The notes below the pieces were generated by a model, which saw only the letters and a list, made by a program, of their open reading frames with translations, had not been told where the DNA came from and searched no databases. The position numbers and the translations under genes were made by a program. This document shows, in pieces, positions 1-53,708 of a stretch of 53,708 nt of DNA; within the stretch, counting starts at the first letter, position 1, and the number at the start of each line of letters is the position of its first letter. Origin of the DNA: an uncultured Bacilli bacterium (GTDB lineage: Bacteria > Bacillota_I > Bacilli_A > RFN20 > CAG-449); assembly GCA_947591215.1 (NCBI GenBank), contig CANQCZ010000008.1:1-53708 (forward strand), given 5' to 3'.

Positions 1-18
1 TGTCTTTTTTTCACTAAA

Positions 19-74
19 AAAGGGATGTTGATTATCCCTATTTTTTTAATTTAGGTTTTTCAACATCCCCTTTT
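19..74 (-). terminator. Putative intrinsic terminator downstream of the minus-strand lipoprotein gene
   Basis: Minus strand reads AGGGAT-aatcaac-ATCCCTTTTTT. An overlapping longer inverted repeat pairs AAAAGGGATGTTG (19-31) with CAACATCCCCTTTT (61-74). Confidence 0.6.
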
Positions 75-469
75 TAAACTGGATCAGACCAATTACCACC
101 ATTGGAATCAACGAAGCCGCCACTATTTTTAATCCCTTCTTCGCTAGAGGAAGAAGTGTTAGTAGAGGAGTCTTCATTTTCCGAATTGGAAGTGTCCGTT
201 TCTTCGTCACTAATTGTTTCACTAGCAGATTCTTCACTAAGAGAAGATTCACTCATACTCGACGCTTCATTTGATTCAGATATTAGTTGGGTAGAATCAT
301 TGTTAGATTGAGAATTAGAAGTAGTAGATAACATAGTTGAGTTAGATACTGAAGTTTCTACATTAGGAGTACACGCACCTAAAAAAATGATTAAACTACC
401 TATCATTAACAAATTTAATTTTTTCAATATCATCACCTTCGTATCAATTATATAGACTTTTAGGCGCAT
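74..469 (-). CDS. Small Ser/Glu/Thr-rich lipoprotein
   Basis: ORF; lipobox-like LGAC after a hydrophobic segment (MIGSLIIFLGAC), then a Ser-rich linker. The true start may be the internal Met (MILKKLNLLMIG). Confidence 0.7.
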   Translation of the reverse strand: MRLKVYIIDTKVMILKKLNLLMIGSLIIFLGACTPNVETSVSNSTMLSTTSNSQSNNDSTQLISESNEASSMSESSLSEESASETISDEETDTSNSENEDSSTNTSSSSEEGIKNSGGFVDSNGGNWSDPV

Positions 470-579
470 TATTCAAGGTAAAACAGTTTTTGGTAATTTT
501 TGAGACGGCGCTTAAAAAATTGGGACTTTTTGTTTGAGATTAAAAAGAATATAATAAAAATATAGAAAGGAACAAATAT

Positions 580-1101
580 ATGGCTATTAACGATACCATC
601 ATCAGTATTTTGAATCGCCGCAGTTATCGAGAATATACTGACAAGGCGATTTCAGAACAAGATTTAAATTTGATTCTACAAGCGGGAACTTATGCACCAA
701 GTGCCAAAAATCAACAATCCGCTCAATTATTAGTGTTAAAAAACGATATCAAGCGAGAAGCATTAAGAACTTTGGCGGTAAAAAAATTTGGCCGTGATCC
801 GTTCTATGGGGCTAAAGAGCTTGTTTTAGTGGCGGCAAATAAAAATACCATGTGTCCGATACAAGATGGTTCTTGCTGCATGGAAAATATGATGATTGCC
901 GCTGAATCTTTAGGCATTGCTTCATGTTGGATTAATTGCGTAGAAGAGCTATTCAACACCGAAGAAGGAAAAGAATTGAAAAAGAGTTTCGGCATTGAAG
1001 AAGAGATGATGATTGTCGGAACGATGATTTTAGGATACGCTAAAAATTATCCGGAATATCCAAAACCACGTAAAGCTCAATATGTACGTTTTATAAAATG
1101 A
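580..1101 (+). CDS. Nitroreductase family protein
   Basis: RBS gaaagga; motifs RRSYREYTDKAIS, APSAKNQQS and LGIASCWINC typical of FMN nitroreductases. Confidence 0.88.
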   Translation: MAINDTIISILNRRSYREYTDKAISEQDLNLILQAGTYAPSAKNQQSAQLLVLKNDIKREALRTLAVKKFGRDPFYGAKELVLVAANKNTMCPIQDGSCCMENMMIAAESLGIASCWINCVEELFNTEEGKELKKSFGIEEEMMIVGTMILGYAKNYPEYPKPRKAQYVRFIK

Positions 1102-1328
1102 GTTCTGCACCCAAAAAAATTTTAATTTGTGCAATTATAGCGACGATTTTTTCGTTAATTGCAATTATCTTTCTTACTATATCTCAATCTCCAAGAACAA
1201 TTACCGGATCTTGCATCGTCTTTATTCTTACTATCGTTTTATGGGGAATATTTGTTATTGCGTTGCACGATAAAAGCGATGGCATTAACGAAAATAAAGA
1301 AGAAAAAAATGATAATTCTAAACAATAG
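1098..1328 (+). CDS. Small two-TM hypothetical membrane protein
   Basis: ATGA overlap with the upstream nitroreductase; two hydrophobic segments. Confidence 0.6.
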   Translation: MSSAPKKILICAIIATIFSLIAIIFLTISQSPRTITGSCIVFILTIVLWGIFVIALHDKSDGINENKEEKNDNSKQ

Positions 1329-1426
1329 GTACTTAAAAGTATCTATTTTTTATTTAACAAGGAAATTGTATTTTAATGAAAAAGGCAAAAAAAGGACACA
1401 AAGATGAGTTATAAAAATAAAAAATA

Positions 1427-1693
1427 TTAATTTTTGAGATTATTATCTTTAATTTTGTAATAAATATCTTTGGGAATGAAGTTACCTTTGTTGCAATGAG
1501 GGCAAACCATCGAAGGATAAGAAAATTTTTTGGAATCACAGCATTCTAAAAGAATGTCAAGTTCGATTTCTTCTTCATAATCACAATCAAGACATTTTAA
1601 ATAAGTATATTCGGTGAATTCGTTTGAACACAAAGGATCATACCAATCTTCTTTAGTGTTATCTCTTTTGTAAATTTTAAAATCAAAATTCAT
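1427..1693 (-). CDS. Small Cys-rich putative zinc-ribbon protein
   Basis: RBS aaggag upstream of ATG on the minus strand; CLDC...ECC...CPHC motifs. Confidence 0.6.
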   Translation of the reverse strand: MNFDFKIYKRDNTKEDWYDPLCSNEFTEYTYLKCLDCDYEEEIELDILLECCDSKKFSYPSMVCPHCNKGNFIPKDIYYKIKDNNLKN

Positions 1694-1707
1694 AATAAGA
1701 GGACTCC

Positions 1708-2061
1708 TTAAGGAAAATAAGAAAGTGAATAATTAACTTCCATGATAGAACCACATTTACACAAAATAGGGTTATAACCAAATGAAGAAATTAAACCATT
1801 TACCCAAAAAATATTATCTTTCATTTTTTTAAGTTGTGCATCAGAAAATAACTTATTATCAGTAATTTTATCTTTGTACTTATTCGCGTAAAATCCATAA
1901 TAACGAATAATTTGAAAGGATTTATCAGGAATATGAACAATTAATTTGGCCATAAAAGAGAAGACACTTTCAGTAATAATTTGTCTTCCTTTTTTTGTTC
2001 TTCTGATGTTGCGGCAGGGATACTTTGCGTTGCAAAAGGGACAATACTCTTGACCTGCTTT
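1708..2061 (-). pseudogene. 5'-truncated IS91-type (Y2_Tnp) transposase remnant
   Basis: ORF 1708-1953 extends upstream in frame to 2061 without a start and is preceded by TAG: KAGQEYCPFCNAKYPCRNIRRTKKGRQIITESVFSFMAKLIVHIPDKSFQIIRYYGFYANKYK...FGYNPILCKCG. The HIPDKxFxxIRYYGxYA core is typical of IS91-family transposase C-termini. Confidence 0.75.
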
Positions 2062-2104
2062 CTATTCACTTCTATAATTGGTCTAGAATAGAGGTGAGTA
2101 ATTA

Positions 2105-2830
2105 ATGGCAAGACAAGCACGCGATAAAAGCCCTCTAGGTGTTTACTTTGTAAATTTACGTGCTAGCGAACATGCTTTTGACCTCGATGATCAAAAATAC
2201 TTTTTGGATTTATTGACTTCGATTAAGGGCTATGATCTTTTATCGTATACGTTATTAGATAGTGCTTTTTCTTTCGTAATTCATGAAAATGAAATTTCAT
2301 TAGAATTGCTTATGAGAAAAATTACTGTGTCTTTTGCCAATTATTACAATCGTAAAAATCAAAAACAAGGTAATGTGTTTATTGATCGCTATCAAAGTAA
2401 AGCAGCTCATGATAAAGAAGATGTTTTTTATTTTATTCGCGATATTAAAGTGATGGGAGAAGTCTTTTTTAGTGTTTTTTCTTCTAAGACTGCTTTATTT
2501 GACGATCCTTATCTCGATAGTTCTTATTTTAGTGAAATATTATTTTTGTCAAGTGAGAACTATCTTTGGATTTTTGAGTTGAAAGATAAAGAAACCTCAT
2601 ATTTTACTAGTTTAAGCGACGAGCAAATCTCGACTTACATTGAATTAACATATGCCATGAAACCGAATGAGTTAATCAATGTTCCACGCGGACACCTTAT
2701 TGAAATTATAAAGTCCGTTATGAAAGCAACTAAAGCTTCAGCAAGACAAATTTCAAGAATAACGACGCTTCCTTTAAGAATGTTATGGAAAGTCGGAAAG
2801 GGTTTAGTGGTCACCAAGAATAAGGAGTAA
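2105..2830 (+). CDS. RAYT / IS200-like (Y1_Tnp) transposase-derived protein with C-terminal HTH, lacking the HUH motif
   Basis: MARQARDKSPLGVYFVNLRASEH...YYNRKNQKQGNVFIDRYQSKAAHDKEDVFYFIRDIKVMG matches the Y1 transposase layout. The expected NHxHLL stretch reads SAFSFVI. C-terminal SARQISRITTLPLRMLWKV resembles an HTH. Confidence 0.75.
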   Translation: MARQARDKSPLGVYFVNLRASEHAFDLDDQKYFLDLLTSIKGYDLLSYTLLDSAFSFVIHENEISLELLMRKITVSFANYYNRKNQKQGNVFIDRYQSKAAHDKEDVFYFIRDIKVMGEVFFSVFSSKTALFDDPYLDSSYFSEILFLSSENYLWIFELKDKETSYFTSLSDEQISTYIELTYAMKPNELINVPRGHLIEIIKSVMKATKASARQISRITTLPLRMLWKVGKGLVVTKNKE

Positions 2831-2833
2831 AAA

Positions 2834-3706
2834 ATGCTGTCTAAAAGAAGTTTGTTTTTAGTGTTAGTAACTATTTTGATGGTTGGATGTGAAAGTGTCG
2901 ATTTTTATCAATCGATTAATCCAAGTGATTTATACGATAGCGATTGCTTTGGAAATTCCGTACCAAACAACGTAATAGTTGATTCTAATAGCTCTAGTTA
3001 TCTTGATTCTTCTATTGCGGAAAAAAATGATTTACAGGCTTTAGATTATTACAAGATCGCGATCGATAATTTTCATAAAAAAGAAAACTATAAAGTTGTC
3101 GGAATCGGAAATGTATATTCGATAATTAATCAGAAAGTAAATTCGACTAACATTAAAAACAATGATCGATACTTTACCGAATCACTTTCAAAAAGTTCAA
3201 AAGGAATTATAAATATTGCTATTGGAGAACGTTATTATAAGGAAAATGAAATCAAAATTTATTATGGTGTTCCAAATGAAACGGCGACAGAAGCTAAGTG
3301 GAATCAAGATGGTGAAACGGTTGATGAAGAAGAATTTTTTTCAAGATACTATAAAAAACTATCAGATCCTTTTCCATATATAATTTCATCAAAAACGGTT
3401 ATACAAGAAGAAACAATTGATAAAAGCAAATTCAAGTTGACTTTAGATCCAACACTTAGTGTTTACTATTATTCAAAGCAAATGCAATACATTTCTAAAT
3501 TAGATCAACTTCCGATTTTTTCAAAAGTCGAATTTTTCTTTGAAATAGATGATCATTATGATTTCAAGCAAATTAAAATTCTAGAAGATTATAAAACCAA
3601 AAAGATTCTTAGCGTAAATTGCTCGGCAGATATGCGACTTTATTTTTCTTATAAAATTGCATCGATCCCGTCCCTAAATCAGAATTGCTCTTATTCGACT
3701 GATTAG
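2834..3706 (+). CDS. Putative lipoprotein of unknown function
   Basis: Signal and lipobox MLSKRSLFLVLVTILMVGCES; 3 nt after the upstream gene. Confidence 0.7.
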   Translation: MLSKRSLFLVLVTILMVGCESVDFYQSINPSDLYDSDCFGNSVPNNVIVDSNSSSYLDSSIAEKNDLQALDYYKIAIDNFHKKENYKVVGIGNVYSIINQKVNSTNIKNNDRYFTESLSKSSKGIINIAIGERYYKENEIKIYYGVPNETATEAKWNQDGETVDEEEFFSRYYKKLSDPFPYIISSKTVIQEETIDKSKFKLTLDPTLSVYYYSKQMQYISKLDQLPIFSKVEFFFEIDDHYDFKQIKILEDYKTKKILSVNCSADMRLYFSYKIASIPSLNQNCSYSTD

Positions 3707-3912
3707 GGCTAAGGTGATTTTTCAGATTTTTGAGAAATTTACCTTCAACAACATTGCTCAAAAGGATATTAAGTGAAATGTGATTTATCGTAAAACATAA
3801 AACCTTAAAATCCTTTTGAATAAACCTTTCTTTGAGAAGAGCGTAGATTACGATAATTTGCGCTTTTTTCATTTATAGAATACTTTTGGAAATACTAATT
3901 TTGGTGAATAAA

Positions 3913-4662
3913 ATGAAAGCATTGATTACAGGAGCATCTTCAGGATTAGGTAGAGATATCGCGCGTTTATTATCTTTGAAAGGTTACGATTTGATATTAG
4001 TAGCTCGAAGAAGAGAACGATTAGAAGAACTAAAACAAGAGTTTCAAACATCGGTTCAAATTTTTGCGATTGATGTCACTGATTTACCTAGTATTTTAAA
4101 GATGTATGAAGAATTAAAAGATCAAAAAATTGATGTTTTAATAAACAATGCCGGATTTGGATTATTCGGATTCTTCAATGAACTTGATTTAATCTCTCAA
4201 GAAGAAATGGTAAAAACGGATGTATTGGCTATGCAAAATCTAATGCGCCTCTTTATTGAAAAATTTGAAAAAGATGGTGGTGGTATTATCTTGAATATCG
4301 CATCGTTTGCGGCTTTTACCGGCGGTCCTTTAATGGCGACTTACTATGCGTGTAAAAGCTATATTTATCGTTTAAGTATTGCTATCAATTACGAATTAAA
4401 ATTGCAAGAAAGTTCCGTAAAAATCAGCGTGATGTGTCCCGGACCGTTAAAAACCGAATTTCAAGAAAAAGCCAATGTGCAATTTTTAACTAAGACTATG
4501 TCGAGTGAAAATGCTGCAAAAATTGCGGTGACAAATATGGGTAAAAAGCTCGTTATTTTTACTAGTCTTAAATTTAAAATCGCACGATTTTTACTTCGCT
4601 TTATTCCAGAAGGATTGGCCCTTAGATTTGCATATTTAATTCAAAGAAAACGAAACGACTGA
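3913..4662 (+). CDS. SDR-family oxidoreductase
   Basis: TGASSGLG, NNAGFG and YxxxK (YYACK) motifs. Annotated ORF begins at 3886; MKALITG at 3913 is the likely start. Confidence 0.88.
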   Translation: MKALITGASSGLGRDIARLLSLKGYDLILVARRRERLEELKQEFQTSVQIFAIDVTDLPSILKMYEELKDQKIDVLINNAGFGLFGFFNELDLISQEEMVKTDVLAMQNLMRLFIEKFEKDGGGIILNIASFAAFTGGPLMATYYACKSYIYRLSIAINYELKLQESSVKISVMCPGPLKTEFQEKANVQFLTKTMSSENAAKIAVTNMGKKLVIFTSLKFKIARFLLRFIPEGLALRFAYLIQRKRND

Positions 4663-4763
4663 CAAATCGATGATTTTTAAAGTTTAAGCACTTTATACGA
4701 ATATAAATAATATTAGCAATTATATGGACTTTAATGTAAAATATAAGTGCTAGGAGATTTGAT

Positions 4764-6104
4764 ATGGAAGTCAAATTATATAATAGTCTTACTAATCAAA
4801 TAGAAGTATTTAAACCGATTCGCAAAAACGAAGTTACTTGCTATGTTTGTGGGCCGACAGTCTACAATTATGTGCATTTTGGAAATATGCGTCCGGTGGT
4901 TGTTTTTGATGTGCTTAGAAGATTATTTACGTACTTAGGGTATAAAGTTACCTTTATTTCAAATTTTACCGATATTGATGATAAAATTATTGCCGAGGCT
5001 AAAAAAGAGGGACTTTCTGAAAAAGAGATTGCCGATAAATATATCGAAGCATTTGAAGAAGATCGAATCGCCATTCATTCTTTAAAACCAACTTATCAAC
5101 CGCGTGTCGTAGAAACTATGGATAAAATCATCTCATTTATCGATAAAATGGTTAAAAATGATTATGCCTATGTCGTTGATGGCGATGTTTATTTCCGCGT
5201 TACCAAAATCGATGATTACGGATCTTTGAGCAATATGAAAAAGGAAGATCTTATTGCCGGAGCCCGCATCGAAGAAAATAGTAAAAAAGAATCACCACTA
5301 GATTTCGCATTGTGGAAGAAAACGAGCGAAGGAATTCAATTTGATTCTCCTTGGTCTAAAGGTCGCCCCGGATGGCATAGCGAATGCGTAGTGATGATTA
5401 ATTCTATAATACCGGGTGGACATATCGATATTCACGGCGGTGGATTTGATTTAAAATTTCCACATCACGAAAACGAAATTGCTCAATCGATTGCCGTGAA
5501 TGGGCATAAAATCGCGAACGTTTGGATGCATAATGGATTTATCAATATCGACAATGTAAAGATGTCAAAATCTTTAGGAAATGTTAAACAAGCCAAACAG
5601 ATGCTCAATCTTTACGGCGGTAATGTTGTTCGGTTTATTATTTTAAATACCCATTATCGCACACCGTTGAATTTCACTGATGAATTGGCCACAAATGCTG
5701 GCAAAGAACTAGAAAAAATTCAACAATGTTATAATAAATTGGCAATTTCTTTGCAACTTGCAAACAAAAATTTAGAGGGAAAAGTCAATAAAGAAAGTAT
5801 TCATACTTTTATTGAAAGTTTAGCTGACGATTTGAATACCCCTAACGCGATTACCGAACTCTATCGAATGATAAAAGAAGGAAATATAGAATTGCGTAGC
5901 AAAGAAAAAAATTACGACAAAATCAACGAACTTTTCAACACTATAAAAGTAATGTTCGATTTGTTGGGATTAGAATTTGTCCCGACAATATTGGATGATC
6001 AAGCACGAGAATTATTCAAATTGTATGAAAAGGCTCGCTCTGATAAAGATTTTCAAAAGAGCGATGAATATCGCAAAGCCTTGATGGAAAGAGGATTGAT
6101 GTAG
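4764..6104 (+). CDS. cysS: Cysteinyl-tRNA synthetase
   Basis: CYVCGPTVYNYVHFGNMRP, GWHSEC, HIDIHGGGFDLKFPHHENEIAQS, KMSKSLGN. Confidence 0.97.
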   Translation: MEVKLYNSLTNQIEVFKPIRKNEVTCYVCGPTVYNYVHFGNMRPVVVFDVLRRLFTYLGYKVTFISNFTDIDDKIIAEAKKEGLSEKEIADKYIEAFEEDRIAIHSLKPTYQPRVVETMDKIISFIDKMVKNDYAYVVDGDVYFRVTKIDDYGSLSNMKKEDLIAGARIEENSKKESPLDFALWKKTSEGIQFDSPWSKGRPGWHSECVVMINSIIPGGHIDIHGGGFDLKFPHHENEIAQSIAVNGHKIANVWMHNGFINIDNVKMSKSLGNVKQAKQMLNLYGGNVVRFIILNTHYRTPLNFTDELATNAGKELEKIQQCYNKLAISLQLANKNLEGKVNKESIHTFIESLADDLNTPNAITELYRMIKEGNIELRSKEKNYDKINELFNTIKVMFDLLGLEFVPTILDDQARELFKLYEKARSDKDFQKSDEYRKALMERGLM

Positions 6105-6105
6105 T

Positions 6106-6816
6106 ATGGATCGGGCAATATTAAATTTTTTTGAATCATTAGGTGATGTAGGTACCTTGTTGTTGATTTTTTTGGAAATTACACTAGCGGCTCTCTTTTC
6201 CGGTTTTATCGGTTATGAAAGACAATATCACGGACATGCGGCAGGACTTCGCACTCACATCTTAGTTTCAATCGGTGCCTGCTTGATTATGATTATTTCG
6301 ATAATGGCTCCGGGTTTTGACGGAAATACTACTAGAGATCCGGCACGACTTGCGGCACAAGTTGTATCTGGTATCGGTTTTTTAGGCGCCGGCACGATAA
6401 TTCAAACAGGAACCGACATCAAAGGATTAACGACAGCAGCAACGATATGGTTGGTTGGTGGCATCGGTTTAGCGTGTGGCTCTGGTTTCTTTTCAGGCGC
6501 AATTATTACGACGATTGTTTCGATTTTGACCTTAATATTCTTAACAAAAATCGAAAATATTTTGAGCAAACATTTTCCTAAAATTATTTTAACGGTTTCA
6601 GGAGATAAGCCGATTTTAAAAGAGACTTTGGTATTTGCAAATAAATATGGAATTATTATTAAAAATGTCGGATCTACTATCATCAAAGGACAACTGGGAG
6701 ATTTATTGAGAATTACAATTACGATGGCTGAGATTGACAAATCAACATTACAGGCCTTTGCTGATGATATTAGAATCAGTATCGCTCCTCACGAAATTAA
6801 AGTAATCAGTAAATAG
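6106..6816 (+). CDS. MgtC/SapB family membrane protein
   Basis: SGFIGYERQYHGHAAGLRTHILVSIGA...DPARLAAQVVSGIGFLGAGTI signature. Confidence 0.92.
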   Translation: MDRAILNFFESLGDVGTLLLIFLEITLAALFSGFIGYERQYHGHAAGLRTHILVSIGACLIMIISIMAPGFDGNTTRDPARLAAQVVSGIGFLGAGTIIQTGTDIKGLTTAATIWLVGGIGLACGSGFFSGAIITTIVSILTLIFLTKIENILSKHFPKIILTVSGDKPILKETLVFANKYGIIIKNVGSTIIKGQLGDLLRITITMAEIDKSTLQAFADDIRISIAPHEIKVISK

Positions 6817-6822
6817 TTAAAA

Positions 6823-6858
6823 AAATCGGCTTAAATTTTGCTAAGACCGATTTTTTTC
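6823..6858 (+). terminator. Intrinsic terminator after the mgtC-like gene
   Basis: AAAAATCGGCTTA-aattttgc-TAAGACCGATTTTTTT. Confidence 0.75.
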
Positions 6859-6884
6859 TTTATTATATAAGTAGAGGTATATTT

Positions 6885-7613
6885 ATGAAACAATACATTT
6901 ATGGTAAAAATACTGTCCTTAGTTACTTAAAAGATAATACCTCTAGTGAAGTGTTTCTTTTAAAAGGTTTTAAAGATCAAAAAATTATGAGCTTTCTTGA
7001 AAAAAACAACATCGATTTTCGTTATGCTTCGGAAAGCGAATTAGAAAAATTGGTTGGCGATGTGAATCATCAAGGTATCGTGGTTCTTCGCAAAGATTAT
7101 AGTTATTATTCGTTAGAAGAACTTCTCAATTGGTCAAAAGATCAAGATAATCCGACGATTGCCATTCTTGATGGAATTGAAGATCCTCATAATTTTGGGG
7201 CTATTTTAAGGAGTGCAGATGCTTTAGGAATAAAATGGATTATCATTGGAGAACATCGCCAAGTTCCGTTAAATGGTACTGTCAGTAAGGTTTCAACAGG
7301 AGCGGTCGATCATGTGAAAGTGTGTAAAGTCACCAATTTAAATCAAGCGATTAAAAGCTTAAAAGAGCATAATTATTGGATTGTAGCAAGCGATGGTGGG
7401 GGAAATATCGATTATCGTGATATCGATTATAAGCGAAAAATTGCTATTGTAATTGGTTCTGAAGGACGAGGAATTTCACGTTTAATCCTTCAAAATAGCG
7501 ATTATGTCGCGTATATTCCAATGGTAGGGTCGGTCAATTCACTCAATGCTTCAAATGCTGCGACTTTGTTTTTTGCGATGGCTTTTAATTCAAAGACAGG
7601 TAAAGCAAAATGA
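6885..7613 (+). CDS. rlmB: 23S rRNA (guanosine-2'-O-)-methyltransferase RlmB / TrmH family
   Basis: SpoU motifs LDGIEDPHNFGAILRSADALG, IVIGSEGRGISRL, GSVNSLNASNAATLFFAMAF. Confidence 0.92.
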   Translation: MKQYIYGKNTVLSYLKDNTSSEVFLLKGFKDQKIMSFLEKNNIDFRYASESELEKLVGDVNHQGIVVLRKDYSYYSLEELLNWSKDQDNPTIAILDGIEDPHNFGAILRSADALGIKWIIIGEHRQVPLNGTVSKVSTGAVDHVKVCKVTNLNQAIKSLKEHNYWIVASDGGGNIDYRDIDYKRKIAIVIGSEGRGISRLILQNSDYVAYIPMVGSVNSLNASNAATLFFAMAFNSKTGKAK

Positions 7614-8218
7614 AAGTTTATGAACAATTTAGCGATGATGAATTGATTTATTTAATAAGGCAACAAAACGAAGAAGCGATGGAGCTTCTTTTTTTTAGAT
7701 ATAAGATAAAATCGAGACGATTTGAGACTGCTTTCTCAAAACAGTGTCAAAATATCGATTTAGATGTCAGTGAACTTCTTTTAGCGCTAGAAGAATGGAC
7801 AATGTTTGCTGTTTCACGGTACACATTTGCTCGTTCGGCATTTTATTCATTTTGGAAAAAAGTGATCGAAAGAAAATTTACGAATATTCTTGGATACTAT
7901 AGGGCGAGAGGAAGAACCAGCGGTCTTCCATCATTAAGGTACGATGTTGAAGAAACATGGATTTTAAATGAAAGTACTTTTGAAGAAGAATCGTTGCTAG
8001 AATCTTTACTCATTAAAGATAACACTTATTATTTAAATGAATTGATAAAAACTTCTTTAAAGAAAAATCATCAGATAGCTTTGATAATGTGGATGGAAAA
8101 TGCTTCTTACGAAGAGATTGCTAAAAAACTGAAAATTAAGAAGAGCAATGTCAGCTATTTGATCAACTCTTCAATTAAAATTATAAAAAATATTATTGAT
8201 TATGAGCGTTTTAAATGA
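7610..8218 (+). CDS. Divergent sigma-70-family factor (SigH-like position)
   Basis: ATGA overlap with rlmB. FSDDELIYLIRQQNEEAMELLFFRYK resembles region 2; C-terminal ASYEEIAKKLKIKKSNVSYLINSSIKIIK resembles a region-4 HTH. Confidence 0.65.
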   Translation: MKVYEQFSDDELIYLIRQQNEEAMELLFFRYKIKSRRFETAFSKQCQNIDLDVSELLLALEEWTMFAVSRYTFARSAFYSFWKKVIERKFTNILGYYRARGRTSGLPSLRYDVEETWILNESTFEEESLLESLLIKDNTYYLNELIKTSLKKNHQIALIMWMENASYEEIAKKLKIKKSNVSYLINSSIKIIKNIIDYERFK

Positions 8219-8275
8219 AGATTAAGTAGATACGCCTTTTTATTTATGATAAATTTAATATAGATAGGTAATGAT

Positions 8276-9274
8276 ATGAAGAAAAAAAGAAATATCATAA
8301 GTTTGATTTTTATGTTATTGGGATTCGTGGCTTTGATGCTGTGGATTCTTTCTTTGGTACTATCAACTGGAAAATCCTTAAAAGAATTTAATCTTTATTT
8401 GGAGATTGTTTATTACGTTGGCGCAGCAGCTTTAATCCTGTATTTTTTGATAATTCCATTTTTTACAGTCCTTTTTGCTCCGCCTTTTTCTTATCGCTCT
8501 GTCGCTCAAAAACTAGAAGGTACTCAAAAAAAGAAAGTTGTAGATTCACATTACAAAAAAATGAAAAAACTTTCAAAGAGGTTAATTAGAAAAAAACAAA
8601 TTTCCGATGAGAATGCGAACCTTTTAAAAGAATCGATGAAAGGAGCTGAAGGTGAATCTTTAGTTTTAAAAGATCAAAGGTTGCAAGAACAATTAAGTAA
8701 TATTCTTAAAAATGATATAAAGAAAGATATGCGCAAAATTGTAATTGAAAGTGCTAGAGATACGTTGTATTTAACAGCGTTATCTCAAAATAATACCATC
8801 GATATTTTGATTGTGATTGTTAACAATTTTAGAATGCTTAAAAGAATGGTAAAACGAGCGGGATTTCGCCCATCGTTTTTTCGTCTTTTGAAATTTTATC
8901 TTAATGTTGCATTGGCGTCTTTAATCGCTGATGGGGCTGAAAAGCTCGATATCCAAAACATGTTTGGCAATTTGCTTCCAAATCTTGCAAAACCGATTGT
9001 CGGTTCTTTGGTTGAAGGAAGTATCAATGCTTTCTTTATGCTTAGAAGTGGCTTTTTAGCGATGCAATATATTTTTAATAGTTGTGATGACGAAACATCC
9101 AAGAATAATTTGATGAATTCCGCGTTTGCCGAAGCGGCTAAAGCGTTGCCGGAGCTTACTTCAAGTTTAGTGATAACTCCGATTGCAAATGCGATTAAAG
9201 GAACAGTTGTCACCCCCACTAAAAAAGCGTTAAAAAAATTATTTCATAAAGAAGACCCTTTAGAAATTAAGTAA
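8276..9274 (+). CDS. DUF697-like membrane-associated protein
   Basis: Two N-terminal TM segments; NFRMLKRMVKRAGFRPSFFRLLKFYLNVALASLIADGAEKL resembles DUF697 proteins. Confidence 0.6.
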   Translation: MKKKRNIISLIFMLLGFVALMLWILSLVLSTGKSLKEFNLYLEIVYYVGAAALILYFLIIPFFTVLFAPPFSYRSVAQKLEGTQKKKVVDSHYKKMKKLSKRLIRKKQISDENANLLKESMKGAEGESLVLKDQRLQEQLSNILKNDIKKDMRKIVIESARDTLYLTALSQNNTIDILIVIVNNFRMLKRMVKRAGFRPSFFRLLKFYLNVALASLIADGAEKLDIQNMFGNLLPNLAKPIVGSLVEGSINAFFMLRSGFLAMQYIFNSCDDETSKNNLMNSAFAEAAKALPELTSSLVITPIANAIKGTVVTPTKKALKKLFHKEDPLEIK

Positions 9275-9328
9275 GGAAGATAAACAAAAAACCATTAGGT
9301 TTCTTTTTTTCTAGATTTTTGATAAATA

Positions 9329-9946
9329 TTAGATTTTTTGGGATCTTTTTTTCATCCATTCGCAGTCTTTAAAAAATTCTTCAAAACTAATATTTTCTTT
9401 TAAAATTTTACTAGGTACCCCTCCAATTAATACATTTCCGCATTCAAAAGATTTATTAACTAAAGCATTGGCGGCAACAATAGTGTTATTGCCTAAAATT
9501 ACATTTCCTGTTATGGTGCTATTGACAAAAACTAATACATTATCCAATATAATAGGTTTAAAATCATTATTACCACCAGCTACAATTTCTACACTCCTAT
9601 GAACTACAAAATTTTTTCCAATATATTTTGCATTAATCATAATAGGACCGATATGAACCATTTTAAATCCTTCATCAATAGTATTTATAGGAAGAAAAAT
9701 TGAATATTTTAACGAATGTCTATTTAATTTAAATTTATAATATTTACATAATATTTTTTTATTCGTATTTAAGAAGTATTCAGATTTCCGTAGCAAATAA
9801 TTAAAATAAAATAATTCTTTTTTTTCATTAATTCTAAAAATTAAATCTGATATTCGGTATTTTCGCCCAAAATATCTATAACTCTCATAATTTAATATTC
9901 TTTTTAGCTCTTTTTTAGTTTTTATTAATTTTACTTTTTTTTCCAT
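9329..9946 (-). CDS. Left-handed beta-helix (hexapeptide) acyltransferase
   Basis: IGPIMINAKYIGKNFVVHRSVEIVAG...NVILGNNTIVAANALVNKSF..GNVLIGGVPSKILKE hexapeptide repeats. Confidence 0.8.
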   Translation of the reverse strand: MEKKVKLIKTKKELKRILNYESYRYFGRKYRISDLIFRINEKKELFYFNYLLRKSEYFLNTNKKILCKYYKFKLNRHSLKYSIFLPINTIDEGFKMVHIGPIMINAKYIGKNFVVHRSVEIVAGGNNDFKPIILDNVLVFVNSTITGNVILGNNTIVAANALVNKSFECGNVLIGGVPSKILKENISFEEFFKDCEWMKKRSQKI

Positions 9947-10219
9947 ATTTTTTACCCATTTTCTTGCCGCTTATCACATACTAGGGTTCTATAAACAAAC
10001 AAAATTTTTACAATATAAATTATATTACATAATATGAAGATTTTAAACTAAATATTTTTACAATGTGGTTGGTTATTAAATGACAAGTTAAAGTACGCTA
10101 AAAAAGGAATTTATTTCACTAATATGGGTAATAAAAAAATATTTTGTTCTAAATTATTATTCTTGACAATATTGTTTTATCGTCCTATATTTTTTTATGG
10201 AAAAAGGAGATTTACAGAA

Positions 10220-11491
10220 GTGAAAAAATTAAAATTACTTTTATTAGTACCAGCACTTATGTTGTTTGCTTGTGATGGTATGAATCAAACCGAAACATCA
10301 AATGGATCGAACAATCCATCTGATATCTCTGATGTTTCTTCGGCAGAAGAAGCGTCAAGTGCTCAAATGTCGCAACCTGATTCTTATGTAACAGGAAGCG
10401 AAGCCGCGAATTTAAAAAATGAATTCGAAGCAAAACTTCAAGCCGCGATGCCATTAACCGAATGGGCCGGTAGTAAGTTAGAAGGAAGCTTCAATGCTAA
10501 AGGATCTTTTGCATCCTCAGATGAATTAAAATTTGATAATGCAGACCTTTCTTTAAATTTTGAGGTACTTGATAATCTCAACAGAGATGTTTTAAGTTCT
10601 TTACAAGAAACCGGTCTTACCGGTGAAGAAGACTTAGGTAAATTTTCTGCTAAAGCCGATTTGACTATGGCAGTAGATATTACCGAAGTTCAATCGGATT
10701 CAACTGCTGAAGCCGAAGAAGAAAGTTCTTCTGATTCAACACAAACTCAAAAAGTTGTTAAAAGCCATGGAAATGCTGAAATTCATGCCAACGTTAATTA
10801 TGGTCGTCAAGCATTAAAAGTCGAAGGTATGGAAGCAGCAACCGAAAGCGATTGGCTCTTTTTGGGAATTGAAGGAAATATAATCCAAGATTATGAAGAT
10901 GCTTCAATGAAAGATTCAGATGAAGATTTAACTCGTGCCTTGCTTAGCAACGATCTTTTAAAGAGCGTTGTCGACTTAATGTCGTCGAGTGCACCTGAAG
11001 TAATGGCAGTTGCGGCTGAAGATGAGCAACCGAATCAACTTGAGATGATTTTATCGATGCTTGCCGATATGTCCGAATTCGGTAAATTAGGTACCGCTTA
11101 CTATGTTAAACTTGATTTAGCCTCTATTGCTGATTTAGTGATGGAAATGATTAGTAGTGGAAACGTAGCACCGGTTGCAGAAGATCCTACTACTCCGACT
11201 GCTCCAGTTGTCAACGGAGATTTAGTGATTAGATTCGATTTTGAAGAAGAAGGAGCTCTTAAAGATTTGATGGTTGATGCCTCAGATGTAGAAGTTGCTT
11301 ATGGCGAAATGATTGACTTAAATCTTTCTTTAAATGCAAAATATGCCGAAACCGAAGACCAAGTTGAACTTGTTTCTCAAGAAAAAGTCGATGAATTATA
11401 TGCTAAGAATGCTGAGCTTCTTACAACGCCATTTATTTATGTCCCAGGCGAAGAATTGATTCAAATGTTATTCTCAATGCTTCCAATGTAA
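10220..11491 (+). CDS. Putative lipoprotein of unknown function
   Basis: GTG start with RBS aaggag at 10204; VKKLKLLLLVPALMLFACDG lipobox. Annotated ORF starts at 10124 but the signal peptide fits GTG at 10220. Confidence 0.75.
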   Translation: MKKLKLLLLVPALMLFACDGMNQTETSNGSNNPSDISDVSSAEEASSAQMSQPDSYVTGSEAANLKNEFEAKLQAAMPLTEWAGSKLEGSFNAKGSFASSDELKFDNADLSLNFEVLDNLNRDVLSSLQETGLTGEEDLGKFSAKADLTMAVDITEVQSDSTAEAEEESSSDSTQTQKVVKSHGNAEIHANVNYGRQALKVEGMEAATESDWLFLGIEGNIIQDYEDASMKDSDEDLTRALLSNDLLKSVVDLMSSSAPEVMAVAAEDEQPNQLEMILSMLADMSEFGKLGTAYYVKLDLASIADLVMEMISSGNVAPVAEDPTTPTAPVVNGDLVIRFDFEEEGALKDLMVDASDVEVAYGEMIDLNLSLNAKYAETEDQVELVSQEKVDELYAKNAELLTTPFIYVPGEELIQMLFSMLPM

Positions 11492-11517
11492 ATAATTATC
11501 TAAAATTTAATTGTTTT

Positions 11518-11552
11518 AAGGATTATCGTAAATAAGCGATGATCCTTTTTTT
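11518..11552 (+). terminator. Intrinsic terminator
   Basis: AAGGATTATCG-taaataag-CGATGATCCTTTTTTT. Confidence 0.75.
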
Positions 11553-11605
11553 AATAGTTTTTAGTACGGAGATTGAATTAACCATTAAAATAAACTATTT
11601 TAAAA

Positions 11606-12628
11606 ATGGTGAAAAAAATGAAAGTGAAGATCAAACGCAAATTTGTGAAAGGACAATTTATCAAGATGATAACCATCGTCAATGAGCAAAATTTCAAAGT
11701 TACATTATGTGATATCGGAGCTTCGATTTATTCACTTTCCTTTTTAGAAAATCACAAAGAAAAGTATTTGACTTTAACTCCAAAATCAATCAAAGAATTT
11801 TTGTCTTCAAAGCAATATTATGGTAAGACGATAGGTAGAGTATGCGGAAGGATTCCACAAGGTCACTTCAAGATAAATGATAAAGAATATAATCTCGAAA
11901 TGAATGAGCCGAAATGTACTCTCCATAGTGGTAAAAACAGTTTTGCTTTTAAAAAATTCACTACTCAAATTATTAAGGATACTCATCAAGTAAGCGTTAT
12001 TTTTACACTTAATACCGATCATCTTTGTGATGGCTTTCCCGGTCGTTTAGAAACGCAAATTATTTATACTATAAGCGACGATACAAAAGATCTCGACATC
12101 GATTATCTTGCAAACACGGATCAAGCGACATTAGTCAATCTTACAACTCATACATACTTTAATTTAGATGATTGTCAAAGTGACGTTCTTGATCATCAAC
12201 TTTGGATCGATGCCGATAAAGTAGGTCATATGGATGATAATCTTATAATCTCTAAATATGAAAATAGTCCCGAATATCTAAATTTTAAAAAGGTTAAGTT
12301 TATTAAGGACAACCTATTTGATCAAGCTCTTGTTGAAAGTTCCGCGAAAGGATATGATCATAGTTTCCTTTTTAATGAGCATAAGTGGAATTATTCGCCG
12401 ATCATCTTAAAAGGGAGAACACATACTCTAGAAATCTATACTACATACCCATCTGCGGTTATTTATACTTGTAATTACCCGAGTGGCTGTCGATTGATTA
12501 ACGCTGAAAAAGAAAAACAATTTCAAGGAGTAGCCATTGAACCGCAATTGCAAGCCAATGATATCAAGTCGATGACTTTAGAATCAAATGAAAGGTATCA
12601 CCATCAGACAAAATATAGATTTAAATGA
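11606..12628 (+). CDS. galM: Aldose 1-epimerase (galactose mutarotase)
   Basis: YYGKTIGRVCGRIPQGHFKINDKEYNLEMNE...LHSGKNSF, NLTTHTYFNL, KGYDHSFLF, GVAIEPQ. Confidence 0.9.
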   Translation: MVKKMKVKIKRKFVKGQFIKMITIVNEQNFKVTLCDIGASIYSLSFLENHKEKYLTLTPKSIKEFLSSKQYYGKTIGRVCGRIPQGHFKINDKEYNLEMNEPKCTLHSGKNSFAFKKFTTQIIKDTHQVSVIFTLNTDHLCDGFPGRLETQIIYTISDDTKDLDIDYLANTDQATLVNLTTHTYFNLDDCQSDVLDHQLWIDADKVGHMDDNLIISKYENSPEYLNFKKVKFIKDNLFDQALVESSAKGYDHSFLFNEHKWNYSPIILKGRTHTLEIYTTYPSAVIYTCNYPSGCRLINAEKEKQFQGVAIEPQLQANDIKSMTLESNERYHHQTKYRFK

Positions 12629-12829
12629 AAATATTATCTATACAAATTTATATTACTATTGAAAAGTTGTTAGTATATGCACAAAAATTGCTAGATTTAA
12701 AAGCATTAGATCTAATATTTTATCGCAATATAAATTCAATCTAGTTAAGCCATATAAAGGTAAAATAAATTGTTTTGAAAATTCGCACTTGCGTTCTTTT
12801 TACATATAGATAAAAAGGCAGGTACTTTT

Positions 12830-13588
12830 ATGACTCTAAATGGATTTTTTTATGCTTTAGGTGGATTGTTATTTATTTTTGCCATGACATCGATTGGATC
12901 CTTAAGCATTTTATTTTATAAAAAAAATCAAATGAACGAAAAATTACGTTCTATTATCTATGGCTTTTCCGGTGGTATTATGTTAGCTTCTTCGATTTTT
13001 TCGTTGCTATTGCCTTCCATTAAGACACACGATACCATTTTTTTGTCTTTTACGGGTTTTTTTGTAGGAGGATTGATATTTATCTTTGTTGATCGCCTGA
13101 AAATCAACATTTTCAAAGATAAAATCAAAGATTCGAAAAAATTGTCATTGGTGTTTCTTTCAATGACTCTTCATAACATTCCGGAAGGGTTATCGGTAGG
13201 TTTATCTTTTGCTTTGGCGATGAAGCATGGTTTAGATTATGCTTATTTGATTCCAAGCCTTTCTCTAGCTTTTGGAATCGGAATTCAAAATATTCCAGAA
13301 GGCCTAGCGATTGCCTTACCATTACATACTCAAGGGTTTTCAAAATCAAAAGCCATTTTTCTAGGAGTTGTATCGGGAGCAGTAGAACCTATTTTTGGGT
13401 TATGTGGTTTTTTATTAATCGAAGCATTGACCATGGCTTTACCATTTCTTTTGGCATTAGCTGCCGGAGCGATGATGATTGTGACTTTTTTTGAATTATT
13501 CAGCGAAGTTCAAAAAGAATGGGGTAAGATTTTCTTATTAATCGGTTTTTTGTTGATGATGGGATTAGATGTTCTTTTAGAAGTATAA
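12830..13588 (+). CDS. ZIP-family divalent metal transporter
   Basis: HNIPEGLSVGLSFA and GIQNIPEGLAIALPL motifs. Confidence 0.92.
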   Translation: MTLNGFFYALGGLLFIFAMTSIGSLSILFYKKNQMNEKLRSIIYGFSGGIMLASSIFSLLLPSIKTHDTIFLSFTGFFVGGLIFIFVDRLKINIFKDKIKDSKKLSLVFLSMTLHNIPEGLSVGLSFALAMKHGLDYAYLIPSLSLAFGIGIQNIPEGLAIALPLHTQGFSKSKAIFLGVVSGAVEPIFGLCGFLLIEALTMALPFLLALAAGAMMIVTFFELFSEVQKEWGKIFLLIGFLLMMGLDVLLEV

Positions 13589-13644
13589 TTATCATTGATT
13601 TTTTTTAATCGCTTCTTTTAATATGTAAAAGAGGTGTTCGAAAG

Positions 13645-14697
13645 ATGACGATTTTAATAACGATTTTAGCAAGTATTTGTGGTATTATTCTAATTATTGT
13701 TGCCATGCTTTTTTTAATGGCATATAAAGCGAGATCAGTAATCTTTAATCGCCGCTATGATGATAATCACACGTTGCATTATTTTACCGCGAAAGATTTT
13801 GAAAATCTCGAAGCGGAACCATATGAATTTAAGTCTGACAAAGGTCAAATTCTAAGAGGCTTTATTTATCGATCGACATCTTTAAATGAATATAAAGGGC
13901 TTTTGATTTTATCGCATGGTATCGGTGCCGGTCATTTACAATATACTAGCGAGATAGATTACTTTGCCAAAAGAGGATATTTAGTGTTGGGCTTTGATTA
14001 TACAGGATGCAACCTCAGTGAAGGAAAATGCCTCAATGGTTTTGCACAACCCATTATCGATTTGCATTACGCTTTAGAAGCTATTGCAAAAGATGAAAAA
14101 CTGAAAAATTATAAAAAAGTGCTATATGGTCATTCAATGGGCGCTTACACCGTCAATAACATCACGTATTTTAAACATGACATTAAAGGAATCGTTTCAC
14201 TTTCATCTTTTGACAATACTTTCGATTTAATGAAAGAACAGATTGTGGCGACTATCGGTAAATTCGGAGTGCTTTTAATTCCCTTCATGCGTCTAATTGA
14301 AAAAGCAAAATTTAAACAATTAGCGTTTTTAAGTTCAACAAATTCACTTAGGAAAAGTGAAGTACCGACGCTTTTAATTCATGGCGATCATGATAAATTG
14401 GTTGATTATGAGCATAATTTTTTAAAATATCAAAAGATGTTAAGCGACAAAAAAAATATTCGATTTTTAACAGTTGCCAATCGTTTCCATCGTCCTAATA
14501 TTACGATTGAGGCGGCGCTTTATGCGGAAAAAGTCGATGCCGATTATGCAAAACTTAAATCACAATATAAAGGCGAAGAATATCAAAAGCAGAAAAAAGC
14601 CCATTTTGAAAACCTTGACTATAAAAAATTGACGGATTTTGATACATCGGTTATGGATCAATGTGTATCATTTCTCGATCAGGCGATTGAAAAATAA
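13645..14697 (+). CDS. Alpha/beta hydrolase with N-terminal TM segment
   Basis: GLLILSHGIGAGHLQY, YGHSMGAYT (GxSxG), LIHGDHDKLV. Confidence 0.88.
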   Translation: MTILITILASICGIILIIVAMLFLMAYKARSVIFNRRYDDNHTLHYFTAKDFENLEAEPYEFKSDKGQILRGFIYRSTSLNEYKGLLILSHGIGAGHLQYTSEIDYFAKRGYLVLGFDYTGCNLSEGKCLNGFAQPIIDLHYALEAIAKDEKLKNYKKVLYGHSMGAYTVNNITYFKHDIKGIVSLSSFDNTFDLMKEQIVATIGKFGVLLIPFMRLIEKAKFKQLAFLSSTNSLRKSEVPTLLIHGDHDKLVDYEHNFLKYQKMLSDKKNIRFLTVANRFHRPNITIEAALYAEKVDADYAKLKSQYKGEEYQKQKKAHFENLDYKKLTDFDTSVMDQCVSFLDQAIEK

Positions 14698-14740
14698 AAA
14701 TTATTAATTAGCAGAATTAATATTTTGTTTTTAAAAAGAT

Positions 14741-14768
14741 AAAATTTAATTAAGCAAAATTTAATTAA
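14741..14768. repeat. Tandem direct repeat AAAATTTAATTAA x2, 15-nt period
   Basis: AAAATTTAATTAA at 14741-14753 and 14756-14768, just upstream of the rpsL promoter. Confidence 0.8.
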
Positions 14769-14791
14769 AATTGCAAAAAATCAAAAAAATG

Positions 14792-14820
14792 TTGCAACTT
14801 TTATTTTCAATGGTTAAAAT
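14792..14820 (+). promoter_or_regulatory. Putative sigma-A promoter of the str operon
   Basis: TTGCAA (14792-14797), 17-nt spacer, TAAAAT (14815-14820). Confidence 0.65.
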
Positions 14821-14832
14821 ATCAACCGTGTG

Positions 14833-14892
14833 ACTACGATGCTGGTTCATCCTATTTTTTTAGAGGGGATGCGAAACACCCGGAATTGTAGT
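14833..14892 (+). promoter_or_regulatory. Putative structured 5' leader of rpsL (ribosomal protein leader candidate)
   Basis: Nested pairing ACTAC/GTAGT, CTGG/CCGG, CATCC/GGATG, starting a few nt after the predicted TSS. Confidence 0.5.
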
Positions 14893-14925
14893 TTGCTAAA
14901 CGTCAAGAAAGGAGAGACATTCTAA

Positions 14926-15345
14926 ATGCCAACTATCAACCAATTAGTCCGTAATGGACGAACCAAGACATTAGAAAAATCCAAGGCACCAGCTTTAAAT
15001 AAGCGTTGGGATTCACTCGCCAAGAAAGAGAGAAATCAAGATTCTGCTCAAAAACGCGGTGTTTGCACTCGTGTTGGAACGATGACTCCTAAAAAACCGA
15101 ACTCGGCTCTTCGTAAATACGCTCGTGTACGCTTAAGTAACGGTTATGAAGTTACCGCTTATATCGGTGGTGAAGGACACAACCTTCAAGAACACAGTAC
15201 CGTTTTAATTCGCGGTGGCCGTGTTAAGGATTTACCTGGTGTTCGTTACCATATCGTTCGTGGTACTTTAGATTGTGCCGGTGTCACTGACCGCAAACAA
15301 GCTAGATCACAATATGGAACTAAAAAACCTAAAGAAAAGAAATAA
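14926..15345 (+). CDS. rpsL: 30S ribosomal protein S12
   Basis: [12 protein letters not shown]...[49 protein letters not shown]. Confidence 0.99.
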
Positions 15346-15384
15346 TATAAATTCCATTATATAAATAAGAAAGGAGGAATTTTT

Positions 15385-15855
15385 ATGCCACGTAAAGGAA
15401 GTGTTGAAAAACGCGATGTGTTACCGGATCCAATTTATAATTCAAAGCTTGTAACACGTTTAATTAATAAAATTATGGTGGATGGTAAAAAAGGAACCGC
15501 TCAAAAAATCCTTTATACCGCTTTCCAAAAGGTCGAAGCCAAAACCGGAAAATCAGCGATGGAAGTTTTTGAAGTTGCCATTGGAAATATTATGCCAGCT
15601 CTTGAATTAAGAGTGAAAAGAGTCGGTGCATCAAACTATCAAGTGCCGATTGAAGTCTCTGCGGAACGCCGTGTTACTTTAGGCTTAAGATGGTTAGTTA
15701 ATTATTCTCGTCTTAGAGGTGAAAAAAGCATGGAAGATCGCTTAGCAGGTGAAATTATTGATGCCGCTAACGGAACCGGTGCTTCGGTTAAGAAAAGAGA
15801 AGATACCCACAAGATGGCTGAAGCCAACAAGGCTTATGCTCATTATCGTTGGTAA
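15385..15855 (+). CDS. rpsG: 30S ribosomal protein S7
   Basis: [42 protein letters not shown]...[20 protein letters not shown]. Confidence 0.99.
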
Positions 15856-15873
15856 TTTGAGGAGAATAGCAAT

Positions 15874-17946
15874 ATGGCTCGTCAAGTTAGTATAGCTAAT
15901 ACCCGTAACATTGGCATCATGGCTCATATCGATGCGGGTAAAACAACAGCTACTGAAAGAATTTTGTATTACACTGGTAAAGTGTATAAAATCGGTGATA
16001 CCCACGAGGGTACAGCGACAATGGACTGGATGAAACAAGAGCAAGACAGAGGTATTACAATTACTTCCGCAGCTACTACTTGTTTTTGGAAAGGCCATCG
16101 TATTAACATTATCGACACTCCAGGCCACGTTGACTTCACGGCTGAAGTTGAACGTTCTTTGCGGGTACTTGATGGTGCTGTCACGGTTTTGGATGGAAAA
16201 AATGGTGTTGAACCGCAAACCGAAACTGTGTGGCGTCAAGGAAGCAAATATGGTGTTCCAAGAATTGTCTTTGTCAACAAATTAGACGCCATTGGTGCTG
16301 ATTTTGATATGAGTGTTCGTACCATTCATGAAAAACTCGGTGCTAACGCCTCTCCGATTCAATATCCAATCGGACTTGAATCGAATCTCAAAGGTGTTGT
16401 CGACATTATCGAAAGAAAAGGTTATATTTATTCGGATGTAAAGGGAGAACACCCTGAAATCGTCGATGTTCCAGCAGATTTAAAGGACAAATGCGAACAA
16501 TTAAGAAAAGAATTAATTGAAAATTTAGCCAATTATGATGATGATATCATGATGAAAGTTCTCGAAGATCAAGAACCGACTATCGATGAGATCAAAAATG
16601 CGATTCGTAAAGCGGTTTTAAGCGGCGAATTCTTCCCGGTTCTTGCCGGTTCGGCATATAAGAACAAAGGTATTCAACCATTGCTCGATGCCATCGTCGA
16701 TTATTTACCTTCACCGGTTGATATTAAACACGCTGTCGGTAAAAATGAACATGGCGAAGATGTCGAATGTGTTCCGGAAGATGATAAACCTTTAGCAGCT
16801 TTGGCCTTTAAGATTATGACTGACCCATTTATCGGAAAACTCTGCTTCTTTAGAGTTTATTCTGGTACAGCAAAGTCTGGTTCTTATGTTTATAATGCAA
16901 CCAAAGGCGTCAAGGAAAGATTTTCTCGATTAGTCTTAATGCACGCTAATAAACGTGACGAAGTCGAAGAAATCAATGCCGGTGATATCGGAGCCGCTGT
17001 CGGATTAAAATCGACTACGACCGGTGACACATTGTGCGATGAAAATCATCCGTTAATACTCGAATCAATTCAATTCTCTGATCCGGTTATCAGTGAAGCT
17101 ATTGAACCAAAATCAAAAGCCGATCAAGAAAAGATGACCGCCGGATTATTGAAATTAGCTGAAGAAGATCCAACATTTAAATTCTATACCGATCCGGACA
17201 CCGGCCAATCGATTATTGCTGGTGTTGGCGAACTTCATCTTGACGTTTTAGTTACAAGACTTAAAGATGAATTCAAAGTTGAATGTAATGTAGGCGCTCC
17301 ACAAGTTGCTTACCGTGAAACAATCAGAAAAACCGCTGATTGTGAAGGTAAATATATCAAACAATCTGGTGGTCATGGTCAATATGGTCACGTTTGGATT
17401 AAATTTGAACCAAATCCAGGCAAAGGTTTCGAATTCGTTGATGCGATTGTCGGTGGTGTAGTTCCAAGAGAATACATCAAACCAACTTGTGACGGACTTA
17501 AAGAATCTTTGGATAGAGGCTTATTAGCGGGATATCCGATTATCGATATCAAGGCGACCTTATTTGATGGATCATACCATGATGTCGACTCATCGGAAGC
17601 GGCTTATAAAGTCGCGGCGTCTTTGGCTTTGAAAGAAGCAGCTAAAAAATGTGATCCGGTTATTCTTGAACCGATCATGAAAGTTGAAGTTACAGTTCCA
17701 CAAGAATACATGGGTGATGTCATCGGTGATATTGCCGCGAGACGTGGTACTGTCGATGGTATGAATGCTAGAGGTAATGCTCAAGTTATCGATGCTTCGG
17801 TGCCACTAGCTAACATGTTTGGATATGTCACCGATCTTCGCTCATTTACACAAGGACGTGGAAATTATGTGATGAGTTTAGATCGCTATGAAGAATGTCC
17901 AAAATTTATCATCGATGAAATTATCAAGAAGAGAGGCAACAAATAG
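15874..17946 (+). CDS. fusA: Elongation factor G
   Basis: [32 protein letters not shown], full-length EF-G. Confidence 0.99.
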
Positions 17947-18019
17947 AAATATTATTGCTTTTAAAAAAATAATGCTTTAAAATAAATACGTTATTCTAAG
18001 CTATCAAGGAGGAATTCAA

Positions 18020-19204
18020 ATGGCAAAGGAAAAATTTGACAGAAGCAAAGTTCACGTTAATATTGGTACCATCGGACACGTCGACCATGGTAAAACCACA
18101 TTAACTGCCGCTATTACTTCGGTTTTAGCGAAACAAGGCGGAGCTGAAAAGAAAGCTTACGACCAAATCGATGCGGCCCCAGAAGAAAAGGCCCGTGGCA
18201 TTACAATTAATACTGCCCACATCGAATATCAAACAGCAACGAGACACTATGCTCACGTTGACTGCCCAGGCCACGCTGACTATGTTAAAAACATGATCAC
18301 CGGTGCTGCCCAAATGGATGGTGCGATTCTCGTTGTCGCTGCCACCGATGGTGTTATGCCACAAACTCGCGAACACATTCTTTTAGCGAGACAAGTTGGC
18401 GTTCCATACATCGTCGTCTATCTCAACAAGACCGACTTAGTTGACGATGAAGAATTAATCGAATTAGTTGAAATGGATATCCGTGACATTCTTAATAGTT
18501 ATGGTTTCCCAGGCGATGAAACCCCAATTATTAGAGGTTCTGCCAAGAAAGCTTTGGATGGAGATCCAGAAGCTGAAAAATCAATTTTGGAATTGATGGA
18601 TGCAGTCGACAATTACATTCCAGCTCCGGTTAGAGATAATGATAAACCTTTCTTACTTGCTATCGAAGACGTTTTAACGATCACTGGTCGTGGAACCGTT
18701 GTTACTGGTAGAGTTGAAAGAGGTATCTTAAAGGTCAATGAAGAAGTTGAAATCGTTGGTATTAAAGAAACCAAGAAATCAGTTGTTACCGGTATTGAAA
18801 TGTTCCGTAAATTACTTGATTTTGCAGAAGCCGGCGACAACGTTGGTGTCCTTTTAAGAGGTATTGCCCGTGATGAAGTCGTCCGTGGTCAAGTCCTTGC
18901 AAAACCGGGTTCAGTTACTCCACATACCAAATTCTCAGCTTCAGTTTACGTTTTAACTAAAGAAGAAGGTGGCCGTCACACTGCTTTCTTAAGCAACTAT
19001 CGTCCACAATTCTACTTCCGTACTACTGATATCACCGGTGTTATTACTCTCCCGGCTGGCGTTGAAATGGTTATGCCTGGTGACAACGTTGAATTGACTG
19101 TTGAGTTAATTCACCCAGTTGCTATCGAAAAGGGAACCAAGTTCTCAATTCGTGAAGGCGGCCGTACAGTCGGTGCTGGTACTGTTAACGAAATTATTAA
19201 ATAA
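18020..19204 (+). CDS. tuf: Elongation factor Tu
   Basis: [57 protein letters not shown]. Confidence 0.99.
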
Positions 19205-19221
19205 ATTTCATTTACATTCTC

Positions 19222-19253
19222 AAAAGCGTTCGTTTCTGCGAACGCTTTTTTTT
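19222..19253 (+). terminator. Intrinsic terminator after tuf
   Basis: AAAAGCGTTCG-tttctg-CGAACGCTTTTTTTT. Confidence 0.9.
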
Positions 19254-19375
19254 ACGATAAAAGTCGTGTGAACGTTAATTTATTAAATGTATAATAAACT
19301 CGATATTGATAATTATTTTTCGAGCATGGTTGCATTTCAAAAGCGATTATTTTATGCTTTTATTTGGTGAAATGA

Positions 19376-19642
19376 ATGAAAGAATTGATCGCCTTTATTT
19401 TCGTTGAATTAGTTTCACTTTTTCCTTTAGGGCTCTATTTTGTTTCTAAAAAAGTGATTGGACAAGAGGCAGAGATGGCTTTTTATTTTGAACGTGTTAA
19501 AGCTTACGCGATTCGGGGAATGATTACGCTTATAATTTTAATTCCTTTTTTTGTGCTCTATACCGATAAAAGAAGGATCATTATTTTTTTTGGAATAGTC
19601 TTTCAAATTATCAACGGTTTAATTTTTAAGAAAAAAAAGTAG
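19376..19642 (+). CDS. Small hypothetical membrane protein
   Basis: ORF with three hydrophobic segments; convergent with the next gene, 17-nt overlap. Confidence 0.5.
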   Translation: MKELIAFIFVELVSLFPLGLYFVSKKVIGQEAEMAFYFERVKAYAIRGMITLIILIPFFVLYTDKRRIIIFFGIVFQIINGLIFKKKK

Positions 19643-20312
19643 TTTTTGTTAAAGCTTCGATTTTTTCTAAAATTTCATCATAAATATTTGCTGCTTCATT
19701 AAATTTATAACCGGCAAGTTTTAAAATATACATTTGCCATTGCTTTTTGATTTCATGGATTTTAATGCTGAGATTCAACCGCTCCTGGTTGTTTTTATTG
19801 ACTGAAAGAGAGTTTATAATTTCATCGGTTATTTTGTCTAAACGTTTTTGAATGAGGGTTATTTCTTTTGAATCGTTTTTATCCAAAGTTTCAGCAAAAT
19901 TAGATAAATTGCTGATGGCTTCAATAGTTTGCTGAGTAGGAAACACTAATTTGTTTTGCAAGACATAAGCTATTTTATCAAGTTCTCGACGAATGGTATT
20001 TAAAGTAGTTTCAGTATTTTCGTTGATAAAGATCTTTGATAGAATCAAATCTTTAATTTCATAATTAACGCGATCTAAATAGCGAGAAATTAAAAGAGTG
20101 GCGCTTGAAGTTGTTTCTTGACGAGATTCTGCTGTGGATGCTTGTTCATCAAAAGGAAGATGAAGAGGAGTTAAAGGTTGAACGTGGATATTTTTAAATC
20201 GACTATTTAATTTTAGAATTTCAAATTCCTCTAAATTATGTTTTTTTGCGATAGTCTTTACTGTTTCGTTAATATTAGAAATATATACAGACGTAGGATA
20301 GATTTGTTTCAT
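19626..20312 (-). CDS. Hypothetical protein with divergent N-terminal LysM-like segment and helical C-terminus
   Basis: NETVKTIAKKHNLEEFEILKLNSRFKNIHVQPLTPLHLP resembles LysM; no signal peptide. RBS AGGAGG sits just upstream of MKQIYP (20312), so the annotated 20330 start is unlikely. Confidence 0.6.
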   Translation of the reverse strand: MKQIYPTSVYISNINETVKTIAKKHNLEEFEILKLNSRFKNIHVQPLTPLHLPFDEQASTAESRQETTSSATLLISRYLDRVNYEIKDLILSKIFINENTETTLNTIRRELDKIAYVLQNKLVFPTQQTIEAISNLSNFAETLDKNDSKEITLIQKRLDKITDEIINSLSVNKNNQERLNLSIKIHEIKKQWQMYILKLAGYKFNEAANIYDEILEKIEALTKTTFFS

Positions 20313-20463
20313 AAATAGTCCTCCTATCATATAAAATATGAAATTGATAATTAAAAATTACTTTAAGAAGAAAGACAAATTAATTTCATTGAGTAAAATC
20401 TCTCCTTATTGAAAAAAAACTATATTAAGTGTTATGATACAATAAAGAAAAAGAGGTTAAAAA

Positions 20464-21486
20464 ATGAATGATTTTGTTAAAGCATCACCTTTAAAAAGAA
20501 TCGGAGCCGCTTTTATAGATTTAGGTCTTGCCTATATTGTTAGTTATCTATTGCTTAGTAGTCTTATTATGCCGATTACTTATAGCGCGACACCATATAT
20601 TGAAGACACATACAAAGCTTATGAAAGTTTAGTTGATTTAGGCGTTGCGGTTATCGGACAAAAGGTCGAAACCGATAATGATTATGTAATTACAATATAT
20701 GCTGATTGTGAATCATCTGAGGCAAAACGAACTGAAGCTCTTAATAAAGTAAAAACTGAAAATTCAGAATATAATTATTACTATTTAACTGATGAAAAAT
20801 TACAAATTACTAATGAAGAATTAGATCAGTATTTAACGCATTTTTATAATGAAATCGGAGAATCCGATCAATATTTAAAACAAAAAAACGACAATAATTC
20901 ACTTTTTACAAATGGCGAAATCAATCCTTCGGCTAAAGAAGATGAAGTTAAGTCGTTTTTGACTACAATCGCCTCCTCTTGGATGGAGGAACAAAGTATC
21001 AGTTCATATAAAGACGGAGAAGTAGTACGACAAATAGCTAAAGTAGGTGTCTATGGCTTTGTTACGAATGCAATTGCAATGACGATTTCGCTTATCATTT
21101 TTTACTTTGTAATTCCTTTAATTAGCAAATGGAGAATGACGCTTGGAAAGAGGATGATGGCTTTGACGATTGTTGATGTTAAAACAATGCAAATTGCTTC
21201 AAGGCCACGAGTATTTCTTAGAAGTTTGTTTTTTGTGCTTGTGGGTCTTGTACCATCGTTTTATGTGATGGGATTACCTTTGGTGCTATTTATTATCATT
21301 ATGCTTTTAAGTAATAAAGGACGAACTTTAGAAGATTTTGTGACTTCTACTATGGTGGTTGATATGCAGTATTTTGACTTTTCTAAAAATGCGCAAAACG
21401 TGGATGATCAAGAAACTGACTCTGAAGCTCAAGAACGTGATGTGGTTTCAACGATAGATGACAATGAAGGGACAAGTAATCAGTAA
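20464..21486 (+). CDS. RDD family membrane protein with extracytoplasmic insertion
   Basis: SPLKRIGAAFIDLGLAYIVS...RMTLGKRMMALTIVD...RPRVFLRSLFF RDD layout. Confidence 0.85.
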   Translation: MNDFVKASPLKRIGAAFIDLGLAYIVSYLLLSSLIMPITYSATPYIEDTYKAYESLVDLGVAVIGQKVETDNDYVITIYADCESSEAKRTEALNKVKTENSEYNYYYLTDEKLQITNEELDQYLTHFYNEIGESDQYLKQKNDNNSLFTNGEINPSAKEDEVKSFLTTIASSWMEEQSISSYKDGEVVRQIAKVGVYGFVTNAIAMTISLIIFYFVIPLISKWRMTLGKRMMALTIVDVKTMQIASRPRVFLRSLFFVLVGLVPSFYVMGLPLVLFIIIMLLSNKGRTLEDFVTSTMVVDMQYFDFSKNAQNVDDQETDSEAQERDVVSTIDDNEGTSNQ

Positions 21487-21635
21487 TGCCGATAAAACTA
21501 AAACATATTTTTGCAGGTCTTATAGATTTTAAGGATAATAATCGCTATTTTTATCGTACTATGGATGGAACAACTATTCGTAATTTCATCACAAAAATCA
21601 CTATTGATATACAAATTATAGAGGATAAAACGTAA
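21486..21635 (+). pseudogene. Internally deleted RDD-family paralogue remnant (49 aa ORF)
   Basis: TAATG overlap with the upstream gene; MPIKLKHIFAGLIDF...TMDGTTIRNFITKITIDIQ aligns with both ends of the neighbouring RDD protein (ILRRFISGFIDL ... KNGKTIGKRITKLSLV). Confidence 0.55.
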
Positions 21636-21638
21636 AAT

Positions 21639-22454
21639 ATGAATATTGGAAGACCAACTATCTTAAGACGATTTATCTCGGGCTTTATTGATTTGATACT
21701 TATTCTTTTAATGATGTTCTTAACCGGAAATTTAATCCATTTGCTTATCAATAATAATTCTAGCTCATATGGTGAACTAAAAGAAAAATATCAAGAAGTC
21801 TTAATCGAATCTACATTATATGAAAAAACAGAAGATGGCGTGATTATCATTCAAGATGATTTTGATGAGCATTTAACATATTGCTTTACTTTATATGGTA
21901 AACTTGATGATTATCAAGATCATAAAAACAACAGTGAATATTTTAAAGAAGATGGCACTATCAAAGAAAATGTAGATAGTGAGGAAGTACGTGATTTTTA
22001 TATATCTCAGGTTTTATATGCTAGAACAAATTTATTCGCTACAGATGAAAGATATAATGCCTATATATCTTTTGAAAATAGGACTTCAAATATATCAAAT
22101 CTAATTGGTGGATTTTTATCTTGCTTAGTATTTGAATTAATAATACCATTTATTGGTAAAAACGGAAAGACAATTGGAAAAAGAATCACAAAGTTATCGT
22201 TAGTAAGCGCTAGCGGTTATCAAATGAAAAAATGGCAACTTATACCGCGTTTTATAATTTATTGTATAGCAGTTCTTTTAATTCCTTTTCAAGGAATAGG
22301 TTTATACTTATTTTTAGCTTCATTTTTGCTTATCTTTTTAAATCGGCGTGATATGGCGTTCCATGATTATATTGGATATACTGTCGTTGTTGATTTTACT
22401 TATGATATAATTCCTTATGAGGAACAAGGAGATGATGTGGATGAACAAAATTAG
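21639..22454 (+). CDS. RDD family membrane protein with extracytoplasmic insertion
   Basis: RPTILRRFISGFIDLILILL...GKNGKTIGKRITKLSLVSASG. Confidence 0.8.
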   Translation: MNIGRPTILRRFISGFIDLILILLMMFLTGNLIHLLINNNSSSYGELKEKYQEVLIESTLYEKTEDGVIIIQDDFDEHLTYCFTLYGKLDDYQDHKNNSEYFKEDGTIKENVDSEEVRDFYISQVLYARTNLFATDERYNAYISFENRTSNISNLIGGFLSCLVFELIIPFIGKNGKTIGKRITKLSLVSASGYQMKKWQLIPRFIIYCIAVLLIPFQGIGLYLFLASFLLIFLNRRDMAFHDYIGYTVVVDFTYDIIPYEEQGDDVDEQN

Positions 22455-23247
22455 TACTTCCGGACGTTTAATGCGCCTTTTGTCTGGTTTGCTAGATGTT
22501 CTATTTATCTTTATTGTTATCTTTATAATGACAATTTTTTATACTGAAGTGATTTTGAAGAATGATCAAGCATATCAAAATGCTTACAATACACAGATTA
22601 CTATTTTAAAAGAATCATCCTTGTATGAAGAAAAAAATGGTTCTCTAGTATCGATAGAATCTGATTTTGATAAACATCTTGAAGAATTTTATAAAATATA
22701 CTCCTACGATATGACTAGTGGTTCTATATCTTATCAAGAAGCTAAAGAAAAAAGTGGGTATTTCACTTTTGATGGATCCTTGAAAGATGGATTAGAAGAA
22801 AATGATGATGGAATTAGATCGTTTTTTGCTGATCAATTGGTTTTAGCTTTGAATACTTTAGCAAAAAATCCTACTTATATTGAATGTACTGCAATTACTA
22901 GTAATAAAGTTACTCTTGGATCAGATATTTCTTTGTTTGCTTCGTGTACAATTTTACTTTTAGTAATTCCATTATGCCGAAAAGATAGAAAAACACTTGG
23001 AAAAATCATTACTCATATGTCATTAATATCAAAACATGGAAATGACGTTCATTTTATACAAATTATTGTTCGTTATTTAGTGGAAATGATAGTCTTAGTT
23101 TTCTTTTCAACTATGATACCGGGGATGTTTTTATTGTTGCAAACACTAATTGTATGCTTTACTAAAAAAGGTACTGGTCTAGATGATTTATTAGCGGACA
23201 CTTATGTCTTAACTAATAGTGATAAGGAACTATTACAAGGAGAATAG
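22441..23247 (+). CDS. RDD family membrane protein with extracytoplasmic insertion
   Basis: STSGRLMRLLSGLLDVLFIFIV...DRKTLGKIITHMSLISKHG. Likely start 22441 (annotated 22417), overlapping the upstream stop. Confidence 0.8.
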   Translation: MNKISTSGRLMRLLSGLLDVLFIFIVIFIMTIFYTEVILKNDQAYQNAYNTQITILKESSLYEEKNGSLVSIESDFDKHLEEFYKIYSYDMTSGSISYQEAKEKSGYFTFDGSLKDGLEENDDGIRSFFADQLVLALNTLAKNPTYIECTAITSNKVTLGSDISLFASCTILLLVIPLCRKDRKTLGKIITHMSLISKHGNDVHFIQIIVRYLVEMIVLVFFSTMIPGMFLLLQTLIVCFTKKGTGLDDLLADTYVLTNSDKELLQGE

Positions 23248-23251
23248 GAAT

Positions 23252-23380
23252 ATGAAAAAAAAGACCGATGATTTAGAAAGACTTGACGGAGTAGCGTTAC
23301 CTAAGTGGGCAAAAATTCTTGGCTTTGTATTAGGTTTTATTTTTGCGTGCGCTATTGTTTATTTAATACAGATGATATGA
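23252..23380 (+). CDS. Small single-TM protein (42 aa)
   Basis: RBS-like caaggagaa precedes ATG; MKKKTDDLERLDGVALPKWAKILGFVLGFIFACAIVYLIQMI; contiguous with the RDD cluster. Confidence 0.5.
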   Translation: MKKKTDDLERLDGVALPKWAKILGFVLGFIFACAIVYLIQMI

Positions 23381-23388
23381 TTTGAAAT

Positions 23389-23724
23389 ATGTTTGAAGCA
23401 AAATACAAAGAAATTTATATTGACGATATTTGCAAAAAAGCAATTGATGCTTTTTTTGATTATTTTATTATTTCGCATAAACTAATTGAAGAGAAGATTG
23501 CAAATAAAGATAGAAGTTTTATGAAAGAATTCGATTTGGAAATTAAGAAAGTTTTTCCTAGATATCAAAAATTGTTACGATATAATTTCATATATAAAGA
23601 TGATATAATTGAATTCATATTTTATTATGGAAGGAACGACTACCTATTATCGGTCGCTACATTTTTATGCGAAAGAAAGCAAAATTTCAATTTAAAAAAA
23701 TGGAGATTTCGGTTGGAAAAATAG
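23389..23724 (+). CDS. Hypothetical protein
   Basis: ORF only. Confidence 0.45.
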   Translation: MFEAKYKEIYIDDICKKAIDAFFDYFIISHKLIEEKIANKDRSFMKEFDLEIKKVFPRYQKLLRYNFIYKDDIIEFIFYYGRNDYLLSVATFLCERKQNFNLKKWRFRLEK

Positions 23725-23847
23725 CAAATTTGAAATGGTAAAAAGCTGAACTTATATAAATCCATAAATTGACTAGTTTATGGCAAAATGTTATAATATT
23801 TTCAATATTGTTAATACAATAATAAGCTATGGAATGAAGAGTGAGAT

Positions 23848-24534
23848 ATGGATATTAAAAAGGATATAATTGGTATTGTCGGTGGCATGGGATCATATGC
23901 AACACTGAATATTTTTAAAAGAATTTTAGATTCTTTTGAAGCTGAAAAAGAATGGGATAGGCCGAGAATAATAATCGATAATAACTGTACATTACCATCA
24001 AGATCGAGAGCACTTCTTTATCATGAAAAATATGAAGAAGTTGTAAATGGACTGATGGAAAGCATCTCGTTATTGATGAAAGCGGGAGCAAATATTATTA
24101 TTTTAGGTAGTAATACCGGACATTTATTTTTGGATGAAATACTTAAAAGACTACCAGAAGCTAAAAAATATTTGGTTGATTTTATTAAATTATTATCTCA
24201 AGATATAAAAAAAGAAAATATCAAGCGAGTATTGCTTTTGGGTACGGAAGCAACTTTAGACTTTAATATCTATAAAGAATGTTTACAAAATGTCGAAATT
24301 GTTGTTCCTAATGATGAAATGGTAAAAAGAATAAATTATTTCATTGAAATAGTTAAACAAAACAGAATTAATCAAAGAGATATTAGTAATTTTAAAAAAT
24401 TGTTGTTAAATTTCGACGAAAAAAATATTATTTTCGGATGTACTGAATTGCCCGTTCTTTATGAGTTAATTAAAGAAAAAATTGATAAAAATATTTATGA
24501 TCCGATTAATTCATTTATCAAATTTTTAAAATAA
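23848..24534 (+). CDS. Aspartate/glutamate racemase-like protein (first catalytic Cys position is Ser)
   Basis: IGIVGGMGSYAT, LGSNTGHLFLDEI (usually CNTxH), FGCTELPVL (second Cys retained). Confidence 0.82.
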   Translation: MDIKKDIIGIVGGMGSYATLNIFKRILDSFEAEKEWDRPRIIIDNNCTLPSRSRALLYHEKYEEVVNGLMESISLLMKAGANIIILGSNTGHLFLDEILKRLPEAKKYLVDFIKLLSQDIKKENIKRVLLLGTEATLDFNIYKECLQNVEIVVPNDEMVKRINYFIEIVKQNRINQRDISNFKKLLLNFDEKNIIFGCTELPVLYELIKEKIDKNIYDPINSFIKFLK

Positions 24535-24545
24535 GGAGGTAAGTT

Positions 24546-24941
24546 TTGAAAGTTTTAACATTTGGAGTTTTTGATTATTTACATTATGGACATTTAAAAT
24601 TATTTGAAAGAGCATCTAAATACGGCGATTATTTAATAGTGGCTGTTCAAAAAGATGAAGAAATTCACAAAACCAAACCCGATGCTCATATGCTTTATAA
24701 TTTAATGCAAAGAATGGAATTTGTAGGAGCGATTAAATATGTAGATGAAGTGGTTCCTTATACTCAAGTTGATGAAGATATCAAATTAATTGACTTTGAT
24801 GTTTTTGTACTTGGTGGTGATCAAAATCACGCTGGATTCCAACGAGCAATTAAATGGGCAGAGGAACATAACAAAAAAGTGGTTAGACTTGAAAGAACAC
24901 AAGGTATTTCTTCTTCAATGATTAAAAAGGATAGGAATTGA
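24546..24941 (+). CDS. TagD-like glycerol-3-phosphate cytidylyltransferase family protein
   Basis: TTG start after AAGGAGG; VLTFGVFDYLHYGHLKLFERASKYGDYLIVAV (HxGH) and RTQGISSSMIKK. Confidence 0.87.
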   Translation: MKVLTFGVFDYLHYGHLKLFERASKYGDYLIVAVQKDEEIHKTKPDAHMLYNLMQRMEFVGAIKYVDEVVPYTQVDEDIKLIDFDVFVLGGDQNHAGFQRAIKWAEEHNKKVVRLERTQGISSSMIKKDRN

Positions 24942-24942
24942 T

Positions 24943-25917
24943 ATGTATTTGCATTTTTTAGATGAAGCAAACAAGTTTGAAAATGCATCTTATTGGATAG
25001 ATGCTCTTGTCAATTTATTAATTTCATTTATTCCGGCGATTGTTACTGCTTTATTAACAGCTTGGGTTCTAAATAGTGCATTTAAGAAAAGTAGGCAATT
25101 AGGAGAGGGCCTTGTTAAAGTAGGAATAGAGAAGATTGAATACTCTAGTGGCAAGATGACCAAAAAAGATCGAAACAAATTATTCGGATTAAATGGAAAA
25201 GAAAAGCCAAAAGAATTGTCCTTATGTTTTTTAACAGGAGATAATTTCTTTTTAGATTACTATGATTATATTTTGGATTTGTTAAATAATAATTGTAAAA
25301 TAAAACTTTTAATAGCGAGCCCTTTTGATTCATGTGGAAGTGAAAACTATCGTGTGAAATACCCGAAAAATTTCTCAAGAGAAAAATCATTATGTAGTGC
25401 AGAGGATAAAAAAGCATTAGCTCAAAAATATTATGAATATAATTCCTATAATGAACAACAACTTTTAAAATTAGCATATTTAGAAAGAACATTTTTAATG
25501 GTTTCTCAAGAAATACTCGAAAAAATTGCCGAAAATAAATATGGTAGAGAGTACGCGGTTTTAGAAGAAAGCGAAAAGATTAATGTTTGGTTAGATAGAA
25601 TAGGAAAAACAGGCGATCATGTAATGCAAGCTATGATTGTAACACAAATTGTGGAATCGCTAAATAAGGAATCAAAAGGAAGCAAAATTGAATTATTTTA
25701 TTATAAGGATGAATATAGGATTCCAATTACAATAGCTACATATAGAAAAGACGATCGAGAAGAATATTTATTATGGACTAATATAAATGCTCCAGTTAAA
25801 GAGACCACAAAATCAGTTAATGTTTTTGGCAAGTCTAATGATGGTAAAGATGCAACATATATCACAGATGTATTGAAATCATTTAATTATTTATATAAAA
25901 AATATTCAACAAAATAA
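24943..25917 (+). CDS. N-terminally membrane-anchored hypothetical protein
   Basis: One-nt gap after the TagD-like gene; TM ALVNLLISFIPAIVTALLTAWVL, then a soluble domain (LSLCFLTGDNFFLDYYDYILDLLNNNCKIKLLIASPFD). Confidence 0.65.
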   Translation: MYLHFLDEANKFENASYWIDALVNLLISFIPAIVTALLTAWVLNSAFKKSRQLGEGLVKVGIEKIEYSSGKMTKKDRNKLFGLNGKEKPKELSLCFLTGDNFFLDYYDYILDLLNNNCKIKLLIASPFDSCGSENYRVKYPKNFSREKSLCSAEDKKALAQKYYEYNSYNEQQLLKLAYLERTFLMVSQEILEKIAENKYGREYAVLEESEKINVWLDRIGKTGDHVMQAMIVTQIVESLNKESKGSKIELFYYKDEYRIPITIATYRKDDREEYLLWTNINAPVKETTKSVNVFGKSNDGKDATYITDVLKSFNYLYKKYSTK

Positions 25918-25935
25918 AAATTTTTAAACCATTTC

Positions 25936-26392
25936 TTATATAAAAATTGATTTGAGAGAACATCCAATTAAAAGTCTAAAGATTTCCGCTTTAGAATCAT
26001 TGTGAAAAAAATCATTAATATATTCTTTATATGAAAGGTCTCTTAAGCAAAATTCTTTTGTCTTTGTGTATTCTTTTTATAGGTGACATATTTTCTTAAT
26101 TCATGAGCTTTTACTTACTAAATCAATGTGAGAGCAATCTTTTTCCTAAATCCTTCTTCAATAACTTGATGAGAATGAATTTTCTGTATATAGATGATTA
26201 TTTCTAAAAAATCTATTTGCTATCTCAATTAAAGATATGATTTTTGATAAACAAGCTTGAAGTAACATCTTTTTACGGATACTTAAGGCTTTATTGTTTC
26301 AATTAAAAAGGTAAAACACATTGTCTAATTGTCAAATATTTGTATCCGTTGCAATAACTTTGCTGCTTAACAGTAGGCGTTTTGAAAAACAT
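25936..26392 (-). pseudogene. Eroded coding remnant, family not recognised
   Basis: Minus-strand reading gives successive open segments in shifting frames: MFFKTPTVKQQSYCNGYKYLTIRQCVLPF* / NNKALSIRKKMLLQACLSKIISLIEIANRFFRNNHLYTENS / HSHQVIEEGFRKKIALTLI**VKAHELRKYVTYKKNT / KEYTKTKEFCLRDLSYKEYINDFFHNDSKAEIFRLLIGCSLKSIFI*. Confidence 0.4.
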
Positions 26393-26398
26393 TAGATA

Positions 26399-26427
26399 TT
26401 GAAAAAAAAGCTAATATAAAGTAAAAT
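26399..26427 (+). promoter_or_regulatory. Putative promoter of the ABC transporter operon
   Basis: TTGAAA, 17-nt spacer, TAAAAT; RBS aggagg before ATG at 26458. Confidence 0.55.
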
Positions 26428-26457
26428 AATTGTGTTATAACCATTAGGAGGATTACC

Positions 26458-27519
26458 ATGGAAGTTAAACTTGTCAATCTTACTAAATGTTTTAGTAAGA
26501 AAGAGGGTAACGTTGTCGCGGTTGATCATTTAAACATCACGATTCCTTCCGGCAAACTTGTAGGATTATTAGGCCCTTCAGGATGCGGAAAATCAACAAC
26601 TCTTTACATGATTGCCGGTCTTCATCGTCCAACGGAAGGGGAAATTTATTTTGAAAATAATGAAGTAAGTAAATTTCCACCTGAAAAAAGAGGTATTGGT
26701 CTAGTTTTCCAAAACTATGCTTTGTACCCACATCTTACGGTTCAACAAAATATCATGTTTCCGTTAGAGAACATGAAGGTTGAAAAGAAAGAGGCACTTA
26801 GACGTGCACAAGAAATGGCAAACTTAGTCGGTATCGGTGATTTGATGGCACGGACACCAGGACAATTATCTGGCGGACAACAACAGCGTGTTGCAATCGC
26901 CCGTGCGCTTGTTAAGATGCCGGAAGTTCTTCTTTTAGATGAACCACTTTCTAACTTGGATGCAAGATTACGTTTGCAAACTAGAGAAGAAATTAAGAGA
27001 ATTCAAAAAGAGACGGGTATTACAACTATTTTCGTTACCCACGACCAAGAAGAAGCGATGTCGATTTCTGATGAAATCGTTGTTATGAATTTCGGTGTTG
27101 TGCAACAAATTGGTAAACCTCAAGATGTTTATAATGAACCGGCGAATATGTTTGTCGCTAAGTTCCTGGGAACGCCACCTATTAATATTATTCCCGCCAT
27201 TGTTCAAGATGGAAAGATTATGATGTATAATGCTGAATTTAAAGAAAAACATAATTTAGATTTATCTTCTATTGACGGATTAAATATTGGTGTTAGACCA
27301 GAATATATTAAAGTTGATCCGAAAGGGAAATATAAAGTTTATGTTGAAATGGTCGAATACATCGGCCGTGATAAGACTTTAATATTTAAATTTGATGGAC
27401 AAGAAAATACTTGCAAAGCGATTATTCCAAGTGAAGTTGATGTTCTACCGGGTAGTGAAATCAACATTGACTTTAAACGTTATTTCATCTTTGATAAAGA
27501 AGGGACAAGACTTTTATAA
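26458..27519 (+). CDS. ABC transporter ATP-binding protein (UgpC/MsmK/MalK-like)
   Basis: GPSGCGKST, LSGGQQQRVAIARAL, LLDEPLSNLDARLR, VFVTHDQEEAMSISDE-type motifs. Confidence 0.96.
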   Translation: MEVKLVNLTKCFSKKEGNVVAVDHLNITIPSGKLVGLLGPSGCGKSTTLYMIAGLHRPTEGEIYFENNEVSKFPPEKRGIGLVFQNYALYPHLTVQQNIMFPLENMKVEKKEALRRAQEMANLVGIGDLMARTPGQLSGGQQQRVAIARALVKMPEVLLLDEPLSNLDARLRLQTREEIKRIQKETGITTIFVTHDQEEAMSISDEIVVMNFGVVQQIGKPQDVYNEPANMFVAKFLGTPPINIIPAIVQDGKIMMYNAEFKEKHNLDLSSIDGLNIGVRPEYIKVDPKGKYKVYVEMVEYIGRDKTLIFKFDGQENTCKAIIPSEVDVLPGSEINIDFKRYFIFDKEGTRLL

Positions 27520-28565
27520 TGGAACACGAAGAAGCAAAAAAAACGACTTTTTGGGCTAACATTGGAAATTTTTTCAAAAAAATAGGGAGCAAAATTTCCG
27601 AAAAAGCTGCTAAAAAGGCGGGATCGTCAAATAAAACGCAGATGCTTGAATGGAAAAAGGATGGTTGGAAAGCAACGGTATGTTTGGCGCCGGCTTTAAT
27701 AATTTTAGCGGTGTTTACTTTCTATCCTATTCTAAATACCTTCTTAGTATCTTTTTTCCCTGACTATAACTATGTCACAGATGAATTTGGAAGTTTCGGT
27801 TTTGATTCGTATGCCTTAGTTTTGCAAGATGCTACTTTCTGGAGAGCGATGGGAAATACCGCTTTGATGGTTATTGTCTCAGTTCCGCTTTCTATTTTGA
27901 TTGCATTGATTATTACTGTCTTATTAAATTCTATTAAAAAATTACAAGGATTTTTTCAAATCATCTTCTTCTTACCATATGTAACAAATGGTATTGCTTT
28001 CGGTCTTGTCTTTGCGACAATTTTCTCACCGATGGATTATGGTCTTGTTAACACCTTATTAAATGCAGTAGGCATTTCGTCTGTAGGATGGACTGGTACT
28101 ACAAATATTCCTTATTGGGCAGGACTTTTCGTTATTACAGTATACGCAATATGGAATGGCTTGGCTTTTAAAATATTAGTATTCTTATCTGGTATTCAAG
28201 GTATTGATAAACAATACTACCAAGCAGCTCAAGTTGATGCTACTCCAAGATGGAGAGTTTTTACAAAAATTACGGTTCCATTATTATCGCCGATGATTTT
28301 ATATATTACAATCACTTCGATGATGGGCGCTTTTAAATCTTATTCATCAGTCGTTTCGTTATTCGGTGAATCTATGGGTAACGGACAAAATGAAACATTT
28401 ATTACCGCCGTTGGTTATATTTATAAATATTTCAATAGGGTTGTTCACGACAATATTTCATGGGTTCTATCTAGAGCTTCGGCAGCTGCGGTTATCTTAT
28501 TCTTATTTATTTTAGCTATCACAGGTATTCAAATGTGGGCAAATAAGAAAAAGGTTCATTATTAG
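27519..28565 (+). CDS. CUT1-type sugar ABC transporter permease
   Basis: PALIILAVFTFYPILNTFLVSFF...YYQAAQVDATPRWRVFTKITVPLLSPM. Confidence 0.94.
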   Translation: MEHEEAKKTTFWANIGNFFKKIGSKISEKAAKKAGSSNKTQMLEWKKDGWKATVCLAPALIILAVFTFYPILNTFLVSFFPDYNYVTDEFGSFGFDSYALVLQDATFWRAMGNTALMVIVSVPLSILIALIITVLLNSIKKLQGFFQIIFFLPYVTNGIAFGLVFATIFSPMDYGLVNTLLNAVGISSVGWTGTTNIPYWAGLFVITVYAIWNGLAFKILVFLSGIQGIDKQYYQAAQVDATPRWRVFTKITVPLLSPMILYITITSMMGAFKSYSSVVSLFGESMGNGQNETFITAVGYIYKYFNRVVHDNISWVLSRASAAAVILFLFILAITGIQMWANKKKVHY

Positions 28566-28577
28566 GAGGTAACTATC

Positions 28578-29462
28578 ATGGAAAAAGAACTTTACTTTGC
28601 TAGTGATGAGCAAGCCAAAAAATACGAACGTATTAGAAAAGTCAGACTTTTCTTCGTTTACTTTTTCTTAACAATTTGCGCATTATTTACTTTAATACCA
28701 TTCTATTGGATGTTAGCGACTTCGTTTAAGACGGCGGAAGAAGTACAAAGAATTCCTGCAACATTTATTCCACTTCAACCGACTTTCCAAAACTACATTA
28801 ATGTTTTTAGCGGTGAAAATGCAATTTTACTTCGCTATATCGGAAACACTGTTTTAGTAGGTATCTTAACAACTATATTTGAAGTAATAATTACGATTCT
28901 TGCATCTTTTGCTTTTTCACGTCTTGAATTTAAAGGACGTGATGTCATCTTTGCATTATTGCTTACAACGATGATGGTTCCTGGCGAAATGATGATTATG
29001 ACAAACTTTACGACAATTGCACGACTAGGGTGGTTAGATACCTATCAAGCGTTAGTTATCCCGTTTGTTGCTTCAGTATTCTATATATTCTTCTTGAGAC
29101 AAAATTTCAAACAAATTCCAGATGAACTATATTATGCTGCTAAGGTAGATGGTAATTCGGACTTTAAATACCTTTGGAAGGTTATGCTTCCAATTGCACG
29201 TCCATCAATTATCACAATTACTATATTAGCGATGATTGGTTCATGGAACGCTTACTTATGGCCTCGTTCAGTTTGTGTTGAAGCTGATATGAAGTTGGTT
29301 ACTGATGGTTTGATGTATCTATTCCAAAATGAAGTCGGTGGCACATCTGACCATCAAATTATGGCGGCGACGACTGTGGTTAGTTTGCCATTATTAATCG
29401 CTTTTGCTTGTTTCAAAAAACACATCATGAGAGGTGTGGCTCGTTCAGGTATAAAAGGGTAA
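28578..29462 (+). CDS. CUT1-type sugar ABC transporter permease
   Basis: LIPFYWMLATSFKTAEEV...ELYYAAKVDGNSDFKYLWKVMLPIARPSI. Confidence 0.94.
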   Translation: MEKELYFASDEQAKKYERIRKVRLFFVYFFLTICALFTLIPFYWMLATSFKTAEEVQRIPATFIPLQPTFQNYINVFSGENAILLRYIGNTVLVGILTTIFEVIITILASFAFSRLEFKGRDVIFALLLTTMMVPGEMMIMTNFTTIARLGWLDTYQALVIPFVASVFYIFFLRQNFKQIPDELYYAAKVDGNSDFKYLWKVMLPIARPSIITITILAMIGSWNAYLWPRSVCVEADMKLVTDGLMYLFQNEVGGTSDHQIMAATTVVSLPLLIAFACFKKHIMRGVARSGIKG

Positions 29463-29531
29463 TTCCTTTTTATAAAATACGTTTTCTCAAGCGGAATTTA
29501 AGCCGAAAGGAATTTGAGAAGAAAGGAATTT
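29461..29531 (+). promoter_or_regulatory. Intercistronic hairpin with duplicated RBS-like sequence upstream of the solute-binding protein gene
   Basis: TTCTCAA (29484-29490)/TTGAGAA (29514-29520); GAAAGGAATTT at 29505-29515 and 29521-29531; complementary AATTCCTTTT at 29461-29470. Confidence 0.55.
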
Positions 29532-29535
29532 ATAT

Positions 29536-31074
29536 ATGCTTAGAAAAAAAATTATTATTCCAGCATTAGCAGTACTCTTGTTACCGGTTCTTACCTCGTG
29601 TAACGACTCTAGTGTTGAGAATGCCGGTGAAGACTTTGAAGTTTATTCGATTCAACAATTAAAAGAACGTGCGACTAAAGATAATCCGGTTAAGGTTGAG
29701 TTTTGGCATTCATTTGGTCACAACATTTCTCAACATTTAGATCCTTTGATTGAAGATTTTCAACAAGAAATGGAAAATCAAGGTATATACATCACTGTCA
29801 ATGCTAAATCTATCGGTGGTGGTTATGACGGACTTAGAGCTCGTGTTAATCAAGGTACAAAAACCAACTCTATTCCCACAATGATTTTAGGTTATCCTGA
29901 TCATTTCGCCGATTATATCGCTAATGATATCTTATTACCATTGGATGAATATATCGGTTCTTCAGATACAGAAATCGGATTTACCGATGATGAAGTTGCA
30001 AATGATTTTGTTCCTTCATATTGGGCTGAAAACCAAATGGTTTCAAAAGATGGTAAAAACATCGTCGCTGGGATTCCATTTAATAAATCTACTGAAGTAA
30101 TGTATTATAACGCCTCCGTCGTCGATCCGATTCTTGAAGCTAACGGATGGTTAACGACTGATGGTCAATGGGATACTCCAACTTGGGATGAACTTTGGAC
30201 CGTCGCTTCTACTTTAAAAGAAAAGGTTGCTAATGGCACTTGTTCCTGGAAGTACAATGCTGATGGTAAGACGGCTACTATTACTGCCAAAAAATCTGAT
30301 TATCCGGTTTATATTGACTCGGAAGCAAACTTCTTTATTACCACTGCTCGTCAATGGTCTAATGATAAAGATCAAGCTGTTTATACTAGGGTAGATGCTA
30401 ACGGCAACGGAACTGTTGTCTTTGATAACGCTGTTACAAGAGAAGTTCAAGCTTACTTTATGGAAAAAGCAGAAGCCGGTTTATGGAACCTTCCGGCAAA
30501 AGTTAACCAAGGCTATGGTTCTAACATGATGGTTAACAATGAAGCATTTATTTCAATCGGATCAACTGCCGGTGTTAATAACAATGCATCGACTAAATAC
30601 GAGATGAAAGTTGCTCCAATCCCACAAAAATCATATGAAGAAGGCGTTCAAGCTGTTATTCAACAAGGTACTAATGCCGCGATTTTAAAGAACAATTCCA
30701 ATAACTACACTCGTTTAGCAGCATGGTTATTAATCCGTTATTTAACTTCTACTGATATCACTTCTCAATTTTCAATGAAAACCGGTTACTTACCGGTAAG
30801 AAAAAGTGCACTCAATAGTGATGAATTCCAAGAATTCTTAGCAGATGCAAATTCTATTTTTGGTGGCGATACCGCTAAAGCTATCAACTCTGCTTATTCA
30901 CAACAATCATATTTCTACACTGATCCCGCATTCCAAGGATCTTCGCTGGTTCGTGACGTTGTCGATTTAATGGTTCAAACCATTTATTGTAATGGTGCAA
31001 CTGTTGATAGTGCCATGCAAGTTGCCTATCAATCATTAAGAGACTACAAGATTAATGTTCAAGTTATCGAATAA
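29536..31074 (+). CDS. Extracellular solute-binding lipoprotein (family 1)
   Basis: Lipobox LLPVLTSCND; VKVEFWHSFGHN...ANDILLPLDEYI...GIPFNKSTEVMYYN. Confidence 0.9.
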   Translation: MLRKKIIIPALAVLLLPVLTSCNDSSVENAGEDFEVYSIQQLKERATKDNPVKVEFWHSFGHNISQHLDPLIEDFQQEMENQGIYITVNAKSIGGGYDGLRARVNQGTKTNSIPTMILGYPDHFADYIANDILLPLDEYIGSSDTEIGFTDDEVANDFVPSYWAENQMVSKDGKNIVAGIPFNKSTEVMYYNASVVDPILEANGWLTTDGQWDTPTWDELWTVASTLKEKVANGTCSWKYNADGKTATITAKKSDYPVYIDSEANFFITTARQWSNDKDQAVYTRVDANGNGTVVFDNAVTREVQAYFMEKAEAGLWNLPAKVNQGYGSNMMVNNEAFISIGSTAGVNNNASTKYEMKVAPIPQKSYEEGVQAVIQQGTNAAILKNNSNNYTRLAAWLLIRYLTSTDITSQFSMKTGYLPVRKSALNSDEFQEFLADANSIFGGDTAKAINSAYSQQSYFYTDPAFQGSSLVRDVVDLMVQTIYCNGATVDSAMQVAYQSLRDYKINVQVIE

Positions 31075-31089
31075 ACGGATGGTGAAAAT

Positions 31090-32679
31090 ATGAAAGCAAA
31101 GAATTTATTAACAGTATTGCTCACTTTTGCAACCTTAATCGGTCTTGCTTCTTGTAGAGATCGAGATAATAGTGAAATTAGTGTTGAAAGTCCGATTGAT
31201 AATCTTCCGACTGATTATGACCATTATTATTCTGATCGGGTCTCATTTGCTGATTTAGGATATTCTCTTACCGAAGAAAACAACTATTTCATGGAAAGAG
31301 GGGTTGCAAAGTTAAAACTCAAATCAGTAACCGATGGGGATACCGCTGTCTTCCACTTAGCAAATGGAGAAGAAGATAGTTATACTAACCCATTAAAAAC
31401 TCCACACTCATATTTGACAGTTCGTTTCTTAGCTATCGATACTCCGGAATCGACATCTTCAATCGCTGCATGGGGTAAAAAAGCATCGAACTATGTCCGT
31501 GGATTATTAGAAAATGCTGAAGGTATTATTGTAGACGCAAGTTCAATCGATACTAGCGATACAAACGTATACCCAACTCAAGAATCTAAATATCAAGCAG
31601 GTGCCCGTTTAGATAGCAATGGTACTCGTTGGTTGGCCTTAATTTGGTATTGTCCAGATGGAGGTAATCCGGATGATTTACATAGTTATCGTAGTTTACA
31701 ATTAGATGTAATCGAAGAATGCTATTCATTCTATACCGGAAATCTTGGAGAAACCGGATATGTATACTTTGCAGATGAAGAAAAAGAACCAAAGCTTTAC
31801 AATCGCTACGAATATGGTTCTTTAAAAATGAAGGATGTCCTATTTGAAGCGGAATTAAGAATGAGTACTTTGGAGAAACGTTACACCGGTAATGAAAAAG
31901 ATCCAAATTATGACTATTCTAAGACTCCATATCGATGTGAAAATCGAAAAGAATCGATTAAAGATGCTTATGAAAATTGGGATGAATACATGAATCAAGG
32001 CAAATTCATCGCCTTGACAGGTGTCATTACTGCATTTATCGGCAATAACTTCTACTTTGAAGATGCAGCCGGATATCCGTTATATGTCTATATGGGTATT
32101 AATGGTAAATCCATCGGAAGCTTATTCTCAGTCGGTGATACGATTGAAATTCGTGGTAGACTAGCCGAATATGGTGGGCAAAAACAAATGTCAGACATCG
32201 TATGGGATAAATCGACATTTACTAAGATTACTAATGAAAACGATATGATTCCAATGCCGGAAATCATTGAAATTTCCGAATCTGATTTCGATGCTAAAAA
32301 ACTTGATCCATTGCTTGGTAAATTAGTTAAAGTTACAAAAATGTCGACAAGTTCAAAAGGCAACCAAAGTAAGGACAAATCATTTACTTTAAATGGTAGT
32401 AAAAAAGTTACTTATTATGATGAAAATGATAAAGCCATTACTTTATCGTCATTCGGCACAATGGGTATTCGCTTTAACGGAACGTTAGCTCCGGAATATA
32501 CTTATGATGAGATTAGCGATTTTACAAATAGTACAGTAAGTGTTGTTGGCATCTTATCAATTTATTTCGAAATGGATATGCAATCAGACCAAAATTACCC
32601 ATCCTATCAAATGGTACCCGGAAATCGTAAAGTTCTCGATGATGGTTCATTAAGTTGGGATATTGTAAAAGTAGATTAA
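31090..32679 (+). CDS. Lipoprotein with staphylococcal nuclease-like domain and C-terminal OB-fold-like domain
   Basis: LIGLASCRD lipobox; SVTDGDTAVFHL, LTVRFLAIDTPEST, WGKKASNYVRGLLENA, LDSNGTRWLALIWY retain SNase catalytic residues; IALTGVITAFIGNNFYFEDAAGYPLYVYMG looks OB-fold-like. Confidence 0.85.
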   Translation: MKAKNLLTVLLTFATLIGLASCRDRDNSEISVESPIDNLPTDYDHYYSDRVSFADLGYSLTEENNYFMERGVAKLKLKSVTDGDTAVFHLANGEEDSYTNPLKTPHSYLTVRFLAIDTPESTSSIAAWGKKASNYVRGLLENAEGIIVDASSIDTSDTNVYPTQESKYQAGARLDSNGTRWLALIWYCPDGGNPDDLHSYRSLQLDVIEECYSFYTGNLGETGYVYFADEEKEPKLYNRYEYGSLKMKDVLFEAELRMSTLEKRYTGNEKDPNYDYSKTPYRCENRKESIKDAYENWDEYMNQGKFIALTGVITAFIGNNFYFEDAAGYPLYVYMGINGKSIGSLFSVGDTIEIRGRLAEYGGQKQMSDIVWDKSTFTKITNENDMIPMPEIIEISESDFDAKKLDPLLGKLVKVTKMSTSSKGNQSKDKSFTLNGSKKVTYYDENDKAITLSSFGTMGIRFNGTLAPEYTYDEISDFTNSTVSVVGILSIYFEMDMQSDQNYPSYQMVPGNRKVLDDGSLSWDIVKVD

Positions 32680-32695
32680 TAAAAAGGAGAAAAAT

Positions 32696-33727
32696 ATGAA
32701 AAAATATTTAAAATTAACTGCTGCCGCATTAATGGCTCTTACTCTTGTTGCTTGTGGAAATAATACAGACGATAATACTCCTTCCGGTGGCAATCAAACA
32801 TCGGAAACTGATCCAAATGCCGAAATGGTAAATAACGCTTTAACTGCGCTTAACGTTGAGAGTACGGTTACTAAAGATTTTACATTGGTGACTGTCGGAG
32901 CGGGAAATGTTCAAATTTCTTGGGAATCTAATAATGCTGCTATTAAAATTGAAGGAAGCAATGCTGTTGTCACTCAAGCTGAAAACGATGTTGCTGTCAC
33001 TTTAAAAGCAACCGCTACTAAAGGAACATATTCAAACTATAGAGAATTTAACGTCACTGTTAGCAAAAAAGAATTACCGCAATATATTTCTATTTCAGAA
33101 GCTTTAAATGCTGCTACTGGAACTAGTGTTACTGTTAGAGGTGTTGTTACTCAATTAGTTTGCTCTAGTTCAAGCTACACTACACCGGGTGGATTCTATA
33201 TTGCCGATGCCGATGCTGCTATATATGTTTATGGTTCTCAGACTGCTCAAAAAGTTGCATTAGGTGATGATGTTATCGTCAGAGGTTCAACTGCTAATTA
33301 TCCTACAACTGTTACTTATGTCACACAACTTGCTTCTCCGGAGCTAGTTGACGTTGTTGGAAAGAATGCAACTGTAAATTTCAATGTAAGTAGTTTTGAA
33401 AAGAAAACCGTTGCTGAAATTGCCGCAGATACTACGACTGACAGCTTTGTCGGTAAAGTATATTATATGGAAAATATTCGTATTAACAAATATTCAACAA
33501 CATATACTACAATGGCCATCTACGATTATAAGGATAACCAAGTATATGGTTCAAATGGTGATCCGAAAATAAATTTATATTCCGGTCAAGGTGATACCGG
33601 TATGCCGGAATTTGATCATTTAGCTGATTATTTAGATAAACCTGTAAATATTATCTTTGCCGTCAACTCTTACAATAGTAGCCACGTTTGGAGAGGTTTA
33701 GTCATGGGTATTGTTTCAGCCGAATAG
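32696..33727 (+). CDS. Lipoprotein with OB-fold-like domain
   Basis: ALTLVACGN lipobox; ISEALNAATGTSVTVRGVVTQLV...GGFYIADADAAIYVYG...VALGDDVIVRGSTANY. Confidence 0.75.
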   Translation: MKKYLKLTAAALMALTLVACGNNTDDNTPSGGNQTSETDPNAEMVNNALTALNVESTVTKDFTLVTVGAGNVQISWESNNAAIKIEGSNAVVTQAENDVAVTLKATATKGTYSNYREFNVTVSKKELPQYISISEALNAATGTSVTVRGVVTQLVCSSSSYTTPGGFYIADADAAIYVYGSQTAQKVALGDDVIVRGSTANYPTTVTYVTQLASPELVDVVGKNATVNFNVSSFEKKTVAEIAADTTTDSFVGKVYYMENIRINKYSTTYTTMAIYDYKDNQVYGSNGDPKINLYSGQGDTGMPEFDHLADYLDKPVNIIFAVNSYNSSHVWRGLVMGIVSAE

Positions 33728-33745
33728 GCTTTATTGAACTTTTAG

Positions 33746-33775
33746 ATCCTCGTGTTCAAACACGGGGATTTTTTT
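33746..33775 (+). terminator. Intrinsic terminator
   Basis: ATCCTCGTGT-tcaa-ACACGGGGATTTTTTT. Confidence 0.85.
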
Positions 33776-33832
33776 AATTTGCTTTATTGTTTGAATTTAA
33801 TCATTATGATAAACTAAATAAGAGGTAATATT

Positions 33833-35845
33833 ATGCGAAAACTCATTTTTCTACTTCCGCTGCTCTTATTAGTAAGTGCCTGTTCGTTAAGCGAAAATAC
33901 TGATTCTAACAAAGCAAATGATATTATTGAAAAATATGAAGCTTTAAACAAATTAGTGGCCGATAATACTTTCACCGTTGATTTAAGTACTACTGGAAAG
34001 AAAACAACGTATCTTTCCAAAAACGGAGATAGTTTAAAAACATATAGCAACATAGAAGTTTATGCTTCGAGTTTTACTAATACTAATGTCGTTGCAGAAG
34101 AATATTTTGATAGTGAATCGATAACTATTATCACTGACGATAATAGTTTTCAAAGCGACTATGACGTCAATGAAATATGGGATTTTTTAGGATATCAAAA
34201 TATCTTTAATGATGCTAAAAATAAAACATTATCTAATGATCATATAAGTGGTTCTGTAGATGCTTCTTCTTGCCCTGGTGTTGTTCGATCCTTTATCGTA
34301 GCAAGTGGCTTCTTTAATGATAAATATGAAAATTATTATTTTAATAGCAAAATTGATTACACTATATACTTCGATATTACAAATGAAAAAATCTTCTCGA
34401 TTGAACTTAATCTTAAAGACATTGCAAGGCTAAAAAAATCTACGATATCCGAGGCATATAGTTTGCTTACTTTCCTCGACGATAAAGATGCTTTAGAGAT
34501 TGTCGAATCTCATCCGGTACCGGATATAAACGTTGGTAATAATGGAGGAAATGGCTCTGAAGCATTAATAAAACAACAAGGTATCGATTTTATAAAAGAT
34601 TGTTATGAAGATATTGAATATGTTTCGGATGATTTATATTTTTACGTTAACACTATCGTATCGCCGCGATTGTCATTTAGCTATGAAAGCAATAAACCAA
34701 ATGTAATCGGCCACGATGGAACATATTATGATGTCACAAATGATACTAGCGTTACCATCACGGTTTCTTTGGCATACCAAAAAGAAGTTTATTCAACCTT
34801 AACGTTTGACTTTTTAGCGATTCCTAAAGTTACCGGAACCGGGACATTAGGAACTAAAACCAATCCATTATACAAAGGTCGTAAAGCGATTGATGATGTG
34901 AAAATAAACTTTATTGAAATGCATCGCCAATATGGAGATTCAATTTACATCAAGGCCGGTGATTTTGATATGCTAATCGACGCCGGTGATAGCGAAGATG
35001 GTGGATATGTAAACGATTTCTTACGTCGCAATGTCAGTGATGGACGATTGGAATGTTTAGTTGCCACTCATGCTCATAGCGATCATATCGGAGGAATGAC
35101 AACGGCATTATCTACAATTAAAAATATCACTTATGCAGTTGATTATGGCTATCAAAGAAGCGATTATTCACTCGTAGCAAATGTTCGCAATTTATTTAAG
35201 AAAGCCGATAAATATGCACCTATAACAGATTGCATTAAAGAGACTAATGGCGCTTTAAAAACGCTTTATATCACTGAAGATTTCAGCATCACTTTTTTGG
35301 ATACCGGTTATTATGAAGAACCATCAAGTGATTTTGGAGACGATTCTTCTTTTAATTACAATTTAACATCAGTGACTTTCATTATGAAATATAAAAATCA
35401 AAAATATTATTTTGCCGGAGATTTAGAAAGTGAAGGCGAATCGATATTAGTAGATAAAAGAGAAACCGAAAAAGTGGATTTGGCAAAAGCATCTCACCAT
35501 GGTTCTACTACTTCCAATAGCAGTAAAATTCTTTCTAGTCTCAACCCTTCGATAATGGTTGTTTCAACTGCATTAGTGGATCGGGGTGATGAAACTCATA
35601 ATGCAAAAAATCAAACCCACCCGATTGGAAATGCTTTACGAGAAATGTTGAAAAGATCAAAAGTGTATTGTAACTTTACTAGCGGTACTGTCGAAGTAAC
35701 TTGTGATGGTAATAGTTCTTTGAAAGTGCGCGGATTAGGATTAACATCTCCGTATTATATGAATGGTGTCGCAGTAAGCGGTGAAGAAAACTTAGAATTT
35801 AAATATACTAAATGGGCCAAAACTTATCGTAATTCTTTTATTTAA
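33833..35845 (+). CDS. ComEC-like metallo-beta-lactamase-fold lipoprotein (putative secreted nuclease)
   Basis: LLLLVSACSLS lipobox; FDMLIDAGD, LVATHAHSDHIGGM, YYFAGDLESEGE, KASHHGS motifs. Confidence 0.85.
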   Translation: MRKLIFLLPLLLLVSACSLSENTDSNKANDIIEKYEALNKLVADNTFTVDLSTTGKKTTYLSKNGDSLKTYSNIEVYASSFTNTNVVAEEYFDSESITIITDDNSFQSDYDVNEIWDFLGYQNIFNDAKNKTLSNDHISGSVDASSCPGVVRSFIVASGFFNDKYENYYFNSKIDYTIYFDITNEKIFSIELNLKDIARLKKSTISEAYSLLTFLDDKDALEIVESHPVPDINVGNNGGNGSEALIKQQGIDFIKDCYEDIEYVSDDLYFYVNTIVSPRLSFSYESNKPNVIGHDGTYYDVTNDTSVTITVSLAYQKEVYSTLTFDFLAIPKVTGTGTLGTKTNPLYKGRKAIDDVKINFIEMHRQYGDSIYIKAGDFDMLIDAGDSEDGGYVNDFLRRNVSDGRLECLVATHAHSDHIGGMTTALSTIKNITYAVDYGYQRSDYSLVANVRNLFKKADKYAPITDCIKETNGALKTLYITEDFSITFLDTGYYEEPSSDFGDDSSFNYNLTSVTFIMKYKNQKYYFAGDLESEGESILVDKRETEKVDLAKASHHGSTTSNSSKILSSLNPSIMVVSTALVDRGDETHNAKNQTHPIGNALREMLKRSKVYCNFTSGTVEVTCDGNSSLKVRGLGLTSPYYMNGVAVSGEENLEFKYTKWAKTYRNSFI

Positions 35846-35872
35846 TCCAATTTTAATGAGGATTTTTTGAAA

Positions 35873-36150
35873 TGGTAATTACTATTACCGGTGGTTCTAA
35901 CTTCGCCAAAAAATTTTTAAGATGAGCTGATATTAAAAGAAAGGAACTATGAATCTGACATTTTATTGAGAAAATGTTTTTTTAGCGAACCTAAAAAACT
36001 ATAAAACGCAGAAGTAATCGATAAGCCTCTTTGCGATTTTGTTACTTACATAAGAAAAAAATAATACATAACGAACTAAAGAAAGTAATCATTTTAGCGA
36101 TGAAAAATAAGCGAAAGGTTTAAAATTAGACCGAACAAATATCCGGCCAT
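35873..36150 (+). pseudogene. Uridine kinase pseudogene
   Basis: MVITITGGSNFAKK...; *ENVFLANLK; PKKL*NAEVIDKPLCDFVTYIRKK*YITN*RK* matches intact Udk (ITIAGGSASGK; LENDLLLSDLKKLLNGEAIDKPLYDFVTYTRKKETEHIEPKK), with multiple stops and frameshifts. Confidence 0.85.
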
Positions 36151-36478
36151 GTTGAAAAGGAAACATTAACTGCAAATCTTCAACCGAATGGCGAATTGCA
36201 AGCCATAGAGAAAGTGAAACATTTTAATGCCACACAAGGATTAGATATCATTGATGAAATCATGATGGTAAGCAAAAAGGAAATAAAGAATTTTGACACT
36301 ATCCCGCTATTTTAATTATTAAAGCATTTTTTTATATTCTTTTTTTAACTATTAAATAAATTTCAATTAATGTTAAAAGGATGTATGGAATAAACGCTTT
36401 TTTAACGCTTCAAAGAATAAAATTAACATTGAGCTTATTTTCATATGAAGTGAGTGAAAAATATTTAAGGAGGCAAAC

Positions 36479-38518
36479 ATGAAAAAAGCAAAACTCTTAA
36501 TTGCGATGATGCTAATAAGTTGCTTAGCATCATGCAGCGACAGTTCAAACTTGAACTCGATGAATAGTCATGATCAAGGATCTGTTTTTGAATCTTCATC
36601 AAATTCGATGAATACAGATTCAAATGCGGACTCATCAACGAGCGACTCTTTAATTTCATCTGAAAGTGTTTCTAGTAGTGAAACTAGTGAAGCGTCTGAG
36701 ATTTCATCTCAATCAGATTCTCAAACTTCAACGGGAACAGAAACCGGTAATAAAGGTGTAACTCAACAACAATGGGAAGCTTTAATGGCCCCGCTTACTG
36801 TGATTAATTTCACCCAAATCACCAAAGAAACTCAGTATGACGCTCAAGGGAATGAAGGTGGAAGTAGGATAAGCCAAAATATCATCGCTTCAAGTGATCT
36901 TTTTTATGGAAATGGCGGCGAATATTTTGAGCATAAAGCAGTTGATGACGCTGATATTTTTAACCATTATTGGGAAAGAGAAATTGAAGAAGGAACGTTC
37001 TATCTTGAAAAAATAGATGCCGACACCTATGCATTTTATTACGAAAATCTCGTTCCCGGTTTATTTGAAGGTTTAAATGGCCTTATAGCTCAACTTAAAC
37101 TTGATTATGAATTAATCGATGGCTTTACAAAAGAGGGTAATACCTATACTTATGTCATCGAAGATGAGATGCAATTTGATGCCGATGATATTCAATTGGT
37201 GCCATTTACTATCAAAACCGATAACAATGAAAGATTGCTTGAATTAAGTTTTAAATCAACATTTACCATTGTTGGCGCCGGATCTTTAGTTACAGAATTT
37301 ATATTTAATGATTTTGGAAACTCGGAAGTTAATTTACCTGATTTAAATAAATGTATTAATCCTAACGATGAACCGATTGCTAAAGCACTTAAAAATATTG
37401 AAGCCATCAGCAATTTAACTTATTCTCTCGAATTATATAAAGATGATGCTAAAGTAAATGAAATTACTAGATATTTTCAAGATGAAGAACATTTTGCTTC
37501 AGATTCTGTTAGTTTCCCGGAAGAAACCACCGCTAGTTGTGTCTTTGCTAAAGAAAACGATGCATATAATCGTTATCTAAAAGGTGTAAATGGAAACAAT
37601 AAATGGGAAAAGAGTTCCATTGATAATAAAGAATTTTCTAATGCTGCAACTTCTTATCTAAATCAAGGCCTTGATTTCTTACTTTCTCTTACGGACTTAG
37701 ATCTTAATCAATTTACGCTTGATGAAGGTGTTTATAAAACTAATGTGTATACTGAATATGGTGAATTAAATTATTCAATAACCTTAGATGGTGACACCTT
37801 AGTTTCAGTTGATTTTGAAGGTAATAATGTCCATAACTTAAATGGTTTTGTCGAAGATGATACTTTTTCAAAAGTTGTTGCGCATATTGGTGAATTTGGA
37901 ACAACGGAAGTCACTATCCCTGAAGTAGTTCCTTCAGAACCGATTCTTTTAGCAATCTATAATCTTAATTTACAAAATGCAACATTAAGTCAAAAAACGA
38001 AAAATTCAAATGGAGGAATTGTATCTAGCGTCACTACTAAATTCCAAAGTTTTGAAGGATTTCAAAATACAGTCAGTTATGGATCGATGACAAATGATGA
38101 TTATTGGTATCAATCAAATGATGTTTATTATCATTATCAAAAACAGCCTGCTGGTTATTATCGTTATTTTGCAGAAGAAGCTGATTTTATTGAGGCACGA
38201 GATCAAGCCTTCGATATATTTTCTCAAATGCAAAACATGTTAAAAGAATTAATCACAACAATGGATGTCCTTGAAACTGTTAGTGAAAATCAATACACCT
38301 ACACCAATACATTTGAAATTAATGAAGCAGATAGTCAAGGAACAGTCAAATTGGACATCAGATTATATTTAAGTCAATCAAGGCTTACCGGATTTAATGT
38401 AGACATTGATTTAAGTGAAGTCAGTGGAGCTTCAGCTTCAATGGGCATAACTAAAGTAACGATGGAATTTAGCCAAATTGGAACCACTCAAGTTTGGTTG
38501 CCCGCAGCAGTAAATTAA
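36479..38518 (+). CDS. Large Ser-rich lipoprotein with three repeated domains
   Basis: MLISCLASCSDS lipobox; Ser-rich linker; three repeats ending FGNSEVNLP / FGTTEVTIP / IGTTQVWLP. Confidence 0.8.
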   Translation: MKKAKLLIAMMLISCLASCSDSSNLNSMNSHDQGSVFESSSNSMNTDSNADSSTSDSLISSESVSSSETSEASEISSQSDSQTSTGTETGNKGVTQQQWEALMAPLTVINFTQITKETQYDAQGNEGGSRISQNIIASSDLFYGNGGEYFEHKAVDDADIFNHYWEREIEEGTFYLEKIDADTYAFYYENLVPGLFEGLNGLIAQLKLDYELIDGFTKEGNTYTYVIEDEMQFDADDIQLVPFTIKTDNNERLLELSFKSTFTIVGAGSLVTEFIFNDFGNSEVNLPDLNKCINPNDEPIAKALKNIEAISNLTYSLELYKDDAKVNEITRYFQDEEHFASDSVSFPEETTASCVFAKENDAYNRYLKGVNGNNKWEKSSIDNKEFSNAATSYLNQGLDFLLSLTDLDLNQFTLDEGVYKTNVYTEYGELNYSITLDGDTLVSVDFEGNNVHNLNGFVEDDTFSKVVAHIGEFGTTEVTIPEVVPSEPILLAIYNLNLQNATLSQKTKNSNGGIVSSVTTKFQSFEGFQNTVSYGSMTNDDYWYQSNDVYYHYQKQPAGYYRYFAEEADFIEARDQAFDIFSQMQNMLKELITTMDVLETVSENQYTYTNTFEINEADSQGTVKLDIRLYLSQSRLTGFNVDIDLSEVSGASASMGITKVTMEFSQIGTTQVWLPAAVN

Positions 38519-38687
38519 ATCAATTATTTATTAATTCTTTTTGATACCGACAGTTTTAAAAAACTATAAAAATACGCGAATTTTCAGCCCCTTAATGAAA
38601 ATAACATTAATTATAACATTGACAATAAGCTCATTTTAGACTAAAATAAAAAAGTAATTTAATACGATTTTAAAGAAAGGAAAAAAT

Positions 38688-39140
38688 ATGGACGTTAAAT
38701 TATTTCAAGACGAAAAAGTTGTAAAAAGTTGGGACTATGGTGTTTACAAAAGATGGTTCCGCGTTAGAGGATCTTTTACTTTGATTGTTACAAACAAGAG
38801 AGTGATTTCGATTTATGAAGGTAAAACCGATACTTCTCGTGATGATTATTACCTTTGCAACATTCAAAATGTCAGCGTGAATTATGCATTTAAGAGACAC
38901 TTCTTCTTCTTTAAGAGAGGTAGTTTGGAAGTTTCGTTTGCTACTGATGTATTTGATGATGTTTCAGTTGTTGGTTTAAGCGCAATTAATAATAAACCGA
39001 GCCTCCTTCAAAGAATCCCACTTATTGGTAGACTTTTCGCTGGTAAGAAAGCTAAAGTTAAAGTTCACGTAGACGTGGCTAAAGACATTGTTCACAATCT
39101 CTCTACTTTAGTTATGGAACATAGCGCACTCGCAAAATAA
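38688..39140 (+). CDS. Putative bacterial PH-like domain protein
   Basis: GSFTLIVTNKRVISIYEGKTDTSRDDYYLCNIQNVSV pattern; cytoplasmic. Confidence 0.5.
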   Translation: MDVKLFQDEKVVKSWDYGVYKRWFRVRGSFTLIVTNKRVISIYEGKTDTSRDDYYLCNIQNVSVNYAFKRHFFFFKRGSLEVSFATDVFDDVSVVGLSAINNKPSLLQRIPLIGRLFAGKKAKVKVHVDVAKDIVHNLSTLVMEHSALAK

Positions 39141-39142
39141 TT

Positions 39143-39712
39143 ATGAGTCTTGTACTAGCTAAAGGCGAAGAAATTATTTACGAACGTAACTATGCTAAAA
39201 GTTTTGGTGGTGGCATAGGTAATATTACCATTACCAACAAACGTTTTATTAGTATGGTTACTAGCAAGCGTATTATTAAAAGACATGAATATAAAGTAGA
39301 TGAGGTCGGTATCGTAAAAACCAGCGTTACACCAGTGAATGTCTTATGTTTTATTTTAACTGTAATTTTTGGTCTTGGTGGTTACTTTTTCTTTGAACTT
39401 CCGGATTTGGCAAAAAAAGTTGAAAGTCTCGAAGCTTTCTCACAAATCCCATTAGTACAACCTTTTATGTGGATTTGTATTGCATTTGCTGTAATTTCTT
39501 TGATTATTGGTTTATTAAGTTTAAGAAATGGTTTCTGCATTAAGATTAATGCGCAACAACGCAATTATTATAATCCTATTTCTACGGTTGGCAGTGCCGG
39601 AAAAGTTAAACCTATTAAATTGAGACCCAAATTAAAAGATGCAGAAGAAATAATGAGTTCTGTACCTGCAGCTTTAGCAAAAATAAAATATAATTTGGCA
39701 AAAGAACAATAA
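39143..39712 (+). CDS. Putative PH-like domain membrane protein
   Basis: GNITITNKRFISMVTSKRIIKRHEYKVDEVG followed by two TM segments; 2 nt after the previous gene. Confidence 0.5.
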   Translation: MSLVLAKGEEIIYERNYAKSFGGGIGNITITNKRFISMVTSKRIIKRHEYKVDEVGIVKTSVTPVNVLCFILTVIFGLGGYFFFELPDLAKKVESLEAFSQIPLVQPFMWICIAFAVISLIIGLLSLRNGFCIKINAQQRNYYNPISTVGSAGKVKPIKLRPKLKDAEEIMSSVPAALAKIKYNLAKEQ

Positions 39713-39717
39713 AATCG

Positions 39718-39743
39718 GAGCACATGAAAATGTGCTCTTTTTA
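39718..39743 (+). terminator. Intrinsic terminator
   Basis: GAGCACAT-gaaa-ATGTGCTCTTTTT. Confidence 0.85.
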
Positions 39744-39893
39744 TTAATCTAAGATGTTTAATTAGTTTGCATCATCTTCTTTTTTTATAATTCGATTTAA
39801 GCTAAAATAAAAAGGTGTGTTTTAGATGAATAAGTATTGTTCATTGTAAACTACCATAATATATTTTTTTTTGCATAAAAGGAGTTAACAAAA

Positions 39894-40511
39894 ATGAAAC
39901 CAGTATTGATTACTATTGCCGGTGGTTCTGCTTCAGGTAAAACAACCGTTGTAGAACAAATTTTTAAAGCTCTTGGAAATGAAGATTTGATAATTATTAA
40001 ACATGATGATTATTATCGTTGTCAAGATGATATTTCACTTGAAGATCGGCGACTTACAAATTATGATCATCCTTCATCTTTGGAAAATGACCTATTACTT
40101 AGTGATTTAAAAAAACTATTAAATGGTGAAGCAATCGATAAACCATTATATGATTTTGTGACTTACACCCGTAAAAAAGAAACAGAGCATATTGAACCTA
40201 AAAAAGTCATTATTTTAGAAGGAATTTTGGCACTTGAAGATGAAAGAATTAGAGATATTTCAGATATAAAGGTTTTTGTCGATTGTGATGATGATCTTCG
40301 TTTTATTCGCCGCTTACAACGCGATATTAACGAAAGAGGCAGAACCATGGATAATGTCATTAATCAATATTTAAAAACAGTAAAACCTATGCACCATCTT
40401 TTTGTAAATCCATCTAAACGATATGCCGATATCATCATACCTAACGATTATCATCATGATGTTGGTTGCAAGATGTTAATTAGAAACATTAAATCTATCA
40501 TCAAAGAATGA
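39894..40511 (+). CDS. udk: Uridine kinase
   Basis: ITIAGGSASGKTTVVEQI, HDDYYR, NYDHPSSLE, YDFVTYTR. Confidence 0.95.
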   Translation: MKPVLITIAGGSASGKTTVVEQIFKALGNEDLIIIKHDDYYRCQDDISLEDRRLTNYDHPSSLENDLLLSDLKKLLNGEAIDKPLYDFVTYTRKKETEHIEPKKVIILEGILALEDERIRDISDIKVFVDCDDDLRFIRRLQRDINERGRTMDNVINQYLKTVKPMHHLFVNPSKRYADIIIPNDYHHDVGCKMLIRNIKSIIKE

Positions 40512-40576
40512 ACGATATCAATTTTAAAATAAATCTTGAATTAAAGTCATAATTAAGGTACTATATTATGGCAAAT

Positions 40577-40652
<76 letters not shown>

Positions 40653-40662
40653 TTGGAATATT

Positions 40663-40684
40663 TGCGAAGATATTCGCATTTTTT
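40663..40684 (+). terminator. Intrinsic terminator after tRNA-Lys
   Basis: TGCGAA-gata-TTCGCATTTTTT; a second hairpin AGAGAGT...ACTCTCTTTTTT follows at about 40690-40721. Confidence 0.75.
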
Positions 40685-40955
40685 AGAGAAAGAGAGTTAG
40701 GAGGACGACTCTCTTTTTTGCTTGAGTGGCTTGTGGACTTTCCTGGTCAGTGGGTCGCGAAATCGGTTAAAGCTAAATATTATTTATACAATTAATTAAT
40801 AAACTTTTTAGAAATATTCCTATCAAGAGAATTACTTTGATTTTTCAAGCTAAATTACAAATAATGCACTGAAAACATTATGTGATAAAAGTTATTGTTG
40901 ACAAGTATAATATTAAAAATTAAAATAATAACAAAAATTTAAAAAAGGAGGAATT

Positions 40956-42317
40956 ATGAGGAAAAAAAGTATTGTGCCGATACTTGCTCTTTTAGTATTA
41001 AGTGCTTGTGGCGGCAAAGAAGAAACCACTTCTAACAGTGAAATTTCTTTGGGACAGTCGTCTAGCACGTCTCAAAGTTCAAATGTTTCTCAAGAAGTGA
41101 GTAGCAATAGCTTGTCTATTAGTGATTCTGAAAGTGTAGAGGATGATTCAACTTCTAGTGTTACAGAACCGGTTACTTTAAGCGAACAAGCTCTTGCGTC
41201 ATTGCAAGGACAATTGGGTTTTGCTTGTTTGCAAGAAAAAATGCAGATTGCCATTAATTTCGGAGAGGATGTTGTCGATATTAAAATTATCGACGATGGT
41301 CAAGAAACCGAAAAAGTGCTTTTTAACCAAAACGGTTTGCCTGTCTCTTGTTTTTTAGCGATAAATAATCAGATTCAAGAGATGCCATCTAGCGATTTTT
41401 CAAGTTGGAATCAATGTCAAAATCCATTTGATAATTTGGAGGTTTCTGATTTTTCATTCGGTGATGAGACCTTTGTTTTAAATGATGATAAAGTAGCGAA
41501 TGCTTCGATTTTTGTCACACCATTTGAAGAGGAGATCGAATCGTTAGAATTAATCGTTCAAGACGATGAAGTCGAAAGTATTGCAATTGTAACCGCGACT
41601 AATCAATATCAATATGATGTCGTTTTAAAAGGTAATGAAGTTATTCTTCCCGAAAAACCGGTGCCGTGTGCAAAAGAGGCGGCCCATGACACTTTAAAAG
41701 CAGCTTTTGAAGAGTTGAAAGAGAAATCTTTTACGGTTTCTTATTTAATTAAAAAAGATGGCGAAGATCATGGTTTAAATTATGTGTATAAATATAGCGA
41801 CGAAGCCTTCTTTGCTGATGTCAATTACGATGACACTGTGCCTTTTGGCGTTGCAAGCGTTGAAGACAAATTATATAAATACACTTATGTCAATGAAGAA
41901 CTTGTTCGTGGTGAACTTGTAAATAAAGAATATCGCGATTGTGTTCCCGTATATGGTGAAGATTTTGCTTTGGAATTATTGGAAAGCAAGGGAGAAGGAG
42001 TTTTTGAAGCGTATGATTTAATGCTTGAAAACGAGAGCCTTGTTTCTGCCGTGGCTCAGTTACTTGCTAAAGACGATAAAGCGATTGAATATGCAAAATA
42101 CGCTAAAAACATCTCTGTTAAATTAGATGCAGATAATCATTTAAAAACAATTGAATTTGATTATGAAATGAGCAGTGATGACAGCGGAAAAGTAACTATT
42201 GAATTTAGCAATTTGAATTCGACGGTTATTGATTTTGACTTTTCACAATTGAAATCATTGGAAGAAGCAGATAATCCGGGCGACTGGAATGATAATAGTG
42301 CTTCAGAAAATTTTTAA
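40956..42317 (+). CDS. Ser-rich lipoprotein, probably two repeated domains
   Basis: RBS aaggagg; LALLVLSACGGK lipobox; Ser-rich linker. Confidence 0.78.
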   Translation: MRKKSIVPILALLVLSACGGKEETTSNSEISLGQSSSTSQSSNVSQEVSSNSLSISDSESVEDDSTSSVTEPVTLSEQALASLQGQLGFACLQEKMQIAINFGEDVVDIKIIDDGQETEKVLFNQNGLPVSCFLAINNQIQEMPSSDFSSWNQCQNPFDNLEVSDFSFGDETFVLNDDKVANASIFVTPFEEEIESLELIVQDDEVESIAIVTATNQYQYDVVLKGNEVILPEKPVPCAKEAAHDTLKAAFEELKEKSFTVSYLIKKDGEDHGLNYVYKYSDEAFFADVNYDDTVPFGVASVEDKLYKYTYVNEELVRGELVNKEYRDCVPVYGEDFALELLESKGEGVFEAYDLMLENESLVSAVAQLLAKDDKAIEYAKYAKNISVKLDADNHLKTIEFDYEMSSDDSGKVTIEFSNLNSTVIDFDFSQLKSLEEADNPGDWNDNSASENF

Positions 42318-42336
42318 TCACAAGGAGGGATAAAAA

Positions 42337-45255
42337 ATGAAAAAGAAAAATTTAATAATTGCTCTCAGTCTTGGATTAGTAATCAGTGCTATTACATGGG
42401 GTAGTTACATTAATATCTCTTCTAATGAAGAAAATTTCGATAATGAAAATAGTGATTCTTCCTTTGGATTTGGAAATGCGCTTCAATTAGCGGATGGCTC
42501 AAAAGTTGTTACTTCGAAAGATACTAAAAATATCGATCCTTATGTAGGAGTTCAAGTTTCAGAAGAAAATGAAGGAAAACGATCAATTCGCTTTTTTGCG
42601 GCTATTTCAACTTTGGATGTTAACGCGTCATTTACTAGAACGATGTATCAAGGTATTTCAAACACAATTACTAAAGAAAAAGAAATATACCATTTAACTA
42701 AAGCTTATTCTTCGTTGAGCGATGGTGATACTGTCTACAATCCTAGCGATTATGGTAATAATTATCATTATTTTATTACATACACCATGAATAACATTCC
42801 GGAAGATCATTGGTTGGATACCTTAAAAGTAACGGTAAGAGTAGGGGAATTTTATAAGTCAATCAACGCAAATGTTATGGGTGTTATCTTAAAGGAACAA
42901 GGAGATAATCAAGATTTAACTTACACGTTGACTTCTGAAGGTCACTATAGCGTTGCGGCAGCAACCGATTCAATAGAAGAAGCGATAGTGATGCCTTATG
43001 CCGGTAACTTTAAAGGCGGAGAGAGATACGTTGCCAGTGATTATGGCATTGTCGATACGGTAGCAAGCAGTGGCTTTTATCGTGCTGCAAATACACTTTC
43101 TAGAGTTAGTTTACCGGATACGATCGTTTCTTTTGAAAAATACGCATTCAGAAATTGCGATAAAATCAAAGATTTTACATTTCCGAAAAATCTTAAGACA
43201 ATCGCCTTGGATGGTTATGGAACTAACTCTTTAAGCGCGGTAGCTAATATGACCGGATTAAAACGTGTGCGATATGAATCGATCGCCTTGGAATCAGCGA
43301 ATATCGATATATTAAAATCGGCTGCGGAGTTAGAAAGTCTTATCATTGGAGCAGAAGTTGCCTCTATTCCGGAAGGGACATTTGTCGCGTCACTTAATCT
43401 TCAAGAATTTAAATATGAAGGATCTAAAGCACAATGGGAAAATGTCCAAGTAGGCAATATGAATTACGTTTTCCGCGATAATTATCTTGTGTGCACCGAT
43501 TCTTTAAAATACGATATTACTTTTGATCCTAATGGAGGCTCTTTGACAATCGATGATACTACATATACCTCTAGCGATCCGTATGTTATTAGCGAATGGG
43601 AAAACAAAAAAATTCAAATTTTTTCAAACATTCCTACCTTTGATGAACAACATCGCTTTGAAGGGTGGTATAGTTCTAATACCTTTGAAGAAGATACCAA
43701 ACTTCAAACCAAAGAAATCGTTGTCACCGGAAATGTCACATACTATGCAAAATATTCTGAATATTCTAGTGATGATGGACACGATTATCAATCGGCAATA
43801 CCGCTTGTATTAGAACAAGTTTATAGTCGTACCACAAGCGCCGATGGTTTTAAAGCATTCTATTTTAAATATACACCACAAGTAACTGACGTATATTATT
43901 TTACGGACATTAAAACCGATAGTTATTCAGACAATATTGCATATTTATATGAATTAGAAGATGATGGAACGTTAGATGAAACTACTTATTTAACTAAAGA
44001 TGATGATAGTGCCTACGGCAACAGATTTTCAATCGGATATCAATTGGAACAAGGCAAAACTTACATCTTTAAGGCCGCTACGGAAAGCATTTATTCTTAT
44101 GGAGAAATGAACGTTGCGCTACGAACTATCGATGGCGATAGTGAAGACGAAATACAGACGATTCAATATCAGCAACAAGTTGATGCAAGAGTCGGTTCCT
44201 CAAATTATAAAAGGTATTTTACTTATACCCATAATATTGATGAAAAGGATATAAGAATGACCATCGAGTGTGCTTTCTCACCGCAAGTATCAATGGTTGC
44301 TTCTGATGAAACCGTAATCTTATCAAATGCTTCGGTTTCTGCTTCAACTAACAATAAATATTTTGATTTAAGTGGATTACAAAAAGGCGAAACATATACT
44401 ATTACATTTGGTGCAGTCGCCGGAAGACCATCAAGCGGTGAATGTACGATTGTCTTAGATCAAATTCCTAAAGGAGCTACCAAAAATAATGGTATTGAAA
44501 TTCAACTTGATCAGTTGACTGATGTCGATTGGAATGCCGGTATTCATGAAAGCATTAGGAATAGCTACAGCGCCACTTATACATCTACATTCTCGGCAGT
44601 GTATTATTCTTTTGTGCCTTCTCACGATATGGTTGTAGAGTTAGAAGTCGAAGGGTTAAGTTACAGTAATCCGATATATGCTTACATAGGAAACGAAAAT
44701 GAAAATTCGGCTAGAGTTGGTGAACTAGGTTCTTCCGGTACCAATTCTTCCGGTTATCAGTATATATCACCAAGCAGCGGTACAGCAGGCATTTATTTAT
44801 CTTTAAAAGCTGATAACTACTATAGTTTCAAATTTATGGGTCAAAGTTCTAGCAGTTTTGTCCATTGTACATATTCAATTCAATTTAAGGTTACAGAGAT
44901 AACGAGTACGTCTACAATGGAAGAACCCCATGAAATAGAATTCAATGATTTTGTAAGTGAATATTATGTTACAACTGATGTTATGGGATTCACTAATGTC
45001 TATGAATATTTTAAATTCATCGTTAAAGGTGGTAACGTTAATAAAATGGAATTCTTTAGATCAGTCAATATCGAACTTTATAAAGTTGATGGCGATGCAG
45101 TGACGCTATTTGATCAATGGACGGATACGGATTCGATTACAAAAACCAGCGAAGGTGAAGATTTATGTCTCAATGAAGGCGAGACATATATTATGAAAGT
45201 GGTTTATACTAATTATAACAATAATCTATTAAGATTTAGATTCTCATTGGCGTAA
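42337..45255 (+). CDS. Large surface protein: BspA-like LRR segment, InlB-type B repeat, and C-terminal repeats resembling PPC domains
   Basis: N-terminal signal/anchor; SLPDTIVSFEKYAFRNCDKIKDFTFPKNLKTI; ITFDPNGGSL...HRFEGWYSS...NVTYYAKYS; repeated A/G-I-x-L...Y-FxF/Y-T/V-x segments. Confidence 0.8.
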   Translation: MKKKNLIIALSLGLVISAITWGSYINISSNEENFDNENSDSSFGFGNALQLADGSKVVTSKDTKNIDPYVGVQVSEENEGKRSIRFFAAISTLDVNASFTRTMYQGISNTITKEKEIYHLTKAYSSLSDGDTVYNPSDYGNNYHYFITYTMNNIPEDHWLDTLKVTVRVGEFYKSINANVMGVILKEQGDNQDLTYTLTSEGHYSVAAATDSIEEAIVMPYAGNFKGGERYVASDYGIVDTVASSGFYRAANTLSRVSLPDTIVSFEKYAFRNCDKIKDFTFPKNLKTIALDGYGTNSLSAVANMTGLKRVRYESIALESANIDILKSAAELESLIIGAEVASIPEGTFVASLNLQEFKYEGSKAQWENVQVGNMNYVFRDNYLVCTDSLKYDITFDPNGGSLTIDDTTYTSSDPYVISEWENKKIQIFSNIPTFDEQHRFEGWYSSNTFEEDTKLQTKEIVVTGNVTYYAKYSEYSSDDGHDYQSAIPLVLEQVYSRTTSADGFKAFYFKYTPQVTDVYYFTDIKTDSYSDNIAYLYELEDDGTLDETTYLTKDDDSAYGNRFSIGYQLEQGKTYIFKAATESIYSYGEMNVALRTIDGDSEDEIQTIQYQQQVDARVGSSNYKRYFTYTHNIDEKDIRMTIECAFSPQVSMVASDETVILSNASVSASTNNKYFDLSGLQKGETYTITFGAVAGRPSSGECTIVLDQIPKGATKNNGIEIQLDQLTDVDWNAGIHESIRNSYSATYTSTFSAVYYSFVPSHDMVVELEVEGLSYSNPIYAYIGNENENSARVGELGSSGTNSSGYQYISPSSGTAGIYLSLKADNYYSFKFMGQSSSSFVHCTYSIQFKVTEITSTSTMEEPHEIEFNDFVSEYYVTTDVMGFTNVYEYFKFIVKGGNVNKMEFFRSVNIELYKVDGDAVTLFDQWTDTDSITKTSEGEDLCLNEGETYIMKVVYTNYNNNLLRFRFSLA

Positions 45256-45284
45256 AAGTCAATATCAAATATGTTTAGCCGTTT

Positions 45285-45318
45285 AAAAAATAGCGAGAGT
45301 TAATTCTCGCTATTTTTT
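45285..45318. terminator. Bidirectional-looking intrinsic terminator between convergent genes
   Basis: AAAAAATAGCGAGA-gttaat-TCTCGCTATTTTTT. Confidence 0.9.
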
Positions 45319-45413
45319 AGTTTTAATATATTGAAACAAACTTATTTTAAGTATCCGAATTTTCTCACACTGAATTTTTTAATATGCTTGTTTATTTATC
45401 TATTTATATTGAC

Positions 45414-46433
45414 TTATACTCTATAATAATTTCTTTTTAATCGTGGACTTAAAGTCGCTAGGATTTCGTGTGGTGAAATGTTGTATAACTTGGCTAAATC
45501 GATCACTTTAATGTGTGGACCGATGATTTCAAGTGGTTTTGAAGGATCGAGAACTTCGCGCGAAAAAAACATCATATGATCCATGCAAGTTTTGCCGATT
45601 TGCGGTAAGTAATCATCTTGATACGCGATGGTCTTTCGCTTGGAATTCCATCCGTCGCTATATCCTAAAGGTATCGTGATGACGTTTCCTTGACTTTGAC
45701 ATACACCAAGTTGATCATAGCCTACCGTTTCTTTTTCACTAACGGATTTTATTCGATATATTGGCGCAAAACATTCTAGACAAGGTTTTAAATCCGAATA
45801 TTGAGAACTGATACCATAAAGATATAATCCGATTCGACATGCGTTTGTTTCGGGAATTGATTTTTCGATAAAGTATGATGATGAAGTGTGGATAATTAAA
45901 GAAGGGTAGTCTTTAAATTTCTGAAGCATCCGTTTGAAAGTTTGATATTGTTCATCAAATTTGTTTTCATCGGCGAAATGAGTATAAATTCCTTTTAGAT
46001 TCAAATGACTGTTTTTAATGATTGAAATTGCTTTATCGATCTCTTTTTCGACGATGCCTAAACGATTGAATCCTGTCTCTAACGCGAGATGAATTGAAAA
46101 AGGAATGCGACTTTTTGAAAGTTCTTCTAAATATTCTATTGATGAGATTGAAAGAGTTATTCGATAACTGTAAAGAATATTTAATTCATTTGCCGGTTCA
46201 AAAAGGAGTATTGGAGTTTGGATTAAATTTTTTCTGATTGAAATGGCTTCTTCAAATGTGGTGACCGCTAACATCGTTGCGCCTAAAGAAGAAAATAATT
46301 TTGAACATTCTATAAGTCCGTGACCATAAGCGTTGCTTTTCACTACAGCGATGATGTCTTTTCCGGATTTTTTGCGTAAATAAAGAAAATTATTCTTCAT
46401 ATTCTCAAGATTGATATTTAAAAAAGTCCGCAT
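45414..46433 (-). CDS. alr: Alanine racemase
   Basis: IIAVVKSNAYGHG PLP-Lys motif, IGKTCMDHMMF catalytic Tyr-region equivalent, SPHEILATLSPRLKR. Likely start is the internal Met (46433); annotated ORF begins 46445. Confidence 0.92.
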   Translation of the reverse strand: MRTFLNINLENMKNNFLYLRKKSGKDIIAVVKSNAYGHGLIECSKLFSSLGATMLAVTTFEEAISIRKNLIQTPILLFEPANELNILYSYRITLSISSIEYLEELSKSRIPFSIHLALETGFNRLGIVEKEIDKAISIIKNSHLNLKGIYTHFADENKFDEQYQTFKRMLQKFKDYPSLIIHTSSSYFIEKSIPETNACRIGLYLYGISSQYSDLKPCLECFAPIYRIKSVSEKETVGYDQLGVCQSQGNVITIPLGYSDGWNSKRKTIAYQDDYLPQIGKTCMDHMMFFSREVLDPSKPLEIIGPHIKVIDLAKLYNISPHEILATLSPRLKRNYYRV

Positions 46434-46481
46434 AATTTCACCCATTTAATGGTATGAATAATGCGAACTTAACATTCTAAA

Positions 46482-46754
46482 TTATTTTAATTTCAACGAT
46501 GTTAATAAACTTTCGAATTTGGTAGCGGCGATACTTTCGTCTTCGCCTTCTAATTCAATTGTGAAGGATGTACCGCTGACGATAATGAGTGCCATAACAT
46601 TCATAATTGATTTAAGATCGGCTCGTTCATCATTGATAACTAGCGTCGAAGAACATTTGTATCGATTGGCCTCGGCGACTAAATCCGCGGACAGCCGCGA
46701 GGTAAGACCGAGAGGATTATTGACTTTGCCTTCAATTTTAATCACTTTGACCAC
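46482..46754 (-). CDS. HPr-like protein lacking active-site His (Crh-like)
   Basis: VNNPLGLTSRLSADLVAEANRY...ADLKSIMNVMALIIVSGTSFTIELEGEDE aligns with HPr; GLHARPA is GLTSRLS, KSIMxVM retained. Confidence 0.8.
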   Translation of the reverse strand: MVKVIKIEGKVNNPLGLTSRLSADLVAEANRYKCSSTLVINDERADLKSIMNVMALIIVSGTSFTIELEGEDESIAATKFESLLTSLKLK

Positions 46755-46864
46755 CTCCTAACATTAAAATTTTACAATAAAATAAACTCGTTTAGCAAGG
46801 CTTTTCAAAATTATAGGATGGAAAAGTCTTTCTTGATGTATTATGATATAAACGAGGTGGAAAT

Positions 46865-47740
46865 ATGAATTATAAAGTAAGAAAAGCGATCATACCCGCG
46901 GCAGGTCTCGGTACTCGTTTTTTACCTGCGACTAAAGCCCTTCCTAAAGAAATGCTTCCGATAATTGATATTCCGACAATTCAATATATAGTGGAGGAGG
47001 CACGTCAATCAGGTATTGAAGAAATTTTGATTGTTACTAATAGCAATAAAACCTCGATTGAGAAGCACTTCGATGTCAGTTATGAACTGGAAACACGTTT
47101 AAAAGAAAGCGGTAAAAACGAAGAAGTGAAAATGATTCGCAATATCGCCGAGATGGCTAATGTTTATTTTGTCAGCCAAAAAGAACCCAAAGGTTTGGGT
47201 CATGCGATTTTGTGTGGTGAATCTTTTGTAGGAGACGAACCATTTGCTGTGTTGTTAGGCGATGATTTAGTGGTCAATCGTCATGGAGAACCAGCTTTAA
47301 AACAGCTGATTAAAGCATACGAAAAAACGAACACTTCAATTCTTGGAGTTCAAAAAGTCGATCAAAATGATGTTTCAAAATATGGCATTGTGGCTCCTAA
47401 AGAAAAAGTAAGCGATTTGTTTGAAATTTCCAATATGGTTGAAAAACCAAAAGTTGAAGAAGCGCCTTCTTGTGAAGCTGTTTTGGGTCGCTATGTTTTA
47501 ACTCCGAAAATATTTGAATTATTGAAAACCCAAAAACCCGGCAAGGGTAACGAAATTCAATTGACGGATGCTTTAAAGCGTCTTTTGGAAAGTGAAAAGA
47601 TCTATGCTTGCCGTTTTGAAGGCGAAAGATATGATGTCGGCGATAAATTCGGCTTTGTAAAAGCCACGATTGATTTTGCTCTCGATCGCAATGATTTAAA
47701 AGAGAAAGTGCAAAACTATCTTCAAGGTTTAAAATTTTAG
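46865..47740 (+). CDS. galU: UTP-glucose-1-phosphate uridylyltransferase
   Basis: KAIIPAAGLGTRFLPATKALPKEMLPIIDIPTIQYIVEEA. Confidence 0.96.
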   Translation: MNYKVRKAIIPAAGLGTRFLPATKALPKEMLPIIDIPTIQYIVEEARQSGIEEILIVTNSNKTSIEKHFDVSYELETRLKESGKNEEVKMIRNIAEMANVYFVSQKEPKGLGHAILCGESFVGDEPFAVLLGDDLVVNRHGEPALKQLIKAYEKTNTSILGVQKVDQNDVSKYGIVAPKEKVSDLFEISNMVEKPKVEEAPSCEAVLGRYVLTPKIFELLKTQKPGKGNEIQLTDALKRLLESEKIYACRFEGERYDVGDKFGFVKATIDFALDRNDLKEKVQNYLQGLKF

Positions 47741-47820
47741 ATTCTATATCAATCTTGATATAGAAATCTCGTCATTTATGGTATATACTAATTAATGGTT
47801 TTTATTAGGAGGAAATAAGA

Positions 47821-50800
47821 ATGGAAGAAAATACCAAAAAATCTTTCCTTTCAGTTGATGGAAACACGGCGACTGCGTTAGCTTCCTACAATTTCACTGA
47901 AGTGGCAAGTATTTATCCGATTACCCCATCTTCAACGATGGCTGAATTAGTCGAACAATACGCTTCAGAAGGAAAGAAAAACTGCTTTGGAACTGAAGTT
48001 AAAGTTGTGGAAATGCAATCTGAAGCAGGTGCATCGGGAACTGTACATGGTGCTTTGCAAGCCGGAGCTTTGGCGACAACTTACACCGCTTCGCAAGGTC
48101 TATTGTTGATGATTCCGAATATCTATAAATGGGTCGGTGAAATGTTGCCGGCTGTTTTGCATGTCTCGGCTAGAAGTTTGGCGACACGTTCGCTTTCGAT
48201 ATTTGGCGATCATCAAGATATTTATGCAGTGAGACAGACCGGTGTGACTATGCTTTGTTCTCATTCGGTTCAAGAATGTGCGGATTTAGCGCCTTTGGCA
48301 CACTTGATTGCCATTAAATCTGAAGCTCCTGTAGTCCACTTCTTCGATGGTTTTAGAACTTCACACGAAATTCAAAACGTGGAATTCGTCGATAATTCCG
48401 AATGGAACAAATTAATCGATCAAGAAAAATTAGAAAATTTTAGAAAAAGAGCTTTAAATCCACATACTCATGCTGTAACTCGCGGTGGGGCTGAAAATGA
48501 CGATATCTATTTCCAAGGCCGCGAAGCTCAAAACCAACACTTTGCTAAAGTTGTGGAAATCGCAGATGAGTATTTTAAAAAGGTCAGTGAATTAACCGGC
48601 CGTGAATATGCGCCATTTGTTTATTATGGTGATAAGAATGCCACTCGCGTGATTGTGGCGATGGGCTCAGTTACTGAAACCACTCGCGAAGTGGTTGATG
48701 CTTTAAATGCTAAGGGTGAAAAAGTAGGTTTAGTAAAAGTTCATCTTTATCGTCCTTTCGCTAGTGCCTATTTTGTTAAAGCCTTGCCATCAAGCGTTAA
48801 AAAGATCGCTGTTTTGGATCGCACCAAGGAAATCGGGGCGACCGGCGAACCGCTTTATTTGGATGTTGTCGCTGCTTTACGTCAAGAAGGCCGCAATGTC
48901 GATGTCGTTTTAGGAGGTCGTTATGGCCTTTCAAGCAAAGATACGCAACCGAAACACATTAAAGCAGTTTACGATTTCTTAGATAGCGATAAAAATTGGA
49001 ATTCATTTACGGTTGGAATCGTCGATGATGTCACTCACTTATCGATTCCGGTCGATGATTCTTTCCACGTTGAAGGTGATTACACTTCTTGCTTATTCTA
49101 TGGATTAGGATCTGATGGTACTGTTTCGGCCAATAAATCTTCAATTAAGATCATCGGTGATGCCACCGGACAATATGCGCAAGCATATTTCGCTTACGAT
49201 TCCCGTAAAGCAGGCGGTGTCACTCGTTCACACTTGCGTTTCGGAAAAAAACCGATTCATTCGACTTATTATATCGAACATGCTGATTTCTTATCATGCT
49301 CGCTCGACAGTTATATTTACAAGTTTGATATGCTCAAGTGCTTGAAGATGGGCGGAACATTCTTACTTAACACCGATATTCTTCCTGATGAATTAGAAGC
49401 TAAACTTCCAAATCGTGTTAAGAAACAACTTGCCGATAAGAAAGCTAAATTTTATATTATCGACGCAAATGCGATCGCTGCAAAAATCGGATTAGGTCGA
49501 AGAACAAACACTATTTTACAAGCTAGTTTCTTCTACTTGAATCAAAACATTATGCCTTATGCCGAAGCTCAAGATTGGATGAAAAAATTTGCCAAGAAGA
49601 GCTATGCCAAAAAAGGCGATGAAATCGTAAAGATGAACTGGGATGCAATCGACGCTGGTGCCGATGGCTTAATCGAAGTCGAAGTGAAACCGGAATGGTC
49701 TTCATTACCTTTGAATCAAACTCAAACCGCTAGTGACGATGAGTACTTTGATTCATATGTCAACGTTATCGGATCTTTAGACGGATACAATTTACCGGTA
49801 TCTAAATTTACCGAATACGAATTATTGGATGGTACGATGCGCAATAATGTGACCTTTAAGGAAAAACGTTCCATTGCCGACAAAGTTCCGATGTGGATTA
49901 AAGAAAATTGTATTCAATGCGGACAATGCGCCTTCGTTTGTCCTCATGCAACCATAAGGGCCTTTATGCTCACTGATGAAGAAGTGAGTAAGATTCCGGG
50001 TAATAAGGATGTCTTAGATGCGCTTGGCGGACCGAACGTCAAAGGATTAAAATATCGTATTCAAGTGACACCGCGCAACTGTGTCGGATGTGGACTTTGT
50101 GTCGTTGAATGTCCAGGAAAACAAGGTCAAAAAGCTTTACAAATGGTTGAATCAAAGACTCAATTTGATCAAGAACCCGCTGCTGATTATCTTTATAAAG
50201 AAGTCCCATATAAAGAAGGATTATTCCCGACAACGACCGTTAAAGGTGCAAGTTTCTTGATGCCATATGTCGAAGTATCCGGAGCATGTGCCGGATGTGG
50301 TGAAACACCATATTATCGTTTGGTCTCACAACTTTTTGGTAAAGATATGTTAGTGGCCAATGCGACCGGATGTTCTTCAATTTATAATGGTTCTACTCCT
50401 TTAACACCATTCTGCACCGATAAAAATGGCGAAGGTATCGCTTGGGCTAACTCGCTATTTGAAGATAACGCTGAATATGGTTACGGTATGAGAGTTGCAA
50501 CCAACTATAAGTTGGCACAAATCGTTAAAATCTTAGAAGAAAATAAAGATAATGTCGAAGATGAACTCAAAGATTTAATCAATCAATATATCGAAAAAAT
50601 CAAAGATCGTAAATTTGTAAGAACGATCGTCGATCGGTTAGTAAGTTTAATCAAGGCTTCTAAAAATGAAGAAATCAAGAAGGTCTTGGAATTTGAAAGA
50701 GATTTGATTGATAAATCAGTATGGATTGTCGGTGGTGACGGATGGGCTTACGATATCGGTTATGGCGGATTAGATCACGTTGTTGCCAATGAAGAAGACG

Positions 50801-51360
50801 TCAACATCTTAGTCTTGGATACCGAAGTTTATTCAAATACCGGTGGTCAATCTTCTAAATCTTCACAAACCGGATCCATCGCTAAATTTACGGCTTCCGG
50901 TAAAAAAACTGCGAAAAAGAATTTGGCGATGATGGCGATTTCTTACGGCCATGTCTATGTCGCTCAAATAGCAATGGGCGCCAATAAAATGCAAGCGATT
51001 AAAGCTTTGCAAGAAGCTGATAGTTATGATGGACCATCGCTTATCATCTGCTATTCGCCATGTCAAGCCCATGGTATTAAGGGTGGTTTAGCTAACTCGC
51101 AATTGACCGAAAAGAAAGCTGTTGAATGTGGTTACTTCCCGATTTTCCGTTATGATCCACGTTTGGAAGCTCAAGGTAAAAATCCGATGCAGTTAGATTG
51201 CCCAGAACCTGACTTCTCTAAATTCAGAGATTTTGTGATGTGTGAGACACGTTATTCACAACTTCCGAAAGTTAATCCGGAACACGCCGAAGAATTGTTG
51301 ACTAAATCACAACAATATGCGGCAATGCGTTGGAAGAGATTTAAAAAATTAGCTGATTAA
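47821..51360 (+). CDS. nifJ: Pyruvate:ferredoxin (flavodoxin) oxidoreductase
   Basis: 1179 aa single-chain PFOR; ITPSSTMAE, CIQCGQCAFVCPHATIR, CVGCGLCVVECP, GACAGCGETPYYRL, GGDGWAYDIGYGGLDHV. Confidence 0.97.
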   Translation: MEENTKKSFLSVDGNTATALASYNFTEVASIYPITPSSTMAELVEQYASEGKKNCFGTEVKVVEMQSEAGASGTVHGALQAGALATTYTASQGLLLMIPNIYKWVGEMLPAVLHVSARSLATRSLSIFGDHQDIYAVRQTGVTMLCSHSVQECADLAPLAHLIAIKSEAPVVHFFDGFRTSHEIQNVEFVDNSEWNKLIDQEKLENFRKRALNPHTHAVTRGGAENDDIYFQGREAQNQHFAKVVEIADEYFKKVSELTGREYAPFVYYGDKNATRVIVAMGSVTETTREVVDALNAKGEKVGLVKVHLYRPFASAYFVKALPSSVKKIAVLDRTKEIGATGEPLYLDVVAALRQEGRNVDVVLGGRYGLSSKDTQPKHIKAVYDFLDSDKNWNSFTVGIVDDVTHLSIPVDDSFHVEGDYTSCLFYGLGSDGTVSANKSSIKIIGDATGQYAQAYFAYDSRKAGGVTRSHLRFGKKPIHSTYYIEHADFLSCSLDSYIYKFDMLKCLKMGGTFLLNTDILPDELEAKLPNRVKKQLADKKAKFYIIDANAIAAKIGLGRRTNTILQASFFYLNQNIMPYAEAQDWMKKFAKKSYAKKGDEIVKMNWDAIDAGADGLIEVEVKPEWSSLPLNQTQTASDDEYFDSYVNVIGSLDGYNLPVSKFTEYELLDGTMRNNVTFKEKRSIADKVPMWIKENCIQCGQCAFVCPHATIRAFMLTDEEVSKIPGNKDVLDALGGPNVKGLKYRIQVTPRNCVGCGLCVVECPGKQGQKALQMVESKTQFDQEPAADYLYKEVPYKEGLFPTTTVKGASFLMPYVEVSGACAGCGETPYYRLVSQLFGKDMLVANATGCSSIYNGSTPLTPFCTDKNGEGIAWANSLFEDNAEYGYGMRVATNYKLAQIVKILEENKDNVEDELKDLINQYIEKIKDRKFVRTIVDRLVSLIKASKNEEIKKVLEFERDLIDKSVWIVGGDGWAYDIGYGGLDHVVANEEDVNILVLDTEVYSNTGGQSSKSSQTGSIAKFTASGKKTAKKNLAMMAISYGHVYVAQIAMGANKMQAIKALQEADSYDGPSLIICYSPCQAHGIKGGLANSQLTEKKAVECGYFPIFRYDPRLEAQGKNPMQLDCPEPDFSKFRDFVMCETRYSQLPKVNPEHAEELLTKSQQYAAMRWKRFKKLAD

Positions 51361-51364
51361 TACT

Positions 51365-51398
51365 AAAAAACCTCAATGCAAATTGAGGTTTTTTTTTT
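51365..51398. terminator. Bidirectional-looking intrinsic terminator
   Basis: AAAAAACCTCAAT-gcaa-ATTGAGGTTTTTTTT between convergent genes. Confidence 0.9.
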
Positions 51399-51399
51399 A

Positions 51400-52287
51400 T
51401 TATTTTTTATTTAAAAATATAAAATTCAGTAGTTCCTCTTTAGAAGGATAGTCATCGAGTGGATGAGACACTGCGTAAGAACCATTGGCGATGGCAAATG
51501 TTAAGATTTGCTTTAATGAATAAGGAAGTGAATTTTTGCATTCTTGATACATATAAAGAACTCCGGCCATAAAAGCATCACCGGCTCCAAGAGTATTTAA
51601 GCAAGAACACTTTATAGCGGGTAACGAAATATGAAAATCATGATAATAAACCTCAGCACCTTCTTGACCTTTTGTAATAAATAATAAACAATCTTTCTTT
51701 AAATTACTTGAAGAGATATTTAATATTTTTGCTTCATCTTCACTCATTTTAAGAATATTGCAAAGGGGAAGAATTTTAAGATATGTCTCTTTCATTTTTG
51801 CACTAGAAGCAAATAATGAAGGACGAAGGTTCACATCAAAACTGACTATCTTATTTTGTTCGTTTAAAAAACCCATCAATTTTTCCGTTTTTTCTTCGCC
51901 TTGCTTAGACGTTAATGGTAAAGAGGCAAAGTGGAAAAGATCACATTCTAAAATTAGCATACCGACCTTTTCATCGTTTAATAATTCATAAGCACGATTT
52001 TCTTCAAAGTGAAAATGACGTTCTCCATTTTGATCGATTGAGACTTTGGAAACACCGCTTTTATATTTTTCTTGCTGAGAAATGAAAGCGGTAATCTTAG
52101 GATGATTGATTAAATCATGTTTTAAAATCGATCCTTCTTTGTCATTGCCGATTGAAGAGCAAAAATAACATTTCTTGCCTAAGTGTGAATACCTTTTTGC
52201 GACATTATACGGAGCACCGCCTGCATAATATAGTGTTTTTTTCTCTTCAACGATATCTAGAATCATTTCGCCAAATAACGCAATCAT
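51400..52287 (-). CDS. PfkB-family carbohydrate kinase (fructokinase-like)
   Basis: MIALFGEMILDIVEEKKTLYYAGGAPYNVAKRYSHLG; NTLGAGDAFMAGVLY. Confidence 0.9.
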   Translation of the reverse strand: MIALFGEMILDIVEEKKTLYYAGGAPYNVAKRYSHLGKKCYFCSSIGNDKEGSILKHDLINHPKITAFISQQEKYKSGVSKVSIDQNGERHFHFEENRAYELLNDEKVGMLILECDLFHFASLPLTSKQGEEKTEKLMGFLNEQNKIVSFDVNLRPSLFASSAKMKETYLKILPLCNILKMSEDEAKILNISSSNLKKDCLLFITKGQEGAEVYYHDFHISLPAIKCSCLNTLGAGDAFMAGVLYMYQECKNSLPYSLKQILTFAIANGSYAVSHPLDDYPSKEELLNFIFLNKK

Positions 52288-52629
52288 AAAGACCCTCTCT
52301 TTTTTAATTACTATAACACGATACCTAAATAAATAATACTGCTTATTTGAAAGACAAAAAGAATTTGTGATTAATATTTCGACATGCTTTAAATTTGCAA
52401 ATCAAACATTTTAAATTTTAATGTTTATGTTAAAACGTAATGTATAATGATAATTATTTAATAAAAACTTTTATTGCTTATATAAAATTTTTTCATATTT
52501 AAAATATTTAGTTATGTTAAAGAGATAAAAGCAATCAAATTATCGGCTTTTCAATAATTGATTCACTAGTTTGCATTTATTAATATATGACAATTACTTA
52601 AAGGTTTTTTAGATATTTATAAAATTTAA

Positions 52630-52659
52630 TTGACGAAAAAATGCCTTTTGAATTATTAT
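52630..52659 (+). promoter_or_regulatory. Putative promoter of rplM-rpsI
   Basis: TTGACG, 18-nt spacer, TATTAT. Confidence 0.5.
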
Positions 52660-52665
52660 TATATG

Positions 52666-52708
52666 TGGCACTAATTCGCCAATTGTAGTCCCGGTAAGAC
52701 AAACAATT
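52666..52708 (+). promoter_or_regulatory. Putative L13 ribosomal protein leader
   Basis: TGGC...GCCA hairpin then AATTGT-agtcccggtaagacaa-ACAATT hairpin immediately upstream of rplM; position and sequence reminiscent of the Firmicutes L13 leader. Confidence 0.55.
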
Positions 52709-52725
52709 ATTAGGAGGAATTATTC

Positions 52726-53166
52726 ATGCAACGTCAAACAACTATTGCAAAAGCCAAAGACATTGAACGCAAATGGTATGTGGTTGATGCAGCCGACAAA
52801 CCATTAGGTCGTTTAGCCTCAGAAGTCGCGGTTTATTTAACAGGCAAAAATAAAGCGATTTATACTCCGAATGTCGATTGTGGTGATTATATCATCATCG
52901 TCAATGCCGCTAAAGTCGCTTTCTCTGGTGATCAAGAAGCTAAAAAGTACTATTATAATGCTTCCGGTTATGCAAGAGGAATCAGAAAAAGATCTGCCGG
53001 AGTGATGAAAAGAGAATATCCGGTTGAGATGGTAGAAAGAGCCGTTTGGGGAATGTTACCTAAAGGTCGATTAGGAAGACAAATTTATAAAAAATTATTT
53101 GTCTACGAAGGTAGTGAGCACAAGCAACAAGCTCAAATTCCTGAAGTGCTCAATTTAAAGTATTAG
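52726..53166 (+). CDS. rplM: 50S ribosomal protein L13
   Basis: KWYVVDAADKPLGRLASEVAVYLTGKNKAIYTPNVDCGDYIIIVNAAKV. Confidence 0.99.
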   Translation: MQRQTTIAKAKDIERKWYVVDAADKPLGRLASEVAVYLTGKNKAIYTPNVDCGDYIIIVNAAKVAFSGDQEAKKYYYNASGYARGIRKRSAGVMKREYPVEMVERAVWGMLPKGRLGRQIYKKLFVYEGSEHKQQAQIPEVLNLKY

Positions 53167-53178
53167 GAGGAAAGATAA

Positions 53179-53589
53179 ATGCCAGCTAAGAAAAAAGCTC
53201 AGGATGTCGTATATTATGGTACTGGGCGTAGAAAATCTTCAATTGCCAGAGTTTATTTGACTCCTGGTAAAGGTACAATCGTTGTCAACGGTAGAGATGT
53301 TAACGAATATATGCCATATCCAACATTAGTTATGGATTTGAAACAACCATTAGTTTTAACTTCTTCCGAAGATAAGTTCGATGTAAAAGCTACCGTATAT
53401 GGCGGAGGATTTACAGGACAAGCCGGAGCGATTCGTTTAGGTATTGCTCGAGCATTGTTAAATGTTACGCCAGAAATGCGCAAACCTCTCAAAGTAGCAG
53501 GAATGCTTACGAGAGATTCTCGTGCTAAAGAACGTAAGAAATACGGTCTTAAAGCTGCACGTCGTGCACCGCAGTTCAGCAAGCGTTAA
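53179..53589 (+). CDS. rpsI: 30S ribosomal protein S9
   Basis: [29 protein letters not shown]...[27 protein letters not shown]. Confidence 0.99.
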
Positions 53590-53610
53590 TCGCAAATTAC
53601 AAAATTCAAA

Positions 53611-53645
53611 AAAGCTCGGAAATTCTTTATCTCCGGGCTTTTCTT
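53611..53645 (+). terminator. Intrinsic terminator after rpsI
   Basis: AAAGCTCGGA-aattctttatc-TCCGGGCTTTTC. Confidence 0.75.
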
Positions 53646-53708
53646 ATGCCCAAAATTCTGAAACGGCTGTCCAAATTTGGCGTGATTTGAACCGTTTTCT
53701 ATGGGTTT

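Follow-up and report, generated by a model that had tools for sequence, protein, structure and literature searches.

A racemase homologue, a TagD-like cytidylyltransferase and a membrane-anchored protein of an unclassified family encoded by an inserted three-gene operon in an uncultured Bacilli bacterium

The stretch of DNA analyzed in this study (the window) covers 53,708 nucleotides of contig CANQCZ010000008.1 from an uncultured Bacilli bacterium (CAG-449; assembly GCA_947591215.1). It carries three consecutive genes, ORF1 to ORF3, whose products are a homologue of amino-acid racemases, a TagD/ECT-like cytidylyltransferase (CTase) and a membrane-anchored protein, respectively. The genes and the promoter-like site preceding them are as follows.

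23769..23797, + strand: sigma-70-like promoter candidate of the extended -10 type, TTGACT-17-TATAAT with TG, 11 of 12 consensus positions matched (consensus match only)
23848..24534, + strand: ORF1, racemase homologue of 228 aa with Ser88/Cys198; PF01177, E = 1.8e-15; TIGR00035, 115.3 bits against a cut-off of 93.1; phmmer matches to 2DX7 and 1JFL
24546..24941, + strand: ORF2, TagD/ECT-like CTase of 131 aa with HYGH and RTQGISSS intact; PF01467, E = 3.1e-20; phmmer matches to 1COZ (E = 2e-20) and 3ELB (E = 1.1e-19); TIGR01518, 81.3 bits, below 165.4
24943..25917, + strand: ORF3, membrane-anchored protein of 324 aa from an unclassified family (alignment A4); no match in Pfam, NCBIfam, PADLOC, PHROGs or PDB sequences; AlphaFold pLDDT 83.0

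The three-gene operon put forward in the original prediction is real: all three ORFs lie on the same strand at these coordinates, with gaps of 11 nt between ORF1 and ORF2 and 1 nt between ORF2 and ORF3. ORF2 starts at a TTG codon with AAGGAGG upstream. The promoter-like site, the top one of the region, is located approximately 50 nt upstream of the ORF1 start; promoter-like matches overall were no commoner than chance (17 found against 19.1 expected).

Comparison with congeners demonstrated that the trio resides on an accessory insertion, since three of them (G001, G002 and G003) carry the empty site, in which RDD-like genes and a 111-aa gene are followed directly by a sugar-ABC ATPase gene. 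The segment and its borders are given below.

23389..23724, + strand: left neighbour, an intact 111-aa gene of the genus, outside the insertion; matched at the empty site by genes of 111, 113 and 129 aa in the three congeners
about 23736..26374, no strand: inserted accessory segment of ~2.6 kb carrying the trio; flanking genes adjacent without it in the three congeners
26299..26373, no strand: right edge of the insertion (75 nt), probably the end of a transposable element; several dispersed copies in genome G017 share 79% identity with it, and the match ends where congener homology restarts
26458..27519, + strand: right neighbour, the sugar-ABC ATPase gene, outside the insertion, at the same position in the three congeners

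Homology to G001 ends at position 23735 and restarts at 26375, with flanks matching at 95–97% and ~50 nt in place of 23736–26374; the left edge is placed only within a few tens of nucleotides, as the intergenic DNA diverges. An accessory island had been proposed earlier on the grounds that the gene at 23389–23724 was eroded. The island was borne out by the empty sites, whereas the argument for it was wrong: this gene is intact and ancestral rather than eroded, because it is conserved in the same place in the congeners. At the insertion edges, neither clear terminal inverted repeats nor a target-site duplication was found, and the read-through frames in 25918–26373, inspected for a transposase, gave no Pfam match. 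In G017 (L066, L071 and L074), the ~76-nt repeat similar to 26299–26373 occurs in several copies, some of them at contig ends, a pattern typical of transposable-element ends; it probably terminates an uncharacterised mobile element. Farther upstream in the window, positions 20464–23247 hold three consecutive divergent genes for RDD-like membrane proteins, with counterparts in the congeners and in the wider family. The trio is best read as a horizontally acquired, mobile accessory module.

ORF1 scored above the cut-off of TIGR00035, the model of the Asp/Glu-family amino-acid racemases, and shares with these enzymes the second catalytic cysteine (Cys198, within GCTELP). In contrast to this two-cysteine family, it reads SNTGH (Ser88) where 1JFL has CNTAH, so that the Cys-to-Ser change noticed earlier was confirmed; it also fell below the cut-off of the cysteate racemase CuyB model (NF052483; 127.8 bits against 190). 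Judged by analogy, the substitution is not unusual, because active relatives lacking the first cysteine exist, in which this residue is inessential for activity: EcL-DER, which has Thr83/Cys197, is active without it and specific for L-substrates (PMC12661438), and RacX has Ala79 at that position (PMC12838360). Serine at this site, in turn, distinguishes ORF1 from both.

The assignment of ORF2 as a TagD-like cytidylyltransferase was confirmed. Both nucleotide-binding signatures, HxGH and RTxGISS, are present as HYGH at residue 13 and RTQGISSS at residue 117, and the protein passed the nucleotidylyltransferase superfamily models TIGR00125 (64.5 bits against 27.7) and PF01467 (73.2 against 21). 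It thus belongs to the fold family of TagD and ECT, carries both signatures and resembles 1COZ and 3ELB over its full length. It differs from TagD in failing the TagD equivalog TIGR01518, in having GGDQNHAGF in place of the TagD segment GDDWEGKFD, and in the absence of adjacent TagB/TagF genes. The putative CTase is therefore close to 1COZ and 3ELB yet far below the TagD cut-off. Elsewhere in the same genome, contig C17 (L036, 3096–7220) carries an apparent phosphonate-type gene set, as judged from sequence, comprising a CTase joined to a phosphoenolpyruvate-mutase-like domain, together with a gene resembling phosphonopyruvate decarboxylase and an NTP-transferase/dehydrogenase fusion. This second CTase domain suggests that the organism may make other CMP- or CDP-activated headgroups.

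For ORF3, described as an unknown in the original prediction, HMM and structure searches with the product of 24943–25917 placed it outside any known housekeeping family; in addition to the lack of significant matches in the libraries listed above, a PDB profile search with the whole family retrieved nothing significant. A search of 1974 genome slots (many genomes repeated with different queries), together with a single pass over the GTDB contig collection, assembled a family of 12 distinct Bacillota loci (the window, L010, L007 (=L011), L012, L003 (=L013), L014, L020, L021, L048, L049, L047 and L035), two of which are disrupted (L047) or decayed (L035). No member or relative was found in phages, plasmids or IMG/VR. 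Matches in G173 and G236 lay inside a UDP-galactopyranose-mutase-like gene and were treated as false positives, and a short match in G440 was left uncounted, as the stretch fetched contained no ORF3-type gene. The long members are 33–69% identical among themselves, L020 is 23–27% identical to them, and the shorter members (L021, L048, L049 and L047) are 15–25% identical. ORF3 is 69% identical between L007/L011 (Erysipelotrichaceae) and L012 (Clostridia), and 59% between the window and L010 (Clostridia); both values point to transfer of the gene between distant Bacillota. In L047 (6528–7916), the ORF3-like gene is broken by a frame change, and its C-terminal part runs into a second domain of ~200 aa that has no Pfam match.

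The membrane anchor ascribed to the third gene was recovered by both hydropathy and modelling as a single, strongly hydrophobic helix at the N-terminus, with a soluble domain after it:

24985..25080, + strand: N-terminal transmembrane helix of ORF3, aa 15–46 (hydropathy; helix 15–46 in the model)
25126..25908, + strand: predicted soluble domain of ORF3, aa 62–322, phospholipase D (PLD)-like and devoid of the HKD histidine (AlphaFold model, Foldseek, conservation)

A first model, built from three sequences, had a pLDDT of 55 and was superseded by the AlphaFold model from 11 sequences (pTM 0.76), in which the helix precedes a compact mixed alpha/beta domain. Foldseek searches against the PDB gave no E-value below 0.1; the weak matches that recurred were proteins of the PLD superfamily, namely TrmB, phospholipase D, phosphatidylserine synthase and FAM83 with the first model, and MITD1 (top), TrmB, PPK1 and F13 with the second. 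The L021 relative likewise gave a weak Pfam match to TrmB (E = 0.014). Transfer by known PLD-superfamily enzymes proceeds via the histidine of the HKD motif. No histidine is conserved across the 11 ORF3 members, and HKD chemistry is therefore absent from ORF3. Seven polar residues (Asp256, Glu257, Tyr258, Asn280, Asn282, Glu287 and Thr288) are invariant in all six long members, several of which are lost in the short ones; the segment WTNxNAP may, by eye, take the position of GSxN in PLD enzymes. The closest likeness is to the C-terminal domain of MITD1 and the sugar-binding domain of TrmB, which recurred as best fold matches with the two models and also lack a catalytic histidine. ORF3 differs from both in its N-terminal transmembrane helix, in having neither an MIT nor a helix-turn-helix domain, and in an insertion between strands, and the likeness comes with no significant E-value or sequence match. 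The PLD fold of MITD1 binds membranes, according to the title of Hadders et al. (2012), cited in PMC9477494. On the model, a binding or docking role fits ORF3 better than catalysis.

The neighbourhoods of ORF3 were compared across the 12 loci. L010 begins at a contig end, and its first 38 nt encode GISSSLIKETKK-stop, the stop overlapping the ATG of ORF3 by one base; this is the counterpart of the CTase C-terminus in the window, GISSSMIKKDRN-stop. The CTase–ORF3 pair is thus conserved, as L010 starts with a CTase C-terminus that overlaps the ORF3 start. The contig bearing the rest of this CTase was not found in the 0.8 Mb sampled of the 1.5-Mb genome. Conservation of the whole trio, which had been set as a check on the operon, was therefore obtained in part: this junction is kept in a genome of another class, whereas the complete racemase–CTase–ORF3 arrangement was found at none of the other ORF3 loci in the Bacillota genomes sampled, the L010 contig reaching no farther than the CTase C-terminus, and racemases near ORF3 relatives were confined to weak matches in other contexts. 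Literature on racemases combined with cytidylyltransferases and on PLD-like immune effectors yielded nothing on a gene pair of the ORF1/ORF2 type.

At L007, ORF3 is preceded by genes for a CMP-sugar-type CTP_transf_3 protein, an HMGL-type aldolase and a HAD phosphatase, and directly followed (4657–6926) by Shedu SduA (PADLOC, E = 3.9e-110) and then a PD-T4-1/HNH gene. L021 lies in a polysaccharide cluster, with genes for a polysaccharide pyruvyl transferase, an aminotransferase, a CTase–Gfo/Idh fusion and a metallo-beta-lactamase-like protein upstream, and a DRT UG5-nitrilase reverse transcriptase (8370–11273; PADLOC, E = 1.3e-165) ~300 nt downstream of the ORF3 relative; a similar arrangement of aminotransferase and CTase is found among three LicD genes in a glycan cluster of Ruminococcus albus. 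L012 places ORF3 within a glycan cluster, L020 beside a cluster of dTDP-rhamnose-type and flippase genes, and the decayed copy at L035 lies in an exopolysaccharide cluster that includes a transposase, the latter two being judged from sequence. Taken as a raw count with no background rate, CTP-activating or glycan genes accompany ORF3 at seven of the 12 loci (the window, L010, L007, L021, L012, L020 and L035). A cupin gene stands 1–3 nt upstream of ORF3 at two loci (L003 and L014), away from glycan clusters, the two ORF3s being 39% identical; defence genes also occur at two (L007 and L021), both among the seven. The relative at L048 has no cupin, glycan or CTP-activating partner, and the short relative at L049 (1316–8224) adjoins a filamentous-phage-type set (a replication-type protein, a Zot-like ATPase and a large surface protein), recognised by sequence features with weak PHROGs matches.

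Because the commonest theme among these neighbours is the use of CTP or another nucleotide to activate a small headgroup or a sugar, we favour, tentatively and at a likelihood somewhat short of even, the reading of the trio as an accessory module for surface decoration, in which a phospho-headgroup is activated with CTP and ORF3 is a membrane-docked, non-catalytic docking or sensing partner. In the scheme we infer, the racemase homologue would fix the configuration of a small substrate that probably derives from an amino acid, and the cytidylyltransferase would use CTP to turn a phosphorylated small molecule into a CDP-headgroup. As a single-pass protein whose PLD-like domain is probably cytosolic and non-catalytic, ORF3 may then dock or sense the activated donor or a lipid-linked acceptor at the membrane, and the headgroup would be transferred by a LicD- or TagF-like phosphotransferase encoded elsewhere. 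For surface glycans such as the Type A glycan of C. difficile, amino acids activated as CDP derivatives have been described or proposed (PMC10714395). That system and the phosphoglutamine CTase modules of Campylobacter resemble the trio in having a CTase, whose proposed function there is to activate a phosphorylated amino acid that is then transferred to a surface glycan (PMC10714395); in C. difficile, however, CD0242 is a different type of nucleotidyltransferase with the TagF-like CD0244 beside it, whereas the trio has a racemase and ORF3 instead. The CDP-headgroup suggested in the original prediction is the best-supported idea, given the recurrence of CTP-activating and glycan genes beside ORF3 relatives. 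The surface-decoration reading is also favoured by the tight spacing of the operon, the CTase–ORF3 junction kept in L010, the aminotransferase–CTase set among LicD genes in R. albus and the membrane binding reported for the PLD fold of MITD1. The insertion, with its three genes only, nevertheless encodes neither a CDP-headgroup transferase nor a kinase, and has no glycan gene. The absence of a transferase is what weakens the surface-decoration reading most; the full trio having been found in no other genome, the cupin partners at L003 and L014, the partnerless L048, the two defence loci and the weak fold matches also count against it.

The main rival, which we consider somewhat doubtful, holds that ORF3 is an independent accessory protein that shares hypervariable islands with genes for glycans and for defence; a metabolic role of their own would then fall to the racemase and CTase, and the operon would be uninformative on ORF3. 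Its partners do differ at nearly every locus, its short relatives stand alone (L048) or beside the phage-type set (L049), and unrelated genes accumulate in variable islands. Against such independence stand the tight CTase–ORF3 junction in genomes of different classes (a 1-nt gap in the window, a 1-base overlap in L010) and the 1–3-nt spacing from the cupin gene at two loci whose ORF3s have diverged so far.

A role in signalling or defence, also raised earlier, is unlikely: here the enzymes would produce or guard a small molecule activated with a nucleotide, to which ORF3 would respond as membrane receptor or effector, for instance on phage infection. The neighbourhoods lend this idea its support, through Shedu and PD-T4-1/HNH downstream of ORF3 in L007 and the DRT UG5-nitrilase in L021, as do the patchy, mobile distribution with an insertion edge and the resemblance of a swappable upstream enzyme plus a constant membrane protein to an effector arrangement. 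Against it, neither the trio enzymes nor any ORF3 member gave a PADLOC match above noise, defence genes are confined to two of the 12 loci, and the trio has no nucleic-acid or phage sensor, nor ORF3 a known effector domain. The drt1b membrane-protein gene found beside about 18% of drt1 genes (PMC13275509) resembles L021 in placing a transmembrane protein gene next to an RT-nitrilase; L021, however, has a UG5-class reverse transcriptase, a 300-nt gap and no PADLOC match to Drt1b, and no reverse transcriptase lies near the trio. More unlikely still is the specific version of a conflict or signalling module in which an interchangeable nucleotide-activating enzyme (TagD-like CTase or CMP-sugar synthetase) or a cupin supplies or controls a signal that is read by an HKD-less, PLD-fold membrane receptor; if true, a nucleotide-activated headgroup would be an immune or stress signal. 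Least probable of all is that ORF3 itself transfers the headgroup from a CDP-donor to a membrane acceptor by an unusual non-HKD active site, since the family has no conserved histidine and its short members have lost several of the polar residues, although ORF3 is the sole membrane protein encoded with the CTase, the seven polar residues are invariant in the long members, and the first model matched phosphatidylserine synthase, a PLD-fold transferase.

ORF3 represents a family of mobile membrane proteins, rare and without a match in the libraries used, that draws on a short list of swappable metabolic partners. Should it bind headgroups activated as CDP or CMP derivatives, it would serve bacterial glycan donors as a receptor or adaptor with a non-catalytic PLD fold; two small genes, those of the conserved CTase–ORF3 pair, suffice for a direct test of this idea.
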